The notes under the pieces: generated by a model | Database searches by the model: none | Seen by the model: only the letters and a program-made list of their open reading frames with translations | What the model was told of the DNA's origin: nothing | Shown here: positions 1 to 64,000 of the stretch, in pieces | Layout of the letters: the number at the start of each line of letters is the position of its first letter | Position numbering within the stretch: position 1 is the first letter of the stretch | NCBI GenBank assembly: GCA_020852815.1 | Contig: JADZAN010000047.1 | Coordinates: 62,001 to 126,000, forward strand | Direction: 5' to 3' | Length of the DNA stretch: 64,000 bases | DNA from: Gemmatimonadaceae bacterium | Lineage (GTDB): Bacteria; Gemmatimonadota; Gemmatimonadetes; Gemmatimonadales; Gemmatimonadaceae | Position numbers and translations under genes: made by a program

Positions 1-4
1 TGCC

Positions 5-1948
5 GTGCAGAACTCCACGGGCGAGGCGTGGCAGATCGTGACGATGCCGCAGTCGTCGCAGGTGCTGGCGCGCGACGGCTCGCTCATTGGGGAGATCGGG
101 CGGCAGTGGCGCACGGTGGTGGCGCTGCGCACGCTCCCGCGCTACGTGGCGCAGGCCTTCGTGGCCGTCGAGGACCAGCGTTTCTACCAGCACGACGGAG
201 TGGATCTCGTGGGCGTGGCCGGGGCGCTCAAGGATGCCTTGGGTGGAAGGCTGCGCGGCGCGAGCACCATCACGCAGCAGCTGGTGGGCAACATGCATCC
301 CGACCTCATCGACCGGACCGATCGTACGCCGATGCGGAAGTTGCGCGAGCAGGCGGCGGCCCGGGAGATGGAGCGGCACTACTCGAAGGAGCAGATCCTC
401 GAGGCGTATCTCAACTTCATCCACTTCGGATCGCGCTACTACGGGATCGAGTCGGCGGCGCGTCACTACTTCGGAAAGCCGGCCGCGCGCCTCACGCTGG
501 TCGAGGCGGCAACGCTCGCCGCGCTCCCCAAGGGGCCTGCACTGTACGATCCCGTGCGCCACCCCGATCGTGCGCGCGCGCGCCGTGACCTCGTGCTCTC
601 GCTCATGGCGCAGCAGAAGTACATCACCACCGCGCAGGCAAACGCTGCGCAGCGCGAGCCGGTGGTGACCGCGCCCGACGGGGGACTCGACGCCGCGGCC
701 CCCTACGTGGTGGATGTGGTGCGCGTGCAGGCCGAGCGTGCCGGCGTCAAGCTGGCCGACGGCGGCTTTCGCATCACGACGACGCTCGATCCCGTCATCC
801 AGCGCGCGGCCGACGAGGCGCTGCGCCAGGGGTTGGCCGATGTCGAGTCGCGCCCGGGCTACGGCCACGCGACCTTTGCCAACCGGCCCAAGGGGAGCAC
901 CGACTACCTGCAGGGCGCGGTCGTGGCGCTCGATCCCTTCACCGGCGACGTGCGCGCGCTCGTGGGCGGGCGCGACTACATCGAGTCGCCGTACAACCGC
1001 GCCGTGAACGGGATGCGGCAGCCGGGGTCGGCCTTCAAGCCGGTCGTCTACGCCACCGCCATCGCCGACTCGCTCCCCGCCAACACCATCGTGGCCGACA
1101 CCGCGCTGGCGATCCCGCTCCCCAACCGCTCCCCCTACCGGCCGGAGAACGCCGACGGCGAGTTCCTCGGCGCGCTCACCATGCGCGAGGCGCTGGCGCG
1201 CTCACGCAACCCGGTCGCCGTGCAGCTGGCGATGCAGGCGGGAATGGATTCGGTGATCGCCATGGCACGCTCACTCGGCATTTCGTCGTTTATCGCGCCG
1301 TATCCGTCCAGCGCCATTGGTGCGTCGGTCGTGCAGCCGCTCGACCTCGTGGCCGCCTATGCGACGTTCGCCAACCTGGGGCGGCGCGTGGAGCCGCGCT
1401 TCATCGATCGCGTCGAGGACCGCACCGGGAAGATCGTCTGGCAGCAGCGCCCAAACGCCGGGCAGCAGACGCTGGACCCCAAGGTCGCCTTCATCGTGCG
1501 CGACATGATGCGCGACGCCGTCGAGCGGGGGACGGCGACGTCGGTGCGACGCTTCGTGCCGTCGTCGGTGCCCGTGGCGGGAAAGACCGGGACCACCAAC
1601 GACAACGCCGACGTCTGGTTTGTCGGGATGACGCCCGACCTGGTCGCCGGCGTCTGGCTGGGCTTCGACAAGCCGACCCCGATCGCGCGCGGCGCCGCGG
1701 GGGGCTCGCTGGCTGCCCCCATCTTCGGGCGCCTCGTGCAGCAGGCCGGCGTTGGGCGGGGCGGCGTACCCTGGCTCCCCCCCGAGGGGCTCGTGGTGGC
1801 CGAACTCGACCGCGTGACCGGACAGGTCGCTACCGTCGATACGCCGGCCGACCGGCGCTACGCCGAGTACTTCATTCCCGGCACCGAGCCCCCCATCCTG
1901 CGCATGGACGCCTGGCGCATCCTCCGCTTAGGGCCAATCGTGCACTGA
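5..1948 (+). CDS. Penicillin-binding protein 1a-type bifunctional peptidoglycan glycosyltransferase/transpeptidase (5' partial)
   Basis: Polymerises lipid II and cross-links the stem peptides at the outer face of the inner membrane. 647 residues are visible. The GT51 domain shows EDQRFYQHDGVD (about residues 56-67), GASTITQQL (about 85-93) and EAYLN. The transpeptidase domain shows the active-site SxxK in QPGSAFKP (about 339-346), the SxN triad as SRN (about 399) and KTGTT (about 527). The frame is open to the window edge and no signal-anchor helix is seen, so the true start and the transmembrane segment probably lie upstream; the GTG at 5 is only the first possible start in view. A GC hairpin follows the stop. 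Family assignment is firm; which class A PBP it is cannot be told. Confidence 0.93.
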   Translation: MQNSTGEAWQIVTMPQSSQVLARDGSLIGEIGRQWRTVVALRTLPRYVAQAFVAVEDQRFYQHDGVDLVGVAGALKDALGGRLRGASTITQQLVGNMHPDLIDRTDRTPMRKLREQAAAREMERHYSKEQILEAYLNFIHFGSRYYGIESAARHYFGKPAARLTLVEAATLAALPKGPALYDPVRHPDRARARRDLVLSLMAQQKYITTAQANAAQREPVVTAPDGGLDAAAPYVVDVVRVQAERAGVKLADGGFRITTTLDPVIQRAADEALRQGLADVESRPGYGHATFANRPKGSTDYLQGAVVALDPFTGDVRALVGGRDYIESPYNRAVNGMRQPGSAFKPVVYATAIADSLPANTIVADTALAIPLPNRSPYRPENADGEFLGALTMREALARSRNPVAVQLAMQAGMDSVIAMARSLGISSFIAPYPSSAIGASVVQPLDLVAAYATFANLGRRVEPRFIDRVEDRTGKIVWQQRPNAGQQTLDPKVAFIVRDMMRDAVERGTATSVRRFVPSSVPVAGKTGTTNDNADVWFVGMTPDLVAGVWLGFDKPTPIARGAAGGSLAAPIFGRLVQQAGVGRGGVPWLPPEGLVVAELDRVTGQVATVDTPADRRYAEYFIPGTEPPILRMDAWRILRLGPIVH

Positions 1949-1954
1949 AGAACA

Positions 1955-1986
1955 AGCGCGCCGCGCGCTCCAGCGTGCGGCGCGCT
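1955..1986. terminator. Bidirectional GC hairpin between convergent genes
   Basis: Arms 1955-1969 and 1972-1986 pair over 15 positions with one G-T wobble, between the convergent stops of the PBP gene and the chemoreceptor gene. No T-tract, so intrinsic termination is inferred from position and stem strength only. Confidence 0.55.
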
Positions 1987-2021
1987 GGCCCACGCGCGGT
2001 GTTCCGACGTTGACGCCTGCC

Positions 2022-3371
2022 TCAGCCGGTGCGAATCGTCTTGAGGAAGCGATCCACCTCGCTGCGCAGCAACTCGGCCATGCGCGAGAGCTCGTCCGAG
2101 GCCTGCAGCATCTGGCCGGCGGCGGTGCTCGTCTCGCTCACCGACTCCGAAACGCGCGAGATGCTTCCCGTGACTTGCTGCGTCCCCTGCGCCGCCTCGT
2201 GGATGTTGCGGTTGATCTCGTCCGTGGCAAAGCGCTGGTTGTGAACGGCGTCGGTCACCGCGCTCGTGAGTTCGTGCATCTGCGAGATGGTGCCGCTGAT
2301 CCCGCCAATGGCCTGCGCGGCCTGCTCGCTCGCCTGCTGGATGGCCATCACCTGCGCGCCGATCTCGCTCGTGGCATCGCCCGTCTTGCTGGCGAGGTTC
2401 TTCACCTCGGCGGCGACCACGGCAAAGCCGCGCCCCACCTCACCCGCGCGCGCCGCCTCGATGGCGGCATTCAGCGACAGGAGTCGCGTCTGGCTGGCGA
2501 TGTCGGTGATGAGCTTGACCACGCGCGTGATCTGCCCCGACGCCTTCGTGAGCCCGTTGACGATCTCGTTCGTGTGCTCGGCGGCGCGAACCGCCTCGTG
2601 CGCCATGTCCCGCGAGGCGCGCGTCTGCTGCTCGATGTGACCGACCGTTGCCGTGATCTCCTCGGCGGCGGCGGCCACCGACTCCATCGAGCGGCTGGCC
2701 TCCTCCGAAGCGGCGGCCACCGTGACCGACTGCTGCGAGGTGTGCTCCGCCGTGCCCGACAGCGACTCGGCCGTGGCGCGCGCCTCGGTGGCCGCTGCGG
2801 CCACGTTGTCCACCACCACCTTGATGGCCGCCTCGAATTCATCCGCCAGGCGCAAACGGTCCGCTGCCGCCTCGCGCAGCTGCCGCGACTTCGCCGCCAT
2901 CTGGTCGGTGGCGCTGTTGATCAGTCGCGCCGCCATGCGATAGTTGCCCAGCAGCCCGCGCTCCAGCACCCGGCGCCAGTACTTCTCGTCGCTGGCGTGC
3001 TGCAGCGAGGCGCGGGCCTCGCGCACAAAGGCGTCCGTGAGGTCCAGCAGGTGGTTGATCGAGCGCGACAGGTCGCCTAACGGGCCGTCGCGCCGGATGC
3101 CCAGCACACGGTGCTCGAGGTCGCCCTCGGCGGTCTCGCGGCAGACCGCGGTCATGCGGGCGATCCCTTCCCGATACTCGGCCAGCTCAGCGCGCAACGC
3201 ATCGCGCTCGGCGACGGCTTCGTCCCGCTCCTGACGAATGGACTCGAGCGAGTCCTGCAGCGCCGATACCGCGAGCGCTGACGGTCGCGCGGGACGCGCG
3301 CCCTGGCTGTCAACGGCGCGCTGGGGGTCGAGCGGCTTGGTGGCCCGGCGGGGGGTGGAGGTGCGAGACAT
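2022..3371 (-). CDS. Soluble methyl-accepting chemotaxis protein
   Basis: Cytoplasmic signal transducer that would control CheA/CheW; 449 residues. No transmembrane segment or periplasmic domain is visible. A basic, disordered N-terminus and a coiled coil (about 40-75) lead to a segment with EKYWRRVLERGLLGNYRMAA (about 133-152), of a type seen in soluble PAS-linked receptors, then the long signalling hairpin with the highly conserved tip SLNAAIEAARAGEVGRGFAV (about 298-317) and VAAEVKNLA just after. It has no sensor domain of its own. The gene immediately upstream on the same strand, 54 bp away, encodes a lone Aer-like PAS domain, so the two probably form a split energy or redox sensor. No che kinase genes are nearby. 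Confidence 0.9.
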   Translation of the reverse strand: MSRTSTPRRATKPLDPQRAVDSQGARPARPSALAVSALQDSLESIRQERDEAVAERDALRAELAEYREGIARMTAVCRETAEGDLEHRVLGIRRDGPLGDLSRSINHLLDLTDAFVREARASLQHASDEKYWRRVLERGLLGNYRMAARLINSATDQMAAKSRQLREAAADRLRLADEFEAAIKVVVDNVAAAATEARATAESLSGTAEHTSQQSVTVAAASEEASRSMESVAAAAEEITATVGHIEQQTRASRDMAHEAVRAAEHTNEIVNGLTKASGQITRVVKLITDIASQTRLLSLNAAIEAARAGEVGRGFAVVAAEVKNLASKTGDATSEIGAQVMAIQQASEQAAQAIGGISGTISQMHELTSAVTDAVHNQRFATDEINRNIHEAAQGTQQVTGSISRVSESVSETSTAAGQMLQASDELSRMAELLRSEVDRFLKTIRTG

Positions 3372-3425
3372 GGCGACCTGTCAGGAGGGGCGAAATGGCG
3401 GGGAATGCGAGACGAACGGCGAGAC

Positions 3426-3956
3426 TCAGAGCGACCAGACCCACTCGTCGTAGGCGATACCCGCCGTGGCGAGCGTGGCCTCGAGCAGGGCGACCGAGGC
3501 CACGAGGCCGTCCTTGCGGTCGGAGTGGCGACGCTCGGCGTCGAGCAGCGCCCCGTAGATCGGCTTCACCTTCTCCAGCTTGGACGGCTCCGGCACGCGA
3601 CGGTTGGAGTGGTATCCAACAATCGTCCCGTTGCGGTCGAACGACGGCGTCACGTGCGCCAGGACCCAGTAGTTGTCCCCGTTCCGCGCCATGTTGTTGA
3701 CGTAGGCAAAGACCTCACGGCCGGCGCCCAGCGTGTCCCACAGCAGCTTGAACACCGCGCGTGGCATGTCGGGATGACGGATGATCGAGTGCGGCGCACC
3801 AAGCAGCTCGTGCTCCTCATAGCCGGACACGCGAATGAACACGTCGTTGGCGTACGTGATCTTCCCCTGCAGGTCGGTCTTCGAGACGATGATCTCGTCT
3901 TCACCGAAAGTGCGCGCGCGCCCCGACGGGACTATCTGCGTGCGGGCGATGCTCAT
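3426..3956 (-). CDS. Aer-like PAS domain protein (partner of the soluble chemoreceptor)
   Basis: 176 residues from the ATG at 3956; the longer open frame upstream has no better start and its extension is low-complexity. A single PAS domain (about 20-125) has the Aer-type signature: DLQGKITYANDVFIRVSGY, then SIIRHPDMPRAVFKLLWDTL and NGDNYWVLAHVTPSFDRNG. In E. coli Aer this fold binds FAD and reads redox state; FAD binding here is inferred. The C-terminal 50 residues are helical with no transmembrane segment. Same strand and 54 bp ahead of the soluble chemoreceptor, resembling the two-protein CetB/CetA arrangement rather than one-piece Aer. Confidence 0.85.
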   Translation of the reverse strand: MSIARTQIVPSGRARTFGEDEIIVSKTDLQGKITYANDVFIRVSGYEEHELLGAPHSIIRHPDMPRAVFKLLWDTLGAGREVFAYVNNMARNGDNYWVLAHVTPSFDRNGTIVGYHSNRRVPEPSKLEKVKPIYGALLDAERRHSDRKDGLVASVALLEATLATAGIAYDEWVWSL

Positions 3957-4147
3957 GGTCGTCAGCGGACGAAGGACTGGAAGCCGATGGACACGATGTA
4001 CTGGCAATGGTGTCGGCACGACTCCACTACTCCTGTATCGGGGATTGCCCGACATCCGGACTGTCTCTCGCGCGCCGCTGTGTTGGCCGCACCCTCACGT
4101 GCGCTTGGGGCCGGGCCAGCGCGCCCCTCGCGGCGCGCCCCGCGCCG

Positions 4148-5398
<1,251 letters not shown>

Positions 5399-5503
5399 GG
5401 CGGGCGCGTCGGGTGTCTCGCCCCTACGGGCGGCGTGCGGCAGAAGTTCCGCAGGGGCGAGCCCGGCTGGCGCGTCGCCTCGCGCCGCATCCCCCTGCAA
5501 ATG

Positions 5504-5531
5504 AAACGGGCGCCCGCGCGGGCGCCCGTTT
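5504..5531 (-). terminator. Perfect 28-nt palindrome, terminator of lon
   Basis: Each base at 5504-5517 pairs with 5518-5531; on the minus strand the stem ends in a short T run. It sits 25 bp after the lon stop and before the permease gene. Confidence 0.75.
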
Positions 5532-5556
5532 TGCTCGTCGTGCCTTCGCCGACACG

Positions 5557-8100
<2,544 letters not shown>

Positions 8101-8250
8101 GGCTCTGGAGAATCGAGTGGTCGAGGGGAGAGCAATGAGAATCGACGGGCGACGCGATCTCGAGCGGTACCGGACCTTGCCGGCCTGCACCGAGAGGCGC
8201 GAGTCGCACGACGACGGCTCCTCCCCCTCTGTGCACGCCCCGGGCTCACC

Positions 8251-8279
8251 GTATTACGCCACGCTGACGGGGTTTGCAA
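8251..8279 (-). promoter_or_regulatory. Candidate sigma-70 promoter of lon
   Basis: On the minus strand TTGCAA (8279-8274) is followed after 17 bp by TAATAC (8256-8251), about 145 nt ahead of the lon ATG. No CIRCE element or sigma-32-type sequence was recognised. Confidence 0.4.
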
Positions 8280-8341
8280 CTTTCGCGGGCCATTCTGACG
8301 TAGTGGCTCCGGCAGTGCGCCGTTGCGGCCGGTCCCCGCGC

Positions 8342-8370
8342 TAGACGCTGTTCCGGTCCAATGCTACACT
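8342..8370 (+). promoter_or_regulatory. Candidate sigma-70 promoter of the tandem kinase genes
   Basis: TAGACG (8342-8347), 17 bp spacer, TACACT (8365-8370), with TG one base before the -10 (extended -10). Its position after the TTG at 8323 and before the GTG at 8413 supports the latter as start codon. Confidence 0.5.
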
Positions 8371-8412
8371 ACGACGCTGGTTTCGCCCTCAGATTCCACT
8401 GCTCCCCCTCGA

Positions 8413-10350
8413 GTGCCCGACCCCATCGTTTCGTCCTCCGACTCCGAGCTTCGCGCGCATGTCGAACGCGTCCTGAGCGCGAACTACGAGTTGGACCGGG
8501 AGATCGGGCGCGGGGGGATGGGAATCGTCTACCTGGCGCGCGACCGGCGACTCAAACGGCAGGTGGCCGTCAAGCTCCTCCCCCCGGAACTCGCCTTCAG
8601 GTCCGAGATCCGGACGCGCTTCCTGCGCGAGGCCGAGACCGCGGCACAGCTCAGCCACCCCCACATCGTCCCGATCTACTCGGTCGACGAGCGCGAGGGG
8701 CTGGTCTACTTCGTGATGGCCTATGTGGACGGCGAGAACCTGGCCGCCCGTCTCCATCACCATGGTGCACTCGACTTTGACGAGGCGCGGCGCGTCCTGC
8801 TCGAGGTCGCTCGCGCGCTCGACTTTGCGCACGAGCGCGGCGTCGTGCACCGCGACATCAAGCCCGACAACATCCTCATGAGCGCCGAGGATGGGCGGGT
8901 GATGGTGACCGATTTCGGGATTGCCCGCGCCGTGAGCGACGGCGACGCGCGACTCACCGCGACCGGCATGGCGATCGGGACACCGGCCTACATGTCGCCC
9001 GAGCAGTCGATGGGCGAGCGCGAAGTGGACGGGCGCAGCGATCTCTATTCGCTTGGCGTCGTGGCGTATCAGATGATCACCGGCGAACTCCCGTTCAACG
9101 CCTCGAGCACGCCGGCGCTCCTCGTCAAGCACATCTCCGAGGTCCCCACTCCGATCCAGCAGCGGCGCCCCGATGTCCCGGCCGACCTGGGGCGCGCGGT
9201 GATGATGATGCTGGAGAAGGAGCCCGACAACCGCTTCCCCAGCGCGGCGTCGCTCGTCGCGGCGCTGGAGAGCGGCGACGTCCCGGTCCCGCGCAACGGC
9301 GGGCCGCTCTCGTTAGGCTCGCTCCCCCAGCGCTCGGCCACCGAGGCGGCGTCGCTGCGCCCGGGGCAGATGGCGCAACACATCGAGGTTGGCGCGCCGA
9401 CCGAAGAAGAGCTGGTGCGCTGGCGAGCCCCGAACGTGAAGGCGTTCCGCCGCAAGCTCGCGCCGTGGATGTTCGCCGGCGGGGCGAGCATCGTCGTATC
9501 CGCCTTCGGCGGCCCCGACTTCGCCGGGCTGTGGGGGATGTACTCGATCTACATGGCGTGGAAGTACGCGCAGCTGTGGTCCGATGGCTACGACTGGCGC
9601 GACATCCTCAAGGAGCCCAGGGATCGTCTCTTCTTCGACGTGGTGGCCGAGTGGGGCGACAACGTGAAGGCGCTGTGGGATCCGGCCAAGCGTTCGGAGA
9701 TGCGCGAGCGCAAGCGCCTGCGCGAGGGCGTGGGCTCCGCGCTGTTCGAACGCGCCGACTCGCCGGTGCCGGTTGCGGCGGGGCGGTCGCCTAACGACCT
9801 GGCCGCGCTGTCGGCGTCGAGCGCGCGCACCGTGCAGGACGCACGGCGCAACCGGGAGGAGATCCTCCGCCTCATCGAGACGCTCCCCAAGAAGGAGCGC
9901 TCGCTCCTGGGCGACGTGCCGCAGTCGGCCATCGCGCTGTACCAGAAGATCGAGGCGCTGTCGTTGCAGGTGGCGGAGCTCGAACGCAACGTCCCCGCGG
10001 AGTCGTCGGCGCAGCTCGACGCCGAGATTGCGCGCCTCGAGGGAGAGGCGAACCCGCTGGATACGCGCGCCAGTGAGGAGCGCGTGCGCCGGCTGGCGTA
10101 CCTCAAGCGCCAGCGGCGCGCCGTCGCCGACCTGGGGGGGCGCCTCGCCGCCGCGCGGGAGAAACTGGAGAGCTGCCAGGTCGCGCTCCAGAACATGCGC
10201 CTCGAGGTGGTGCGCCTGCGGAACGGGCCGCAGAACTACCAGACCATCACCTCCGTCGCCGAGAAGGCGATTGCGCTCGGGCGCGAGGTGGACGCCGTCG
10301 TGTACGCGCGCGACGAGGTTGCCAAACTCAAGATAGGAGGACGGGGGTAA
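8413..10350 (+). CDS. PknB-like serine/threonine protein kinase with 2TM and coiled-coil tail
   Basis: 645 residues from GTG 8413, chosen because a good promoter lies between it and the more upstream TTG at 8323. The Hanks-type kinase domain (about 18-285) is complete: GRGGMGIVYLARD P-loop, VAVKLL lysine, HRDIKPDNIL catalytic loop, DFGIA, and GTPAYMSPEQ activation segment. A linker (about 285-340) is followed by two close hydrophobic helices (LAPWMFAGGASIVVSAFGG and GLWGMYSIYMAWKYAQLW) and a C-terminal coiled coil of about 180 residues. There is no PASTA or other extracellular domain, so the protein probably senses inside the cell or at the membrane. The next gene is a paralogue with the same layout, 55 bp downstream. 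The substrate is unknown. Confidence 0.9.
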   Translation: MPDPIVSSSDSELRAHVERVLSANYELDREIGRGGMGIVYLARDRRLKRQVAVKLLPPELAFRSEIRTRFLREAETAAQLSHPHIVPIYSVDEREGLVYFVMAYVDGENLAARLHHHGALDFDEARRVLLEVARALDFAHERGVVHRDIKPDNILMSAEDGRVMVTDFGIARAVSDGDARLTATGMAIGTPAYMSPEQSMGEREVDGRSDLYSLGVVAYQMITGELPFNASSTPALLVKHISEVPTPIQQRRPDVPADLGRAVMMMLEKEPDNRFPSAASLVAALESGDVPVPRNGGPLSLGSLPQRSATEAASLRPGQMAQHIEVGAPTEEELVRWRAPNVKAFRRKLAPWMFAGGASIVVSAFGGPDFAGLWGMYSIYMAWKYAQLWSDGYDWRDILKEPRDRLFFDVVAEWGDNVKALWDPAKRSEMRERKRLREGVGSALFERADSPVPVAAGRSPNDLAALSASSARTVQDARRNREEILRLIETLPKKERSLLGDVPQSAIALYQKIEALSLQVAELERNVPAESSAQLDAEIARLEGEANPLDTRASEERVRRLAYLKRQRRAVADLGGRLAAAREKLESCQVALQNMRLEVVRLRNGPQNYQTITSVAEKAIALGREVDAVVYARDEVAKLKIGGRG

Positions 10351-10355
10351 CGTGC

Positions 10356-10383
10356 GGCGGTGCGGTCCACGGACCGCGCCGCC
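10356..10383 (+). terminator. Hairpin between the two kinase genes
   Basis: Arms 10356-10368 and 10371-10383 pair over 13 positions with one wobble, followed by TTGA rather than a T-tract. Could be a partial terminator or attenuator between the two kinases. Confidence 0.45.
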
Positions 10384-10405
10384 TTGACCGTTGCCACGCT
10401 CCACC

Positions 10406-12538
10406 ATGACCGATCCCCTCCGCGAACGCGTTGGCGCCGCACTCGGCGGCACGTACGAGATCGAGGGTGAACTCGGTCGCGGCGGGATGGGCGTCGTGTA
10501 CCGTGCGATGGACCGCAAGCTGCGGCGCGCGGTCGCCATCAAGGTCCTCCCCCCCGAACTCGCCTTCCGTGACGACGTGCGCCAGCGCTTCCTGCGCGAG
10601 GCGCAGACCGCGGCGCAGCTCAACCATCCCAACATCGTCCCCATCTACGCCGTCGAGGAGCGCGACGGGCTCGTCTGCTTCGTGATGGCGCTGGTGGAAG
10701 GCGAGCCGCTGGCGTTGCGGCTGGCGACAAACCCCCGCCCGCCGGTGGCCGAGGTGTGCCGCATCCTGCGCGGCGTCGCCGATGCGCTGGCGTATGCGCA
10801 CGGGCGCGGCATCGTCCATCGCGACGTCAAGCCCGACAACATCCTCATCGATCGCGCCACGGGGCGCCCGATGGTCACCGACTTCGGGATCGCGCGCGCC
10901 GCCGAGGGCGATGCGCGACTCACCGTCACCGGGATCGCCGTCGGAACGCCGGCCTACATGTCGCCCGAGCAGGCGATGGGTGAGCGCGAGATCGACGGGC
11001 GCTCGGATCTCTACTCGCTGGCGATCGTTGCCTACCAGATGCTGGTGGGCGAGCTCCCGTTCCAGGCGGGGAACACGCCGGCGATGCTGATGAAGCACAT
11101 CAGCGACACGCCGCGACCGCTGCGCGAGTACCGTCGCGACCTGTCGCCGCTGCTCGTGGCGGCGATCGAGCGCGCGATGGCCAAGCGGCCGTCGGATCGC
11201 TGGGACGATGCCGGGGCGTTTCGCGACGCCATTGCCGCGGTGGAGGGCGGGGTGGGCGCGCTCCCGCCGGCGTCGCTGCCGCCAGCCGCAACGCGCGCGC
11301 CCGCCGAGTCGCCGCGCGACGCGCGACTGTCGTCGGCGTGGAAGCACGCGGCGCCGCGGCCATCGGCTCGTCCGACGGCCGGTGGCGAGGGGGAGGCGGC
11401 GCCGCGGGCCCCCGACGGGGCGGGGCTCGCGGCGAGCGTGCGCGCCATCGTGCGCGGTGTGGAGCACCAGGTCGCGGACCAGGCGCGCTACGCCCAGCGC
11501 ATGGCCGACGAGGCGGCGCGCGATGCCATCGAGGCCGCCAACGCCGGGTGGGGGGGGGCGCCGCGCCGTGCGCCCAACCCGGGAATGCAGCCAATGCCCG
11601 CCGTCCCGTCGTGGATGCCCGAGTCGTGGCGCGAGGTGCGCGAGCAGTCGCGCATGACCCGGCGCGACGCCCGCTCGCAGCGCGCCGCGCTCCGCGGCCG
11701 GGAGAGCCTGGACGCCTTTCAGCAGCTCGGCGTCGTCGATCGCATTCGCGCCTTCCGCCGCAGGGCCGCCAGTTCGGTCGTCACCGTCGGCTTCCTTGGC
11801 GTCATCAACGCGATGTTCACCCCCGACTTTCCCTGGGTGATCTTTCCCGCTCTGGCGATGACCATCCCCCTCGCGCAGCGCTTCGCGTCGCTCTGGGCCG
11901 ACGGCGTTCGGCTGCGCGACATCTTCGGCGCCGAGGCATCGCGCGCGCTCAAGGCGCATGGGGAGGGCGCCGCGATGGCGGTGCTCCCCACGCCAACACA
12001 GGCCGCGCAGCCGATGGTGCCGCCCGACGTGCTGGCCGGGACCTACGGCGAGCACGTGCGCCGCGCGGCCTCCGATCGGCGCGCCGTGCACGAAGTGCTC
12101 GCCAAGCTCACCAAGGCCGACAAGGACCTGATTCCCGACGTCGCCCCCACGGTCGACTCGCTCACCGAGCGCGTGGCATCGTTGGCCCAGGCGCTGCACC
12201 GCCTGGAGGATGACGTGCAGCCGGCGGCGCTCGAGGCTCTCGACCAGCGGATCGCAGCAGCGCGTGAGCAGCCCGAATCGCGCGAGCGCGACCAGAAGGT
12301 GGCCCTCCTCGAGCGGCAACGCGCCACGCTGGCCGACCTCGCGTCGCGCCACGAGACGCTGCGCACCCAGCTGGAGAGCGCGTCGCTCGTGCTGCAGAAC
12401 ATGCGCCTCGACATGATCGCCCTGCGCTCGGCCGGCGTGCAGTCGGCAATCGACGATGTCTCCTCGGCGACGCAGGAGGCGCGCGCCGTGTCGCGCGATA
12501 TCGCGCACGTGCTCGACGCCGCCCGCCAGGTTCGTTAG
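10406..12538 (+). CDS. PknB-like serine/threonine protein kinase, paralogue of the preceding gene
   Basis: 710 residues from ATG 10406. The kinase domain (about 14-270) has GRGGMGVVYRAMD, the VAIKVL lysine, HRDVKPDNIL, DFGIA and GTPAYMSPEQ, so it should be active. A Pro/Ala-rich disordered linker (about 275-425) is longer than in the first kinase. Then comes a 2TM-like pair (SVVTVGFLGVINAMFT, then PWVIFPALAMTIPLA) and a C-terminal coiled coil that matches the first kinase at its end (VLQNMRLDMIALRSAG against ALQNMRLEVVRLRNGP). This is a recent-looking tandem duplication in which the linkers diverged and catalytic and tail domains were kept. It ends with CGTTAGG, a heptamer that recurs throughout the window. 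Confidence 0.9.
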   Translation: MTDPLRERVGAALGGTYEIEGELGRGGMGVVYRAMDRKLRRAVAIKVLPPELAFRDDVRQRFLREAQTAAQLNHPNIVPIYAVEERDGLVCFVMALVEGEPLALRLATNPRPPVAEVCRILRGVADALAYAHGRGIVHRDVKPDNILIDRATGRPMVTDFGIARAAEGDARLTVTGIAVGTPAYMSPEQAMGEREIDGRSDLYSLAIVAYQMLVGELPFQAGNTPAMLMKHISDTPRPLREYRRDLSPLLVAAIERAMAKRPSDRWDDAGAFRDAIAAVEGGVGALPPASLPPAATRAPAESPRDARLSSAWKHAAPRPSARPTAGGEGEAAPRAPDGAGLAASVRAIVRGVEHQVADQARYAQRMADEAARDAIEAANAGWGGAPRRAPNPGMQPMPAVPSWMPESWREVREQSRMTRRDARSQRAALRGRESLDAFQQLGVVDRIRAFRRRAASSVVTVGFLGVINAMFTPDFPWVIFPALAMTIPLAQRFASLWADGVRLRDIFGAEASRALKAHGEGAAMAVLPTPTQAAQPMVPPDVLAGTYGEHVRRAASDRRAVHEVLAKLTKADKDLIPDVAPTVDSLTERVASLAQALHRLEDDVQPAALEALDQRIAAAREQPESRERDQKVALLERQRATLADLASRHETLRTQLESASLVLQNMRLDMIALRSAGVQSAIDDVSSATQEARAVSRDIAHVLDAARQVR

Positions 12539-12559
12539 GCCGTCCCACTTCCAAGAGCC

Positions 12560-14290
12560 ATGATCCGTCGACTCGTGGTCCTCGTCGTTGCCGTCTGCGC
12601 GGTAGCCGCGGCGACCGCCCTCGTCGCGCGTCCCCGCGATGCGCAGCCGCCGCGCGCCGATCTCGTCTTCATCAACGGGCACGTCGTCACCGTCGACTCG
12701 CAGCGCCCCGAGGCGCAGGCGGTTGCGGTGCGCGGTGACCGCATCGTCGCGGTGGGAACCACGGATGCCATCCGCCGTTTGGCGGGGCCCGGGACGCGCA
12801 CCATCGATCTCGGCGGGCGCCTCCTCATTCCCGGGTTCATCGAGGGGCACGGGCACTACCTGGGGCTTGGCGAGTCGAAGCTCGTCCTCGACCTCACCAC
12901 GGCGCGCAACTGGGACGACATCGTGGCGATGGTGGGCGCCGCGGCGAGGGAGGCGCGCGCCGGGGAGTGGATCGTCGGCCGCGGGTGGCACCAGGAGAAG
13001 TGGGATCGCGTGCCGCAGCCCAACGTGGAAGGGGTGCCGCTGCATGCGTCGCTCGATCGCGTGAGCGCCGATCATCCGGTCCTGCTCACGCACGCCAGCG
13101 GGCACGCCGCGTTCGCCAACGCCCGGGCGTTGCAGCTGGCAGGCGTCACGCGCGACACCCCGAACCCGGACGGCGGCGAGTTCGTGAAGGACGCCGCGGG
13201 CGAGCCGACGGGGTTCCTGAAGGAGACGGCGCAGCGCATCGTTGGTGCCGCCCGCACGCGCGACGACCGCTTGTCGCCGGCCGACCGGGCGGCGCGCTTC
13301 CGTCGCGTGGTGCAGCTGGCGGGCGAGGAGGCGCTGCGGCAGGGCGTCACTACCTTCCATGACGCCGGCGCCGACTTTGCCACCATCGACGCCTACCGCC
13401 AACTCGCCGACGAGGGGAAGCTCCCCGTACGCCTGTACGTCATGGTGCGCCGCGAGAGCAACGCGCGGATGGACTCGCTCCTTCCCCGCTATCGCCTGCT
13501 GGGCTATGGCAACCACTACCTCACCGTGCGGTCCATCAAGCGCCAGATCGACGGCGCCCTCGGACCGCGCGGTGCCTGGCTGCTCGAGCCGTACGCCGAC
13601 CTCCCGACCTCGAGCGGGCTTGCCCTCGAGAGCCCGGCCGACATCGAGGAAACCGCGCGCGTGGCCATCAAGCACGGCTTCCAGGTGAACACGCACGCCA
13701 TCGGCGACCGCGCCAACCGTGAGGTGCTCGACATCTACGAGCGCACGTTCAGGGCAAATCCCGACAAGCGCGACCTGCGCTGGCGCGACGAACACTCGCA
13801 GCACATCGACCCCGCCGATATCGCCCGCTTCCGGACGTTAGGGGTGATTGCCTCAATGCAGGGAATCCACACGATCTCGGACGGCCCGTGGGTCCCCCGG
13901 CGGCTTGGCGAGGAGCGTGCGCGCCGCACCTCCTACCTGTGGCGCGCCCTCTGGGACGCGGGGGTCATCGTCACCAACGGGACCGACGTCCCCGTCGAGA
14001 AGATCGATCCCATCCCCAGCTTCTGGGGGAGCGTCTCGCGCATCGTCGCCGACGGCTCAGTCTTCCTCCCCGAGCAACGCGTCACGCGCGCGCAGGGGCT
14101 GCAGGCCTACACGCTGAACAACGCCTACGCAGCCTTCGAGGAGCGGGACAAGGGGTCGATCACGGTGGGCAAGCTCGCCGACCTCGCCGTCCTCACCAAG
14201 GACATCATGACGATCCCCGAGCGCGAGATTCCCACGGCCCGCGTGGCGATGACGGTGCTGGGCGGAAAGGTGGTGTACGAGGCGAAGTGA
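12560..14290 (+). CDS. Exported amidohydrolase, YtcJ family
   Basis: 576 residues with a signal peptide (MIRRLVVLVVAVCAVAAATA) and likely periplasmic. Metal-dependent hydrolase fold: N-terminal beta-sandwich part (DLVFINGHVVTVDSQRPEAQ), the metal site GHGHYLGLGESK where the usual HxH is GHGH, the NTHAIGDRANREVLDIYE histidine, the RDEHSQHI segment, and NGTDVPVEKIDPI near the C-terminus with the expected aspartate. The family hydrolyses amide or formamide bonds in diverse compounds, and substrate cannot be predicted. It begins 21 bp after the second kinase and may be cotranscribed with it. Confidence 0.88.
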   Translation: MIRRLVVLVVAVCAVAAATALVARPRDAQPPRADLVFINGHVVTVDSQRPEAQAVAVRGDRIVAVGTTDAIRRLAGPGTRTIDLGGRLLIPGFIEGHGHYLGLGESKLVLDLTTARNWDDIVAMVGAAAREARAGEWIVGRGWHQEKWDRVPQPNVEGVPLHASLDRVSADHPVLLTHASGHAAFANARALQLAGVTRDTPNPDGGEFVKDAAGEPTGFLKETAQRIVGAARTRDDRLSPADRAARFRRVVQLAGEEALRQGVTTFHDAGADFATIDAYRQLADEGKLPVRLYVMVRRESNARMDSLLPRYRLLGYGNHYLTVRSIKRQIDGALGPRGAWLLEPYADLPTSSGLALESPADIEETARVAIKHGFQVNTHAIGDRANREVLDIYERTFRANPDKRDLRWRDEHSQHIDPADIARFRTLGVIASMQGIHTISDGPWVPRRLGEERARRTSYLWRALWDAGVIVTNGTDVPVEKIDPIPSFWGSVSRIVADGSVFLPEQRVTRAQGLQAYTLNNAYAAFEERDKGSITVGKLADLAVLTKDIMTIPEREIPTARVAMTVLGGKVVYEAK

Positions 14291-14324
14291 AACGAGGGCA
14301 GCGCGCCCGCGCCCGCCGACCTGC

Positions 14325-14879
14325 CTAACGCGGTAGTTCGCCGGGGACCCACCGCTCGCCGCCGAGCGCGTAACCCACGATCCCACCCACGACGCTGCCA
14401 ATCGCCAACCCCACCGGTGCGCCCTTCAGGAAGTCAGATGCCTTGGGGTTCACCTCGGGAAGCTGCCCGAAGCCGATCAGGAGCGCACCCGACAACCCGC
14501 CAATCAGGATCCCCTTGAGCGTCGCCTTGCGCGTGGTGCGCCCGGCGCTCACCTCGATCTGCTCGATTGCCGACGTCCGGACGCTCACGCGCCGATACGA
14601 CTCGACCAGCACCGGCCCCGTCTCGAAGCCGAGCCGACGGCGAACGCCGGCCGTGTCGAGCACCATCTCGCTGGCATCGAGCGAATCGACCCGACCCGTG
14701 AATCGCTCGCGGCGAATGGACGGCGCCAGGACGCGAACGCGCGTCCCCACGCTCACCGGCTGCGCCGCCACCGGCGACACGCGCTGTCCGTGCGCCGCGC
14801 GCGCATCGAGTGCCATTGCTCCGAGGACGAGCGTCATCGTGACGCCCGCGTGGCGGGCGCCCCGCAGGTAGTGCTTCAC
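14325..14879 (-). CDS. Small exported membrane protein with glycine-rich helices
   Basis: 184 residues from GTG 14879, which overlaps the stop of the TPR gene as GTGA. A signal-like N-terminus (GVTMTLVLGAMALDARAAHG) is followed by a small beta-rich region (VGTRVRVLAP to RTSAIEQIEV, about 40-110) and two glycine-zipper-like hydrophobic segments (LKGILIGGLSGALLIGFG and GLAIGSVVGGIVGYALGG). I do not recognise a named family; the order resembles small proteins whose folded domain precedes a glycine-zipper membrane anchor. It is the last gene of a coupled three-gene operon. Confidence 0.75.
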   Translation of the reverse strand: MKHYLRGARHAGVTMTLVLGAMALDARAAHGQRVSPVAAQPVSVGTRVRVLAPSIRRERFTGRVDSLDASEMVLDTAGVRRRLGFETGPVLVESYRRVSVRTSAIEQIEVSAGRTTRKATLKGILIGGLSGALLIGFGQLPEVNPKASDFLKGAPVGLAIGSVVGGIVGYALGGERWVPGELPR

Positions 14880-15199
14880 GCAGAATCCTCCAGGTCTTCG
14901 AGTCGCCCCGCCAGGTCGTGTGCCATGCCGGGGTGTCCAAACCGCTGCGCCGCGGCGATCCCCTGTCGCAGCGCCTCCCGTGCCTCGTCGTTCCTGCCTA
15001 ACGCCACGCACGCCTCGGCCAGCCGCCCGTAGGCATTCCCCTCGTCGTCGTGCGCGGCCAGGTAGGCGCGCAGCTCCACCGCGGCTTCCTCCCACAACCC
15101 CGCCTTGAGCAGTTCGTTCGCCAGGCCAAAACGCGCCAGGGCGTTGCCCGGGCTCCGGGCAACCATGGCGCGAAGGGCGTCGAGGCGAGGGGCAGTCAT
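14876..15199 (-). CDS. Short tetratricopeptide-repeat protein
   Basis: 107 residues from ATG 15199, which overlaps the hydrolase stop as ATGA; its own stop overlaps the next start as GTGA. About three TPR helices are visible, for example LARFGLANELLKAGLWEEAA and AYGRLAEACVALGRNDEARE. It has no signal peptide, so it is a cytosolic protein-protein interaction module, presumably acting with a neighbouring product. The overlapping junctions on both sides indicate coupled translation and a fixed stoichiometry. Confidence 0.85.
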   Translation of the reverse strand: MTAPRLDALRAMVARSPGNALARFGLANELLKAGLWEEAAVELRAYLAAHDDEGNAYGRLAEACVALGRNDEAREALRQGIAAAQRFGHPGMAHDLAGRLEDLEDSA

Positions 15200-16017
15200 C
15201 GGGAGAGCAGGGTAGTCAACGCCGCGGCGACACGCTCCGGCGCCTCCTCGGGCGTAAAGTGGCGGACATCGGGCACCACGTCGAGCGTGGCACCGCGAAT
15301 CGAGTCGGCCAGCCGCTGACCGATCGCTCGCGGGAGAAAAGGGTCCTCTCCTCCCCACACGATCGCCGTCGGGGCCACGATATCCTTCAACCGCGGTTCC
15401 AGCGCTTTGGTTTCCCCGGAGTCGAGCGCGGCCAGGTGCGAGACGAGCACATCGCGCCCCGGCTCCGATGCGAACGGGCGCACGTACTGCTCGATCGAAT
15501 GCGTCCCCCGCTCCGACGCGACGTAGCCCCGCAGCAGGTCGGCCCGCAACACCGAGAGAATCCACGTCGCCGGTAAGTGACGCGTGAGCGGCATGGTGGC
15601 CCTGACGAGCTTGACCTCGGTTCCAGGCCAGGCGCCGAAGGCGACCGAGTTGATCAGGCAGAGCCGGGCGACGCGGGTGGGATGGCGGATGGCTAGCGAC
15701 TGCGCGATCCCGCCGCCGATGTCGTGGCCGACGATGGTCGCGTAGTTGATCCCGAGCGCGTCCAGCAGCAGCACCACGCGCTCGGCGTGGGCGCGGAGCG
15801 AGAGGTCGGCGCCACCCGGCGGGTCGCTGCGCCCGTAGCCGAGCAGGTCCAGGACGACCACCCGGTGCCCCTTGGGGACGAGCGGAACTACATCGCCCCA
15901 CAGGTGGGACGACGTTGGGAAGCCGTGGATGAAGACGATCGGCTCACCAATGCCCCGTGAACCGGCGGCGTAGTAGTAGAGCCTGACTCCACCCACGTCG
16001 ACGAATTCACCGCGCAC
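15196..16017 (-). CDS. Alpha/beta-hydrolase, epoxide hydrolase / haloalkane dehalogenase-like
   Basis: 273 residues from GTG 16017. The oxyanion-hole motif is IHGFPTSSHLW, the nucleophile elbow is GHDIGGG, where an aspartate replaces the usual serine as in epoxide hydrolases and dehalogenases, the acid is in WGGEDPFLP, and the catalytic histidine is in DVRHFTPEE. An Asp nucleophile argues against an esterase. It is cytosolic, with no signal peptide. First gene of a minus-strand operon with the TPR and small membrane protein genes. Confidence 0.85.
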   Translation of the reverse strand: MRGEFVDVGGVRLYYYAAGSRGIGEPIVFIHGFPTSSHLWGDVVPLVPKGHRVVVLDLLGYGRSDPPGGADLSLRAHAERVVLLLDALGINYATIVGHDIGGGIAQSLAIRHPTRVARLCLINSVAFGAWPGTEVKLVRATMPLTRHLPATWILSVLRADLLRGYVASERGTHSIEQYVRPFASEPGRDVLVSHLAALDSGETKALEPRLKDIVAPTAIVWGGEDPFLPRAIGQRLADSIRGATLDVVPDVRHFTPEEAPERVAAALTTLLSR

Positions 16018-16464
16018 GTGAGGCGCGGTGCGACAGGTAGGCGGCGCGGGAGTTTCGCGACATGTGTGGCGGTACGGGCGGTGCGGCGGTGCAATCGCAA
16101 ATTGGGTGGCGTCCCCGAGCGTGACAAGCGCGGGCCGCTGAGGATGCCGAAATCGGCGCCGAACGTCGCCCGAACGGCGCGATCGGGCCCACGCGCGGAC
16201 CTGATGACGTCGCGCAGCGGCGCAGTTGGCCCCTGGCGGGTGCGATAGAAGGAGTCGCGCGGGGACTCACGCACGGATCCGATGGCCGGCGTCCCTCCTC
16301 ACGTCTTCCGGATCGTTCGGCGCGGGTTCGCGCCTGCATTTCATGCGTAGTCGCTTCACTGGCAATCGTTCCCCTCACCCCCCGACAGACGCGTCGCGCG
16401 CCCTGATGCATCGTCCAGCAGCCGGGGAAGACCTCGGCAGGCGCGACTCCAGCAAGGAGGAGTT
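16018..16464. other. Divergent intergenic region upstream of hsp20
   Basis: 447 bp without a convincing gene between the minus-strand hydrolase operon and hsp20. I found no inverted repeat of CIRCE type and no clear sigma-32-like promoter. The only clear signal is the Shine-Dalgarno GGAGGAG just ahead of hsp20 at about 16456-16462. Confidence 0.5.
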
Positions 16465-16956
16465 ATGACGAAGCTCCCGATGCCTCGCGCGACGCCGGTG
16501 TTCGTGAACGCGTTTCGCGAGATGGACGAGATGCAGAATCGGCTGCGCCGGTTCTGGAACCAGGGGCCGGCGAGCGACCTCTTCGCGACCGAGACGGTGG
16601 GGTGGGTCCCCCCCGTGGAGATCGTCGAGAAGCCCGACATGCTCCTGGTGACCGCGGAACTTCCGGGGATCGCACGCGAGCACATCGACGTGACGTTCGA
16701 GGACGACGTGCTCACCATCCGCGGCGAGAAGACAGAAGAGCGGAAGGAGGAGAAGGGGGAAGCGAAGGAGGAGGCGAAGTTTCACCTCTTCGAGCGCTTC
16801 TATGGCACCTTCGCCCGCTCGTTTGTCGTGCCGCGCACGATCGATCCCACCAGGATCACCGCGGAGTTCAAGGACGGTGTCCTCACGGTCAAGCTGCCCA
16901 AGAGCGCGGCGGCGATGGCGAAGGGACGCAAGATCGAGGTGAACGCGACCGGGTAG
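16465..16956 (+). CDS. Small heat-shock protein, Hsp20/alpha-crystallin family
   Basis: ATP-independent holdase that keeps unfolding proteins soluble. 163 residues; a strong Shine-Dalgarno precedes ATG 16465 by a few bases. The alpha-crystallin domain spans about 45-150: WVPPVEIVEKPDMLLVTAEL, IDVTFEDDVLTIRGEK, a charged Glu/Lys loop, then the conserved FERFYGTFARSFVVP and EFKDGVLTVKLPK. The C-terminal IXI motif, usually I/V-x-I/V, is probably KIEVNA. A hairpin terminator follows, so it is likely monocistronic. Confidence 0.93.
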   Translation: MTKLPMPRATPVFVNAFREMDEMQNRLRRFWNQGPASDLFATETVGWVPPVEIVEKPDMLLVTAELPGIAREHIDVTFEDDVLTIRGEKTEERKEEKGEAKEEAKFHLFERFYGTFARSFVVPRTIDPTRITAEFKDGVLTVKLPKSAAAMAKGRKIEVNATG

Positions 16957-16974
16957 CGAGCCTTCACTTCGACT

Positions 16975-17008
16975 CGGTGGGACGGCAGCTTTCGGGCCGT
17001 TCCCACCG
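16975..17008 (+). terminator. Hairpin after hsp20
   Basis: Arms 16975-16986 and 16996-17008 pair over 12 positions with one bulged base and a 9-nt loop; no T-tract. Confidence 0.5.
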
Positions 17009-17020
17009 GTCTGTGCGCGC

Positions 17021-17917
17021 GTGCTGCTCTCCCTCTTTCGCGGGCGTCTTGCGCCTGACGAGTTGTACCCGGCCGGCGAGCCGGTGCTGACTGCCCGCAT
17101 GCTGCAGCTGCCATGGGGGGAGGAGGTGCGCGTGGTGGAGGGGGGCGATGTGCAGGCGCCGCCGGTGCTCTTTCTCCACGGGTGGGGGGCGTCGGTCTAC
17201 TACTACCGCAAGATCCTGCCAGCGGTGGTGCAGGGCGGTTATCGCGTGATCGCGATGGACCTGCGGGGGCACGGCGGCTCCGACAAGCCGAGGGACGAGT
17301 CGCTGTACACCGCCGACGCGATGGCGGCGCACGTGGAAGCGGTGATCGACACCCTCGGCGTGGGGCGCCTGGCCGTGGTGGCGCATTCGTTAGGCGGTGG
17401 CGTCGCGCTCGACGTCGCGCGGCGTCAGGGCGCGCGCCTCACCTCGCTCATGCTCCTGGCGCCGGTGGGCCTGGCGAGCGTCCGCTTTCTCCTCCTCGCG
17501 CGCCTGGCCACCCCCGCGCCGGTGACGCCGCTGGTGCAGTACGCCGTGCCCCCGTGGACGATCCCGCTCGCCGTGCGGGCGATCAACGGCACGCTGGGCG
17601 ACTTCGCGATGCGAGACGTGGACGAGTACCGCGCGCCGACGCGCGACCCCGCTTTCGCCTGGGCCCTGCGCACGCTCCTGCACCGCTACCGGCTGGAGCC
17701 ACGCACGCCGGCGGAACTCGCAGCCGTCACGGCGCCGGTCCTCCTCATGCTGGGCGGGCAGGACCTCCTCGTGCGGGCGGGCGAATCCGCGGCACGGGTG
17801 CAAGAATTGCCCGGATGGCGCAGCTGCATCCTCCCGCGCGCGGGGCACGTCCTCGCCGAGGAAGTGCCCCAGACCGTGCTCGACGCGCTGCTCCCGCACC
17901 TGAACGTTGGTCGTTAG
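17021..17917 (+). CDS. Alpha/beta-hydrolase with serine nucleophile
   Basis: 298 residues from GTG 17021. The oxyanion region is LHGWGASVYYYRKILPA, the nucleophile elbow AHSLGGG, the acid GGQDLLVRAGE, and the histidine GHVLAEEVP, giving a complete Ser-Asp-His triad. It has no signal peptide. The family covers esterases, C-C hydrolases and proline iminopeptidase-like enzymes, and substrate cannot be assigned. It stands alone between hsp20 and the DEAD-box helicase; its stop codon lies in a CGTTAGG heptamer. Confidence 0.85.
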   Translation: MLLSLFRGRLAPDELYPAGEPVLTARMLQLPWGEEVRVVEGGDVQAPPVLFLHGWGASVYYYRKILPAVVQGGYRVIAMDLRGHGGSDKPRDESLYTADAMAAHVEAVIDTLGVGRLAVVAHSLGGGVALDVARRQGARLTSLMLLAPVGLASVRFLLLARLATPAPVTPLVQYAVPPWTIPLAVRAINGTLGDFAMRDVDEYRAPTRDPAFAWALRTLLHRYRLEPRTPAELAAVTAPVLLMLGGQDLLVRAGESAARVQELPGWRSCILPRAGHVLAEEVPQTVLDALLPHLNVGR

Positions 17918-17984
17918 GCGCTGGCGCCCGGGTCCCGTGCTCCCTTAGCTTGCGGCACTCGAGACGACATGGACAACAGGCGGA

Positions 17985-19331
17985 ATGAAGACCAAGCGCC
18001 CCGCGCCCAGGAAGCGTAAGGCCGCCCCTGCGGCCGCGGACCGTTCACACACGACGTCGGCGCACTCAGGGGCGCCCGCGCCCGGAGCGCCGCACCTCAC
18101 GACCGCGACACGCGACGCCGAGTCTGCCGATTCGCCGCAGCACGCTGAGCGCGCACAAGGGCTGCTGCCGGAGGCGCTCCCCGAGGAAGGCACGTCGTTC
18201 TCCGACCTCGGGCTGGCGGCGCCCATCCTGGAGGCCGTTGCGGCTGCCGGCTATCGCGCCCCGACCCCAATCCAGCGGGATGCCATCCCGGTGGCGATGC
18301 ACGGCCGCGACGTCATGGGGCTCGCGCAGACCGGCACCGGGAAGACCGCCGCCTTCACCCTCCCGATCATCCATCGCCTCGCGGGAGGAGAACGGCGGCT
18401 TCGCTGCCTGATCCTGACCCCGACGCGCGAGCTGTGCCAGCAAGTCGAGGAGAGCTTCCGGAAGTACGGCAAGTTCGCCAGGGTCGACGTTGCCCCCATT
18501 TACGGTGGCGTGGCCTACGAACCGCAGGAGAAGGCGCTGCGCGACGGCGTCGACGTGATCGTCGCCACGCCGGGACGTTTCATCGACCATATGGACCGGC
18601 GCAACGCCTCGCTCGAGCACCTCGAGATCCTCGTCCTCGATGAGGCGGACCGCATGCTCGACATGGGCTTCGCGCCGCAGATCTCGCGCATCGTGGGGGG
18701 CATCTCGCCCTATCGGCAGACGCTCCTGTTCAGCGCCACGATGCCGCCCGAAGTCGAGGCGCTGGCGCGCAAGTACCTCCGCCGCCCTGTAGTCGTGCAG
18801 GTCGGTCGCCGCTCGTCGGCGGCTAGCACGGTGCGCCACGCCGTCTACCCCGTACCGCGCGGGCGAAAGAAAGACCTCCTGGTCGAGCTGCTGCGCAGCC
18901 CGGCGATGGACTCGGTCCTCGTCTTCACGCGAACCAAGCACGGTGCAGACCACGTGGTGCGTGACCTGCACGCCGCCGGGATCGACGCCACGGCCATGCA
19001 TGCCGGCAAGACGCAGTCGCAACGCACCCAGGCGATCGAGAAGTTCAAGGGCGGCGACATCAAGGTCCTCGTCGCCACCGACATCGCGCAGCGCGGTCTC
19101 GACATCTCCGGCATCTCGCACGTCATCAACTTCGACGTCCCGGCGCAGGCCGAAGACTACGTGCACCGGATCGGCCGCACCGGACGCGCCGCATCGACGG
19201 GCGATGCCTTCACCTTCATGGCCCCCGACGAGATCGCGATGGTGCGCACCATCGAACGCGTCCTGGGGCAACCGATCGATCGAATCTCGATTCCAGGGTT
19301 CGACTTCGGGACGGTCGCTGCGACGAATTAG
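17985..19331 (+). CDS. DEAD-box RNA helicase, RhlE-like
   Basis: ATP-dependent RNA unwinding in ribosome assembly or mRNA turnover. 448 residues. A basic, Ala/Pro-rich extension (about 1-65) precedes the core: Q motif YRAPTPIQRDAIPVAM, motif I AQTGTGKT, motif Ia PTRELC, motif II DEAD, motif III SAT, and in the second RecA lobe FTRTKHGADHV, ATDIAQRGLDI and HRIGRTGRA. The C-terminus is short, with no RNA-binding tail, so specificity may lie in the N-terminal extension. A hairpin follows. Confidence 0.93.
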   Translation: MKTKRPAPRKRKAAPAAADRSHTTSAHSGAPAPGAPHLTTATRDAESADSPQHAERAQGLLPEALPEEGTSFSDLGLAAPILEAVAAAGYRAPTPIQRDAIPVAMHGRDVMGLAQTGTGKTAAFTLPIIHRLAGGERRLRCLILTPTRELCQQVEESFRKYGKFARVDVAPIYGGVAYEPQEKALRDGVDVIVATPGRFIDHMDRRNASLEHLEILVLDEADRMLDMGFAPQISRIVGGISPYRQTLLFSATMPPEVEALARKYLRRPVVVQVGRRSSAASTVRHAVYPVPRGRKKDLLVELLRSPAMDSVLVFTRTKHGADHVVRDLHAAGIDATAMHAGKTQSQRTQAIEKFKGGDIKVLVATDIAQRGLDISGISHVINFDVPAQAEDYVHRIGRTGRAASTGDAFTFMAPDEIAMVRTIERVLGQPIDRISIPGFDFGTVAATN

Positions 19332-19347
19332 GCTGCTCTCGCACTCG

Positions 19348-19374
19348 CGTGCCGGCGCGCCGACAGCCGGCGCG
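19348..19374. terminator. Hairpin between the helicase and pseudopilin genes
   Basis: Arms 19348-19356 and 19366-19374 form a 9-bp stem with one wobble and a 9-nt loop, between convergent genes. Confidence 0.45.
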
Positions 19375-19382
19375 CCCCTCAC

Positions 19383-19814
19383 TCACCGCTTCACGCGGCC
19401 GGCGCGCGATACCGTGACCGTCTCCGCCGCCGCGCCGCGCGCCACGATGAGTCGCGTATTGGCCGCGCCGTAACCCAGCCCAGTCGGATAGAAAGCGATC
19501 GAGTCTCGCGTCGTTGCCAGCGCGACGCGAAACAGCGAATCGAGTGGGATGCGAACGAGCGTGTCGCTCCCCGCATGCACCACGGTCCGGGCCTGCGTAG
19601 TATCGAATCGAACCGCGGTTCGGCGCTGCCAGCGCAGCGCCTGGTGTCGTGCATCGGCGAGCGCCGAGACGAGGAGCGACGTCGCGCCGTGCACCGCGGC
19701 GCGGTCACGCAACGCGGCGACGGTAGGGAGCGCCATGAGCGAGATGATGCCGATGAGCGCCCCCGCGATGGTGAGTTCGAGCAGGGTGAAGCCACGGCGA
19801 GCGGCCATGGACAT
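19383..19814 (-). CDS. Type II secretion / type IV pilus pseudopilin (GspH/FimT-like)
   Basis: 143 residues from ATG 19814; the longer open frame upstream runs into tandem repeats and is not used. The prepilin peptidase site is ARRG/FTLLELTIAGALIG, with the glycine before and phenylalanine after cleavage and Glu at +5, followed by the hydrophobic helix. The C-terminal domain is small and beta-rich, as in GspH/FimT minor pilins. No other pilus or secretion gene is nearby, so it is an orphan minor pilin. It is preceded by a 12-bp tandem repeat. Confidence 0.85.
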   Translation of the reverse strand: MSMAARRGFTLLELTIAGALIGIISLMALPTVAALRDRAAVHGATSLLVSALADARHQALRWQRRTAVRFDTTQARTVVHAGSDTLVRIPLDSLFRVALATTRDSIAFYPTGLGYGAANTRLIVARGAAAETVTVSRAGRVKR

Positions 19815-19875
19815 GGAGCGCAGGTTCTCGCGCGAGCGTTTCACGGGAATGGAGGTCGGTCGTTGACGATGTCGG

Positions 19876-19923
19876 GCATGCTGCCGTGCATGCTGCCGTG
19901 CATGCTGCCGTGCATGCTCTCGT
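19876..19923. repeat. 12-bp tandem repeat upstream of the pseudopilin gene
   Basis: Unit GCATGCTGCCGT, three exact copies and one diverged, at 19876-19923. It begins about 60 bp ahead of the pseudopilin start, outside the likely coding sequence. Each unit contains the palindrome GCATGC. Confidence 0.8.
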
Positions 19924-20088
19924 GCGCCGTGCCGCAGACGCTGCCGCACACGCGCGTTGCACATCATGCCGACGTCGCACGCATTCGTCCCAACCAAATC
20001 GTTGCGCTCTGTACCATTTTTCGGCGGCCACCCCCGCGGTCACGCGCACTGCCTTCCGCCGCGACGAGTCCGGGGCAATACTCCCCCC

Positions 20089-20406
20089 ATGAATCCCGTG
20101 CAACGCGCCGCGCGGTCACGCATTGCGAGAACGAGGCATGACGTTCGTCGGGGGTTCCCCGCCGTCCGTGCCGTCACCGTAGCTGTCGCCGTCAGCGTCA
20201 CCGCTCTCGCCGCGTGCGCCCCGCCCTCCAAGCAGGACATCGAGACCGCGCAGGCCATCGCGCAGCTCGGGGATGCGTACAACGACGTCCGCCTGACGCA
20301 GCAGGAGCTGCAGGACCAGATCGACTCGCTCAAGACCGTGGTCGCGCGACAGGATTCCGTGATCCGGTCGCTGGCGAATCTCGCTGGGGTCCCGGTCCCG
20401 CGGTAA
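20089..20406 (+). CDS. Small coiled-coil lipoprotein
   Basis: 105 residues from ATG 20089. A signal peptide ends in the lipobox LAAC (about residue 40), giving an acylated cysteine. The mature part is a single coiled coil rich in Gln/Asp (DIETAQAIAQLGDAYNDVRL onwards, about 45-95), similar in build to small Lpp-like or divisome-associated lipoproteins but not assignable to a family. A -10-like AATACT ends six bases before the ATG, with TTCCGC 17 bp further upstream; if used, the mRNA would be leaderless. It precedes pfkA by 180 bp. Confidence 0.7.
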   Translation: MNPVQRAARSRIARTRHDVRRGFPAVRAVTVAVAVSVTALAACAPPSKQDIETAQAIAQLGDAYNDVRLTQQELQDQIDSLKTVVARQDSVIRSLANLAGVPVPR

Positions 20407-20511
20407 TCCACGCCTCTCCGGCGGGCTGCGAACGGACTGTAATCGTTTACCTTTCCCCGCGCGCGCCGACACTCCACTTTCCGGTCAATCGCGAGACCAC
20501 TCGGCCGACCT

Positions 20512-20517
20512 TATAAG
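20512..20517 (+). promoter_or_regulatory. Candidate -10 element upstream of pfkA
   Basis: TATAAG at 20512-20517 is the best -10 match in this intergenic region; no convincing -35 is 16-18 bp upstream. Confidence 0.3.
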
Positions 20518-20586
20518 GATCGGCTGGCGTGCATCGCTCATTTCGTCACGTTACCCCCTCAGGTACCACTCCCTCACTTTCACGAG

Positions 20587-21666
20587 ATGCGCATCGCGAT
20601 CTCCACTGGTGGCGGTGACGCCCCAGGGCTCAACGCCGTCATTCGCGCCGCCGTCCTCTGCGCCGTCACGCGCGGATGGGATGTGCTCGGGATCTGCCGC
20701 GGCTACTACGGTCTCCTCGGCGAGGACGACATCATCCCCCTCACCCGCGACTCCGTTCGCGGGATCGCGCACCTGGGCGGAACCATCCTCCGGACCACCA
20801 ACCGCGGGAATCCGTTCGAGTTTCCCGTGCGACAGGCCGACGGAAGCTTCATCGAGGTCGACCGGTCGCAGGAGATCTTCGAGAACGCCGAGCGGCTGGG
20901 GATCGACGCCATCCTGACCATTGGCGGCGACGGGTCGCTCACGATCGGGCAGCGCCTGTTCGAGCGCGGGATGAAGATCGTGGGAGTGCCGAAGACCATC
21001 GACAACGACGTGAGCCACACCATCACGACGTTCGGTTTCGACACCGCGGTCAACACCGCCATCGAGGCGATCGACAAGCTGCACACGACCGCCGAGTCGC
21101 ATGATCGCGTGATCGTGATGGAGGTCATGGGGCGGCACGCCGGCTTCATCGCGCTCCACGCCGGGGTCGCCGGGACGGCCGACGTCATCCTCATGCCCGA
21201 GATCCCGTTCGATATCGAGAAGGTCTGCGCCAAGGTCCGGGCGCGCGACCGGGCGGGGCGGCAGTTCTCCATCATCGTGGTCGCCGAAGGGGCGTTTCCC
21301 GTCGGCGGCCAGGAATCGGTGCTGGGGGAGTCGCTCCCCGGGCAGGCCAAGCGCGTGGGAGGAGTGGCGGGGCGCATTGCCTGGGAGATCCAGAACCGCA
21401 CGGGGAAGGAGGCGCGGTCGCTCGTGCTGGGGCACCTGCAGCGCGGCGGCGGTCCCACGGGCTACGACCGCCTGCTTGCCACCCGCTTTGGCGGTGCGGC
21501 CATCGAGGCCATCGAGCAGCAGAAGTGGGGGCACATGGTGGCGCTGCAGTCGCCGCACATCGTGACCGTCCCCTTCGTGGACGTGATCTCGCAGCCGCGC
21601 CACGTGGAGCTGACGCACGACCTGATGCGGACGGCGCGGGCGACCGGGATCTCGTTCGGCGACTGA
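20587..21666 (+). CDS. pfkA: 6-phosphofructokinase
   Basis: Phosphorylates fructose 6-phosphate, the committed step of glycolysis. 359 residues. It shows the N-terminal STGGGDAPGLNAVIRA, GGDGSLTIG (about 118-126), VPKTIDNDV, the substrate loop MEVMGRHAGFIAL and the C-terminal LGHLQRGG. Donor specificity: Gly in GGDG points to ATP (PPi enzymes have GGDD), while Lys in PKTIDND is shared by PPi enzymes and by the ATP-dependent group III enzymes; the combination fits group III, which is often weakly regulated. It is monocistronic as far as can be seen. Confidence 0.93.
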   Translation: MRIAISTGGGDAPGLNAVIRAAVLCAVTRGWDVLGICRGYYGLLGEDDIIPLTRDSVRGIAHLGGTILRTTNRGNPFEFPVRQADGSFIEVDRSQEIFENAERLGIDAILTIGGDGSLTIGQRLFERGMKIVGVPKTIDNDVSHTITTFGFDTAVNTAIEAIDKLHTTAESHDRVIVMEVMGRHAGFIALHAGVAGTADVILMPEIPFDIEKVCAKVRARDRAGRQFSIIVVAEGAFPVGGQESVLGESLPGQAKRVGGVAGRIAWEIQNRTGKEARSLVLGHLQRGGGPTGYDRLLATRFGGAAIEAIEQQKWGHMVALQSPHIVTVPFVDVISQPRHVELTHDLMRTARATGISFGD

Positions 21667-21875
21667 GCGAGCGGCGAGCCCAAGCGGGGAGGGGCGGGGT
21701 GTCCCGCTGTCCTCTCCGATCGTCTGCCCAGTGGGACGGGTTCCCGCGTTCCGGCCGCGTGTAGGGCTGACTAAGGCGTTGTGCACGAACCGGTTAGACT
21801 CACTTGCCACGGGCTACACCGGAAAGGCACTTTCCGTGCACGTTATCGCGGAGGACCTCCTCGCATGGAGCAGCG

Positions 21876-22244
21876 GTGATCTCTCGATTTGGCAAGGCGG
21901 CTGTGATCGCACTGGGGCTCGCGTTGGTTGGGTCGGCGCCTGTGGTGGCGTCGGCGCAGACGCCGCCCGTGCGCTCGCTGGTCCCGGTGAAACCAAGGGG
22001 AGAGGCGCGCGAGGAGGTCCCGGTATCGCACCTTCCGCCGGCGGGGATGTGCCGGATCTGGATCGACAACGTGCCGCCGGCGCAGCAGCCCGCGCCCACC
22101 GATTGCGCCAGCGCCATCAAGAACCGTCCGTCCAACGGGCGCGTGATTTTCCCCGAGGATGGTGCGCGTTCGCGGAAGGGCGAGGGGCCCGAGCAGGCGA
22201 AGGGGAAGGAGAAGCCGCGCAAGGTGAAGCGTCCGGGCGAGTAG
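21876..22244 (+). CDS. Small exported protein with conserved CRIWIDNVPP motif
   Basis: 122 residues from GTG 21876. Signal peptide GKAAVIALGLALVGSAPVVASA (about residues 5-26), then the conserved core LPPAGMCRIWIDNVPPAQQP followed by APTDCASAI, with two cysteines likely to form a disulphide in the periplasm. The C-terminal third is Lys/Glu-rich and disordered. I recognise the pattern as a widespread uncharacterised motif of high-GC environmental bacteria but cannot assign a function. The gene lies directly upstream of the DEIH helicase, with 8 bp between them. Confidence 0.7.
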   Translation: MISRFGKAAVIALGLALVGSAPVVASAQTPPVRSLVPVKPRGEAREEVPVSHLPPAGMCRIWIDNVPPAQQPAPTDCASAIKNRPSNGRVIFPEDGARSRKGEGPEQAKGKEKPRKVKRPGE

Positions 22245-22252
22245 ATTAGGAG

Positions 22253-25132
22253 GTGCTTCGCCCCGTCCTGGATCGTTCGCTCCCTCCCGATCACGATGCG
22301 TTCGTTGCGGCTGAGCCGCCGACCGGTCGTGTCATCATCATCGCGCCCACGCGGGCGGCGTGCGAGACGATCGAGCTCGCGTTAGGGCTCGAGCTGGACA
22401 CCGTGATCGAGCGCGAGCACGGGGCCGAGGTCCGCGCCCTGGCGGCGTCGGGGGACGGGTTCGGCATCGTGGCGGGGACGGGGACTGGCAAGACGCTCGC
22501 TGTGCGCCCCATTGCCCAGGCCATCCTGCGCACGCGGGAGCTTCGTGTCGGCGTGATCAACCGCGAGCGCGAGGCGACGCCCGAGACGCCGACGTGGAAC
22601 GTGATCGTCGTGACGACCGGGATCGCGCGCCGCTGGTTCCAGGATGGCGACATCCTCCCGGGCGACACGCTGGTCATCGACGAGATCCACCAGACGTCGG
22701 CCGAGCTGGAGTTGTGCCTCGCGTTAGGCAAGCGCGTCGGCTGTCGCTTCATCTGGCTGTCGGCCACGGTCGACCCGCGCTTCTATGCGGAGTACCTGCG
22801 ATCGTCGACGGTGATCCAGTCCACCGCGTTCGACCCGCGCAAGGCGGCCGAGGTGCGCGTGGTGCGCAAGGATCCGGCCGACTTCCTCGACGACCGGTTC
22901 CTGCAGCAGGTGATCAGGGAGCGGCGAGGAGTGGGGATGTTCCTGCCGACGCGCGCCGCCGTCGAGCAGGTGGCGATGCTCGTGGGCGACCGCTTTCGCC
23001 GCATCACCTCGGCTTTCTACCACGGTGGGGAGCCCATCCGCGTCATTCGCCCCTTCCTCGAGGAGGGGGTGGCCAAGCCGTTCTTCCTGGCGATGACCGC
23101 CGCTGGACAAAGCGCGCTGAACATCAAGGGGCTCGATACGGTGATCATCGACGACACGCGCTTCACGAATGTCGTCGAGCGGGGGAAGAACGTCCTGACG
23201 CGAACGCACCTGGGGACCAACGAGATCTTGCAGATGGCGGGGCGCGTGCACGGGCGCGTGGACGACGGCAAGGTCTTCATCCTCAGCGATCGCGACCTGC
23301 ACTGGCCGTCCATGCGTCCCACCGAGCCGGACTTTCAGCTGGCGGGCGACTCCGAGCGCGTGGCGCTGACGTGCGCCGACCTCGGCGTGCGTGCCGATGA
23401 GCTGGAGCTCCCCGTGGCGCTGGACCGTGGCGCGTACCGTCGCGCCGTGCAGCACCTGGAGCAGCGCGGCGTGATCGAGAACGGGCGCCTGTCGCGGTAT
23501 GGGCGCCTGGTGGAGAAGCTCCCGGTGGAGCGCGCATGGGCGGAGTTGATCGTCCACGCGGACGATGCCCTGATGCCATACCTCGCCGTGATGGCCAGCG
23601 TGGAGTCGCTCCACCGGATGACGCGCGACGAACGCGACTTGGGCGGGCTCGTCGTGTCGGGGAGCGACCACCTCACGGCCTACAACGTCTATGCCGACGC
23701 CTTCTCGAGGGCGGGGAGCATGGGGGAAGTATACGGGCTCCCGCGCCACCTGTTCGACGAGGCGTCCATTGGGCGGTGGGCGGAACGTCGCGGCGTCCTC
23801 GTGAAGGCCATCGAGGACACGGCGCTGGCCATGGCATCGGTGTACCGCGGTGTCGACCTTCCGCTCCCGGTGTCCATGCCGCTGGTCACCGACGAGGTGC
23901 GGCGCGCCTACTGCGACCTCGTTGCCCGCATCATGCCGTTTGACCTCGTCATCGACGAGGAGACGGTGGACGGCCAGGAAGCGCGTGTCTCGAAGAGCAG
24001 CGTGTGCGGGTCGTGGGGGGCGGTGGCTGGCACGCTGCGGTACTTCGCCGACCGCTTCGGCAACCCGCGCGCCGCCATCGAGGGGACGCAGCTTCCCATG
24101 GGGCTGGTGCGGAAGTACGCGCAGCGCGGCGAGACGCGCGTTGCGTACGACGGGCACGGGAAGCGCGACGCGCTGGTGGTGGAACGCCGACTCACGTATT
24201 TCGGCTTCGACCTGGAGCGTGACGAGGAAGTCATCGACGCCTTCCCCGAGGGGCTGGAGGGCGCGTCGCGTCGCGCCCTTGCCGAGGCGCTGGCGCGCGG
24301 CGAGTCGCGTCACGTGGCGGTGAAGCGCAACCGGCCCGTCATCGAGGAGGCGCGCGAGCTGTACCGCCGCTCGGGGGGGACCACGCGCCGGCTGGGGGAG
24401 GCGGAGCTCGTGGCGATGTACGAGGAGGCGTTAGGCGAGGCGCGCAGCATCCGCGACTATCGCGCGGCGCCGTTGCGCCTGCCACTGTCGGATTGGGTGG
24501 ATCCCGCCCAACGCGAGCGACTGCTCGCGCTTCCGTCGCTGGTCGAGGTGCGCGACAAGCCGGTGGGGATCGAATACGACGTCGAGGAGCCACGCACCGA
24601 CGCGCAGGCCAGTGCGTCAGCGGAGGAGGCGACGCGCGCGGCCACCGGCGCGGTCAGCGCCGAAGTCCCGGCAGGGGCCACGGACGCGCGCGTTGCGGCT
24701 GTCGGGGTGGCGAGGCTCGTCCTTCCGGAAAAGCTCGCCCGCACGCTCGTGCAGGAGGAACTCCCGGTGCTCGACCGCCCGCTGCGCTTCGTGGTGTATC
24801 GCGGGCAGCGTGGCAGCGTGCGCGCTCCCACACTCGAGATGCTGCAGGAGCTGCTCGATCGCCCGTGGTCGCCTGACGAGTACCGTCGTGACCAGGGCGA
24901 GCGCGCGGCCGGGCGAGAGGGGGATCGCGAGCGGCGGCACCGGAATCGCGAGTCGGCACGCGTGCGGGGGGAGTTCGCGCGCGAGCGACGTGGTGGCGGG
25001 GGGCGTCGCGATGATCGGCGCGGGCGCGGCGGCCGCGGGGGGCGCGGTGGTGGCGGTGGCGGTGGCGGTGGAGGCGGTGGCGGTGGCGGTGGAGGCGCTC
25101 GTCGAGGGCGAGACGACCGCCGGCGCGGGTGA
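22253..25132 (+). CDS. DEIH-box (DEAH-type, HrpA-like) helicase with poly-glycine tail
   Basis: 959 residues. ATP-dependent nucleic acid helicase, probably acting on RNA. Walker A is GTGTGKTLA, motif II DEIH, motif III LSATVD, and motif VI LQMAGRVHGR. The C-terminal half has no family I can name. The tail (about 880-959) is RGG-like and ends in a run of about 17 glycines followed by Arg/Asp, encoded by a GGTGGC-type hexamer repeat (about 25051-25098). The AGGAGG at 22248-22253 overlaps the GTG start at 22253, which is too close for normal use, so the real start could be elsewhere in the first 50 residues. The small exported protein upstream is probably cotranscribed. Confidence 0.82.
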   Translation: MLRPVLDRSLPPDHDAFVAAEPPTGRVIIIAPTRAACETIELALGLELDTVIEREHGAEVRALAASGDGFGIVAGTGTGKTLAVRPIAQAILRTRELRVGVINREREATPETPTWNVIVVTTGIARRWFQDGDILPGDTLVIDEIHQTSAELELCLALGKRVGCRFIWLSATVDPRFYAEYLRSSTVIQSTAFDPRKAAEVRVVRKDPADFLDDRFLQQVIRERRGVGMFLPTRAAVEQVAMLVGDRFRRITSAFYHGGEPIRVIRPFLEEGVAKPFFLAMTAAGQSALNIKGLDTVIIDDTRFTNVVERGKNVLTRTHLGTNEILQMAGRVHGRVDDGKVFILSDRDLHWPSMRPTEPDFQLAGDSERVALTCADLGVRADELELPVALDRGAYRRAVQHLEQRGVIENGRLSRYGRLVEKLPVERAWAELIVHADDALMPYLAVMASVESLHRMTRDERDLGGLVVSGSDHLTAYNVYADAFSRAGSMGEVYGLPRHLFDEASIGRWAERRGVLVKAIEDTALAMASVYRGVDLPLPVSMPLVTDEVRRAYCDLVARIMPFDLVIDEETVDGQEARVSKSSVCGSWGAVAGTLRYFADRFGNPRAAIEGTQLPMGLVRKYAQRGETRVAYDGHGKRDALVVERRLTYFGFDLERDEEVIDAFPEGLEGASRRALAEALARGESRHVAVKRNRPVIEEARELYRRSGGTTRRLGEAELVAMYEEALGEARSIRDYRAAPLRLPLSDWVDPAQRERLLALPSLVEVRDKPVGIEYDVEEPRTDAQASASAEEATRAATGAVSAEVPAGATDARVAAVGVARLVLPEKLARTLVQEELPVLDRPLRFVVYRGQRGSVRAPTLEMLQELLDRPWSPDEYRRDQGERAAGREGDRERRHRNRESARVRGEFARERRGGGGRRDDRRGRGGRGGRGGGGGGGGGGGGGGGGGARRGRDDRRRG

Positions 25133-25145
25133 ACGACGCAGCCCC

Positions 25146-25685
25146 TCAGTCGTCGGGGAGCGTCACGGCGTAGGTTTCGCGCCGATACGGCACGAAACCG
25201 CGGGCGATGTAGTTGGGGAGCGCCGCCGGGCCGTCGAGCGTGCAGGTGTGCAGCCACACGCGCGTGGCGCCCCACCCCCACGACTCGGCGATCGCCCGCG
25301 ACAGGAGTGCCTTTCCCAACCCCCGGCCGTGGCGCGTGCGCACGAGCCCGAAATAGGCGATCTCGACGGCGCCGTCGCCCCCCTTCACCAACTCGAAGTA
25401 GCCCCCCTCGCCTTCGGCGTCGCACAGGATCCACACGCGCACGTCGCGGCGGGCGAGGTGGACGGCGAGCGTCTCGTCGCTCCATGCCAGCCGGTCGCGC
25501 CACAGGTAGTCGGCGCCCACCGCGGCGTATAGCTCGCGATAGGTCGCGACCGGGCAATCGCAGACCTCGTCGATCCGCACGCCGGCGGGCAGTGCCGACC
25601 AGGGCGCGTCACCGGCGAGGAAGGGAGTCTCCGGGGGCGGTGAGGTGAGCTGCAGGTAGGTGCGTTCGACGTCGATGACCCTCAT
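25146..25685 (-). CDS. GNAT-family N-acetyltransferase
   Basis: 179 residues from ATG 25685. The acetyl-CoA pyrophosphate loop is VRTRHGRGLGKALLSRAIAE (about 120-139), followed by GWGATRVWLHTCTLDGPAAL, the usual beta-strand and helix of the fold, and the C-terminal NYIARGFVPYRRETY. It transfers an acetyl group from acetyl-CoA to an amine; substrate unknown. It is convergent with the helicase gene, only 13 bp between stops. Confidence 0.85.
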   Translation of the reverse strand: MRVIDVERTYLQLTSPPPETPFLAGDAPWSALPAGVRIDEVCDCPVATYRELYAAVGADYLWRDRLAWSDETLAVHLARRDVRVWILCDAEGEGGYFELVKGGDGAVEIAYFGLVRTRHGRGLGKALLSRAIAESWGWGATRVWLHTCTLDGPAALPNYIARGFVPYRRETYAVTLPDD

Positions 25686-25818
25686 GCGTCGCAAGCTAGC
25701 CCGCGTGAGCGAGTCGTGGAGAAAGGGGCCTGTTGGCGGCCCCGTCGATAACATCAAGCACAACAATGACTTGGAACTTCCGCTGGGAGACTAAAATAGG
25801 AATGCGTGCGTGGTGTCC

Positions 25819-25847
25819 TTGTGCGTCGGACTTGACGGTCCTATACT
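25819..25847 (+). promoter_or_regulatory. Sigma-70-type promoter of the tetR-ECF operon
   Basis: TTGTGC (25819-25824), 17 bp spacer, TATACT (25842-25847). The expected transcription start, 6-7 bases downstream, falls on the GTG start at 25854, so the mRNA is probably leaderless. Confidence 0.6.
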
Positions 25848-25853
25848 CCGGAT

Positions 25854-26450
25854 GTGAACGAAACCAGATCCCGCATCATCGACGCGGCCGCCGTCCTGAT
25901 CGCCGAGCGTGGGTTCAAGCGAACCTCGATCGACGACGTCATCGACCGTGCGTCGCTGAGTGGCAAGAGCCACTTCTATCACTACTTCAAGTCGAAGGAC
26001 CAGCTCGGGCTCGAGGTGCTGAGCCGGCAGTTCGAGCGTTTTGCCGAACGCGGGTTGGCCATCCTGCGTGAGCCGATGATCGAGCCCATCGAGCGGCTCA
26101 ACCTCTTCATCGATTCGCTCGTCGCGTTGCAGACCGAGCGTGGGTTCCGCATCGGCTCCCCGTTCGGCAATCTTGCGTCGGAGATGGCCGACATGCACGA
26201 GGGTTTCCGTGAGCGGCTGACGCTGGTGTTCGAGCGGTGGGCGTCGCAGATCCAGTCGCTGTTGTGGGAGGCGCGCCCATATCTGGTGGAGGAGGCGGAC
26301 ACCGGGCGTCTCGCGCGCTTCATCATCGCGACGCTCGAGGGGGCGCTGATGATGTCCAAGGTGAGCCGCGACGCCGAGATGCTGCGCGGCATCGCGGCCG
26401 ACCTCAAGCGTTTCGTCGCCATGCACATGCGTGAAGGGGTGCCGACATGA
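25854..26450 (+). CDS. TetR-family transcriptional regulator
   Basis: 198 residues from GTG 25854. The N-terminal helix-turn-helix domain (about 1-50) has TRSRIIDAAAVLIAERGFKR then SIDDVIDRASLSGKSHFYHY, the canonical TetR DNA-binding pattern. The C-terminal all-helical domain would bind a ligand not predictable here. A strong promoter ends six bases ahead of the start. The stop overlaps the ECF sigma start as ATGA, so the two are cotranscribed and coupled. It probably represses its own operon; a clear operator palindrome was not seen. Confidence 0.9.
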   Translation: MNETRSRIIDAAAVLIAERGFKRTSIDDVIDRASLSGKSHFYHYFKSKDQLGLEVLSRQFERFAERGLAILREPMIEPIERLNLFIDSLVALQTERGFRIGSPFGNLASEMADMHEGFRERLTLVFERWASQIQSLLWEARPYLVEEADTGRLARFIIATLEGALMMSKVSRDAEMLRGIAADLKRFVAMHMREGVPT

Positions 26451-27016
26451 CGGCCGACCTCCAGAGCCGCGCCGCGTTCGAGCGCGAGGCGCTGTTGCAC
26501 CTGGATGCGCTGTACAGCTTTGCGCTCAAGCTGTCGCGCTCGCGCGACGACGCCGAGGACCTGGTGTCGGACACGGTGCTGCGGGCCATCGAGCGCTGGG
26601 AGCAGTATCGCCTGGGGACCAACGCCCGGGCCTGGCTCTTCACCATCCTCTACCACCTGTTCGTCAGCCGCAAGCGGCGCATCGACGCGCGCGAGGTGAT
26701 GGCGCCGGACGATGCGGACGGGAGTGGCGCCTTCGAGCCGGTGGGCGAGACCGATCCGGAGCGGCGCTTCTACGACTCGTTCATCGACGAGGAGGTGGTG
26801 GCCGCGATCGAGGCGCTGCCTGACGAGTACCGCGCGGCGGTCATGCTGAGCGACGTGCAGGGGATGCGGTATGCGGAGATCGCGAGCGAGCTCGGGGTCC
26901 CGGAGGGGACGGTGAAGTCGCGGCTGTTTCGCGGGCGGCGCATCCTGCAGCGCAAGCTGCGCGGGTATGCGGCGGAGATGGGCTACATCCGTGCGCCGGT
27001 GTCGCCTAACGACTGA
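26447..27016 (+). CDS. ECF-subfamily RNA polymerase sigma factor
   Basis: 189 residues. Region 2 holds LDALYSFALKLSRSRDDAED and VLRAIERWEQY; region 4 holds IEALPDEYRAAVMLSDVQGM, YAEIASELGVPEGTVKSRLF, the helix-turn-helix for the -35. No anti-sigma gene follows; the gene after it is convergent. Control may instead come from the coupled TetR regulator, since the ATG overlaps the tetR stop by 4 bp. Confidence 0.9.
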   Translation: MTADLQSRAAFEREALLHLDALYSFALKLSRSRDDAEDLVSDTVLRAIERWEQYRLGTNARAWLFTILYHLFVSRKRRIDAREVMAPDDADGSGAFEPVGETDPERRFYDSFIDEEVVAAIEALPDEYRAAVMLSDVQGMRYAEIASELGVPEGTVKSRLFRGRRILQRKLRGYAAEMGYIRAPVSPND

Positions 27017-27024
27017 TGCAGGAC

Positions 27025-27043
27025 GGCCCGCGCCGGGCGGGCC
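27025..27043. terminator. Weak GC hairpin after the ECF sigma gene
   Basis: GGCCCG (27025-27030) pairs with CGGGCC (27038-27043) across a 7-nt loop, between the convergent sigma and CGNR genes. Confidence 0.35.
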
Positions 27044-27089
27044 ATGCGGAAGCTCGACGTCTGGCGCCGAGCGCAAGGCCCCGCGACCG

Positions 27090-27761
27090 TCAGCTGCCGT
27101 GGCGCTCGCGTTCGCGGAAGCGCGCGGCCTTGGCGCGGTTGCCGCAGGTGGCCATGTCGCACCAGCGCCGCCGCCCGTTGCGCGTTGCGTCGTAGAAGAC
27201 GCGGGAGCAGCGCGGGTCGCTGCAGCGCCGCACGCGCGCCAGTTCGCCGGCAATGAGGGCGTCGGCGGCCGACTCCACGATCGGGATGATGAGTCCGGCG
27301 AAGGCATCGCCCACGGGGACGAAGGCGCGCGTGAAGGAACCGTCGGCGCGGCTCTCCACGCGGCGGGTGCCCGCGCTCCGGCCCAGGACGCGGTTGATCT
27401 CCGCCAGCGCATCGCCGCGGATCTTCTCCGAGTTGGCGCCGCGCTCGGCGAGGGCGCGGAGTGCGGCGCGCACGCGGCGTGCGTCGACGAGCGCCGCGGC
27501 GGCGCCGGCGGGTTGCTGCTGCACGCGACGTCGCATGCCGGACGCGCGCTCCCCATCCAGGATCGCCACCGCCTCGAGGAATCGCACCAGCGACTCGAAG
27601 TCGCGCAGCAGGTCGATGCGTGCACCGCGACGCACGTCGTCGGTGTTGACGAAGTCGAGCCAGAGGCGCTCGCCGATCAAGGTGAACGGCGAGGCGGAGC
27701 CGCGCGATGGCGGCGAGGGGAGCACGGCGTGCAGCGAGACGAGCGCGTGAAGGGAAGGCAT
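27090..27761 (-). CDS. CGNR zinc-finger protein with ABATE-type N-terminal domain
   Basis: 223 residues from ATG 27761. The N-terminal helical domain (about 25-165) matches the stress-induced ABATE domain, with RLWLDFVNTDDVRRG near its start. The C-terminal CGNR zinc ribbon is CSDPRCSRVFYDATRNGRRR then WCDMATCGNRAKA, with four cysteines and the name-giving CGNR. These are taken to be DNA-binding regulators; ligand and targets are unknown. The promoter listed below gives a 5' leader of only about 3 nt. Confidence 0.88.
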   Translation of the reverse strand: MPSLHALVSLHAVLPSPPSRGSASPFTLIGERLWLDFVNTDDVRRGARIDLLRDFESLVRFLEAVAILDGERASGMRRRVQQQPAGAAAALVDARRVRAALRALAERGANSEKIRGDALAEINRVLGRSAGTRRVESRADGSFTRAFVPVGDAFAGLIIPIVESAADALIAGELARVRRCSDPRCSRVFYDATRNGRRRWCDMATCGNRAKAARFRERERHGS

Positions 27762-27770
27762 CGGCGCCCT

Positions 27771-27799
27771 AGCTTATCCCGCCCCCCGGGGGGGAGCAA
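27771..27799 (-). promoter_or_regulatory. Candidate promoter of the CGNR gene
   Basis: On the minus strand TTGCTC (27799-27794), 17 bp spacer, TAAGCT (27776-27771). The predicted transcription start lies about 3 nt ahead of the ATG at 27761. Confidence 0.45.
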
Positions 27800-27914
27800 G
27801 GAGCGCCGCACCCCCCGCTCGCCCCTTAGATTATCGTGCAGCCATACGGGATGCCGCTCCCGCACGCGCCTGCCATGGTCGCGCGTGACGGCTGGCTCGC
27901 AAGCACTTGTCCGC

Positions 27915-27993
27915 GCACGCGCTCCACGCACGCGCTCCACGCACGCGCTCCACGCACGCGCTCCATGCAGGCGCTCCACGCACGCGCTTCATC
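27915..27993. repeat. 13-bp tandem repeat between the CGNR and yjjX genes
   Basis: Unit ACGCGCTCCACGC; the GCTCC core recurs exactly every 13 bp at 27921, 27934, 27947, 27960, 27973 and, as GCTTC, 27986. Six copies, the last two diverged. It lies between the divergent starts and ends about 20 bp before the yjjX ATG. The period is not a multiple of three. Confidence 0.9.
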
Positions 27994-28009
27994 GCACCCA
28001 CGCTGGTTC

Positions 28010-28594
28010 ATGACACGTCGTCCTCCCCTCAATTCGCCGTGCATCGCGGTTGGTTCGCGCAATCCCGTCAAGGTGGCGGCGGTGGCCGCTGTCGTTAGGC
28101 AGTGGCACGCCTCGGCGCGTATCGAGGCGATCGCCGTGCCATCGGGTGTGCCCGACCAGCCGCTGGGCGACGACGAGACGCGCCGCGGCGCCCTGGCCCG
28201 CGCCCGTGCGGCGCGCGAGGCCACCGACGCCGACATCGGCGTCGGGCTCGAAGGCGGCGTGGTGGACGACGAGCCGACCGGAATGCGCACGTGCGCCTGG
28301 GCGGCCATCGCGCTGCGCGATGGGCGCGAGTTCACCGGCGGCTCGCTCGCCATGCCGCTACCCCCCGCCGTGGCGACGCTCATCCGGCAGGGGATGGAAC
28401 TCGGGCATGCGATGGACGCGGTGAGCGGGCTCCACGGCACCAAGCACGGCGCTGGCGCCGTCGGCATCCTCACCAGCGGGATGGTCGACCGACAGCAGGC
28501 CTACGAGATCCTCGTGACGTACGCCTTCTCGCCGCTGCTGGCGGCCGACTACTGGGACGGCGCCGGGCTGCCGTCAGCTGCAGGGCACGCATGA
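28010..28594 (+). CDS. yjjX: Inosine/xanthosine triphosphatase, YjjX/DUF84 family
   Basis: Housekeeping hydrolase of non-canonical purine nucleotides. 194 residues from ATG 28010; the open frame extends upstream through the 13-bp repeats but has no conserved sequence there. Family marks: AVGSRNPVKVAAVAAV (N-terminal phosphate loop), GVGLEGGVVDD, the Trp/Ala-rich strand, and SGLHGTKHGAGAVGILTSGM near the C-terminus. First gene of a coupled five-gene operon; its stop overlaps the next start as ATGA. Confidence 0.88.
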   Translation: MTRRPPLNSPCIAVGSRNPVKVAAVAAVVRQWHASARIEAIAVPSGVPDQPLGDDETRRGALARARAAREATDADIGVGLEGGVVDDEPTGMRTCAWAAIALRDGREFTGGSLAMPLPPAVATLIRQGMELGHAMDAVSGLHGTKHGAGAVGILTSGMVDRQQAYEILVTYAFSPLLAADYWDGAGLPSAAGHA

Positions 28595-29091
28595 GCGCCC
28601 GCGCCCCGTTCGTCATGCACGAGCGCGTACGTTGGAGCGACTGCGACCCGATGGGGATCATTCGCTACGACGCCTATTCCCGCTTCTTCGAGGTAGGCGA
28701 GGCGGAGATGTTTCGCTCCGTTGGCCTCACCTTTGCCCGCTTTGCGGCGGAGTATGGCATCACGCTGCCGCGGCGCGTCATGCACCTCGAGTATCCCTCG
28801 CCGCCGCGCCTGGATGAGTTGCTGGAACTGGTCGTTTACGTGTCGGAGGTGGGGGGGAGTTCGTTGCGCCTGAACCTGGACTGCTATGGCGACGGCGGGG
28901 CGCTGCGCATGGAGGGCTTCCTGGTCCTCGTCTGCGTGCACGATGGCCCCGATCGCGGCGAGGCACTGCGCGTGAAGCGCTGGCCGCCGGCCTTCCTCGA
29001 GGCGCTCGCCCCGGTGCGGCTCACCGTAGACGAGGCGCGCGTGGCACGCGGGGACGAGGCGCGCGCGGCGCGCCGGGAGGAGGGGCGATGA
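28591..29091 (+). CDS. Acyl-CoA thioesterase, 4HBT hotdog fold (YbgC-like)
   Basis: 166 residues. The hotdog fold signature is RVRWSDCDPMGIIRYDAYSR (about 8-27), with the catalytic-type aspartate in DPMGIIRYDAYSRFFE, followed by FARFAAEYGITLPRRVMHLE and the central helix. It hydrolyses an acyl-CoA thioester, substrate unknown. Start and stop both overlap neighbours by 4 bp (ATGA), so it is translationally coupled to yjjX and ispH. Confidence 0.87.
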   Translation: MSARAPFVMHERVRWSDCDPMGIIRYDAYSRFFEVGEAEMFRSVGLTFARFAAEYGITLPRRVMHLEYPSPPRLDELLELVVYVSEVGGSSLRLNLDCYGDGGALRMEGFLVLVCVHDGPDRGEALRVKRWPPAFLEALAPVRLTVDEARVARGDEARAARREEGR

Positions 29092-30350
29092 CGACACCGG
29101 GCACCCCGCCCGATTCCTACTTCCGCAAGGGATTCGGACTCGGCGCCGACGTGCGTGACGACCTCGCGGCCGACTACACCGGACGGCTCGTCGACCTCCT
29201 CCGTGAGCGGGACTACACGCTCACAGCGGGCGAGGTGACGGTGCGCCTGGCCAGGGAGTTCGGCTTCTGCTATGGCGTGGACCGGGCGGTCGAGTACGCA
29301 TACCAGACGCGGCGCAAGTTTCCCGACCGGCGCTTGCACCTGCTGGGCGAGATCATCCACAACCCGCACGTGAACGAGAAGCTGCGGCAGATGGGGGTGG
29401 AGATCATGGTGCCGCTCGAAGGGACGCGCGACGGCGAGCCGCGCTTCGACCTCTCGCCTGTGGCGCCCGAGGACGTCGTGATCCTCCCCGCGTTCGGCGT
29501 CACCGTGGCCGACTTCCAGGCGCTGCGCGCGCACGGGTGCGTGTTGGTCGACACCACGTGCGGGAGTGTGCTCAACGTCTGGAAGCGCGTGGAGGTCTAT
29601 GCACGCGACGGCTTCACGGCGCTCATCCATGGCAAGCACTACCACGAGGAGACGCGGGCCACCGCCTCGCAGGTCCTGAAGCATCCCGAGGGGCGCTACC
29701 TCGTGGTGCGCGACATGGCGGAGGCCGAGGCGGTCTGCGCGTACATCGCTTCGTTAGGCGCGGGGGCCGCGAACCCGGCCGCGCGCGAGGCGTTCCTGGC
29801 CCGCTTTGCCAAGGCGGCCTCGCCCGGCTTCGATCCCGACGTGCATCTCCGGCGAATCGGCGTCGCCAACCAGACGACCATGCTGGCGCGCGAGTCGCTG
29901 GAGATCGGCGAGGTGGTGGGCGAGGCGATGGCGCGTGCCTTCGGCGACGACCATCGCGCGACGCACTTCCGCACCTTCGACACCATCTGCTCGGCGACCC
30001 AGGATCGCCAGGATGCCGTGACCGCGTTGCTCGACGAACCGCTCGACGCCATGATCGTCGTGGGGGGCTTCAACTCCAGCAACACGATCTCGCTGGCGGC
30101 GCTGTGCGCGGAGCGCGTCCCGACGTACCACGTCGAGGACCCCGCGGAGATTGACCCGGAGTCGCGCTCGCTGCACTACCGCGTGGCCGGCGTGACGCAC
30201 GTGGAGGCAGACGCGGTCGACTGGCTGCCGGCGAGTGGGACCGTGCGCGTGGGGCTCACCGCCGGGGCGAGCACGCCGAACAACAAGATCGGCGAGGCGG
30301 TGGCGCGCATCCTTGCCACGCGCGGGATCACCGCGGGGGCGATCGGGTGA
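29088..30350 (+). CDS. ispH: 4-hydroxy-3-methylbut-2-enyl diphosphate reductase (LytB)
   Basis: Final step of the MEP isoprenoid pathway: makes IPP and DMAPP with a [4Fe-4S] cluster. 420 residues, the long form also found in cyanobacteria and plants. The three cluster cysteines are in FGFCYGVDRAV, DTTCGSVLNVW and DTICSATQDRQ. Substrate-binding histidines are in LGEIIHNPHV and HGKHYHEET, and the N-terminus carries about 60 residues beyond the short E. coli form. Its 4-bp overlaps with the thioesterase (ATGA) and mutarotase (GTGA) place it inside the coupled operon. Confidence 0.95.
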   Translation: MTTPGTPPDSYFRKGFGLGADVRDDLAADYTGRLVDLLRERDYTLTAGEVTVRLAREFGFCYGVDRAVEYAYQTRRKFPDRRLHLLGEIIHNPHVNEKLRQMGVEIMVPLEGTRDGEPRFDLSPVAPEDVVILPAFGVTVADFQALRAHGCVLVDTTCGSVLNVWKRVEVYARDGFTALIHGKHYHEETRATASQVLKHPEGRYLVVRDMAEAEAVCAYIASLGAGAANPAAREAFLARFAKAASPGFDPDVHLRRIGVANQTTMLARESLEIGEVVGEAMARAFGDDHRATHFRTFDTICSATQDRQDAVTALLDEPLDAMIVVGGFNSSNTISLAALCAERVPTYHVEDPAEIDPESRSLHYRVAGVTHVEADAVDWLPASGTVRVGLTAGASTPNNKIGEAVARILATRGITAGAIG

Positions 30351-31378
30351 AGCTCCCGTTCCTCTCCCGTCCGCGCCCCAAGCTCCCGACGGCGTCTGAC
30401 TTCGGCTACCTCGAGCTCCGCGGGGGGACGTCGCGCGTGGTCATCGTGCCGTCGTTAGGCGGGAAGATCACCGAGTTGGAGATCGGCGGCCGGCAGTGGC
30501 TGTGGTCCAGCGACGTGGTCCCGCTGGCCCGGGGGATCGATGGGACGTCGTATCCCGAAACCGGCGACTCGGGCGGCTTCGACGAGTGCTTCCCCACCGT
30601 TTCGGCCTGCCGGGTGCCGGGGTGGGTCCGCACCTTTGGTGGCATCGAGCTGCCGGACCATGGCGAGCTGTGGTCGCAGGAGCCCACGCTCGCGGTGCGC
30701 ACCGCCCCCGACGGGCAGCGGGCCATCACCACCTGGCGCGGCGTGCGCCTGCCATACTTCCTGTCGCGCGAGGCGTGCGTTGCACCCGACGGCACCGTCC
30801 GCATGACGTACACACTGGTCAACGACGGCCACGAGCGCATCCCCTTCCTCTGGTCGGCGCACCCGATGTTTCCGCTCAGCGACGAGACGCGCCTCGAGCT
30901 TCCCGATGGCGCGCGGCTGCGCGTCTTTGCCCGGCATGAGATCGAGCTTGGCGAGATACGGTCGGAACACCGCTGGCCGTTCGTGCGCGGCAGCGGCAAG
31001 GTCTTCGACTTCGCGCATCCGTTCGCCGTCGCCAAGCGATATGCGTGCAAGCTGTTCGTCGACATGTCCGAGGGGTGGGCGACGCTGCGCGAGGGCGAGT
31101 GGGAACTCGCCATGACGTTCGACCCCGGCGCGGTCACGCACGTCGGGCTGTGGATCAACAAGCGCGCGTGGACGCCGTTCCGCCGTGAGGACCCGTACCA
31201 GAACCTCTCGCTGGCGCCGTGCGTCGGTGCCCCGGACTCGTTGAGCGATGCGCTGGGCGACTGGAAGAGCGCGGCGTGGATCGAGCCCGGGCACGAGAAG
31301 GAATGGTCGGTGACGTATCGCGCGCGACGCGTGATGAAGGACGACGCGGCCGGCGCACAGAGGAGCGAGGCACCATGA
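30347..31378 (+). CDS. Aldose 1-epimerase-like (mutarotase-fold) protein
   Basis: 343 residues from GTG 30347. Beta-sandwich fold of galactose mutarotases: SRVVIVPSLGGKITELEIGG, then GFDECFPTVSACRV with the expected acidic/histidine pair replaced in part, LPDHGELWSQEP, and a conserved SAHPMFPLSDETRL. The catalytic His/Glu pair is probably DHGE and a Glu near the end, but the identity of the glycoside is open. In-operon neighbours give no sugar pathway. The stop overlaps the next start. Confidence 0.8.
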   Translation: MKLPFLSRPRPKLPTASDFGYLELRGGTSRVVIVPSLGGKITELEIGGRQWLWSSDVVPLARGIDGTSYPETGDSGGFDECFPTVSACRVPGWVRTFGGIELPDHGELWSQEPTLAVRTAPDGQRAITTWRGVRLPYFLSREACVAPDGTVRMTYTLVNDGHERIPFLWSAHPMFPLSDETRLELPDGARLRVFARHEIELGEIRSEHRWPFVRGSGKVFDFAHPFAVAKRYACKLFVDMSEGWATLREGEWELAMTFDPGAVTHVGLWINKRAWTPFRREDPYQNLSLAPCVGAPDSLSDALGDWKSAAWIEPGHEKEWSVTYRARRVMKDDAAGAQRSEAP

Positions 31379-33054
31379 CGAGCGTGCAATGCATCCGCGG
31401 CCGGTCGATGGCCGTCGGCGCCCTGGTCTGCAGCATCATGGGAGCCCTTGCGGCTGCCGGACCGCTCGGCGCGCAGGGCGGGACCACCTACGACGTCCTC
31501 ATTCGCGGCGGGACCGTCATCGACGGGACCGGGCGGCCGCGCTTCCGGGGCGACGTGGCGGTGCGCGGGGGGACGATCGTCCGCGTCTCGCGCACCCCGA
31601 TCCCGCCGTCGCGCGCGAAGCAGGTCATCGACGCCACCGGTCGCATCGTGGCCCCGGGCTTCATCGACCTCCACGCGCACCTGGAGCCGCTCCTTCGCAT
31701 CCCGTCGGCGGAGAGTGCCGTTCGGCAGGGCGTGACGCTCGCGCTCGGAGGGCCGGATGGGGGGAGCCCGTTGCCGCTGGCGGCGTACATGGACAGCGCG
31801 CAGCGCGCCGGGCTGGGGATCAATGTGGCCTACCTCGTGGGGCACAACGTCATCCGCGAGCGCGTGATGGGGCTCGAGAATCGCGCCCCCACCGCCGATG
31901 AGCTCTCCCGCATGCAGTCGCTCGTTGCCCAGGGGATGCGCGACGGCGCCTTCGGGCTGAGCACCGGGCTTCGCTACATCCCCGGCTACTACTCGCGCAC
32001 CGACGAGGTGGTGGCGCTGGCCCGCGTGGCGGCGGCGCGCGGTGGGATCTACACCTCCCACCTGCGCGAGGAAGGGCTGGCGCTGTTTGACGGAGTCGCC
32101 GAGGCGATCCGCATCGGGCGCGAGGCGCGTATCCCCATCGTCCTCACGCACCACAAGGCGGTGGGACGGCAGATGTGGGGGCAGTCGGTGCGAACGCTGG
32201 CGATGGTCGACACGGCGCGCCGCGCCGGGATCGACGTGATGATCGACCAGTATCCGTATACCGCGTCCCAGACCGGGCTGTCGGTCCTCATCCCGCCCTG
32301 GGCGCTCGCCGATGGCGATAGCGCGCTGGCCCGCCGCATGCGCGACCCCGTGCTCAAGGACAGCATCCTGCGCGGCGTCGTGGCGCTCCTCCTCGACGAT
32401 CGCGGCGGCGGCGACATACGGCGCGTGCAGTTCGGTCGCGTCCAGTGGAAGCCGGCGCTGGAAGGGAAGACGCTCTACGACTGGGCCGTCGAGCGCGGCG
32501 TCCCCACCACGCCGGAGGGAGCGGCGCCGCTGGTGGTGGAAGGGGTGCTCCAGGGGGGCGCCACGATGATCTACCACGTCATCGATGAAGGCGACGTGCA
32601 GCGGATCATGCAGCATCCGCAGACGATGATTGCATCTGACGGTCGGCTGACCGTCCCCGGCGAGGGGGCGGCGCATCCGCGCGCCTACGGCACCTTCCCG
32701 CGCGTCATCGGCCACTACGTGCGCGACGTCAAGCTCCTCACGCTGGAGCAGGCGGTGCACAAGATGACCGCGATGCCGGCGGCACGCCTCGGGCTCACCG
32801 GATACGGCGTGGTGGCCACCGGTGCGACGGCGAACCTGGTGGTGTTCGACGCCGCAACGGTCGCCGATCGCGCGACGTTCACCTCGCCGCACCAGTATCC
32901 CACCGGTATCGGTGACGTCCTGGTGAATGGCGTCGCCGTGGTCGCGGGCGGTGCGCTGACCGATGCGCGGCCGGGGCGAGTGCTCAGGCACAACGCGCGC
33001 AGGCTGCCGCCGCGCCTCAAGCGCCAACTGACCGGGGCCGGCTCGGCGCCGTAG
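31375..33054 (+). CDS. Exported D-aminoacylase / N-acyl-D-amino-acid deacylase family amidohydrolase
   Basis: 559 residues from ATG 31375, which overlaps the mutarotase stop. An N-terminal signal peptide ([20 protein letters not shown]) sends it to the periplasm. The metal-binding motif is [12 protein letters not shown] and the fold continues with [36 protein letters not shown] and [20 protein letters not shown], the aspartate that closes the active site in this family. The family removes N-acyl groups from D-amino acids, or related amides. Last gene of the coupled operon. Confidence 0.87.
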
Positions 33055-33189
33055 GCACCGGCGGCGCAAGGCGCCCGCGGCGGAAGGCGCTCGCGGCGCA
33101 CGGCATGAGGTGCGAGATGCATCGCACGTTCCTGCTGCAGCGAGTTCGATATATACCACGATGCATAACGACTCCTTGCGCGTCTTTGC

Positions 33190-33218
33190 TTGACGCGTTC
33201 GCGATGGCTCGCCATGCT
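33190..33218 (+). promoter_or_regulatory. Weak candidate promoter of the cox cluster
   Basis: TTGACG (33190-33195) with CATGCT 17 bp downstream (33213-33218), ahead of coxS. The -10 is poor; an alternative is TTCCTG (33129) with TATACC (33152). Confidence 0.25.
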
Positions 33219-33281
33219 AGCCGTCCCGTGTCACACCGGTCCGCGCGCGGGTCGATTCACCTCTCCTTCCGGAGTCACAGC

Positions 33282-33770
33282 ATGGCAGAGATCACCATCA
33301 CGGTGAACGGGCGGGCGTATGCGCGCGAGGTCGAGCCGCGCACGCTCCTCGTGCACTTCCTTCGCGACGTGCTCGGGCTCACCGGCACGCACGTCGGCTG
33401 CGACACGAGCCAGTGTGGCGCGTGCACGGTCCTGCTCGACGGTCGCGGTGTCAAGTCGTGCACCGTGCTGGCGGTGCAGGCCAACGGCGCGAGTGTGACG
33501 ACGATCGAGGGGCTCGCTGCTAACGGCGAGTTGCATCCGCTGCAGGCGGCGTTTCGCGAGGCACACGGCCTCCAGTGCGGTTTCTGCACGCCCGGGATGA
33601 TCATGTCGAGCTGCGACCTGCTCGCGCGGAATCCCAACCCGAGCGAGCACGAGATTCGCCACGCGCTCGAGGGAAACCTGTGCCGGTGCACTGGCTATCA
33701 CAACATCGTGAAAGCCGTGCAGTCGGCGGCGTCCACCATGGCCGGCAACGCTGCCGTCGCCGCGGACTGA
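33282..33770 (+). CDS. coxS: CO-dehydrogenase-like small subunit, two [2Fe-2S] clusters
   Basis: Electron-transfer subunit of the molybdenum hydroxylase. 162 residues from ATG 33282 ([10 protein letters not shown]). The plant-ferredoxin-type cluster is bound by [15 protein letters not shown] and an upstream Cys, the second cluster by [13 protein letters not shown] and [14 protein letters not shown]. Part of an operon in S-L-M order, which is the form II arrangement (form I is usually M-S-L). Confidence 0.95.
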
Positions 33771-33779
33771 GGAGGATTC

Positions 33780-36155
33780 ATGGCCACGACCGCCGAACCG
33801 GGCGGCTCGCTGATTGGCGCGAGCATCCGACGGAAGGAAGACCAGCGCTTCATCACGGGGAAGGGGCGCTACACCGATGACGTGAAGCTCCCCGGCCAGG
33901 TGTACGCCGCCTTCGTGCGCTCGCCGCACGCCTGCGCCACGATCGGCGCGATCGATGCCAGCGCGGCGCTGGCGATGCCCGGGGTGTACGCCGTCTTCAC
34001 GGGAGAGGACCTCAAGCAGGGCGGCGTGAACCCGATCCCGCCCGGGTGGCTGCACCCGGGAATCAAGATCGCCGAGTTCCGCGCGCTGGCGGTGGGGAAG
34101 GTGTCGCACGTGGGGAATGCGGTGGCGGTGGTGATCGCCGACACGCCGCAGTTGGCGCGCGACGCGGCCGACCAGGTGCAAGTGGACTACACCGACCATC
34201 CCGCGGTGGCCGACGCGGTGGCCGCGCTCAAGTCGGGGGCGCCGCAGGTGCACGGTGATGTGCCGGGCAACGTGGTCTTCACGTGGGCGTTGGGCGATGC
34301 GGCGGCCACGGACGCCGCGATCGGTGGCGCGGCCACGGTGGTGAAGACGCATCTCGTGAACCAACGCCTGATCGCCAACGCGATCGAGCCACGCGCCTCG
34401 CTGGCCAGCTACGATTCCGCGGCCGACGAACTCACGCTGTACGTGACGTCGCAGAACCCGCACGTGCACCGCCTCATCATGGGGGCGTTCATTCTCGGGT
34501 TGCCGGAGCACAAGTTCCGCGTCATCGCCCCGGACGTCGGCGGCGGTTTCGGCTCGAAGATCTTCGTCTATCCCGAGGAGTGCGTGGTGGCCTGGGCTGC
34601 TCGGCAGCTGCAACGCCCGGTCAAGTGGACGGCGACGCGCAGCGAGTCGTACCTGACCGACGCCCACGGCCGCGACCACGACACCGACGTCGAGATGGCC
34701 TTCGATGCCGCGGGCAAGATCGTCGCCCTGCGCGTGAAGACGATCGCCAACCTCGGCGCCTACCTCACGCTCTTCGCGCCGGCCGTCCCGACGTATCTCT
34801 ACGGGACGCTCCTCTCCGGGCAGTACAACATCCCCGCCATCCACGTCGACGTCACGGCGGTGTACACGAACACCACGCCGGTCGACGCCTATCGCGGCGC
34901 GGGGCGCCCGGAAGCGACCTATCTCCTCGAGCGCACGATGGACGTGGCGGCGCAGCAGCTGGGTATCGACCCGGCCGAGTTGCGGCGACGCAACCTCGTC
35001 GCGCCCGACCGCTTCCCGTTCCAGACGGCGGTGGCGCTGCAGTACGACAGCGGCAACTACGAGCCGGCGCTGGACAAGGCGCTGCAGCTCGCCGACTACA
35101 AGGGACTCCGCGCCCGCCAGGCGGCGGCGCGCGGGCAGGGGACGTACCTCGGGATCGGGATGTCCGCCTACATCGAGGCCTGCGGCCTCGCCCCGTCGCA
35201 CATCGTCGGGTCGTTAGGTGCGCAGGCGGGGCTGTACGAGTCGGGCGTGGTGCGCATTCATCCCACAGGAAAGGTCACCGTCCTCACCGGCTCGCACTCG
35301 CACGGACAGGGACACGAGACGACCTTCGCCCAGATCGTGGCGCAGGAACTCGGCTGCACGATCGACGACGTGGAGGTGGTGCACGGCGACACCGGGCGCG
35401 TCCCCTTCGGCATGGGGACCTACGGCTCGCGCTCCGGCGCGGTTGGCGGCGCGGCGCTCTTCAACTCGCTGCAGAAGGTGAAGGAGAAGGGGCGGCGCAT
35501 CGCCGCGCACCTCCTGGAGGCGGCGCCCGAAGACGTCGACTTCGCCAGCGGCAACTACTTCGTGAAGGGGTCGCCGTCGCGCTCCAAGGGCTTCGGCGAG
35601 GTGGCGCTCGCCGCCTATCTCGCGCACAACATCCCGGCCGACATGGAGCCGGGGCTCGAGGCGACCACCTTCTTCAACCCGGGGAACTTCGTCTTCCCGT
35701 TCGGTGTCCACATCGCGGTCGTCGAGGTGGATCCGGATACCGGGCGCGTCCGCATCGAGCGCTACCTCGCCGTGGACGACTTCGGCAACGTCATCAATCC
35801 GATGATCGTCGACGGCCAGCTGCACGGCGGGATCGCGCAGGGGGCGGCGCAGGCGCTGTGGGAAGGGGCGCAGTACGACTCGGGCGGCCAGCTCCTCACC
35901 GGCTCCATGATGAGCTACGCGCTCCCCAAGGCGGAGTTCCTGCCGAACTTCGAGACCGATCGCACCGTGACCCCGTCGCCGGTGAACCCGTTAGGCGTGA
36001 AGGGGGCCGGCGAGGCGGGGACGATCGCCTCCACCGCCGCCGTCGCCAACGCCGTCATCGACGCCCTCTCACCCTTCGGCATCACCCACCTCGACATGCC
36101 GCTCACCGCCCCGAAGATCTGGTCGGCCATTCACGCGGCGAAGGGGGGGAACTGA
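33780..36155 (+). CDS. coxL: Form II CO-dehydrogenase-like / xanthine-oxidase-family molybdenum subunit
   Basis: Catalytic subunit with molybdopterin cytosine dinucleotide and a Mo site. 791 residues. The active-site motif is AYRGAGR (about 369-375), the signature of form II CoxL; form I enzymes that truly oxidise CO have AYXCSFR with a copper-ligating cysteine. So this is a CO-dehydrogenase homologue of unproven substrate. Other landmarks: TGKGRYTDDVKLPGQVYAAF near the start, DVGGGFGSKIFVYPEE, and GQGHETTFAQIVAQELG. The gene starts 9 bp after coxS and ends 2 bp before coxM. Confidence 0.95.
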   Translation: MATTAEPGGSLIGASIRRKEDQRFITGKGRYTDDVKLPGQVYAAFVRSPHACATIGAIDASAALAMPGVYAVFTGEDLKQGGVNPIPPGWLHPGIKIAEFRALAVGKVSHVGNAVAVVIADTPQLARDAADQVQVDYTDHPAVADAVAALKSGAPQVHGDVPGNVVFTWALGDAAATDAAIGGAATVVKTHLVNQRLIANAIEPRASLASYDSAADELTLYVTSQNPHVHRLIMGAFILGLPEHKFRVIAPDVGGGFGSKIFVYPEECVVAWAARQLQRPVKWTATRSESYLTDAHGRDHDTDVEMAFDAAGKIVALRVKTIANLGAYLTLFAPAVPTYLYGTLLSGQYNIPAIHVDVTAVYTNTTPVDAYRGAGRPEATYLLERTMDVAAQQLGIDPAELRRRNLVAPDRFPFQTAVALQYDSGNYEPALDKALQLADYKGLRARQAAARGQGTYLGIGMSAYIEACGLAPSHIVGSLGAQAGLYESGVVRIHPTGKVTVLTGSHSHGQGHETTFAQIVAQELGCTIDDVEVVHGDTGRVPFGMGTYGSRSGAVGGAALFNSLQKVKEKGRRIAAHLLEAAPEDVDFASGNYFVKGSPSRSKGFGEVALAAYLAHNIPADMEPGLEATTFFNPGNFVFPFGVHIAVVEVDPDTGRVRIERYLAVDDFGNVINPMIVDGQLHGGIAQGAAQALWEGAQYDSGGQLLTGSMMSYALPKAEFLPNFETDRTVTPSPVNPLGVKGAGEAGTIASTAAVANAVIDALSPFGITHLDMPLTAPKIWSAIHAAKGGN

Positions 36156-36157
36156 CC

Positions 36158-37021
36158 ATGTATCCGGCATCCTTCGAATACCACACCGCGACGAGCGTCC
36201 AGGATGCGCTCGCCAAGCTGGCGCAGTACGGCGACGATGCGAAGCTTCTCGCCGGCGGGCACTCCCTCATCCCGGTGATGAAGCTCCGCTTCGCCCAACC
36301 GGCGCACCTCATCGACATCACCCGCATCCCTGGGCTCACGGCCATCACCGATGCCGGCAGCGAAGTGCATGTGGGCGCGGCGGCCCGCCACGCCGACGTC
36401 GCAGCCTCGGCGGTGATCAGGGCCAAGGCTCCACTGCTCGCCGAGGTGGCATCGCATATTGGTGACCCCCTCATACGCAACATGGGGACGATTGGCGGAT
36501 CGCTGGCCCATGCCGATCCGGCGGCCGACCTGCCGGCGGCGATGCTGGCGCTCGGCGCCACGCTCGTGGTGACGGGAAGCCGCGGGGAGCGCACCATCGC
36601 CGCCGACGACTTCTTCACGGATGTCTTTTCCACGGCCATGCGTCCCGGGGAGATGCTGACCCAGGTACGGGTCCCCGCACCGGGCACGGGGAGCGGTGGC
36701 GCCTACGAAAAGCACCCCGACCCCGCGTCCGGCTACGCCATCGTGGGAATCGCCGTGCAGTTGCAGGTGAGGGGCGGCAGCGTGTCGTCTGCGCGCGTCG
36801 GCATGACGGGGTTGGGGCCCAGGGCCATGCGCCTGACGGCAGTAGAGGCCGCGCTCACGGGCAAGGCGGCGACGAATGCCACCGTCGATGCCGCAGCGGC
36901 ACGTGGCGCCGACGGCCTGGTGTTCGTCGACGACTCGCTTGGAACCGCGGCATACAAGGCGAATCTTGCCTGCGTGTTTGTGAGGCGAGCGGCGAGACGC
37001 GCGCTCGCCTCGGCTCAGTAG
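36158..37021 (+). CDS. coxM: CO-dehydrogenase-like FAD subunit
   Basis: 287 residues from ATG 36158. FAD-binding motifs LAGGHSLIPVMKLR and IGDPLIRNMGTIGGSLAHAD are both present. It passes electrons from the Fe-S clusters to the quinone pool or another acceptor. The open frame extends far upstream through coxL, but only the part after 36158 matches the family. Third gene of the S-L-M operon. Confidence 0.94.
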   Translation: MYPASFEYHTATSVQDALAKLAQYGDDAKLLAGGHSLIPVMKLRFAQPAHLIDITRIPGLTAITDAGSEVHVGAAARHADVAASAVIRAKAPLLAEVASHIGDPLIRNMGTIGGSLAHADPAADLPAAMLALGATLVVTGSRGERTIAADDFFTDVFSTAMRPGEMLTQVRVPAPGTGSGGAYEKHPDPASGYAIVGIAVQLQVRGGSVSSARVGMTGLGPRAMRLTAVEAALTGKAATNATVDAAAARGADGLVFVDDSLGTAAYKANLACVFVRRAARRALASAQ

Positions 37022-37088
37022 GACCCGTCGTCGACATGCGGTCACCGGGCGCGCCCTCGTGGGGCGTGCCGGTGTCCGAGGGGCGAGA

Positions 37089-37124
37089 GCCACGCGCGTC
37101 GCCTCGCTCGAGGCGACGCGTGGC
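37089..37124. terminator. Strong hairpin between coxM and coxG
   Basis: Stem of about 16 bp with a two-base bulge (37089-37106 with 37109-37124), between convergent genes. Confidence 0.65.
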
Positions 37125-37138
37125 AATCGCGCGACTGC

Positions 37139-37894
37139 CTAACGCTTCCCGCCGAACAGCCCCGACAGCCAGGACACGAAGACTTTCCAGAGCAGCGGCA
37201 GCGCTCGCAGCTCGTTCCCCTTGGCGACGGCGGGGGGCGGGGGAGCGGGCGCCACGATCGGGGTACTCCCGGTCGGCGCTCGGGAGAGGGGGCGCGACGA
37301 CCCGGCAGCGGGAGCCGATGCCGCCTGTTCGTCCACCGGCTCACCCGGGAATGCGTCCTCGCCGGCGACGAGGGGGGTGGCGCCCTCGCGGGTTGCGGCT
37401 GGCGGATGCGCTGCCGCCGCGCCCGCCTCACTCGCGTGCGCGGCCTCGAGTCTGGAACGCACCGAGTCGGCAAACTGCCTGAATAGCTGCTTGTTCACCG
37501 ACTCGATGAGCCCGCGGCCAAACTGCATCACGCGCCCGGCAATCTCGATGGCCGCATCGACGCTGACCTCGCTCGTCCCGTCGGCGAGCGCGCTGACCTG
37601 ACCCGTCATCGTCATGCGCGCGGAGCCCGGGCCGCCGCTCTCCTTCCCCTCGGCGATGATCTGCATCCGGCGCAACGCGTCGTCGACCTGGGCGAGCGTC
37701 GCCTTGCCCGCGTAGGCAGCCGTGATCGGCCCCACCTTCACCTTCACGCGCCCGGCGTAGCTCTGCGCGTCGATCGTCCCCGTCAGCTCGGCGCCCGGGA
37801 GGCATGTCACCACCTCGGCGGGGTTCTTCAGGAACTGCCAGACGCGATCGGGCGAGGCCGCGACGCGAAAGGTCTCGTTGAGAGTGAGGGACAT
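37139..37894 (-). CDS. coxG: CoxG-like SRPBCC protein, membrane anchor of CO dehydrogenase
   Basis: 251 residues from ATG 37894. SRPBCC fold (about 1-155) with FRVAASPDRVWQFLKNPAEV, TCLPGAELTG, GPITAAYAGKATLAQVDD, then a Pro/Ala-rich linker and a C-terminal hydrophobic segment (LLWKVFVSWLSGLF). CoxG is reported to recruit the enzyme to the inner membrane; that role here is inferred. It faces coxM. Its leader is a 7-bp tandem repeat (GAGACGG) that resembles part of an element found in dnaE2. Confidence 0.88.
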   Translation of the reverse strand: MSLTLNETFRVAASPDRVWQFLKNPAEVVTCLPGAELTGTIDAQSYAGRVKVKVGPITAAYAGKATLAQVDDALRRMQIIAEGKESGGPGSARMTMTGQVSALADGTSEVSVDAAIEIAGRVMQFGRGLIESVNKQLFRQFADSVRSRLEAAHASEAGAAAAHPPAATREGATPLVAGEDAFPGEPVDEQAASAPAAGSSRPLSRAPTGSTPIVAPAPPPPAVAKGNELRALPLLWKVFVSWLSGLFGGKR

Positions 37895-37957
37895 GGGAAG
37901 AGCGAGACGGGAGACGGGAGACGGGAGACGGGGGACGGGAGTGCGCGGCGCTGGGCG
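37895..37957 (-). repeat. Dispersed repeat with 7-bp tandem GAGACGG in the coxG leader
   Basis: On the plus strand it starts GGGAAGAGCGAGACGGGAGA, contains about five copies of GAGACGG, and ends GACGGGAGTGCGC. Its outer segments match the repeat within dnaE2 at about 58603-58667 (minus strand), which has a palindrome in the middle instead. It abuts the coxG start codon. Confidence 0.75.
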
Positions 37958-38084
37958 CCACGCGAATGCGCGTCGGTCGTCGATGCTTGGCCGATGCTCG
38001 GCGAGTGAAGCACTGATCACTCGTCGACAACCTATCCTCGCTCATCCCCCCTCGCACCTCACGCGCCTGAACTCCCCTCCGCCT

Positions 38085-39404
38085 CTAGTAGTTGAACTGC
38101 GCCTGCACCCTGAGAAAGCGCCCTTTCTGCCGGTTGCCGATGGTGGCGGCGTCCTCGAAGACGCGGTCGGAGATGGTGTACTGCGCGGTGAGTTCGAAGT
38201 TGCCGAAGGGAAGCCATTCGACCCCTCCCTCGACCTCGTGGACCTCGTAGTGACGCGCGTCCTGCTCCAGCTTCTTGCCGCCGTGGTAGCCCTGCAGCCG
38301 CGCGAATGGCTGGATCACCTGGCCGTGCGTGCGCCAGCGGTACATAGACTGCACAAAGCCGCCCTGCAGCGACCGGTCGTCGATCGACTGCGTGCTGGCC
38401 ACGAACTCGGGGCCCTTCCCCCAGTTGTACTCGGCCACGAGGCCGAACGGTTGGGCGTACCAGGTGAACGAGAGCGCCACGCGATCGTCCTGGTACTCGG
38501 GGAGCGATCGCACGTTGGCCGACTTGGTGGGGAGCACGAAGCGCCCGTTGTACGCCTGGATCCCCGCCTCGACGAACTGTCCGTTGCGCAGGCGGAAGGG
38601 ATACGACAGCCGCACGACCTGGTGCAGCGAGTTGTTGGCCTCGGGGCGATTGGCCGTCTGCCCGTTCATGACGCCGAAACCGAAGACGCCATAGTCGCCA
38701 CTTCCCTTGAGGCCGCTGTCGACGAGGATCCTGAATCGCTGGCGCGCCGTGGTGCTCGCCCAGTAGTAGGTGACGCCCATGTCGCGCTCGTTAGGGAGGG
38801 CGCTGTTGAGCGCGTCGTTGCGGTCGAGCGGGAGGCGGTTCTGCGACGACTGCAGGTTCTCGAAGCCAAACGGGACCTTGCTCTGGCCAATGCGCAGGCG
38901 GTGCTCCCGCTTCGTGTCGAGGGAGAGGTCGAAGTACGCATCGCGCAGCTGCAAGTAGTGCAGCGTGCCCGCGGCATCGGCTCCGTAGTCGGGCTGGACG
39001 TAGATGGAGAGCCGTGGGTGAATGTCGCCCGAGAGGACGAGTCGCCCACGTCGCAGGAAGATCCCCCCGTTGTTGCCGATGGAGCGATCGCACTGCGAGC
39101 AGTTCAATCCCGGGTTGGTCTCGAGCAGGCGGTTGTAGCGCACCTGCGCGTAGCCGCGGAGCGACAGGCGTTCGTACCACGGACGCGGCGCGGCGTGCCC
39201 TCCCTGTGCCGAGGGCGCGGGGCCTGGCGCAGGCGCCCCCTTCGCCGCCGTCGCCCCCTTCACCGAGTCGGCGGCCGCCGCGCGCGCGGGACGCGCACCG
39301 GACGTGGTGCCGGAGTCGGACGCAGCCTGGGCGTGGGCGCGCGGCGTGACGGCGAACTGGAGGACCGCCGCGGCAATCGCGGTGGAGAGTCGGAACGACA
39401 GCAT
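38085..39404 (-). CDS. Phosphate/pyrophosphate-selective porin, OprO/OprP family
   Basis: Outer-membrane beta-barrel for anions. 439 residues from ATG 39404 (the ATG at 39425 is an alternative). Signal peptide LSTAIAAAVLQFAVTPRAHA, then an Ala/Pro-rich linker (about 30-75), then the barrel: LRGYAQVRYNRLLETNPGLN, the conserved RRGRLVLSGDIHPRLSIYVQ, GQSKVPFGFENLQSSQNRLP and a terminal Tyr (QFNY). It lies between coxG and coxD and is divergent from the latter; a role in uptake for the cox-linked metabolism is not evident. Confidence 0.85.
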   Translation of the reverse strand: MLSFRLSTAIAAAVLQFAVTPRAHAQAASDSGTTSGARPARAAAADSVKGATAAKGAPAPGPAPSAQGGHAAPRPWYERLSLRGYAQVRYNRLLETNPGLNCSQCDRSIGNNGGIFLRRGRLVLSGDIHPRLSIYVQPDYGADAAGTLHYLQLRDAYFDLSLDTKREHRLRIGQSKVPFGFENLQSSQNRLPLDRNDALNSALPNERDMGVTYYWASTTARQRFRILVDSGLKGSGDYGVFGFGVMNGQTANRPEANNSLHQVVRLSYPFRLRNGQFVEAGIQAYNGRFVLPTKSANVRSLPEYQDDRVALSFTWYAQPFGLVAEYNWGKGPEFVASTQSIDDRSLQGGFVQSMYRWRTHGQVIQPFARLQGYHGGKKLEQDARHYEVHEVEGGVEWLPFGNFELTAQYTISDRVFEDAATIGNRQKGRFLRVQAQFNY

Positions 39405-39675
39405 GTCGGCGCAGTCGTGAGTCATGGCGTGGGGAGCGGCGTGGGTGGACAACACCGCGTGGGAGCGAGAGAATCCCGTTACACTTCGGGTCGAAATGTG
39501 ATACAGCGAGGGCAGCCACCAATGCGGCGCGACGAACGTGACTCACTCGTTACACGTTGCGCGGTACTGGGCGCGGGCGCTGCCGGTGCTTCCCATCGCC
39601 GGCGGTGGAGTTGGTTCCCAACGGTGTACGAGGGCGAGTCAGCGCACGCGAACGCTTGAGCCGGGAGTCGAGGCG

Positions 39676-40566
39676 GTGAACGACGAGATTCGCAGGATCC
39701 AGGACGTGATGGAGCGCGAGGCCTACATCACCGACCGGCAGATCGCCACGTCGGTCTTCCTCGCCACCGCCCTTGGCAAGCCGCTCCTGGTCGAGGGGCA
39801 TCCCGGCGTGGGAAAGACCGAGATTGCGAAGGTGCTGGCGCAGACGCTGGGCGCAGACCTCATCCGGCTGCAATGCTACGAGGGGCTCGACGCGACGACG
39901 GCGCTGTACGAATGGAACTACCAGCGGCAGCTCCTGCACATCAAGCTTGGAGAATCGTCCACCGCGTCGATGGCCGAGCAGGAGGCGACGCTCTTCAGCG
40001 AGGCATTCCTCCTCAAGCGCCCGCTGCTGGCCGCAATCACGCACCATGGCAAGCCGCCGGTGCTCCTCATCGACGAGGTGGACCGCAGCGATGAGGAGTT
40101 CGAGGCCTTCCTCCTCGAGATCCTCTCCGACTTCCAGGTCACCATTCCCGAGTTGGGGACCATTCGCGCCGAGGCGCGCCCGACCGTCGTGCTCACCTCG
40201 AACCGCACGCGCGAGCTTTCCGAGGCGCTGCGCCGTCGTTGTCTGTACCTCTGGATCGACTACCCCTCCTTCGAGAAGGAGCTGCGCATCGTGCGCACCA
40301 AGGTGCCCGGGCTCGGCGAGCAGCTGGCGCGCGAGATCACGGGAGTCGTGCAGGCGTTGCGCAAGATGCGCCTCACCAAGCATCCGGGGATCGCCGAATC
40401 GCTCGACTGGGCGGCGGCGCTCGTGGCGCTGCACGCCGACCACCTGGACGAGGAGGTCGTGCGCGAGACGATGGGGTGCTTCCTCAAGGACGACGGCGAC
40501 TTCCAGCGCATGGAGCGCGAGCTGCAGGGCGGCGCCCTGCAGGCCATGGCATCTTTCGCCGGTTAG
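39676..40566 (+). CDS. coxD: MoxR-type AAA+ ATPase (CoxD)
   Basis: 296 residues from GTG 39676 (VNDEIRRIQ); upstream open frame lacks conserved sequence. Walker A GHPGVGKTE, Walker B LLIDEVDR, then TSNRTRELSEALRRRCLYLW (sensor and second region of homology). CoxD is an AAA+ chaperone shown in Oligotropha to help insert the metal-sulfur centre of CO dehydrogenase. Eight bases ahead of coxE, with which it works. Confidence 0.92.
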   Translation: MNDEIRRIQDVMEREAYITDRQIATSVFLATALGKPLLVEGHPGVGKTEIAKVLAQTLGADLIRLQCYEGLDATTALYEWNYQRQLLHIKLGESSTASMAEQEATLFSEAFLLKRPLLAAITHHGKPPVLLIDEVDRSDEEFEAFLLEILSDFQVTIPELGTIRAEARPTVVLTSNRTRELSEALRRRCLYLWIDYPSFEKELRIVRTKVPGLGEQLAREITGVVQALRKMRLTKHPGIAESLDWAAALVALHADHLDEEVVRETMGCFLKDDGDFQRMERELQGGALQAMASFAG

Positions 40567-40574
40567 GGTGCACG

Positions 40575-41750
40575 GTGCCTGACGAGCGCGCCGTTGCGCA
40601 CGCGCCCGGCGACACCGCGCCGGCCGACCTCCTGGCAGCGGTCGTCACGCTGTGCCGCACGCTGCGAGACCGCGGCATCGTGGCGACGCCGGCGGAGTCG
40701 ATCGATGGCGTGCGGGCGCTGGGAGTAGTGGACATTGCCGATCGCGACGAGGTGCGCCTCGCCCTGCGCAGCGTCCTGATTCACCGGCGCGAGGACTTCG
40801 ACGCCTTCGACGAGGCATTCCGCGAGGTGTGGAGCATCGAGCGCGGGCTGCCGGCTCCCATCCCGCTCCCCGGTCCGCGACGCGAGATGGTGAAGCCTCC
40901 GGCGCCGGCTCCCGCGCGGCCGCCCACCGTCTCGCTGCAGAACTGGATGAAGCCGTCCGACGGCGACGCCGGCGACTCGATCACCGTGCGCGCCGCCAGC
41001 GACAACGAATCGCTGGTGGCTCGCGACTTCTCGCACTACGCCGCCGAGGACGATGAGGCGTTTCGCGCGCTGGCGCGACGCATCGCGCGCCGGCTCTCGC
41101 TCCGGCGCAGTCGGCGCTGGAAGGCGTCGCGTCGCGGTCGCCGCATCGACTTGCGCCGCACCGTGCGCGCGTCGCTGCGCACCGGCGGCAACCCCATCGC
41201 GCTGGAGCGGCGCGTGCGCAAGGTGCGGCGCACGTCGCTCGTTGCGCTCTGCGACGTCTCGGGATCGATGGAGCTGTATGCGCGTTTCCTGCTGCAGTTC
41301 CTGCATGCGCTGCAGAACACCTTTGCTCGCGTGGAGACCTTTGCCTTCGCCACACGGCTCAGCCGCCTGACGCCGCTCCTGCGCGGCGTGCGCTATCGCG
41401 AGTCGCTGCGCGACCTTGGGCGCGAGGTGCAGGACTTCTCCGGCGGGACGCGTATCGGGGCGTCGATCCGCGGCTTCCTGGACCGCTATCCCAAGCTGGT
41501 CGATCGGCGCACGATCGTCGTCATCCTCAGCGATGGATGGGACGTGGGCGACCCGGCGCTGTTGTCGGACGCGATGCAGGCGCTGCATCGGCGCTCGGGG
41601 CGCGTCATCTGGCTCAACCCGCTGATGGGCGGGGCCGACTTCACGCCGGATACACGGGGGATGCAGGCGGCGCTCCCGCACATCGACCTGCTGGCGCCGG
41701 GGCACAACCTGGAGGCGCTGCAGCGCCTGATTCGTCACCTGGCGCTGTAG
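40575..41750 (+). CDS. coxE: VWA-domain protein CoxE
   Basis: 391 residues from GTG 40575. The N-terminal half is a helical CoxE-type region with a Pro-rich linker (MVKPPAPAPARPP). The C-terminal von Willebrand A domain has the MIDAS motif DVSGSME (about 230), then a Thr/Ser-containing strand and VVILSDGWDVGD. It pairs with the MoxR ATPase CoxD as a metal-dependent partner in maturing CO dehydrogenase. Confidence 0.92.
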   Translation: MPDERAVAHAPGDTAPADLLAAVVTLCRTLRDRGIVATPAESIDGVRALGVVDIADRDEVRLALRSVLIHRREDFDAFDEAFREVWSIERGLPAPIPLPGPRREMVKPPAPAPARPPTVSLQNWMKPSDGDAGDSITVRAASDNESLVARDFSHYAAEDDEAFRALARRIARRLSLRRSRRWKASRRGRRIDLRRTVRASLRTGGNPIALERRVRKVRRTSLVALCDVSGSMELYARFLLQFLHALQNTFARVETFAFATRLSRLTPLLRGVRYRESLRDLGREVQDFSGGTRIGASIRGFLDRYPKLVDRRTIVVILSDGWDVGDPALLSDAMQALHRRSGRVIWLNPLMGGADFTPDTRGMQAALPHIDLLAPGHNLEALQRLIRHLAL

Positions 41751-41826
41751 GGCGGTTCGATCGCGCGCGGGCGCCGGCCAGTGATTCCCACTCGCCCGCC
41801 GGGCCATTCGCCGTCATCTTGTTGCC

Positions 41827-42966
41827 ATGGCTGATTCGCGTTCCATCCCGACTGGCCCGGCGGCGGTCGCGACGCTCATCGCAACCGAGGGGACGTCGCC
41901 CAAGGAGGCCGGTGCCAAGATGTGGGTCGATGCTTCCGGGGCGATCGTCGGCGCGGTGACGATCGGGGGCTGCGTCGATGCGCGCGTCATCGAGGAGTCG
42001 GCGCGCGTCCTGGCGGAGGGAAAGCCGACCGTCCTCCGGATGTCGTTAGGCGACGAGGATGCCTGGGCGCTGGGAATGACGTGCGGCGGTTCCATCGAGG
42101 TGCTCATCGAGCCGGTCAACGGCGATGCCTCAGACGACTCGATCTCCCGTGCCATGCGCGTGGCGCGCGACGAGGTGGAGGCTGGGCGCCGCGTGGTGAT
42201 CGCGACGCCGCTCGATGGCAGCGCAGACCGCCTCGTGGTCTTCGAGCGCGGGCAGCGCGCCGGGACACTGGGCGATCCCGCGCTCGATGCGGCGGCCATG
42301 GGGGCAAGCGTCGAGTACTTCACGCGCGGGCGATCGGGAACGAGCGACGTGACGCTCCCGTCGGGGACGGCGCGGCTGTACTTCGAGTTGCACGCGCCGC
42401 CCGGCACGCTGGTGGTCTTCGGGGCCACGCACGTGGCGATGCCGCTGGTGGAGATGGCGCGCGTGCTGGGGTTGCGCACCGTGGTGGTCGATGGGCGCGA
42501 GCGCTTTGCCACGCGCGAGCGCTTTCCCACCGCCGACGAGCTGATCGTGGGCATGCCGTCCGAGATCGCCGCCCGCCTCCCGCTCGGCAGGCATTCCTTC
42601 GTTGTACTCCTGTCGCACGACTACAAGTACGATCTCCCGGTGTTGCGGGCGGTGCTGGAGAGCGACGCCGCCTACGTGGGCTGCCTGGGGAGCGTGCGCC
42701 GGGGAAAGGCGATGCTGGACTTCCTGGCCGAACAGGGGGTGCCGCAGCTGCAACTCTCGCGGGTGCGGATTCCCGTGGGGCTCGACATCGGCGCGCGCAG
42801 TGCGGCGGAGATTGCGCTCAGCGCGCTGGCCGAGGCGCTGGCGGTGGAGCGCGGCCGGGGCGGCGGCGCGATGCGCGACCGCGCGCCGCGGTCTGGCGGC
42901 GGGGGCGAGGGCGCGGTCGCGCCGGACACCGCCAGCCGCAACGCGGGGAGTTCCAGCGACGCGTGA
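41827..42966 (+). CDS. XdhC/CoxF-family molybdenum cofactor maturation protein
   Basis: 379 residues. Both domains of the family are visible: an XdhC/CoxI N-terminal part (EGTSPKEAGAKMWVDASGAI, GGCVDARVIEESARVL) and a Rossmann-like C-terminal part (GTLVVFGATHVAMPLVEMAR, then LLSHDYKYDLPVLRAVLESD). These proteins bind molybdenum cofactor and aid its sulfuration and insertion into xanthine-oxidase-family enzymes. The C-terminal 35 residues are low-complexity. The stop overlaps the next start as GTGA. Confidence 0.92.
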   Translation: MADSRSIPTGPAAVATLIATEGTSPKEAGAKMWVDASGAIVGAVTIGGCVDARVIEESARVLAEGKPTVLRMSLGDEDAWALGMTCGGSIEVLIEPVNGDASDDSISRAMRVARDEVEAGRRVVIATPLDGSADRLVVFERGQRAGTLGDPALDAAAMGASVEYFTRGRSGTSDVTLPSGTARLYFELHAPPGTLVVFGATHVAMPLVEMARVLGLRTVVVDGRERFATRERFPTADELIVGMPSEIAARLPLGRHSFVVLLSHDYKYDLPVLRAVLESDAAYVGCLGSVRRGKAMLDFLAEQGVPQLQLSRVRIPVGLDIGARSAAEIALSALAEALAVERGRGGGAMRDRAPRSGGGGEGAVAPDTASRNAGSSSDA

Positions 42967-44003
42967 GGGTCGTCCGTCATGTGCGCGCTCGCGATGGGAG
43001 CGCGCCTCCGAGCGGCTGTGTGCTCGCGCACGACGTGCGCGACGCCGAGGGGCGCATCGCGCTCCACAAGGGGAGCCGACTCGACAACGCTGCAGTCGAC
43101 CGGCTGTCCGGGCTGCCGTGGGAGGAGTTGCACCTGCTGGCCCTGGATGCGGACGATGTGCATGAGGGCGAGGCGGGCGGGCGCCTGGCGCGGGCGGCGG
43201 CGGGGGGCGGGGTGCGCGTGGGGGCGCTCGCGGCCGGCGCATGGCCGCTCGAGGCGACGCATCGCGGCATCCTCGCCGTCCACCGCGACGCCCTCGATGC
43301 CGTGAACCTCGTCGAGGGGCTGTGTGTCTACACCCTCTTCGATGGGCAGGTGGTGGACGATGGGGAAGTCGTTGCGCGCGCCAAGATCGTCCCCTTCGCG
43401 ATCGATGCCGCCACGCTCGGGCGCGGCGAGGCGGCGGCGCGTGCAGCTGGCGGCGTGGTCACCGTGCGGCCGTTCCTCCCCGCCGTGGTCGGGGCCGTGG
43501 TGCAGGAGTCGTTAGGGACCCGGGCCATGGCACGCTTCGAGGAGGCGCTGGGCGAGAAGGTCGCCTGGTTCGGTTCCACCCTGCAGCCGCCGGCCTTCGT
43601 CGCGGCGGCGAGCGACGCGATTGCCGCGGGCATCGCGCAGGTGTTGGCGGCGGGGGCGCGCGTGGTCGCCCTCGCCGGCTCGCGCCCGATGGACCCGCTC
43701 GATCCGGCCTTCGAGGCGCTCGCGCGCATGGGGGCGACCATCGAACGGCACGGCGTCCCCGCGCATCCGGGGTCGCTCGTCTGGTTGGCGCGCGTGGGCG
43801 ACGTCCCCGTCATCGGCATGCCCGCCTGCGGGCTCTTCTCCCAGGCGACGATCTTCGACCTCCTCCTCCCCCGCTTCCTCGCGGGCGAGCGCCTGGGCGC
43901 GCGCGATCTGGCGTCGCTGGGGCACGGCGGCTTTCTTACGCGGGACATGGCGTTCCGATTCCCTCCCTATCGCCAGGCGCGCCAGCGCGGCGCGGTGGAG
44001 TAG
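42963..44003 (+). CDS. Molybdopterin-binding domain protein (MoeA/MogA-like)
   Basis: 346 residues from GTG 42963, coupled to the XdhC gene. The N-terminal third has a MoeA-like beta barrel (GCVLAHDVRDAEGRIALHKG). The C-terminal two-thirds is a molybdopterin-binding Rossmann domain with VVALAGSRPMDPLDPAFEAL and GMPACGLFSQATIFDLLLPR, which is the usual PxxGNxx-like region altered. It probably binds the molybdenum cofactor during its transfer or modification; the exact step is unknown. Confidence 0.8.
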   Translation: MRVVRHVRARDGSAPPSGCVLAHDVRDAEGRIALHKGSRLDNAAVDRLSGLPWEELHLLALDADDVHEGEAGGRLARAAAGGGVRVGALAAGAWPLEATHRGILAVHRDALDAVNLVEGLCVYTLFDGQVVDDGEVVARAKIVPFAIDAATLGRGEAAARAAGGVVTVRPFLPAVVGAVVQESLGTRAMARFEEALGEKVAWFGSTLQPPAFVAAASDAIAAGIAQVLAAGARVVALAGSRPMDPLDPAFEALARMGATIERHGVPAHPGSLVWLARVGDVPVIGMPACGLFSQATIFDLLLPRFLAGERLGARDLASLGHGGFLTRDMAFRFPPYRQARQRGAVE

Positions 44004-44005
44004 CG

Positions 44006-44401
44006 ATGGGCTCTCCGTATGGTCCGGTCCTCATCGATCACTTTCGGCATCCCCGCAACCAGGGAGCCCTGTCGAATGCGACGATCACCGAGGAGGGGGC
44101 CAATCCGCTCTGCGGCGACCGCGTGCGGATCGCGCTGCTGCTCGAGGAGGGAATCGTGCGCGATGCCCGGTTCACGGCAAACGCCTGCGCCATCTGCGTC
44201 GCGTCCGCGTCGATGCTGACGGAACTCGTGCGCAATGCGCCACTCGATGAAGTGGAGACGCTCGTGGTCGATGACATCATGCGATCGCTCGACGCCCGCA
44301 TCCCGCAGATGCGCATGAACTGCGTGCGCCTCCCGCTGACGGTGATGCACGCCGCGGTGCACCTGTTCCGTCGCGCGCACCCGGGGCCGGACGCCGCATG
44401 A
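44006..44401 (+). CDS. NifU/IscU-family iron-sulfur scaffold protein
   Basis: 131 residues. The three cluster-binding cysteines are in NPLCGDRVRI (with Asp at +2), in ACAICVASASML (two Cys close together, more than usual), and in MNCVRLPL. The spacing between the second and third fits the IscU type without the SufU insertion. It could supply or repair [2Fe-2S] clusters of CoxS. Sits between the molybdopterin gene and mocA, with a 4-bp ATGA overlap with the latter. Confidence 0.85.
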   Translation: MGSPYGPVLIDHFRHPRNQGALSNATITEEGANPLCGDRVRIALLLEEGIVRDARFTANACAICVASASMLTELVRNAPLDEVETLVVDDIMRSLDARIPQMRMNCVRLPLTVMHAAVHLFRRAHPGPDAA

Positions 44402-44973
44402 TAGGCGCCGTGGTGCTGGCGGCGGGGCGCGGTGAGCGGTTCGGTGGCGACAAGGTGCTGGCCGAGGTGCGGGGGATCGCCCTCGTGCGACACGTCGTGG
44501 ACCGTTTGCGGCTGGCGGGCGTCGCCTGCGTCGTCGTCGTCGCCCCAGCGCCGGGCGACGGCGTGCGTGCCGCGCTCGCGGGGACCGACGCCGACGTCGT
44601 GGTGAACCCGGCGCCATCGGACGGAATGAGCGCGTCGCTCGCACTCGGCGTTGCCGCGCTCCCCGACGAGGTGGACGCCTTCGTCGTCGCGCTCGCCGAT
44701 CAACCGTTCATCGATGCCGCGGTGGTGCGCGCGCTGGGCGAGACGTGGCGCGACTCCAACGCCGCGGCGGTCGTGCCGATGTATCGCGATGGGCGCGGCA
44801 ATCCCGTCCTGTTCGACGCCAGCATGCGCCGGCGGCTGCAAGCACTGGAGGGTGACATGGGGGCGCGTGACCTGCTGGTCGCCATGGGCGATCGCGTGCT
44901 GCGCATCCCCGTCGATGCCGACGCGCCGCGCGACGTGGATACCCCCGAAGACCTGCAGTCGCTCGACGGATAG
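44398..44973 (+). CDS. mocA: Molybdenum cofactor cytidylyltransferase
   Basis: 191 residues. NTP-transferase fold with LAAGRGERFGGDKVLAEVRG (the nucleotide site, whose form LAAGxxxRFGGDK is MocA-type), ADQPFI, and RGNPVLFDASM. It adds CMP to molybdopterin to form MCD, the cofactor used by CoxL. Last gene of the maturation run; the ATG overlaps the NifU-like stop by 4 bp. Confidence 0.92.
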   Translation: MIGAVVLAAGRGERFGGDKVLAEVRGIALVRHVVDRLRLAGVACVVVVAPAPGDGVRAALAGTDADVVVNPAPSDGMSASLALGVAALPDEVDAFVVALADQPFIDAAVVRALGETWRDSNAAAVVPMYRDGRGNPVLFDASMRRRLQALEGDMGARDLLVAMGDRVLRIPVDADAPRDVDTPEDLQSLDG

Positions 44974-44994
44974 CGACGCCGCGGATGGGGCCCC

Positions 44995-45023
44995 TTACCG
45001 CCCTCCGGTTGCGCCCGTAAGCT
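44995..45023 (+). promoter_or_regulatory. Candidate promoter of the APC transporter
   Basis: TTACCG (44995-45000), 17 bp spacer, TAAGCT (45018-45023), about 36 bp ahead of the ATG. Confidence 0.4.
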
Positions 45024-45058
45024 ACCGCGCTCGCATCCCCATCCATCGCCCGCTCGCC

Positions 45059-46372
45059 ATGTCGACTTCGCTCAAGCGCACGTTAGGCACCACCGACCTC
45101 ACGCTGCTCGTCATCGGCAACGTCATCGGGAGCGGGATCTTCCTCGTCCCGTCGTCGGTCCTCAAGCTGAGCGGCGGGTCGGTGCCGGTTGCCAGCTCGG
45201 TCTGGCTCGTGGGCGGGATCCTCTCGCTGCTCGGCGCCCTCTCCTACGGCGAACTGGGAGCGATGGAGCGCGGCTCCGGCGGGCTGTACTCGTACATCCG
45301 CGACGGCTTCGGGCCATTGCCGGCGTTCCTGTACGGGTGGACGCTCTTCTTCGTGATCGGGACGGGGACCATCGCGACGCTGGCGGTGGCGGCGGCGAAC
45401 TACATGGGGCAATTCGCCGAGCTGTCGCCCATTGCCAGGAAGGTCATCTCGACCGCGCTCATCGCGATGATGGCAGTGATCAACGTGCGCGGGACGCGCG
45501 AGAGTGCGTCGGTGCAGAACGTCGCGACCGGGATCAAGGTGCTCGCCATTCTTGCCATGAGCGCGCTGTTCTTCGCCCTGGGAACCGGGAACGAAGCGCC
45601 GGCGGCTCCGGTCACCCCGCAGTTCAGCGCCGTCGGCCTGTCGATCATCTCGGTCCTCTGGGCCTATGAGGGGTGGCAGTACGTGACGTTCGTGGCCGCG
45701 GAGTCGACCAACCCGCAGCGCGCGCTCCCTCGCGCCATTGCCCTGGGTACCACGGCGCTCATCGCGATCTACCTGCTGGCGAACTTCGGCTATCTCGCGG
45801 CCCTCGGTCCCGAGCGCGTGGCGGCGTCGGAGCGCGTGGCGAGTGAAGCGGTGGCGCAGGTGCTGGGGCCGGCCGCCGGGAGCGCGATCGCGCTGGCGAT
45901 CATCATCTCGATGTACAGCGCCGCGCACGCCACCGTGATCACCGCGCCGCGTGTCTATTTCGCCATGGCGCAGGACGGCCTCTTCTTCAAGCGCCTGGCG
46001 GAGGTGCATCCGCGCTTCGGAACGCCGGCACTGGCCATCATCGCGAGTTGCGCCTGGGCCGCGATCCTCGCCTTGACGGGGACGTTCGAGCAGCTGCTCA
46101 CGTACGTGGTCTTCGTGGGGTGGATTTTCTACGCGCTGGGGGCGGCCGCCGTGATTGCGTTACGCATCAAGCAACCCAACGCGCCGCGCCCCTTCCGCGT
46201 CCCTGGCTATCCGTTCACCCCGCTCTTGTTCGTCCTGGCCGCAGCCGCCATCGTGCTCAACACGATCATCGAGCAACCGACGCAGTCGGCGATCGGTATT
46301 GGCGTGGTCCTGCTGGGGGTCCCCGCGTACTACGGCTGGCGTCGCGGCGCCTCCCCGGGCGGGAACCGGTAG
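45059..46372 (+). CDS. APC-family amino acid/polyamine transporter
   Basis: 437 residues with about 12 membrane helices. Helix I has the family motif VIGNVIGSGIFLVPSSVLKL. The later helices include YLLANFGYLAALG and SMYSAAHATVITAPRVYFAM, the latter conserved in the LAT-like branch. Substrate probably a neutral amino acid, unknown. Separate from the cox cluster by an intergenic gap with its own candidate promoter. Confidence 0.9.
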   Translation: MSTSLKRTLGTTDLTLLVIGNVIGSGIFLVPSSVLKLSGGSVPVASSVWLVGGILSLLGALSYGELGAMERGSGGLYSYIRDGFGPLPAFLYGWTLFFVIGTGTIATLAVAAANYMGQFAELSPIARKVISTALIAMMAVINVRGTRESASVQNVATGIKVLAILAMSALFFALGTGNEAPAAPVTPQFSAVGLSIISVLWAYEGWQYVTFVAAESTNPQRALPRAIALGTTALIAIYLLANFGYLAALGPERVAASERVASEAVAQVLGPAAGSAIALAIIISMYSAAHATVITAPRVYFAMAQDGLFFKRLAEVHPRFGTPALAIIASCAWAAILALTGTFEQLLTYVVFVGWIFYALGAAAVIALRIKQPNAPRPFRVPGYPFTPLLFVLAAAAIVLNTIIEQPTQSAIGIGVVLLGVPAYYGWRRGASPGGNR

Positions 46373-46424
46373 CGGCCCGGGAGGTGGATGCCGGCCCCCT
46401 TTGCGGAGTCCGGGAAAAATCGTG

Positions 46425-46480
46425 TTGACGGCTCGACGCCCGGTCCTCAACGTTGGGACGTCCTTATTTGTATACACTTT
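46425..46480 (+). promoter_or_regulatory. Possible promoter region of the susC/susD genes
   Basis: TTGACG at 46425-46430 and TGTATACACT at 46469-46478 are both sigma-70-like, but the spacing between them is too large for one promoter. The second could act as an extended -10 with a weak -35. Confidence 0.3.
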
Positions 46481-46555
46481 CGCGTACCTGCACGCCCGCC
46501 CGCGGAACCACCCCCTCGGGCGATGATTCCCCCCAAACGCTTGTGGAGGCGCTAC

Positions 46556-49500
46556 ATGACGCGTGACTGTCTGACGCAGCGGGCCGGTCCATCACCCGGG
46601 GTGCGTTTCGCGCGACGCTGGACCCTGGCTCTCATCGCGGCAATCGCGCTCGTTCCGGCGCGCCCGCCCGTCCTGGGCGCACAGGCCACCGGCGTGGTTG
46701 CCGGCACCGTGGTCGACGCCCGCACGCTGCGCGGCGTTGACGGCGTCCAGCTCGCCGTCGAAGGCGCGAGCCAGGGCGCGATGACCGATGCGAGCGGCGG
46801 CTTCCGCATCACCGGGCTCAGTGGGGCGCAAGTCACGCTTACGGTGCGACGCATCGGGTACAAGCCAACGACGCAGGTGGTGCGCGTAGGGCAGACCGAC
46901 GTGCGCATCACCATCACCGAGCAGGTGGCGACGCTGAGCGAGCTGGTCATCACCGGAACGGCGGAGCCGGTCGAGAAGCGCGCGATCGGCAACTCCGTGA
47001 CCAAGGTCGACGCCGCGACGGTCCAGCAGATCGCCCCGTCACCGGACGTCTCCGGCCTCATCAACGGGCGTGCGCCGGGCGTGGTCCTGATGGGCGGATC
47101 GGGCGCCGTGGGCTCGGGGCCGCGCATTCGCGTGCGTGGCGCCGCGTCGCTGTCACTGAGCGACCAGCCGCTGATCTACATCGACGGCATTCGCGTCCCC
47201 AACGACGTGTCGCAGGGGCCGCAGTCGCAGTTCTTCTCGTCAGGCGTCATCTCGCGCCTCAACGACCTCGATCCCGAGAACATCGAGAGCATCGAGGTGA
47301 TCAAGGGCCCGTCGGCGGCCACGCTGTACGGGACAGAGGCGAACAACGGCGTCATCCAGATCGTGACCAAGCGCGGGAAAGCAGGGCGCGCGGTGACGTC
47401 GCTCAACACGCGACTTGGCAACAACTGGTTCCAGGGCGCCGAGGGGCGCATCGGCAGGACGTATCGCCGCCTGGCCGACGGATCGATCTCGGCGTGGAAT
47501 CCGGTGGCGGTGGAGGCGGCGCGCGGCGAGGAGCTGTTCCGCACGGGCCTCTCGCAGAGCTACAACACCGGGATCAACGGTGGGACGGACATCGTCCGCT
47601 ACAACTTCAGCGGCACCTACGACAACGACAAGGGGATCGAGCCGACCAACCACCTGTGGCGATGGAGCGGGGCGGGGAACATCTCGGTCTCGCCGTACAA
47701 GTCGTTGGACATCCAGGCGTCGTTCAACACGACGCAGGGGCGCATCAACGTCCCGCTCGAGGCGGGCGGTGGCGCATGGTTCTCGCTCTACTTCGGCCAG
47801 ACGCCGGTGACCGACGCCGAGAAGCTGCGTCGCGGCTACTACTCGGCGCCGCCAGAGGCATTCTGGGGGGCGTTCAAGCAGTACCAGGACGTGAAGCGCA
47901 CCACCGGGTCGATCCAGTTCAACCATCGCCTCGGGACGTGGCTGTCGCAGCGCCTCATCGTCGGCAACGACTTCACGGGTGAGAACAACGTCAACCAGAC
48001 GCAGCGGATGGGGCCATTCTTCCGCCAGTTCTTCGGCAACCCCACCGACCAGAACGGGACCAAGCTTACTCGTCGTCGCGAGCTGGCGGTCACCTCGGTC
48101 GACTACGCCGCGACGCTGAAGAAGGTCCTCTTCGGCTTCCAGACGTCGACGTCGTTTGGGGCGCAGTACTTCAAGCGCCAGACCTACGCACTGGCAGCGC
48201 GCGGTGAAGGGTTCCCGGCGGGCGGACTGACGCTCGTCGACGCCGCGGCCACGACGTTTGGCGGCGAGGACTTCTTCGAGAACTCAACGCTGGGCTTCTA
48301 CGGCCAGGAACAGTTCAACCTGAACGACCGGATGTACGTGACGGCGGCACTCCGGGTCGACAACAACTCGGCGTTCGGCGAGGACTTCTCGTGGACGACC
48401 TACCCGAAGGTTGCCGGGACCTGGGTCATCAACGAGGAGCCGTGGTTCAAGGTGAGCTGGATCAACCAGCTCAAGCTGCGCGCCGCCTACGGCCAGACGG
48501 GGCAGCAGCCGGCGGTCAACTCCGCGCTGCGCACCTACTCGGCGACGACCGGCGGCGACGGTGGCTCGGCGGTGACGCCGCAGTCGCTCGGCAACCCGAA
48601 CCTCAAGCCCGAGCGCGGGACCGAAGTGGAGTTCGGCTTCGACGGCGCCTTCTTCAACGAGCGCCTCAGCGCCGACCTCACGTTCTATCGTCGCAACACG
48701 AGCGATGGCATCCTGTCGCAGTCCGTGTCGCCATCGTCGGGATTCTCGGGGTCGCGCTTCATCAACATTGGCGGGATCCAGAGTCAGGGGGTCGAGCTTG
48801 CGTCGCGCTTCAACGCGTACTCGAGCAACCGCTTCAATCTCGACTTCGGCTTCAACATCTCGAAGAACGACAACCAGGTCACGGACCTGGGCGACTTGCC
48901 GCTGGCGCTGGACCAGAACGGGAACAAGTTCATCCAGGTGGGCGCCCAGCGCCACATTGTCGGGAAGCCGGTGGCTTCGTACTACGACCTCAAGGTTGTG
49001 TCGGCCGCCTACGATCCCGTGTCAAAGCGCGCGATCAACATGATGTGCGACGATGGCAAGGGTGGCACCATCGCGTGCCTCACGTCGGCGGGACAGCCTA
49101 ACGCGCCGCGCGTCTACATCGGCCGGCCCGACCCGAGCCTCGAGGGATCGTTCAACTCGACGTTTACGCTGTATCGTGCGTGGCGCGTGTACGCGCAGTT
49201 CGACTTCAAGGGTGGCAATCGCATCCTGAACAACAACGATCGTGCGCGCTGCCAGGTGTTCCAGCAGTGTCTCGGCAACCTCGAGCCGGACAAGTACGAT
49301 CCGGTCTACGTGGCGCAGATCCAGTCGTCGAACATCCTTCGCCACTGGATCTACCAGGACGCGAGCTTCACGCGCCTGCGCGAAGTCTCGCTCGCCTACA
49401 CCATGGCGCCCCGCTGGGTGCAACTGGTGGGGGCGCGCACCGGGACGCTCACGTTGTCGGGGCGCAACCTGGCGCTGTGGACGTCGTACGGTGGGACGGA

Positions 49501-49600
49501 TCCGGAGAACTTCTTCTCGCTCGAGCAGTTTGCCCGCACCGAACAGGCGCAGGTGCCACCGCTCGCGCAGGTGATGTTCTCGCTCTCACTCACGTTCTGA
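46556..49600 (+). CDS. susC: SusC/RagA-type TonB-dependent outer-membrane receptor
   Basis: 1014 residues from ATG 46556, with GGAGG about 8 bases upstream. Signal peptide LALIAAIALVPARPPVLGAQ, a carboxypeptidase-regulatory-like domain (GVVAGTVVDARTLRGVDGVQ, about 45-125), a TonB-box-like ATLSELVITGTA, the plug domain (GPRIRVRGAASLSLSDQPLI), and the barrel ending in Phe (SLSLTF). It imports oligosaccharides, peptides or similar ligands bound by its SusD partner. The ligand is unknown; no glycoside hydrolase is nearby, whereas a D-Ala-D-Ala enzyme is. Confidence 0.93.
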   Translation: MTRDCLTQRAGPSPGVRFARRWTLALIAAIALVPARPPVLGAQATGVVAGTVVDARTLRGVDGVQLAVEGASQGAMTDASGGFRITGLSGAQVTLTVRRIGYKPTTQVVRVGQTDVRITITEQVATLSELVITGTAEPVEKRAIGNSVTKVDAATVQQIAPSPDVSGLINGRAPGVVLMGGSGAVGSGPRIRVRGAASLSLSDQPLIYIDGIRVPNDVSQGPQSQFFSSGVISRLNDLDPENIESIEVIKGPSAATLYGTEANNGVIQIVTKRGKAGRAVTSLNTRLGNNWFQGAEGRIGRTYRRLADGSISAWNPVAVEAARGEELFRTGLSQSYNTGINGGTDIVRYNFSGTYDNDKGIEPTNHLWRWSGAGNISVSPYKSLDIQASFNTTQGRINVPLEAGGGAWFSLYFGQTPVTDAEKLRRGYYSAPPEAFWGAFKQYQDVKRTTGSIQFNHRLGTWLSQRLIVGNDFTGENNVNQTQRMGPFFRQFFGNPTDQNGTKLTRRRELAVTSVDYAATLKKVLFGFQTSTSFGAQYFKRQTYALAARGEGFPAGGLTLVDAAATTFGGEDFFENSTLGFYGQEQFNLNDRMYVTAALRVDNNSAFGEDFSWTTYPKVAGTWVINEEPWFKVSWINQLKLRAAYGQTGQQPAVNSALRTYSATTGGDGGSAVTPQSLGNPNLKPERGTEVEFGFDGAFFNERLSADLTFYRRNTSDGILSQSVSPSSGFSGSRFINIGGIQSQGVELASRFNAYSSNRFNLDFGFNISKNDNQVTDLGDLPLALDQNGNKFIQVGAQRHIVGKPVASYYDLKVVSAAYDPVSKRAINMMCDDGKGGTIACLTSAGQPNAPRVYIGRPDPSLEGSFNSTFTLYRAWRVYAQFDFKGGNRILNNNDRARCQVFQQCLGNLEPDKYDPVYVAQIQSSNILRHWIYQDASFTRLREVSLAYTMAPRWVQLVGARTGTLTLSGRNLALWTSYGGTDPENFFSLEQFARTEQAQVPPLAQVMFSLSLTF

Positions 49601-49632
49601 TCCCTTCCGCCCGACATGCCAGGAGAAATCGC

Positions 49633-50913
49633 ATGAAGACCCATCGCTCCTTTTCGAGCGCGCGGCGGATCGCCCGGACCGGCGCGGCCTTGGTGGCCGC
49701 CTCGTTCGGCAGCGGAGTCCTGACTGCGTGCAGCACCCTGCTCGAGGCCGACGCCCCGAGCCGCATCCTCGAGTCGACGCTCCTTGTCCCGTCCAACGCG
49801 CCAGTGCTGGTGGCGGGCGCGATTGCCGACTTCGAGTGCGCGTACGGCAACTTCATCCTTACAGGCGCAACGCTCGGTGACGAGTTCTCGGACTCGCAGG
49901 CGAATGCCGCCACGTGGGACATCGATCGTCGCACGAACTTCCCGTCCACGTCGCTCTACTCGACTGGCGGCTGCAACGGCTTCGGCACCTACACGCCGGT
50001 GTCGACGGCGCGCTTCCAGGCCGACCAGGCGATCAAGCTGCTGGAGAAGTGGACGGACGCCGAGGTCACGGACCGCGCGGCGCTGCTCGCGCGTTCGTCG
50101 GCCTACGCCGGCTACTCCTACATCATGATGGGGGAGATGTTCTGTTCGGCGGCCTTCGACCTTGGCCCGGAGATGCAGCCGGCGGCGGTGTTCGCGCTGG
50201 CGGAACAGCGGTTCACGAAGGCCATCGACGCGGCGGGCGTTCCGTCCGACGTGAAGAACATGGCGCTGGTCGGCCGTGCCCGCGCGCGCCTGGACCAGGG
50301 GAAGAAGGCCGAGGCGGCGGCCGACGCGGCGCTTGTCCCTGACGGCTTCATCTTCAACGCCCGCACCACCGCCGCCGCGACGCGTGCCGAGAACCGCATC
50401 TTCCGATTCAACAACACCAACGGGACCGTCACCGTCGATTCACAGTTCCGCAACCAGACCGTGAACGGTGTCGCCGATCCGCGCGTCCCGGTGGTGGATG
50501 CGGGGCGTGGCGCGTCGATGCCGTCGGTGCGCCTGTGGTCGCAGCAGAAGTACAAGGCGCTCACCGATCCGCTTCCCATCGCAACGTGGCGCGAGGCCCG
50601 TCTCATCCAGGCTGAGGCCGCGGGTGGCCAAACGGCGGTCAACATCATCAACGCGTTGCGCGCCCGTGCGGGGGTGAACCTCCCGCCGTTCCAGTCGACC
50701 GACGCGGCGGCGATCGCGGCGCAGGTCCAGGAGGAGCGTCGTCGCGAGCTGTTCCTGGAAGGGCAGCGCCTGTTCGATATCAATCGCTTCAACATTCCGC
50801 TCAAGCCGGCGGCTGGTGCGGCGTTCCCGAACGGCGGTGGCACGTACGGCAACAACAAGTGCCTCCCGTTGCCCGACGTGGAGCGACTGAACAACCCGAA
50901 TATCGGCGGCTGA
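49633..50913 (+). CDS. susD: SusD/RagB-type outer-membrane lipoprotein
   Basis: 426 residues from ATG 49633, with AGGAG upstream. Lipobox LTAC (about residue 36) gives surface-anchored lipoprotein. The helical SusD/TPR scaffold follows: LEKWTDAEVTDRAALLARSS, AYAGYSYIMMGEMFC, and the C-terminal EERRRELFLEGQRLFDINRF, which is the family mark. It captures the ligand for the SusC channel. Only 32 bp from susC, same transcription unit; a strong hairpin terminator follows. Confidence 0.92.
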   Translation: MKTHRSFSSARRIARTGAALVAASFGSGVLTACSTLLEADAPSRILESTLLVPSNAPVLVAGAIADFECAYGNFILTGATLGDEFSDSQANAATWDIDRRTNFPSTSLYSTGGCNGFGTYTPVSTARFQADQAIKLLEKWTDAEVTDRAALLARSSAYAGYSYIMMGEMFCSAAFDLGPEMQPAAVFALAEQRFTKAIDAAGVPSDVKNMALVGRARARLDQGKKAEAAADAALVPDGFIFNARTTAAATRAENRIFRFNNTNGTVTVDSQFRNQTVNGVADPRVPVVDAGRGASMPSVRLWSQQKYKALTDPLPIATWREARLIQAEAAGGQTAVNIINALRARAGVNLPPFQSTDAAAIAAQVQEERRRELFLEGQRLFDINRFNIPLKPAAGAAFPNGGGTYGNNKCLPLPDVERLNNPNIGG

Positions 50914-50934
50914 ACCGTACCGGATGGAATGACA

Positions 50935-50970
50935 GGGGCTCGCATCCGCGAACGTGCGGGTGCGGGCCCT
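50935..50970 (+). terminator. Terminator after susD
   Basis: Stem of about 15 bp (50935-50949 with 50956-50970), mostly GC with three wobbles, 6-nt loop, followed by TGTGG. Confidence 0.65.
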
Positions 50971-51032
50971 TGTGGCTGCGAGCGCCTGGCGCGGGCAACT
51001 TCGCCGGGGTGAACCCGAACTCGAGGTTGGTC

Positions 51033-53480
51033 ATGCATTGCGTGCGGGAATGGCTGGGCATAACGAGGGAGTGCAGCGACGCGCGCAGGACGGCGCGGCA
51101 CTGGCGCTCCGCATCGCTGGCCGCGGCGCTGCTCGCCGTTACGGCGGGGGGACGCGCCGACCTGGCGCAGCCTGTGGCGCGACCGGCGGCGATCGGGCCG
51201 GAGGCGTCGTACGAGCCGGTGGCGCGCGCCCTGTCGGCGTTCATCGAACGCGAGCGCGTGGCGAAGGGGATCCGTGCGCTCAGCGTGGCCCTGGTCGACG
51301 ACCAGCGCATCGTCTGGTCGGCCGGTTTCGGGGAGGAGGATCCCGCGACGCATCGCGCCGCCGACGCCAACACGGTGTATCGCGTGGGCTCGGTGTCGAA
51401 GCTCTTCACCGACCTGGGCGTGATGCAGCTGGTGGAGCGGGGGGCGATCGACCTCGACGCGCCGGTGCAGCGCTACGTGCCGGACTTCGCGCCGCGCAAC
51501 TCGTCAGGCAAGGCCATCACGCTGCGCCAGTTGATGTCGCACTACTCGGGGCTCGTGCGCGAGCCGCCGGCGGGACACTACTTCGACGACAGCGGGACGT
51601 CGCTGGCGGCGACGGTGGCCTCGCTCAACGGGACGTCGCTCGTCTATCCGCCGGAGACGAGGCGCAAGCACTCCAACGCCGGCATTGCGGTGGTAGGGTA
51701 CGTGCTGGAGCGCCAGGGGAGCCAGCCGTTCGCGACGTACCTCAAGACCAACGTGCTGCAGCGACTCGGGCTCGGCACGAGCGCGTTCGAGCCGGAACCA
51801 GCGCTGGTGTCGCGCCTGGCGAAGGGCGAGATGTGGACGCTGCACCAGCGATCGTTCGAGGCGCCGACGTTTCAGCTCGGGATGTCGCCGGCGGGGAGCA
51901 TGTACAGCACGATGCCCGACCTCGGGCGCTTCATGAGCGTCCTGTTCGCGGGCGGTCGCGGTCCCGGGGGTGACGTGGTGCGCCGCGAGACGCTGGAGTC
52001 GATGTGGCGTCCGCAGTTCGCGCGCGCGGGGGCGAGGGAGGGGGCCGGGCTGGGCTTCCAGCTGTCCCGCTTCGAGGGGCGTCGCATGGTGAGCCATGGC
52101 GGGGCGATCTACGGTTTTGCAACGGAGCTCGCGGCGCTGCCTGACGAGAAGCTCGGCGTGGCGGTGAGCGCATCCAAGGACGGGATGAACGCACTCACCA
52201 CGCGCATCGCCGAGGAGGCGTTGCGGCTGATGCTGGCCATGCGACACAAGCGCGCGCTGGCGCCGGTCGTGGTGAACGGCCAGCCGTCGCTGGCGGCGGC
52301 GCGGGCCATCGCGGGGACGTACGCACGCGGCACGACGGTGGTGGACGTGGTGTCGCGCGACTCGACGGTGACGCTGTCGTCGACGGCGATCGACCACCCG
52401 ATGGGGCTGCGGACGTGGCGCGGCGACACGCTGATCGCCGACGACGGGATGTCGTATGGGACGCGCGTCTGGCGTCGCGGCAGCGCGCTGATGATCGACG
52501 GCGTGGCCTACGCGCGGCGTGCAGGGACGAAGGGACTTCCCGCGCTGCCGCCGGTCGCGTGGCGCGGGCTGGTGGGTGAGTACGGATGGGACCACAACGT
52601 CCTGTACGTTCTCGAGAAGGGCGGGCGCCTCACGGCGCTGATCGAGTGGTTCTTCGAGTACCCGCTCACGCGCATCTCGGACGACGTGTACGCCCTCCCT
52701 AACAGCGGATTGTATGCGGGAGAGCGATTGGTCTTCACGCGTGATGCGAAGGGGCGCGCCACGCAGGTGGTCGCGGCGAGCGTGACGTTCAAGCGCCGGA
52801 CGTGGGTGGGTGAGGATGGCGATGTCTTCCGCATCACCCCCGAGCGCCCGGTGGACGAGCTTCGCGCCGCGGCGCTCGCCGCATCGCCGCCGGTGGAGCA
52901 GGGGACGTTCCGCGCCAGCGACCTGGTGGAGCTCGTGCAGTTGGACTCGACCATCCGGCTCGACGTTCGTTATGCGACCGACCGCAACTTCCTGAGCGTC
53001 CCGGTCTACACGCAGGCGCGCGCCTTCCTGCAGCGCCCCGCGGCCGAAGCGCTGGCGCGCGCGCACCAGCGGCTCAAGGCGTCAGGCTACGGCCTCCTGA
53101 TCCACGACGGATACCGGCCGTGGTACGTGACGAAGATGTTCTGGGACGGGACCCCCGTCGACAAGCACCAGTTCGTCGCCGATCCGAGCCGCGGCTCGCG
53201 ACACAACCGCGGCTGTGCGGTCGACCTCACGATGTACGACCTGCGCACGGGGGAGCCGGTGGTCACCACGGGCGGCTACGACGAGATGTCGGACCGCTCG
53301 TATCCCGAGTATCCGGGCGGGACGTCCCGGCAGCGTGCGCTGCGCGAGATCCTGCGCGCCGCCATGGAGGCGGAGGGATTCCGCGTGTACGAAGCCGAAT
53401 GGTGGCACTTCGACTACAAGGATTGGCAGCTGTATCGCGTGGGGAACCAGCGGTTCGAGGAGTTCGCCGGTTCGCGTTAG
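51033..53480 (+). CDS. Fusion of serine beta-lactamase-like hydrolase and VanX-type D-Ala-D-Ala dipeptidase
   Basis: 815 residues from ATG 51033; signal peptide SASLAAALLAVTAGGRADLA, periplasmic. N-terminal class C beta-lactamase/PBP-like domain (about 60-415): SxxK in GSVSKLF, the second motif in HYSG or HSNAG, and the third motif SHGGAIYG. A linker domain (about 415-620) of beta-rich type follows, as in other serine hydrolases. The C-terminal M15 dipeptidase domain (about 620-815) is complete: RLDVRYATDRNF, GYRPW, SRHNRGCAVDLT (SxHxxGxAxD-type zinc site) and EWWHFDY. The pair could trim and then split D-Ala-D-Ala or other cross-link peptides. The full activity is inferred. Confidence 0.88.
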   Translation: MHCVREWLGITRECSDARRTARHWRSASLAAALLAVTAGGRADLAQPVARPAAIGPEASYEPVARALSAFIERERVAKGIRALSVALVDDQRIVWSAGFGEEDPATHRAADANTVYRVGSVSKLFTDLGVMQLVERGAIDLDAPVQRYVPDFAPRNSSGKAITLRQLMSHYSGLVREPPAGHYFDDSGTSLAATVASLNGTSLVYPPETRRKHSNAGIAVVGYVLERQGSQPFATYLKTNVLQRLGLGTSAFEPEPALVSRLAKGEMWTLHQRSFEAPTFQLGMSPAGSMYSTMPDLGRFMSVLFAGGRGPGGDVVRRETLESMWRPQFARAGAREGAGLGFQLSRFEGRRMVSHGGAIYGFATELAALPDEKLGVAVSASKDGMNALTTRIAEEALRLMLAMRHKRALAPVVVNGQPSLAAARAIAGTYARGTTVVDVVSRDSTVTLSSTAIDHPMGLRTWRGDTLIADDGMSYGTRVWRRGSALMIDGVAYARRAGTKGLPALPPVAWRGLVGEYGWDHNVLYVLEKGGRLTALIEWFFEYPLTRISDDVYALPNSGLYAGERLVFTRDAKGRATQVVAASVTFKRRTWVGEDGDVFRITPERPVDELRAAALAASPPVEQGTFRASDLVELVQLDSTIRLDVRYATDRNFLSVPVYTQARAFLQRPAAEALARAHQRLKASGYGLLIHDGYRPWYVTKMFWDGTPVDKHQFVADPSRGSRHNRGCAVDLTMYDLRTGEPVVTTGGYDEMSDRSYPEYPGGTSRQRALREILRAAMEAEGFRVYEAEWWHFDYKDWQLYRVGNQRFEEFAGSR

Positions 53481-53496
53481 GCCCGGGCACGGCTAC

Positions 53497-53533
53497 CGCG
53501 CGCCCCGCACCGGCATGGTGTGCGGGGCGCGCG
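53497..53533. terminator. Strong GC hairpin between convergent genes
   Basis: Perfect 14-bp stem (53497-53510 with 53520-53533) and a 9-nt loop, between the dipeptidase fusion and the DUF5916 gene. Confidence 0.7.
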
Positions 53534-53578
53534 TGCAGCTCGCGCCCGGCTGGGCGGCGACCATCGACGTGATGCCCG

Positions 53579-56023
53579 CTAGAATGCCAGCATCTGCGTG
53601 AACTTCACGATCAGCGCGCGCCCGGGGATCGGTGCGTCGGGGGTGATGATCCGCTGGTCGTTGTAGACGATGAAGAGGTCGCTGAGCGGATGGTGGATCA
53701 GGTTGAAGCGCACGTTCGCGTTGAACTGCTTCGTCACCTCGTCGTACTGTGACAGCGCGTCGATGAACATGTTCGTCGTGAACGAGTAGTTCACCTTCGC
53801 CGTGAGCAGGTTGTTGACGAACGCCACGTTGGGGCGGTCGAGCTGCGCCGAGGTACGCTGCATCCCGAGCGTGGCCCGCATGCGATACCCAGCGCGCAGG
53901 GTGACCGAGCCGTTGATGGTGCGCTGCGTCCCGGAGTAGAGCCCACCCCAGATGATGCGCGTGTCGGTGGAGATGGGGCGGCTCTGGTCGCTCACGATGT
54001 ACACCTGCCAGTCGGTCCAGCCGTAGCCGCCGGGGGCGAGCGGCTCGGCCATCTTCGCGTTTGGCCGCAGCGGCGCCGTGAGTCGGTTGAACCTGGGGTT
54101 TGCCGAGAGTTCGATGACGGCGCCGTTGTTGAAGAAGGCAGACCAGCCGGTGTGCAGGTTCTTCGACACCATGTCGCCCGTCTTCAGGTCTTCCTGGTAG
54201 TCCCACACCACGTGCGGGTGGAACTCGCGGATGGTGTGTGCGCGGAGCCACGCGGAGCGTGGGCGCAGCCCGGTATCGAGGATGTACTTGCGGACGTCGG
54301 TGCGTCGATAGTACCCGAGGTCGTTCTGGAAACCGGGGCCGAGTTGCATGACGCCCCCCTTCACGTGCAGGAAGTTCCCTTCGCGATTGATGGTTGAGCG
54401 CCAGGCGTAGCCGCCATCGGCGCCGTTCGTGGCGTCGGTGCGGACGGCGTAGGAGTTCCAGTCCAGCGTGCGAAAGAGGCGCAGGTTGTTGTCGATGCCG
54501 TACACACGGTTGAAGTAGTCGCCGCGCTGGCGCACGATGCCGGTGTCGGGGCCGCCGAGGTTGATGCGTTGCATGGCGAAGAACCCGAGGTCGTTGCCGA
54601 TGCGCCCGAGGTTCTGGCGGAAGCGGAAGACGCTGGAGTTGGCGCGCGGGTTGCGGTCGTCGCCTCGTTCGTTGATGGACAGGATGCCGAGCCGCGATGA
54701 CTCGGTGAGCTTCCCCGTCAGCCGCAATCCGCCGTCGATCGGCACCTGGACGCCGGCACCCGAGAGCCCGATGCGGCGCGAGAAGAAGAGGAGGTTGTCC
54801 TCGTCCGGCGTCGGGACGGTGTTCACGCGGTTGTTGCGCGCGGCATCGCCGATGTAGAACACGCCCGAGTTCTCGAGAAAGAAGTCGCGCTTCTCCGGGA
54901 GGAAGAGGGAGAACTGCGTGAGGTTCACCTGCTGCTCGTCGGCCTCGGCCTGGCCGAAGTCGGGGTTGAGCGTGACGTCGAGCGTGAGCCCGGGGGTGAG
55001 CGCCGCCTTGATGTCGGCGCCGACGTTCAGGTCGTTCGAGAATCGCGGCGCGGGGGCCGCCGTGGTGCCGAGCGGTCGCACGGTGGTTTCGGCGAGGTAG
55101 GGCTTCACGCGCAGGTCGCGACCGGCGCTCCCCACGCGCAGCCCGACCAGGTTCCCGGCGAGCGAGACGCGATTGAGGTTGAAGGCGCGCGGGACCGCCG
55201 ACCAGAAGACCACCTCGTTCTTGCGGCGAATGTGGCGCGAGAAGTTCACTCCCCACGGCTGCTGCGATGCCTTGTCGAAGCGCAGGGCACGAAACGGGAT
55301 GCGGAACTCCGCGGTCCAGCCGTCGTCCACCTGTCGCGTGCGCACCTCCCAGACGGCATCCCAGCTCTGGTTCACCTCGCGCCCTTCGAGTGCTACCTGC
55401 CGGTCGTGGCGCGCCCCCTCGACGTTGGTGCTGAAGACGTAGCCGTTGCGCCGGTCCCCAAAGGTGTCGAGCAGGACCTCGAAGTCGTCCTGGTCCTCTT
55501 CCTTGAAGTCCTTCTTGATGTCGGTGACGATCGGCCGGCCCGGCTGCGAGTCGTGCAGGTGTGCGGCGATGTAGAGGTAGTCGTCGTCGAAGGCGACCCA
55601 GACTTCCGTTCGCTCGGTGGCGGGCTCCCCGTTGAGTGGTTCGCTCTGGACGAAGTCGGAGGAGGGGGCGTTGTTGCGCCACGTGTCGTCGTCGAGCGTT
55701 CCGTCGATGCGGATCGCGCCGGCGGTTGGGACGGCGACCAGCTCTCGGCGCCCGTCGCGCGCGGTGCGATCGGACGTGCGCTCGGACGTGCGCTCGGACG
55801 TGCGATCGGCGGTGCGGCCGGTCGTGTGAGGCGCGGTCGACGGTCGCGCGCGATCGGGTGGCGTGGGGGCCGCGCGTTGCGCCTGGACGGGCGTGGGTGC
55901 GGCTGCCGCGACGGCGAGCGTGACGGCGAGCGTTGTGGCGAGCGTTGTGGCGAACGTTGCGGCGAACGCGGCGGCGACGCTCGCCGTCACGAGCAAATGG
56001 CGGGACTGGTGTGCAGCAATCAC
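53579..56023 (-). CDS. DUF5916-type outer-membrane protein with CBM9-like domain
   Basis: 814 residues from GTG 56023. Its signal peptide has an unusual hydrophobic core of Ala/Thr/Val repeats (VAAAFAATFATTLATTLAVT), encoded by a 12-bp-type DNA repeat. A Thr/Arg/Glu/Asp-rich tract (ADRTSERTSERTSDRTARDG, also from tandem DNA) leads to a carbohydrate-binding-like domain (about 105-290: IRIDGTLDDDTWRNNAPSSD, EVWVAFDDDYLYIAAHLHDS) and a large outer-membrane beta-barrel with the family's conserved NPDFGQAEADEQQVNLTQFS and FLPEKRDFFLENS. It ends MLAF. Function of the family is unknown. Confidence 0.88.
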   Translation of the reverse strand: MIAAHQSRHLLVTASVAAAFAATFATTLATTLAVTLAVAAAAPTPVQAQRAAPTPPDRARPSTAPHTTGRTADRTSERTSERTSDRTARDGRRELVAVPTAGAIRIDGTLDDDTWRNNAPSSDFVQSEPLNGEPATERTEVWVAFDDDYLYIAAHLHDSQPGRPIVTDIKKDFKEEDQDDFEVLLDTFGDRRNGYVFSTNVEGARHDRQVALEGREVNQSWDAVWEVRTRQVDDGWTAEFRIPFRALRFDKASQQPWGVNFSRHIRRKNEVVFWSAVPRAFNLNRVSLAGNLVGLRVGSAGRDLRVKPYLAETTVRPLGTTAAPAPRFSNDLNVGADIKAALTPGLTLDVTLNPDFGQAEADEQQVNLTQFSLFLPEKRDFFLENSGVFYIGDAARNNRVNTVPTPDEDNLLFFSRRIGLSGAGVQVPIDGGLRLTGKLTESSRLGILSINERGDDRNPRANSSVFRFRQNLGRIGNDLGFFAMQRINLGGPDTGIVRQRGDYFNRVYGIDNNLRLFRTLDWNSYAVRTDATNGADGGYAWRSTINREGNFLHVKGGVMQLGPGFQNDLGYYRRTDVRKYILDTGLRPRSAWLRAHTIREFHPHVVWDYQEDLKTGDMVSKNLHTGWSAFFNNGAVIELSANPRFNRLTAPLRPNAKMAEPLAPGGYGWTDWQVYIVSDQSRPISTDTRIIWGGLYSGTQRTINGSVTLRAGYRMRATLGMQRTSAQLDRPNVAFVNNLLTAKVNYSFTTNMFIDALSQYDEVTKQFNANVRFNLIHHPLSDLFIVYNDQRIITPDAPIPGRALIVKFTQMLAF
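55763..55816. repeat. 12-bp tandem repeat in the DUF5916 gene
   Basis: Unit TCGGACGTGCGC, about four copies, encodes the (RTSE/RTSD) tract near the N-terminus. Period is a multiple of three. Confidence 0.8.
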
Positions 56024-56115
56024 GTCGACCGGCGGCGTGGATGGTGGGCTTCGGGGGAGCTCCGAAACTACGCGTTTCCGGGTGGGATCGCTCGGTCTTG
56101 ATGCTGCGTTAGCGT

Positions 56116-56185
56116 GGGCGTTGCGCGCGCGGGCGTTGCACGCGCGGGCGTTGAGCGCGTGGGCGTTGAGCGCGCGGGCTGCGGG
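56116..56185. repeat. 15-bp tandem repeat between dnaE2 and the DUF5916 gene
   Basis: GGGCGTTG-type unit of 15 bp at 56116, 56131, 56146, 56161, then a diverged copy at 56176. Intergenic, on either side of no known gene. The lead G run repeats exactly. Confidence 0.85.
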
Positions 56186-56244
56186 CGCGGCGGCGCGGGT
56201 CACTGCGGCACGCCGCGGCTCGCCGGTGCTCCGGCGACCATTCG

Positions 56245-59200
56245 TCAGTGGAAGTCGTGGCTGCGGGCCCACGCCTCGCCCGCGTCGGCCTTGAGGGGGG
56301 TGAACTGCTCGCCGCGCAGGTTGACGACGTTGCTCTCGACCTGGAGCGTTCCGCGGACGAGGAGGAGTGGGGAGGTGGAGATCATCAACGCCTGGCGTTC
56401 GAAGCGCTTGGGGGTGACGACGACGTTGAGGATCCCGGTTTCGTCTTCCAGCGAGAGGAAGACGAAGCCCTTGGCGGTTCCTGGGCGCTGGCGGCAGATC
56501 ACGAGCCCGGCGTGGGCGACGCGTTCGCCGTCCCGTCCGTGTTGTTGCAGCTCGCGGGATGTGCGGACGCCGTTGGGGTGGAGGAGCTTTCGCAGGTGGC
56601 GCATCGGGTGGCCGTTGAGCGAGAGCCCGGTCAGGCGATAGTCGGCGTCGGTGGTCTCGAGGCGGGACATAGCGGGGAGTGGGGGGCGCGTGGGGCGCGG
56701 TCGCGATGGGGCGAGGGGGCCGGCGTCGCCGCGCAGCGCCTCGAGGACACGCCAGAGGGCGACGCGCCGGCGCTCAGCGGGCGGGACATCGGGGACCATG
56801 GTGTCGAAGGCACCGGCCTCGGCGAGGGCGCGAAGCGCGCGCTGGTCGAGCCCTGCGCGCTGGATGACGTCGGGGATGTCGTGGAAGGGGCCCTGCTCGA
56901 GGGCGCGTTCGAGCTTCTCGCGGGCGGCGGCGCCGAGTCCGTGCACGAGGCGGAGGCCGAGACGAACGGCGGGCGCCGCACTCCCATCTCTCGTCGCCTG
57001 CCTCCTGTCGCGCCGCTCGTCAGGCCTGTCGGCATGCCGGTCATCGAGTGTCCCGTCGGGTGTCCCGTCCTGCCTAACGCGAATCGCCACCTCCACGCCC
57101 ACCGGCACCACCACCTTCCCGTTCCGCAGTTCCAGCGCGTGGTCCCAGGCCGAGCGCGTGAGGTCGACCGGGCGCACCTCCACGCCATGCCGCTTCGCAT
57201 CCTCGATCAGCGTCCCCACCGAGTAGAAGCCCATCGGCTGTGCGTTGAGGATCGCCGCCGTGAACTCGGGGGCGTAGTAGTGGCGCAGGTACGCCGACGC
57301 GTAGACGATGAGCGCGAAGCTCGCCGAGTGCGACTCGGGGAAGCCGTAGTCGGCAAAGGCGTTGATCTGGTTGTAGATCCGGCGTGCGACATCCTCGGGG
57401 ATCCCGTTGCGCGCCATTCCGGTGATGAGCTTCTCGCAGATGGCCGCCATCCGTTCGCGCGAGCGCTTGTGCCCCATCGCCCGGCGCAGGATGTCGGCCT
57501 CTCCCGGCGTGAACCCCGCCGCGGCGATCGCCACCTGCATCCCCTGCTCCTGGAAGAGCGGGATGCCTAACGTGCGCTTGAGGATCGGCTCCACCGCGGG
57601 GTGCGGATAGGTCACCGGTTCCTCGCCCGCGCGCCGCCGCAGGTACGGGTGCACCATCTCCCCCTGGATCGGCCCCGGGCGGATGAGCGCGACCTCCACC
57701 ACGAGGTCATAGAAGCAGCGCGGCTTGAGGCGCGGGAGCGTGTTCATCTGCGCCCGGCTCTCCACCTGGAAGACGCCGATCGTGTCGGCCGCGCACAGGT
57801 CGTCGTACACCGCCTGGTCCGTCATGTCGAGCTGCCCGAGGTCGAGCGTGACCCCGCGGGCGGCGCGGATGTACTTGAGGCAGTCCTGCAGCACCGTCAG
57901 CATCCCCAGGCCTAACAAGTCGATCTTGACCAATCCCACCGGGTCGAGGTCGTCGCGCTCCCACTGGATCACCGTGCGGTTCGGCATCGACGCCGGCTCG
58001 ATCGGGACCACCGTGCGCAACGGTTCGGCGGTGAGGACGAAGCCGCCGACGTGGATGGAGCGGTGGCGCGGCGCCTGGTGCAGCCCCTCGACGATGTCGG
58101 GGAGGACGTGCACCCGGCGGTCGTTGGGATCGAGCCCGGCCTGCGCGAAGATGGTGGAGGCGAGCGGGGAGGCGGGGTCGGCGGCCGTGTCCCGGGAAGT
58201 GCCTAACGACCTCCCCTCCGCCTCCAGGCGATCCACCAACGACTGGTTGCGGGTGTTCTGCTGCAGCGTGACCTGCGCGTTGGCGTTGCCGAACGGTTCA
58301 TAGCCCTTCGAGTGGCGCGCCCCTCCGGGCCGGGCCGACGCCGCATCCAAGGGCGCCCCTCCATCCGCCTGGTCTCCAGCGTTGCCAGCGCCGCTGTCGT
58401 TCGTGCCGCTGTCGTTCGTGCCGCTGTCGCCGACGCGCGTCCGGCCGCCGGAATCCCATTCATGCTTCCGCCGCTTTGCCAACTCCGGGCGCCCGCTTCG
58501 CGCCGCTGCCTCTCGCGCCAGTCGATGCGCGTTCTCCCGCGCGTCCCCCCGCGCGTCCCCCCGCGCATTCCCCCGCGCGTCCTCTCCCGCGCTACGCTCC
58601 GGCGCACTCCCGTCTCCCCCCAGCCTTCGCTGGGGCAAGCTTTCCCGTCTCCCGTCCCGCTCTTCCCGCCCTTCGCCCCCCAGCCCGCGCCGGTGCGCCG
58701 CCTTCTCCTCCCGCATCCGCGTCGTCGCCTCCGTCCCCCGCACCATCCCCTGGCCCATGCGCTCCGCCAGCAGCCGTTCGGCACTCCACTCGTCGCGCTG
58801 CCTGCGCGGGTCGTCGGGAATCCCCGGGCGGTCGCTCTGCGGGTCGAGGTCGTACTCGCGCGCCAGCATGTCGGCCGGCGCCGCCCCTCCCCGCAACGCC
58901 TCCGCGGTCGCCTTCGCCGAAAACCGGTCGCTGAGGGCGCTGAGCACGTCGGCCTGCTGCACCGAGAACCCCAAAACACGCGCAGCATCACGCACCGCCG
59001 AGCGGCCGCGATAGGTGATCTGCTCGCAGACCATCGCCGCGTGCTCGCGCCCGTACCGTGCATAGACGTACTGCAGCACCTGTTCGCGGTCGCGGTGCGC
59101 GAAGTCGATGTCGATGTCCGGGGCCTCCTGGCGCTCGTCGCTCAGGAAACGCTCGAAGAGGAGTTCGAGCCGGATCGGGTCCACCGCGGTGATCCCGAGG

Positions 59201-60270
59201 CAGTAGCACACGGCGGAATTCGCCGCCGAGCCGCGCCCCTGGCACAGCACCCCCGTGCGATGGGCGAAACGGACGATGTCCCACACGATCAGGAAGTAGC
59301 CGGCGAGCCCCAGGCGCCGGATCGTGTCGAGTTCATGCGCCACCTGCGCCCGGTGCTTGTCGGTGCACTGCTCGCCCCAGCGTTCGCGGATTCCCTGCTC
59401 GACCAGTCGCGCGAGGTATTCATCGGCGCTCACCCCCGGCGGGAGCGGAAAGGTCGGGAGCGTGGGGCGCAGGTCCTCCAGCCGGAACGTGCATCGCTCG
59501 GCGATTGCCAGCGATGCGCGCAGCCCGGCGTCGTCGCCGCGCCAACGGCGTTGCAGCTGCTGGCGCCCCTTCAGGTACCACTCTCCGTTGGGGCGCAAGC
59601 GCTGGCCCATCGTGTCGAGCGTCCGCTCGTGGCGCAGCGCCGAGAGGACGTCGTGGACCACCCGCCCCGTGGGAAGGGCGTAGTGCACGTCGTTCGTCAC
59701 CACCCACGGGATCCCCAGCGACTTGGCGAGGGGGATCAGGTGGCGGACGAGGGCCCGTTCCTCGGGGAGGTGATGATCCCATACCTCGATGGCGAGGCGC
59801 CCCTCGAAGAGGTCGAGGAGTGTGGCGGCCGCCTCGCACGCCCCGTCCACATCGCCAGCTGCAATCCGCGAGGGGATCCACCCGCGCGGGCATCCGGTGA
59901 GGGCAAAGATCCCGTCGGTGTGGGCGGCGAGCGTGTCGAGCGAGACTCGCGGCTCCCCGCGCGGGTTGTCCATCCGCCCCCGCGTGATGAGCGAGGCGAT
60001 GTTGCCATACCCCGTGCGCGACTCGGCCAGGAGAACCAGGTGTGATGGGAGGCCGTCGATGTCGAGCGTGAGTTCGCAGCCGAGGATCCCGCCGATCCCC
60101 GCCTCACGTGCCGCCTGGGCAAAGCGGACCGCGCCGCCCAGGTCGTCGTGGTCGGTGAGGGCGAGCGCCGGCATGCCTAACGCCTTGGCCCGCGCGACCA
60201 GCGCCTCGGGTTCGGAGGCACCGTCGAGCAGCGAGAAGACGGAGTGGCAGTGCAGTTCGGTATACGGCAG
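56245..60270 (-). CDS. dnaE2: Error-prone DNA polymerase DnaE2 (C-family)
   Basis: Translesion polymerase of the ImuA-ImuB-DnaE2 mutasome. 1341 residues counted from the CTG at 60270. PHP domain begins ELHCHSVFSLLDGA. Catalytic aspartates are in PDIDIDF (about 463-469) and in LVKIDLLGLGM. An insertion of about 230 residues, at about 58,180-58,880, is rich in Arg/Gly/Asp and repeats (for example DSGTNDSGTND, ARGDARGDAR) and splits the usual region before VGGFVLTAEPL. A second short one lies in the C-terminal part. There is no ATG, GTG or TTG between the imuB stop and this N-terminus; alternatives are CTG 60348 (CTGA overlap with imuB) or TTG 60393 inside imuB. Confidence 0.93.
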   Translation of the reverse strand: MPYTELHCHSVFSLLDGASEPEALVARAKALGMPALALTDHDDLGGAVRFAQAAREAGIGGILGCELTLDIDGLPSHLVLLAESRTGYGNIASLITRGRMDNPRGEPRVSLDTLAAHTDGIFALTGCPRGWIPSRIAAGDVDGACEAAATLLDLFEGRLAIEVWDHHLPEERALVRHLIPLAKSLGIPWVVTNDVHYALPTGRVVHDVLSALRHERTLDTMGQRLRPNGEWYLKGRQQLQRRWRGDDAGLRASLAIAERCTFRLEDLRPTLPTFPLPPGVSADEYLARLVEQGIRERWGEQCTDKHRAQVAHELDTIRRLGLAGYFLIVWDIVRFAHRTGVLCQGRGSAANSAVCYCLGITAVDPIRLELLFERFLSDERQEAPDIDIDFAHRDREQVLQYVYARYGREHAAMVCEQITYRGRSAVRDAARVLGFSVQQADVLSALSDRFSAKATAEALRGGAAPADMLAREYDLDPQSDRPGIPDDPRRQRDEWSAERLLAERMGQGMVRGTEATTRMREEKAAHRRGLGGEGREERDGRRESLPQRRLGGDGSAPERSAGEDARGNARGDARGDARENAHRLAREAAARSGRPELAKRRKHEWDSGGRTRVGDSGTNDSGTNDSGAGNAGDQADGGAPLDAASARPGGARHSKGYEPFGNANAQVTLQQNTRNQSLVDRLEAEGRSLGTSRDTAADPASPLASTIFAQAGLDPNDRRVHVLPDIVEGLHQAPRHRSIHVGGFVLTAEPLRTVVPIEPASMPNRTVIQWERDDLDPVGLVKIDLLGLGMLTVLQDCLKYIRAARGVTLDLGQLDMTDQAVYDDLCAADTIGVFQVESRAQMNTLPRLKPRCFYDLVVEVALIRPGPIQGEMVHPYLRRRAGEEPVTYPHPAVEPILKRTLGIPLFQEQGMQVAIAAAGFTPGEADILRRAMGHKRSRERMAAICEKLITGMARNGIPEDVARRIYNQINAFADYGFPESHSASFALIVYASAYLRHYYAPEFTAAILNAQPMGFYSVGTLIEDAKRHGVEVRPVDLTRSAWDHALELRNGKVVVPVGVEVAIRVRQDGTPDGTLDDRHADRPDERRDRRQATRDGSAAPAVRLGLRLVHGLGAAAREKLERALEQGPFHDIPDVIQRAGLDQRALRALAEAGAFDTMVPDVPPAERRRVALWRVLEALRGDAGPLAPSRPRPTRPPLPAMSRLETTDADYRLTGLSLNGHPMRHLRKLLHPNGVRTSRELQQHGRDGERVAHAGLVICRQRPGTAKGFVFLSLEDETGILNVVVTPKRFERQALMISTSPLLLVRGTLQVESNVVNLRGEQFTPLKADAGEAWARSHDFH
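58390..58430. repeat. 15-bp tandem repeat in dnaE2
   Basis: Unit GCCGCTGTCGTTCGT at 58390 and 58405 and a partial copy at 58420; codes for the DSGTN tract on the minus strand. Confidence 0.85.
58535..58590. repeat. 12-bp tandem repeat in dnaE2
   Basis: Units of the type CCCGCGCGTCCC, about four copies, coding for the GNARGDARGDAREN tract on the minus strand. Confidence 0.8.
58603..58667 (-). repeat. Palindromic repeat element, copy A, inside dnaE2 coding sequence
   Basis: Contains the hairpin CCCCAGC-CTTC-GCTGGGG at 58618-58635, then GCAAGC and a pyrimidine-rich tail TTTCCCGTCTCCCG. On the minus strand the whole reads GGGAAGAGCGGGACGGGAGA... as in the coxG leader. Translated in frame as ESLPQRRLGGD. 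Confidence 0.8.
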
Positions 60271-60304
60271 AAGACGAGAAGACGAGAAGACGAGAAGACG
60301 AGAG
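60269..60304. repeat. 8-bp tandem repeat at the imuB-dnaE2 junction
   Basis: AGAAGACG, four exact copies at 60269-60300 and a partial one. It lies between the imuB stop and the dnaE2 conserved start. The period is not a multiple of three. Confidence 0.9.
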
Positions 60305-60305
60305 G

Positions 60306-60330
60306 CCTGCCCCAGCGAAGGCTGGGGACG
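60306..60330 (-). repeat. Palindromic repeat element, copy B, in the imuB-dnaE2 junction
   Basis: CCCCAGC-GAAG-GCTGGGG at 60310-60327, flanked by CCTGC. On the minus strand it is followed by the TCTTCTCG tract. Confidence 0.85.
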
Positions 60331-60344
60331 AGTCCTACGGGGGG

Positions 60345-62876
60345 TCAGTCGTACCAGCCGTGGATGAACCAGGCGTTGTCGGAGGCGGTGCAATCGCGGT
60401 AAAGGACGAGATGGCTGGTCCCCGTGGTGTCCTCGCAGCGCCAGTAGTCGCGGGCGTAGCCCGATTCCCACCAGTCGCCGGTGAGGCGTTCGGGGCCAAT
60501 GGCGCGGGCCACGGTGATCACCTGCTGGCGCCACCGGATGGCGCGCGGCGGGCTCGTCGCGCGGCCGTCGGCGGTGCGGACCTCGGCGCGTTCCGGCGTC
60601 TCCAGTTGACGCAGCGCTGGCGCGCGCAGGAGCGACGGGGGAAGCGCTCGCGCGGCCAGGCGTGGCATGGCGCCGGGGGCGCCTTCGCGCACGAGGGTGA
60701 GCGCCCGGGTGCCTAACGCTTCGCGCGCAGGGTCCGCGTCCCGTGCCGGTGGGCGCTCGGCCGCTGCGATGGCGTGTGCGGAGATTGCCGGGGACGACGA
60801 ACGCGCCAGCCCTCCTCGCCCGTCGCCCCCCCTCGCGCCGCTCCCGTCCCCCATCGGATCCTCCACCCGTTCCCATTCCCCGGCGCGCTCGGGCCGGTGC
60901 GTGTCGCGCAGCACCGGGCGCACGATGGCTCCCGTGCCTAACGTTGCACGCAGGCGGGCGAAGGCGGCATCGGCGGCGGCGGGGTCGCGCCAGGCCGGGT
61001 CGAGCAACTCGCCCTGGGCACCGTGCAGCGGCGCCGTGGCGGTGATGGCCACCGTTACCGCGCAGACCGGGGCATCGAGGCGCCACTCCTCCAGGAGTGC
61101 ACGGCATCGCTCGAGGAGCGGGACCACGCGGGCCAAGGGGCGCGGGAGGCGCACCTCGCGCGTGATCGTGTGGGCGCGGGTGGCGGTCGGGAGCGCCCCG
61201 CGTGCGTCGTCGAGGGCCAGGGTGATGGCCACCACTGCGGCCGAGCGCCCGTCATGCACCAGGTCCTGCACCAAACGATCGAGAGCAGCTCGCACGAGGA
61301 AGAGGATCGGTTCCACCGAGGGGACGCTGGGCGACAGCTCGGCGACGACGGCGCGCGGGGCGTCGAGGCGGGCGAGCACCGGGCGCCGGCGATCCTCGCC
61401 GCGCGCCAGGCGCCACGCCGCCACGCCTTCCTCGCCCCAGCGTCGTTCCACGTCCTCGACGGTGAGCGCGGCAAGGGCCCCCACGGTGCGCAGCCCAAGC
61501 GCCTGCAGCGTCTCGCGCAACTCTTCATCCATCGGGACCAGGCCGAGGGGGGCTGGGGCGAGGTAGGCAGCGCAACCATCGGGTGGAACGATGACGATTC
61601 CCTCGTCCATGGGTGCGTCCTCGGCGCTCGCGCGTCGCGGGCGCCGCGGGTTGTCGTGCGAGTTGTCGTGCGGGTTGTCGCGCGGGTTGTCGCGCGAACG
61701 CCTGGCTGGTGTCGTGGGGCTGGTGGGGGAGGCCCACGTGGCGGCGCGGGCGGCGACGCACGAGTCGGCGATCCCGACGCGTGCTCCTGGGTGCCAGCGG
61801 CGGGCGAGGGCGAGGAGGCGGCGGGCCAGCGCACGTTCGCCGCCTAACGCTTCGAGCCCACTGGCGCCGATCCACCAGGTGCCGGGGCTACCGGCGACCG
61901 GGGTCACTTGCGGGCTTGCCTGCACGAAGGCGGCCGTGGCCCGTGTCACGGCACGCGTGAGTGCGTCCTCGTCCCAATGGGCCACCCGGAGTGTCGCGCA
62001 GCGCGAGCGTGCTTCGGCGATCGTCATTCCGGCCCGGATGCGGGCGTCGCCGGCTGCTGCCGTGGCGGCGCGCACGCGCTGGCCATCGAGGAGGACGATG
62101 GGGAGGGCGTCCCAGTGGGGGGCGGGCGGCGTGGGGAGGGGCCCGCCAGGCGCACCAGTGCCGCCAGGCGCACCAGTGCCGCCAGGTGCACCAGTGCCGC
62201 CAGGTGCACCAGGCCCGCGCGGCGCATGAGGCCTGTGCGGCGCACCAAGCCTGGGCGACGCACTGAGGCCGTCAGATGCAAGCATCGTCGGTGCCCGGGC
62301 GGCGGGATTCGCGGTGGGGTTTGCCGCTGGCGTCGGTTGGGGCGTTGGCCAGGGGGCGTTGGTGTTGGTGTTGGCGTTGGCGTTGGCGTTGGGGATGGGC
62401 GTGTTGGGGATGGGCGTGTTGGGGATGGGGGGTGTCATCCTCCCACCCGTCGTATCCACGGCGGGGGGCGAGGAGGAACTCGTCGCGGGCGATGGCCGGC
62501 TCGGCGCATCGGCGCTTGTGCGCGAGGGTGGCACCAGTGGTGCTTGCGGCACCTGCGGCACCTGCGGCACCTGCGGCACCTGCGGCACCTGCGGTACCTG
62601 CGGCACCTGCGGCACCTGCGGTACCTGCGGCACCTGCGATACCCGCGGCACCTGCTGTTCTGGTGTTGTCTGGTGTGTTGGGAGGCGTGGCGGGGTGGCG
62701 GTGCGTCGCGGGATCACCACGTCCTCCACTCCCATGGGGAGGAGGAGTTGTTCGTCGGACCCCGGGGGCGTCAGGAGCGGTCCGTTCCCCGCGGCGATTG
62801 CGTGTTGCCACGCCGCGCCGATCGGGAACCTGGGGATGCGCACACATGCGACGCGCCACTTCGATTGCACAGCCAA
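60345..62876 (-). CDS. imuB: ImuB, Y-family polymerase-like mutasome hub
   Basis: 843 residues from ATG 62876. ImuB is inactive as a polymerase and links ImuA, DnaE2 and the beta clamp. N-terminus VACVRIPRFPIGAAWQ, then an insertion of about 220 residues (at about 62,110-62,780) made of QVPQVPQ, IPNTPIPN and GAPGGTGAPGG repeats. The core resumes with LPIVLLDGQRVRAATAAAGD and MTIAEARSRCATLRVAHWDE, followed by ALGLRTVGALAALTVEDVER and the C-terminal region with LPPSLLRAPALRQLETPERA and TGDWWESGYARDYWRC. Another repeat tract (RDNPRDNPHDNSHDNPR) lies near 61,650. The start is set by the conserved N-terminus and overlaps imuA by 605 bp. Confidence 0.92.
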   Translation of the reverse strand: MAVQSKWRVACVRIPRFPIGAAWQHAIAAGNGPLLTPPGSDEQLLLPMGVEDVVIPRRTATPPRLPTHQTTPEQQVPRVSQVPQVPQVPQVPQVPQVPQVPQVPQVPQVPQAPLVPPSRTSADAPSRPSPATSSSSPPAVDTTGGRMTPPIPNTPIPNTPIPNANANANTNTNAPWPTPQPTPAANPTANPAARAPTMLASDGLSASPRLGAPHRPHAPRGPGAPGGTGAPGGTGAPGGTGAPGGPLPTPPAPHWDALPIVLLDGQRVRAATAAAGDARIRAGMTIAEARSRCATLRVAHWDEDALTRAVTRATAAFVQASPQVTPVAGSPGTWWIGASGLEALGGERALARRLLALARRWHPGARVGIADSCVAARAATWASPTSPTTPARRSRDNPRDNPHDNSHDNPRRPRRASAEDAPMDEGIVIVPPDGCAAYLAPAPLGLVPMDEELRETLQALGLRTVGALAALTVEDVERRWGEEGVAAWRLARGEDRRRPVLARLDAPRAVVAELSPSVPSVEPILFLVRAALDRLVQDLVHDGRSAAVVAITLALDDARGALPTATRAHTITREVRLPRPLARVVPLLERCRALLEEWRLDAPVCAVTVAITATAPLHGAQGELLDPAWRDPAAADAAFARLRATLGTGAIVRPVLRDTHRPERAGEWERVEDPMGDGSGARGGDGRGGLARSSSPAISAHAIAAAERPPARDADPAREALGTRALTLVREGAPGAMPRLAARALPPSLLRAPALRQLETPERAEVRTADGRATSPPRAIRWRQQVITVARAIGPERLTGDWWESGYARDYWRCEDTTGTSHLVLYRDCTASDNAWFIHGWYD
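61648..61700. repeat. 12-bp tandem repeat in imuB
   Basis: Unit of type GGGTTGTCGTGC, four to five copies, coding for the (RDNP/HDNS) tract on the minus strand. Confidence 0.85.
62145..62213. repeat. 18-bp tandem repeat in imuB
   Basis: GCCAGGCGCACCAGTGCC at 62145, 62163, 62181 and a partial copy at 62199; codes for GAPGGT on the minus strand. Confidence 0.9.
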
Positions 62877-63825
62877 CCTCCACGAGATGATGCGTTCCGC
62901 CCTTCTCGACCGTCACCTGCAACACGAGCGGGGTACGAAGCGCCCCGCTTTCGCCTGGGACATGGTGCGCGCCGTGGTCATCGAGGACTGGGCGTGCGGG
63001 CTCCGCCGTTCGTCCTGTTCGCGTGCGCGAGGGTTCTTGCGAAGGTTCTTGCGAGGGTGCTCGGGATGGCTCTCGCGAGGGAGGGCGCGTTGGTTCCCGC
63101 CATGGCGGTCGTCCCGGCGGGATGGGTGATCCATCGCGCGTGCGGTGGGCGTGCACGCGCAGGCGGACGGCGCCTCCAACGGCAGCGCGTCCACTCGGAG
63201 CGCGCCCGCCTGCCGCGCGCCCACCCGCCGCGCGCCCACCCGCAGCGTGCCCACCCGCCGCGCGCCCGTCCGCAACGCCGCGGTCGGAGGCGTGGCCGCC
63301 TTCGAGGGGCTCCTCGTCGCGCAGCATCACGAAGGCGGCATTGCCTTCGCGCGCCAGGCGGGTGAGGCGCACCGCGACGCCGTGCGAAAGCGAACCGCTT
63401 CCATCGAGGATCACCAACCCGAAGGCCCCGCTGCGCAGGAGGACATCGGCGCACCAGGGGCCGTGCGCCACCGCGGAGGCCGGCGTGGTGCGGCTGGCCA
63501 GCGGCGGGCGCACGATCCAGAGGCGTTCCGTCGTCGCCAGGGCGGCCCAGTCGGCCGGGGCCAGGGTGCGTGCGGCGTCCACGTATGCAACCCATCGTTT
63601 GTCCGCGAGCGCCTGGGCGACGATCTCGCGCACCAGCGTCGTCTTGCCGCTCCCGCGCCTCCCCACGATCTCCGTCAACCGCCCCAGGGGGAGCCCGCCG
63701 TCCGACAGCACGGCATCGAGCGCCGCGATTCCCGTCGGCATCCCGGTGGGAATCCCGTTCCCGGGGCGCGGGGGTGGGGCGATGACGGCCGCGAGTTGCT
63801 GGCGGAGGGTGGCGAGAGACGTCAT
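62272..63825 (-). CDS. imuA: ImuA, RecA-like mutasome protein with repetitive C-terminal extension
   Basis: 517 residues from ATG 63825. RecA-fold core: GIAALDAVLSDGGLPLGRLT, Walker A GRRGSGKTT, LVILDGSGSLSHG, and a repetitive insertion of AAGGR/HAAGGR (about 190-225) plus Ser/Pro/Glu repeats (REPSRAPSQEPSQEPSRTR). The conserved part ends near VTVEKGGTHHLVEVGC; the frame then stays open for another 605 bp inside imuB, giving about 200 more residues of Ala/Gly and Pro/His/Gln repeats. ImuA binds ImuB and tunes SOS mutagenesis. The expected length for the family is well under 300. Confidence 0.88.
   Translation of the reverse strand: MTSLATLRQQLAAVIAPPPRPGNGIPTGMPTGIAALDAVLSDGGLPLGRLTEIVGRRGSGKTTLVREIVAQALADKRWVAYVDAARTLAPADWAALATTERLWIVRPPLASRTTPASAVAHGPWCADVLLRSGAFGLVILDGSGSLSHGVAVRLTRLAREGNAAFVMLRDEEPLEGGHASDRGVADGRAAGGHAAGGRAAGGRAAGGRAPSGRAAVGGAVRLRVHAHRTRDGSPIPPGRPPWREPTRPPSREPSRAPSQEPSQEPSRTRTGRTAEPARPVLDDHGAHHVPGESGALRTPLVLQVTVEKGGTHHLVEVGCAIEVARRMCAHPQVPDRRGVATRNRRGERTAPDAPGVRRTTPPPHGSGGRGDPATHRHPATPPNTPDNTRTAGAAGIAGAAGTAGAAGAAGTAGAAGAAGAAGAAGAASTTGATLAHKRRCAEPAIARDEFLLAPRRGYDGWEDDTPHPQHAHPQHAHPQRQRQRQHQHQRPLANAPTDASGKPHRESRRPGTDDACI
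62358..62432. repeat. 6-bp and 15-bp tandem repeats in the imuA/imuB overlap
   Basis: GTTGGC/GTTGGT hexamers, about six, then GGGGATGGGCGTGTT-type units, about three. On the minus strand in the imuB frame they give the (NA)n/(NT)n and IPNTP tracts; in the imuA frame HPQHAHPQHAHPQR. Confidence 0.85.
62543..62655. repeat. 9-bp tandem repeat in the imuA/imuB overlap
   Basis: GGCACCTGC unit, about twelve copies. On the minus strand in the imuB frame it codes QVPQVPQ, in the imuA frame AGAAGAAG. Confidence 0.9.
63010..63100. repeat. 12-bp-type tandem repeat in imuA
   Basis: Units around GGTTCTTGCGAG, diverged, coding for the REPSRAPSQEPSQEPS tract. Confidence 0.65.
63198..63275. repeat. 15-bp tandem repeat in imuA
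   Basis: CGCGCGCCCACCCGC-type unit, four to five copies; codes for the (GRAAG)n tract on the minus strand. Confidence 0.85.
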
Positions 63826-63835
63826 GGACGAGAAG

Positions 63836-63860
63836 CCTGCTCCAGCGAAGGCTGGGGATG
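63836..63860 (-). repeat. Palindromic repeat element, copy C, upstream of imuA
   Basis: CTCCAGC-GAAG-GCTGGGG at 63840-63857, one mismatch in the stem; ten bases or so ahead of the imuA ATG on the coding strand. Confidence 0.8.
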
Positions 63861-63864
63861 AAAA

Positions 63865-63890
63865 GCCTGCCCCAGCGAGGGCCGGGGACG
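63865..63890 (-). repeat. Palindromic repeat element, copy D, upstream of imuA
   Basis: CCCCAGC-GAGG-GCCGGGG at 63870-63887, one A-C mismatch; same orientation as copies B and C, and 30 bp from copy C. Confidence 0.75.
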
Positions 63891-63933
63891 GGGAGTGCCT
63901 AACGCGGATGTCCGGGAAGGAACTGCGGAAACC

Positions 63934-63951
63934 GAACAAAGACCGAAGTTC
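63934..63951. promoter_or_regulatory. Possible LexA-type operator upstream of imuA
   Basis: Inverted repeat GAAC-N10-GTTC about 110 bp ahead of the imuA start. The spacing does not match the best-known LexA boxes, so this is only a candidate. Confidence 0.2.
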
Positions 63952-64000
63952 AAGGGGACAGCGATCCGCCCCGCGACGCGGAACATGGTCGGAACTCGTC

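Follow-up and report, generated by a model that had tools for sequence, protein, structure and literature searches.

A hairpin repeat family largely nested in gene-edge arrays of a Gemmatimonadaceae genome, with four copies in the imuA-imuB-dnaE2 operon

The imuA-imuB-dnaE2 operon of a Gemmatimonadaceae bacterium contains several copies of a short palindrome, which raises the question of whether this repeat is a signal peculiar to the operon, a mobile element or a device acting at translation starts. We analyzed the 64,000-nt stretch that carries the operon (the window), its source genome (G000, 5.38 Mb in 47 contigs) and the two genus mates of this genome (G001 and G002). The three genes lie on the minus strand in the order imuA, imuB, dnaE2. 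The error-prone DNA polymerase gene dnaE2 (56245..60270) matches NF004225 with 1257 bits against a cut-off of 939, and its nearest named relatives are from Gemmatimonadaceae and Gemmatimonadetes MAGs. The product of imuB (60345..62876), named from its place in the operon, has an IMS domain (PF00817) scoring over the cut-off. The imuA open frame (62272..63825) matches NF033429 with 54.7 bits, below the cut-off of 150; its last ~600 bases overlap the imuB frame, and this overlapping part may not be real protein. Low-complexity tandem repeats at 62120-62660 encode VPQ repeats in the ImuB frame and collagen-like repeats in the overlapping ImuA frame.

A first-pass annotation had reported four copies of a 24-bp unit in this operon. 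All four are present, but the unit, GCYTGCYCCAGCGAAGGCTGGGG, has 23 letters, and 60310, 63840 and 63870, given as starts of copies, are the first bases of its 18-bp core. The unit has four matches in the window, against 0.01 expected from shuffles, with 0, 0, 0 and 2 mismatches for the copies beginning at 58618, 60305, 63835 and 63865. Copy 1 (58618..58640, minus strand), surrounded by heptamer-like (GACGGGR) flanks (58607..58660), is translated in frame in a linker of dnaE2. Copy 2 (60305..60327, plus strand) lies between the imuB stop (60345) and the earliest certain dnaE2 codons, and adjoins an array of four octamers beside these codons (60273..60304, plus strand) that reads (CTCGTCTT)n on the coding strand. 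Copies 3 and 4 (63835..63857 and 63865..63887, plus strand) are 30 bp apart and stand shortly before the imuA ATG, whose first base is 63825, with copy 3 at 9 nt upstream of this start codon; a single remaining octamer unit, GACGAGAA, is found beside the ATG (63827..63834, plus strand). The annotation had thus correctly placed one copy inside dnaE2, one at the imuB-dnaE2 junction and two ahead of imuA, and the pyrimidine-rich repeats that it saw next to them are the octamers, of which imuA keeps one unit only. From the imuB stop to the sequence PYTELHCHS (60268-60345), the dnaE2 frame of the source genome contains no ATG, GTG or TTG, and CTG is a possible start codon.

The 18-bp core, CCCCAGCGAAGGCTGGGG, occurs 188 times in the source genome at up to two mismatches (88 forward, 100 reverse), against one match for the reversed control pattern. 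A chance origin is rejected by these counts and by that in the window, and so is an operon-specific signal, as the four copies are members of a genome-wide family. Neither refuting outcome named in the annotation, confinement to this operon or a chance number of copies, is seen, and a dispersed REP-type hairpin family is supported. The three loci of the operon, within 5.3 kb, form a mild cluster (P ~0.0002 for one window, assuming 113 loci genome-wide); as 113 counts the hairpin or array clusters of the sampled stretches only, the true genome total is larger and P higher. Among the genomes searched, the core is private to the source genome. At up to two mismatches, none of 118 relatives had more than two core matches, about as many as with the control pattern; at one mismatch, two of 297 other genomes of the phylum had one match each, against 146 in the source genome. 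The search in sister genomes that the annotation had proposed thus gave nothing above this stray level: G001 (74% complete) has no core match at up to two mismatches, and G002 has one, with two mismatches. A DnaE2 fragment is 94% identical between the source genome and the sister with one stray core match. Carriage of the composite by phage or plasmid is unsupported: no viral contig contains the 27-mer, and no plasmid matched by BLAST, where the low-complexity filter may have hidden the repeat query.

To describe the family, we used a sample of 152 cores at up to three mismatches, in 561,579 bases around listed copies and in the window, which covers part of the family only. Ninety-one of these are exact. 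The fold of the core confirms the 7-bp stem (CCCCAGC) and 4-nt loop described in the annotation; the loop is GAAG in 107 and GAAA in 35 of the 152 copies, and the flanking G and A of type A, described below, are unpaired. As RNA, the 18-mer folds with -14.3 kcal/mol, and the CGAAGG loop is unusually stable. Four types are distinguishable by their flanks. In type A, octamers and a CCTG linker precede the core and octamers follow it. Type B, to which copy 1 belongs, consists of heptamers (GACGGGR), AAGCTTG, the core and GG. Type C forms 28-29 bp tandem arrays, as at C10:2754 and C24:5521, in which most copies have the loop GAAA and end in a TCCA-like tail. A second series, type D (TCCCAGCGAAAGCTGGGA, tailed by CCA), has hairpins spaced 118-462 bp apart among (CACGGAGG)-like repeats in both orientations (contig coordinates C22:27188-28068, C24:280185-280822, C19:323945-324424 and C35:535-670).

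Octamer-like flanks are found on both sides of 71 of the 152 copies and on one side of 20, hence on at least one side of 91; a further 24 lack octamers but carry a type B flank on one side or both, and the flanks of the other 37 follow neither the rule for type A nor that for type B. The linker CCTG is present in 57 of the 71 copies flanked on both sides, and the upstream 5-mers GCCTG and GCTTG account for 73 and 21 of the 152 copies. In the sampled stretches, neighbors less than 150 bp apart always share their orientation (51/51), and 23 of these pairs are spaced by 30 bp, the commonest distance. This period results from one octamer plus the 22-bp piece added between octamer units. Direct 22-bp tandems were encountered twice (C2:152531 and C15:86922).

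The arrays themselves extend beyond the hairpin. The octamer array (GACGAGAR)n gives 389, 415 and 281 overlapping matches in the three genus members and none in 38 other relatives searched. Heptamer arrays give 207, 46 and 156 matches in the same three genomes, and 23 and 26 in two other genera against 9 and 7 for controls. Judging from their presence in all three genus members, the arrays are older than the hairpin.

We then related the arrays to gene edges, with gene positions from a simple home-made six-frame model and stretches mostly chosen for containing repeats. Of 139 arrays, we set aside 14 that lay inside predicted genes; 120 had called genes on either side. For 84 arrays a single gene edge falls within 35 nt, and 81 of these arrays lead away from the gene concerned when read on the GA-rich strand (56/58 in the source genome, 21/21 in G002 and 4/5 in G001). 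A gene edge lies within 35 nt of the tail side of 98/122 arrays (60 stops, 38 starts) and of the head side of 19/123 (15 stops, 4 starts), so that GA repeats mostly trail stops and CT repeats lead starts. In a test of the nearest side, the rule held for 64/77 arrays of the source genome, for only 25/36 in G002 (p 0.03) and for 4/7 in G001 (p 1). Extra stretches chosen away from listed octamer sites held only two octamer arrays; there, all five intergenic heptamer arrays had a gene no more than 16 nt from their tail, three of them having one within 40 nt of the head as well, and two (CACGGAGR) arrays followed no polarity rule. Stop codons before arrays are TAG in 42 of 60 cases, against 439 of 1247 other genes (Fisher 1.3e-7). 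Some arrays extend up to the ATG, and by our own rule a Shine-Dalgarno-like site is missing from all 36 array-led genes, whose arrays fill that space, and present in 290 of 1197 other genes.

Since the arrays stand at gene edges, the hairpins lie shortly after a stop codon or shortly before a start codon. The annotation had situated the repeat at translation starts. This applies to 13 of 73 intergenic class A hairpin runs, a grouping that also includes most type B copies, which begin within 40 nt upstream of a start; 38 of the 73 begin within 40 nt after a stop codon. Eleven of 119 runs of hairpins or arrays are inside predicted genes.

These positions could reflect selection, the hairpin and arrays serving as RNA signals at gene ends or in leaders and being kept where useful, imuA and dnaE2 included. 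The polarity of single-edge arrays and the excess of TAG stops would suit such a role, as would the 52-nt composite, which folds better than shuffles (z -3.6), and the persistence of an array at the dnaE2 start in three of three species. At imuA, four units in G002 correspond to one unit plus hairpins in the source genome. We nevertheless consider a selected regulatory element unlikely. The hairpins are missing from close sisters and are thus not needed there, and array length and presence differ between orthologous gaps. Moreover, with so few other genes showing a Shine-Dalgarno-like site, losing it at arrays may cost little, and arrays before starts may simply be tolerated. A more elaborate version, which we regard as very improbable, would make the arrays a gene-punctuation system of one Gemmatimonadaceae genus and the hairpin a species-level modifier with imuA and dnaE2 among its targets. 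As start leaders (CUCGUCUUC)n are the exact complement of stop trailers (GAAGACGAG)n, each trailer could then form pairs, in cis or in trans, with every leader.

The array families in which most hairpins lie are common to the source genome, with its 188 hairpins, and to a sister with one stray match, which permits a site-by-site comparison of occupied and unoccupied positions. Twenty-four of 101 hairpin clusters matched sister DNA on both sides. We classed 15 and left nine unclassed for an incomplete interval, another repeat type or doubtful orthology (q0, q3, q25, q34, q51, q55, q56, q65 and q96). At six loci (q18, q59, q62, q92, q93 and q94), the matching gene edge of a sister carries an array without hairpin, and at q88 a bare array occupies the corresponding gap. 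The sister has another repeat at q23, q52 and q61, and its edge is free of arrays at q57, q60, q4 (left) and q58 (left); q60 looks like a joint insertion of array and hairpin, of about 155 bp. In the operon, the imuB-dnaE2 junction has four octamers and a hairpin in the source genome, three octamers in G002 and seven in G001, the latter two without hairpin. As for the start of dnaE2 in the sisters, TTG is offered in G002; in G001 no ATG, GTG or TTG directly follows the array, CTG is again possible, and an upstream GTG would translate the array. At imuA (q93), the four octamers of G002 are without hairpin, and the source genome has two hairpins. In the dnaE2 linker (q91), copy 1 is missing from the corresponding interval of both sisters; it lies within a ~375-nt stretch that G002 is without and where G001 has ~100 nt. 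Other Gemmatimonadota (L032, L036 and L042) have, by eye, 7-8 bp repeats of other kinds shortly before dnaE2, namely ACCACCTG, GACGGCR and CCTCTGTG.

The changing number of units at dnaE2 and the coming and going of arrays between orthologous gaps would also be expected of neutral slippage products at gene edges, with the hairpin a passenger without function. This explanation appears quite improbable to us, as slippage alone neither moves a near-identical 22-bp hairpin to some hundred places nor yields the polarity rule. We tentatively favor another scenario, to which we give somewhat less than an even chance: a CGTC-type hairpin would have entered an older octamer array, and the composite would then have spread through the array family rather than by means of a dedicated RAYT. 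In detail, a module of 22 bp, CCTGCCCCAGCGAAGGCTGGGG, containing a hairpin with the CGTC-1 core may have been placed between octamer units (GACGAGAAG^ACGAGAAG), generating 30-bp composite units. The fixed phase and linker suggest one founder per type, spread as a composite, and type B would go back to a separate founder in (GACGGGA)n heptamer arrays. The bare arrays of the sisters, the common orientation and 30-bp spacing of close neighbors, the two 22-bp tandems, the identity of the core with that of CGTC-tagged copies in viral contigs and the CCTC of type C also speak for this scenario. Spreading would have occurred most likely by recombination or gene conversion between near-identical arrays together with slippage within arrays, the hundreds of near-identical array units being probable natural substrates for recombination. 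At its new sites, such a small and stable hairpin may affect mRNA ends or initiation. We saw no gene conversion tract, and the 37 of 152 copies outside the flank rules count against spread through arrays. So do the loci q4 left, q57, q58 left and q60, where, without a sister array, array and hairpin may have arrived together, like an insertion, and the three loci at which the sister has another repeat.

Joint insertions of this kind, which q4 and q60 resemble, would also be produced by a transposase acting in trans on a non-autonomous element with array DNA as preferred target. The source genome encodes one Y1 transposase, on contig C9 (locus L031:1250-2240), which is TIRYT-like and scores 77.8 against the cut-off of 80 of NF047646 (REP-associated tyrosine transposase). 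Both this gene and the hairpins are present in the source genome; the gene was not detected in G002 or in the 74%-complete G001, a further point against spread through arrays. Its detection in the source genome alone within the genus, together with the loci lacking a sister array, speaks for transposition in trans. The locus itself argues otherwise. The gene is flanked by its own palindromic repeats (GGGGTCAG, GGGGTCAGAGTCA), unrelated to the hairpin; the GGGGTCAG repeats fit the GGGGWSAS motif given for TIRYT genes in the main text of Di Nocera et al. (2013; PMC3733652). Within the 3.3 kb of this locus, nothing matches the inner 14 bp of the core at up to three mismatches, and Y1 genes are carried by 34 of 98 relatives without the hairpin family (35 of 99 genomes counting the source genome). 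On these grounds we rejected a RAYT-linked REP; the annotation had proposed to look for a RAYT-type transposase, and a RAYT-driven mobile element is unsupported. Mobilization in trans by the Y1 enzyme is rather unlikely in our view, all the more as CGTC REPs are described in the main text of the same survey as apparently having no dedicated transposase (PMC3733652).

A separate dispersed motif touches the same genome. The non-palindromic octamer GCCTAACG is highly repeated in the source genome, with 1965 copies compared with 227 of the reversed control. Nine further Gemmatimonadaceae genera have genomes with 709 to 4469 copies, and most of the other 60 genomes have fewer than ~60, below their own controls. 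It looks like a putative uptake or Chi-like signal. The heptamer CCTAACG lies in the window at, for example, 60176, 60712, 60937, 61843 and 63898. Within genes of the source genome it is read mostly in the sense nCG-TTA-GGn (153 of 223 phased sites), a reading that forces TTA codons on a genome of 70% GC.

The hairpin family provides a fresh way to ask how orphan hairpin repeats spread, as the mobilization of the CGTC class was left open in the abstract of the 2013 survey (PMC3733652). The polarity of arrays at gene edges is a second and separately testable matter. In all three species of the genus examined, an octamer array adjoins the first codons of dnaE2, which encodes an error-prone polymerase. 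In the literature searched, outside which lie most subscription journals, we found neither this polarity nor such repeats in Gemmatimonadota. The string "Gemmatimon" has no occurrence in the main text of the 2013 survey (PMC3733652) and no match in the accessible text of the 2025 RepRanger paper (PMC12306157).

The annotation knew of no such family for this group, but published REPs with the CGTC tag, those of family CGTC-1 (Di Nocera et al. 2013; PMC3733652, main text), have this core. Exact 18-bp cores in viral contigs have CGTC one base upstream at 18 of 20 places (18 contigs), some with near-identical flanks, and the core hairpin of the source genome is identical to these CGTC-flanked copies. 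The two also share a 4-nt loop and a high copy number. No Y1 transposase gene is linked to the hairpin in the source genome. Copy 1 is a further likeness, DnaE2 being among the REP-tagged proteins and REPs inside repair genes, including DnaE2 genes, being already reported (PMC3733652, main text). Types A and B differ from CGTC-1 in having CCTG or CTTG as main tags, the 5' tags CGTC, TGTC and CCTC not being found there. In type A, a CGTC that overlaps the stem can be read on the other strand, and seven type C copies have CCTCT upstream, that is, CCTC, an allowed variant of the CGTC tag, one base upstream. CGTC-1 has an unpaired tail fitting CCA; in the source genome, TCCA or CCCA follows many type C and D copies but not types A and B. 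The stem has 7 bp, compared with 8 bp with outer A-T pairs in CGTC-1, and the hairpins are nested in octamer arrays as head-to-tail 30-bp tandems, whereas head-to-head dimers prevail in CGTC-1, as far as the main text of the survey describes it (PMC3733652). The rickettsial palindromic elements RPE-4 and RPE-6, equated there with CGTC repeats (PMC3733652, main text), are similarly palindromic and can form translated, in-frame parts of genes, but runs inside predicted genes are few in the source genome. GTAG REPs and REPINs are likewise short dispersed hairpins near gene ends; save for one downstream AGTAG, GTAG is absent from the 20 commonest upstream and downstream 5-mers of our family, and the one Y1 transposase gene of the source genome is not flanked by the hairpin repeat. 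The arrays recall STRRs, heptanucleotide arrays dispersed between genes of heterocystous cyanobacteria. The likeness is one of short 7-8 bp tandem arrays scattered between genes and implies no sequence relation, and the polarity at gene edges and the inserted hairpin distinguish the arrays of the source genome from STRRs.

Follow-up and report, generated by a model that had tools for sequence, protein, structure and literature searches.

The closest described system to the locus analysed here is the imuA-imuB-dnaE2 mutasome cassette of the ImuA3 type, which has an active-site-bearing ImuA (PMC12926913). The two have in common the gene order, a RecA-like ImuA with a Walker A motif, a Y-family-like ImuB and a downstream DnaE2, but only the present locus combines these with a long dual-coding overlap of imuA and imuB and with a QLxLxL peptide in the N-terminal loop of ImuB. 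Unidirectional terminal overlaps of prokaryotic genes are mostly 1-4 nt long, and those of more than 60 bp appear to be selected against (PMC3887535, PMC2542354); as in such ordinary overlaps, the stop codon of the first gene lies within the second, but the imuA/imuB overlap measures about 60-615 bp, is family-wide, and has had selection measured on both of its frames. Overlaps in which a pair of cellular genes shares a long dual-coding stretch are rare, and they are usually regarded with doubt. In Thermus (Feltens 2003, as summarized in PMC9841429), rnpA and rpmH are likewise two functional genes that overlap on the same strand and are both expressed; according to that summary, however, rpmH is nested in rnpA and one initiation site is shared, whereas imuA and imuB overlap terminally, with an apparently separate internal start. 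A text search of polymerase surveys found mention of neither Gemmatimonadota nor such an overlap, and the open-access literature searched (subscription papers lay outside the search) contains no description of an imuA/imuB overlap and does not mention Gemmatimonas and ImuA together.

The window, which is the whole 64,000-nucleotide stretch of Gemmatimonadaceae DNA that was analysed, carries dnaE2 downstream of imuB and therefore an imuA-imuB-dnaE2 mutagenesis cassette, in which the overlap of the first two genes is very probably an ancestral, family-wide, same-strand dual-coding region. The genes and the putative initiation signal of imuB are as follows:

62272..63825, minus strand: imuA, an open reading frame from ATG 63825 to TGA 62274-62272, 517 aa
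62877..62881, minus strand: GGAGG, putative Shine-Dalgarno sequence of imuB, within the VEV codons of imuA
60345..62870, minus strand: imuB, encoding a Y-family-like protein of 841 aa from GTG 62870, based on Pfam and family comparison
56245..60276, minus strand: dnaE2, third gene of the cassette (match of 1258 bits to NF004225, error-prone DNA polymerase, against a cut-off of 939; start unrefined)

ImuA consists of a RecA-like ATPase core (Walker A GRRGSGKTT), a repeat-bearing insertion, a VEKGG strand, the motif CAHPQVPDRRGVA and a C-terminal tail encoded inside imuB. The match to the Pfam RecA model (46.6 bits, cut-off 27) identifies the ATPase core, and the best NCBIfam match is ImuA_translesion (NF033429) at 54.7 bits, below a cut-off of 150 that is reached by no genome of the sister family f3 and by no control genome. 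The protein is filed as ImuA-like on gene context, imuA directly preceding imuB and dnaE2. The NCBIfam ImuA model was dropped for counting, as it also matches genomes such as E. coli, presumably via RecA.

ImuB has the Y-family fold according to Pfam IMS (PF00817, 28.1 bits, cut-off 23.2), and its match to PF11799 is just below the cut-off (20.1 bits versus 20.7). An N-terminal strand, VACVRIPRFPIGA, is followed by a loop of about 240 aa, and the core resumes at HWDALPIVLLDG (62117). Read by eye, VRIPRFPIG occupies the place of DMDxFF in active Y-family enzymes, a possible loss of the catalytic acidic residues. The usual clamp site of ImuB near the little finger (GAQGELLDPAW, 60990-61022) seems to be kept. 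In DnaE2, the model match is split (5-447 and 707-1343) by about 260 residues (window 58300-59100), and repeats at 58390-58429 and 58527-58592 fall within this gap; repeat-rich insertions are common to all three cassette proteins. Between imuB and dnaE2, an 8-bp repeat (AGAAGACG x4.4) is located at 60269-60303, while the units of the repeats internal to imuA and imuB are divisible by three.

An earlier sequence-only reading of the window had put the start of imuB at the peptide VACVRIPRFP, near 62876. The peptide is correct, and on the minus strand the frame extends uninterrupted from TTG 62876 as far as 60345, but the start codon is more likely GTG 62870, two codons further on, because GGAGG lies 6 nt upstream of this GTG but abuts TTG 62876, and because valine or methionine recurs at this position in relatives, several of which (L035, L101 and L111, for example) have a stop codon immediately upstream. 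A pentamer resembling a Shine-Dalgarno sequence occupies the matching position in 70 of the 78 pairs compared in the family.

The same reading had described imuA as running about 600 bp into imuB in a different frame, with about 200 codons read twice through low-complexity DNA, and this description is borne out: imuA stops at 62274-62272, 191 codons past the imuB motif, and its repeats are located among the features of the overlap:

62272..62870, minus strand: dual-coding overlap of the imuA 3' end and the imuB 5' end, 599 bp if imuB starts at GTG 62870
62806..62852, minus strand: doubly conserved start of the overlap, VACVRIPRFPIGA in ImuB and CAHPQVPDRRGVA in ImuA
62733..62756, minus strand: DEQLLLPM in the N-terminal loop of ImuB, candidate beta-clamp-binding motif
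62545..62655, minus strand: twelve copies of a 9-bp tandem repeat, read as AGAAGTAGAAG in ImuA and VPQVPQ in ImuB, with both frames preserved
62470..62526, minus strand: conserved ImuA C-terminal block LAHKRRCAEPAIARDEFLL, from comparison with the congener (G002, locus L135)
62355..62429, minus strand: second set of tandem repeats, with 6- and 15-bp units, near the imuA end and absent from the congener

Comparative genomics extends the overlap to the family. ImuA matches were found in 103 of 179 Gemmatimonadaceae genomes (E <= 1e-14), and about 100 loci were retrieved for comparison. In 78 linked pairs from about 15 genera (including the window and its congener, and L106, which ends at a contig edge), imuA continues beyond the CVRIPRF motif of imuB by 59-614 bp, in a single phase throughout. 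L046, with an overlap of 152 bp, was misassigned by sequence pattern and was excluded from later tests. Two linked loci deviate, L063 and L125, both with a disrupted imuA (in L125 the frame is broken upstream), and an imuA stop near 62876, for which the sequence-only reading had proposed that orthologues be checked, occurs in none of the intact linked relatives. The sister family f3, which belongs to the same taxonomic order, has a short overlap of roughly 80-90 bp in this phase (L047, L048), where ImuB begins RIACVRIGRFAIGAL and ImuA ends ..AVRDRR... Since nearly all linked pairs of the family and those of f3 overlap in phase, the overlap is older than the repeats of the window. It is most likely ancestral to the Gemmatimonadaceae; on this comparison it is a real and old feature, no accident of repeats, with both readings protected by evolution. 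In L063 (genus g14) the end of imuA is altered and precedes a new, separate start of imuB, an arrangement that looks like a duplicated and then dismantled overlap. In genus g20 (L073, L074, L078, L080) the ImuB loop is very short and the imuA frame enters the conserved ImuB core.

In the overlap, the wobble position of imuB is imuA codon position 1 and that of imuA is imuB position 2; imuA position 2 coincides with imuB position 1. Substitutions in 32 disjoint sister pairs, counted by imuA position (A1/A2/A3), are distributed 28/22/50% before the overlap, 76/14/11% in its first 13 codons, 33/24/43% across the tail and 64/20/15% beyond the stop of imuA. The first 13 codons yield 37 differences across 414 codon comparisons (76% of them at the imuB wobble), with changes per codon reduced to about an eighth and a wB of 0.04. 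A four-class test modelled on OLGenie, a simple count in which transitions were weighted roughly 2:1 and no tree was used, gives wA 0.54 (0.46-0.63) and wB 0.77 (0.64-0.90) in the tail, both intervals being below 1. The flanking regions, which serve as single-frame controls, behave as single-frame coding (wA 0.49 and wB 0.98 before the overlap, wA 1.33 and wB 0.28 after it), the post-overlap wA indicating that the baseline of the count is not exactly 1. The window and its congener alone, a single pair with no interval, give wA 0.66 and wB 1.06 in the tail, and in the 24 sequences of genus g23 a sliding window shows the constraint being handed over along the sequence. By these patterns the tail is apparently read in the ImuA frame and, with a weaker signal, in that of ImuB; the purifying selection looked for in dual coding is seen in both frames, the imuA frame being the more constrained. 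The tail is thus not merely what the DNA of imuB happens to encode, as had been supposed from the sequence of the window, but is evidently selected as ImuA, judging by the substitutions.

The ImuA block ATLAHKRRCAEPAI[A/G]RDEFLL illustrates this selection at close range. Over its 63 nt the window and the congener have 9 differences, of which eight fall on third positions of imuA codons and the ninth on a second position, with one ImuA residue altered, and ImuB diverges over the same DNA (PSRTSADAPSRPSPATSSSS versus PRSPTSDVAPNRPSGATNSS). Earlier in the overlap of the same two genomes, DEQLLLPMG.EDVV of ImuB is unchanged and RRTTPPP.G of ImuA nearly so. The 9-bp repeat sits between the DEQLLLPM island and the KRRCAEP block, upstream of the whole conserved segment KRRCAEP..DEFLL, which relatives also possess; the strict pattern KRR.AE is present in 8 of 21 groups, looser forms having been judged by eye.

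The island in ImuB follows the QLxLxL pattern common to the peptide through which Pol IV binds the beta clamp (QLVLGL, PMC3716654) and to an engineered strong-binding variant of the epsilon subunit (QLSLPL, PMC4478557), from which it differs by its location in an N-terminal loop, being a candidate only. QL.L.[LMF] occurs in 39 of the 78 ImuB loops, representing 9 of the 15 linked genera, at most once in any of 300 rounds of shuffling of the loops, and nowhere in the remaining ImuB sequence (35,813 residues). By analogy we hypothesize that the QLxLxL peptides of ImuB bind the beta clamp.

In three lineages imuA and imuB are not linked. In g4, imuB is located about 7 kb (G134) or about 40 kb (G005) from imuA, no imuB match was found at the overlap position of the locus searched, and stop codons occur in the former imuB frame at this position (L102); the ImuA tail nevertheless still ends in GRRAA[DE]SRYG (GRRAADSRYGRR / GRRAAESRYGHR). 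In g25, which the ImuB tree places as sister to g23 (with support of 0.975; g12 was disregarded as a spurious long branch from a wrong reading frame), imuB is also separate from imuA and the ImuB loop is shorter. The QL motif is retained by the unlinked ImuB proteins of g4 (QLGLGL), g25 (QLTLAL) and g27 (QLALDL), whereas the unlinked ImuA proteins of g25 and g27 have no tail motif. Thus, the ImuA and ImuB elements can exist apart, and the ImuA tail motif is not kept everywhere. Together with its family-wide span and single-frame flanks, such lineages make the overlap a test of how overlapping frames share constraint.

It is unlikely that the imuA frame is open by accident in a GC-rich, neutral, low-complexity insertion of ImuB and that the tail is functionless, even though accidental frames come easily here. 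In the imuA phase the T of a stop codon lands on imuB wobble positions, and the imuB genes contain only one stop per 94 codons in that phase (397 in 37,276); the P of 191 or more open codons in a row is about 0.13, 7.7% of inter-stop runs reach such a length, and the window has other long accidental frames, such as a 485-aa antisense ORF (61908-63365). The length of the open frame was dropped as evidence on account of this P, and it is on conservation between genomes that the significance of the overlap rests. Accident is difficult to reconcile with a wA of 0.54 in the tail versus 1.33 after the overlap, with a KRRCAEP block preserved through third-position changes, or with the similar ImuA tail of g4, a lineage in which the overlap position is not occupied by imuB. 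The sequence-only reading had instead proposed that recent repeat expansion in ImuB supplied stop-free DNA and carried imuA beyond its usual stop. Repeats are indeed present, and past the imuB motif the overlap of the window (191 codons, 575 bp) is 219 bp longer than that of the congener (118 codons, 356 bp), which has a different 15-bp repeat (HMAPQ / HGAPA) where the window has the 9-bp repeat. Expansion between the islands explains this extra length, and for the extra length the proposal remains valid; as the origin of the overlap it is refuted and has very little probability, because every intact linked relative ends imuA inside imuB, so that the usual end of imuA was already there family-wide, and because the conserved ImuA block is positioned beyond the first repeat.

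An error of sequencing or assembly, masking an earlier imuA stop or a change of frame, is extremely improbable: repeats are difficult to assemble, and both same-genus relatives have contig ends in or near imuA or imuB, but the same phase and open frame recur in independent assemblies, including those of the single-contig genomes G024, G095 and G096. Long shared open frames would also permit a programmed frameshift yielding an ImuA-ImuB fusion instead of two proteins. We consider this highly improbable, given that a Shine-Dalgarno-like pentamer and a valine or methionine start precede imuB in most pairs, that imuA and imuB are separate genes in g4 and g25, and that selection on the tail as ImuA extends far past any single slip site.

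For the ancestral dual-coding region, of which alignment of the relatives demonstrates the conservation, the phase and the selection on both frames, we infer that ribosomes translating imuA pass the imuB start and continue for another 20-200 codons, and that ImuB is initiated separately, from the Shine-Dalgarno sequence that lies within the codons of imuA. About the first 13 codons of the overlap are set mainly by the ImuB strand VACVRIPRFPIGA, and they also spell the ImuA motif; past them, the DNA is kept mainly as an ImuA tail, in many genera with a basic block like KRRCAEP, and ImuB reads it as an N-terminal loop that tolerates change and has no more than one island of its own (QLxLxL). Between the islands, tandem repeats whose units are multiples of three expand with both frames intact. 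A more specific proposal, which we regard as tentative and rather less probable than even, is that one stretch of DNA provides an interaction tail of ImuA in one frame and in the other a loop of ImuB that would be its second, N-terminal site of beta-clamp binding, so that the recruiter would be tied to its RecA-like partner by both co-evolution and co-translation. The overlap points in any case to an unstudied tail of ImuA, in which a function may reside, and, unexpectedly, to a candidate clamp site within ImuB; both are relevant to the recruitment of the error-prone DnaE2.

Upstream of imuA, on the minus strand at 63931-63947, is a direct repeat, TTCGGTCTTTGTTCGGT, which is a candidate DNA-damage operator; TTCGGTATTTATTCGGTA-like elements are also present upstream of imuA in several genera. 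The genome contains only two exact copies of TTCGGTCTTTGTTCGGT, about 2.7 kb apart, one upstream of imuA and the other at C47:128665, and the gene downstream of the latter has its best match, below the cut-off, in the Rv2578c-family radical SAM model. The sequence GCCTAACG occurs 31 times in the window on both strands (at 60175, 60711, 60936, 61842 and 63897, for example), compared with 1.05 occurrences expected.
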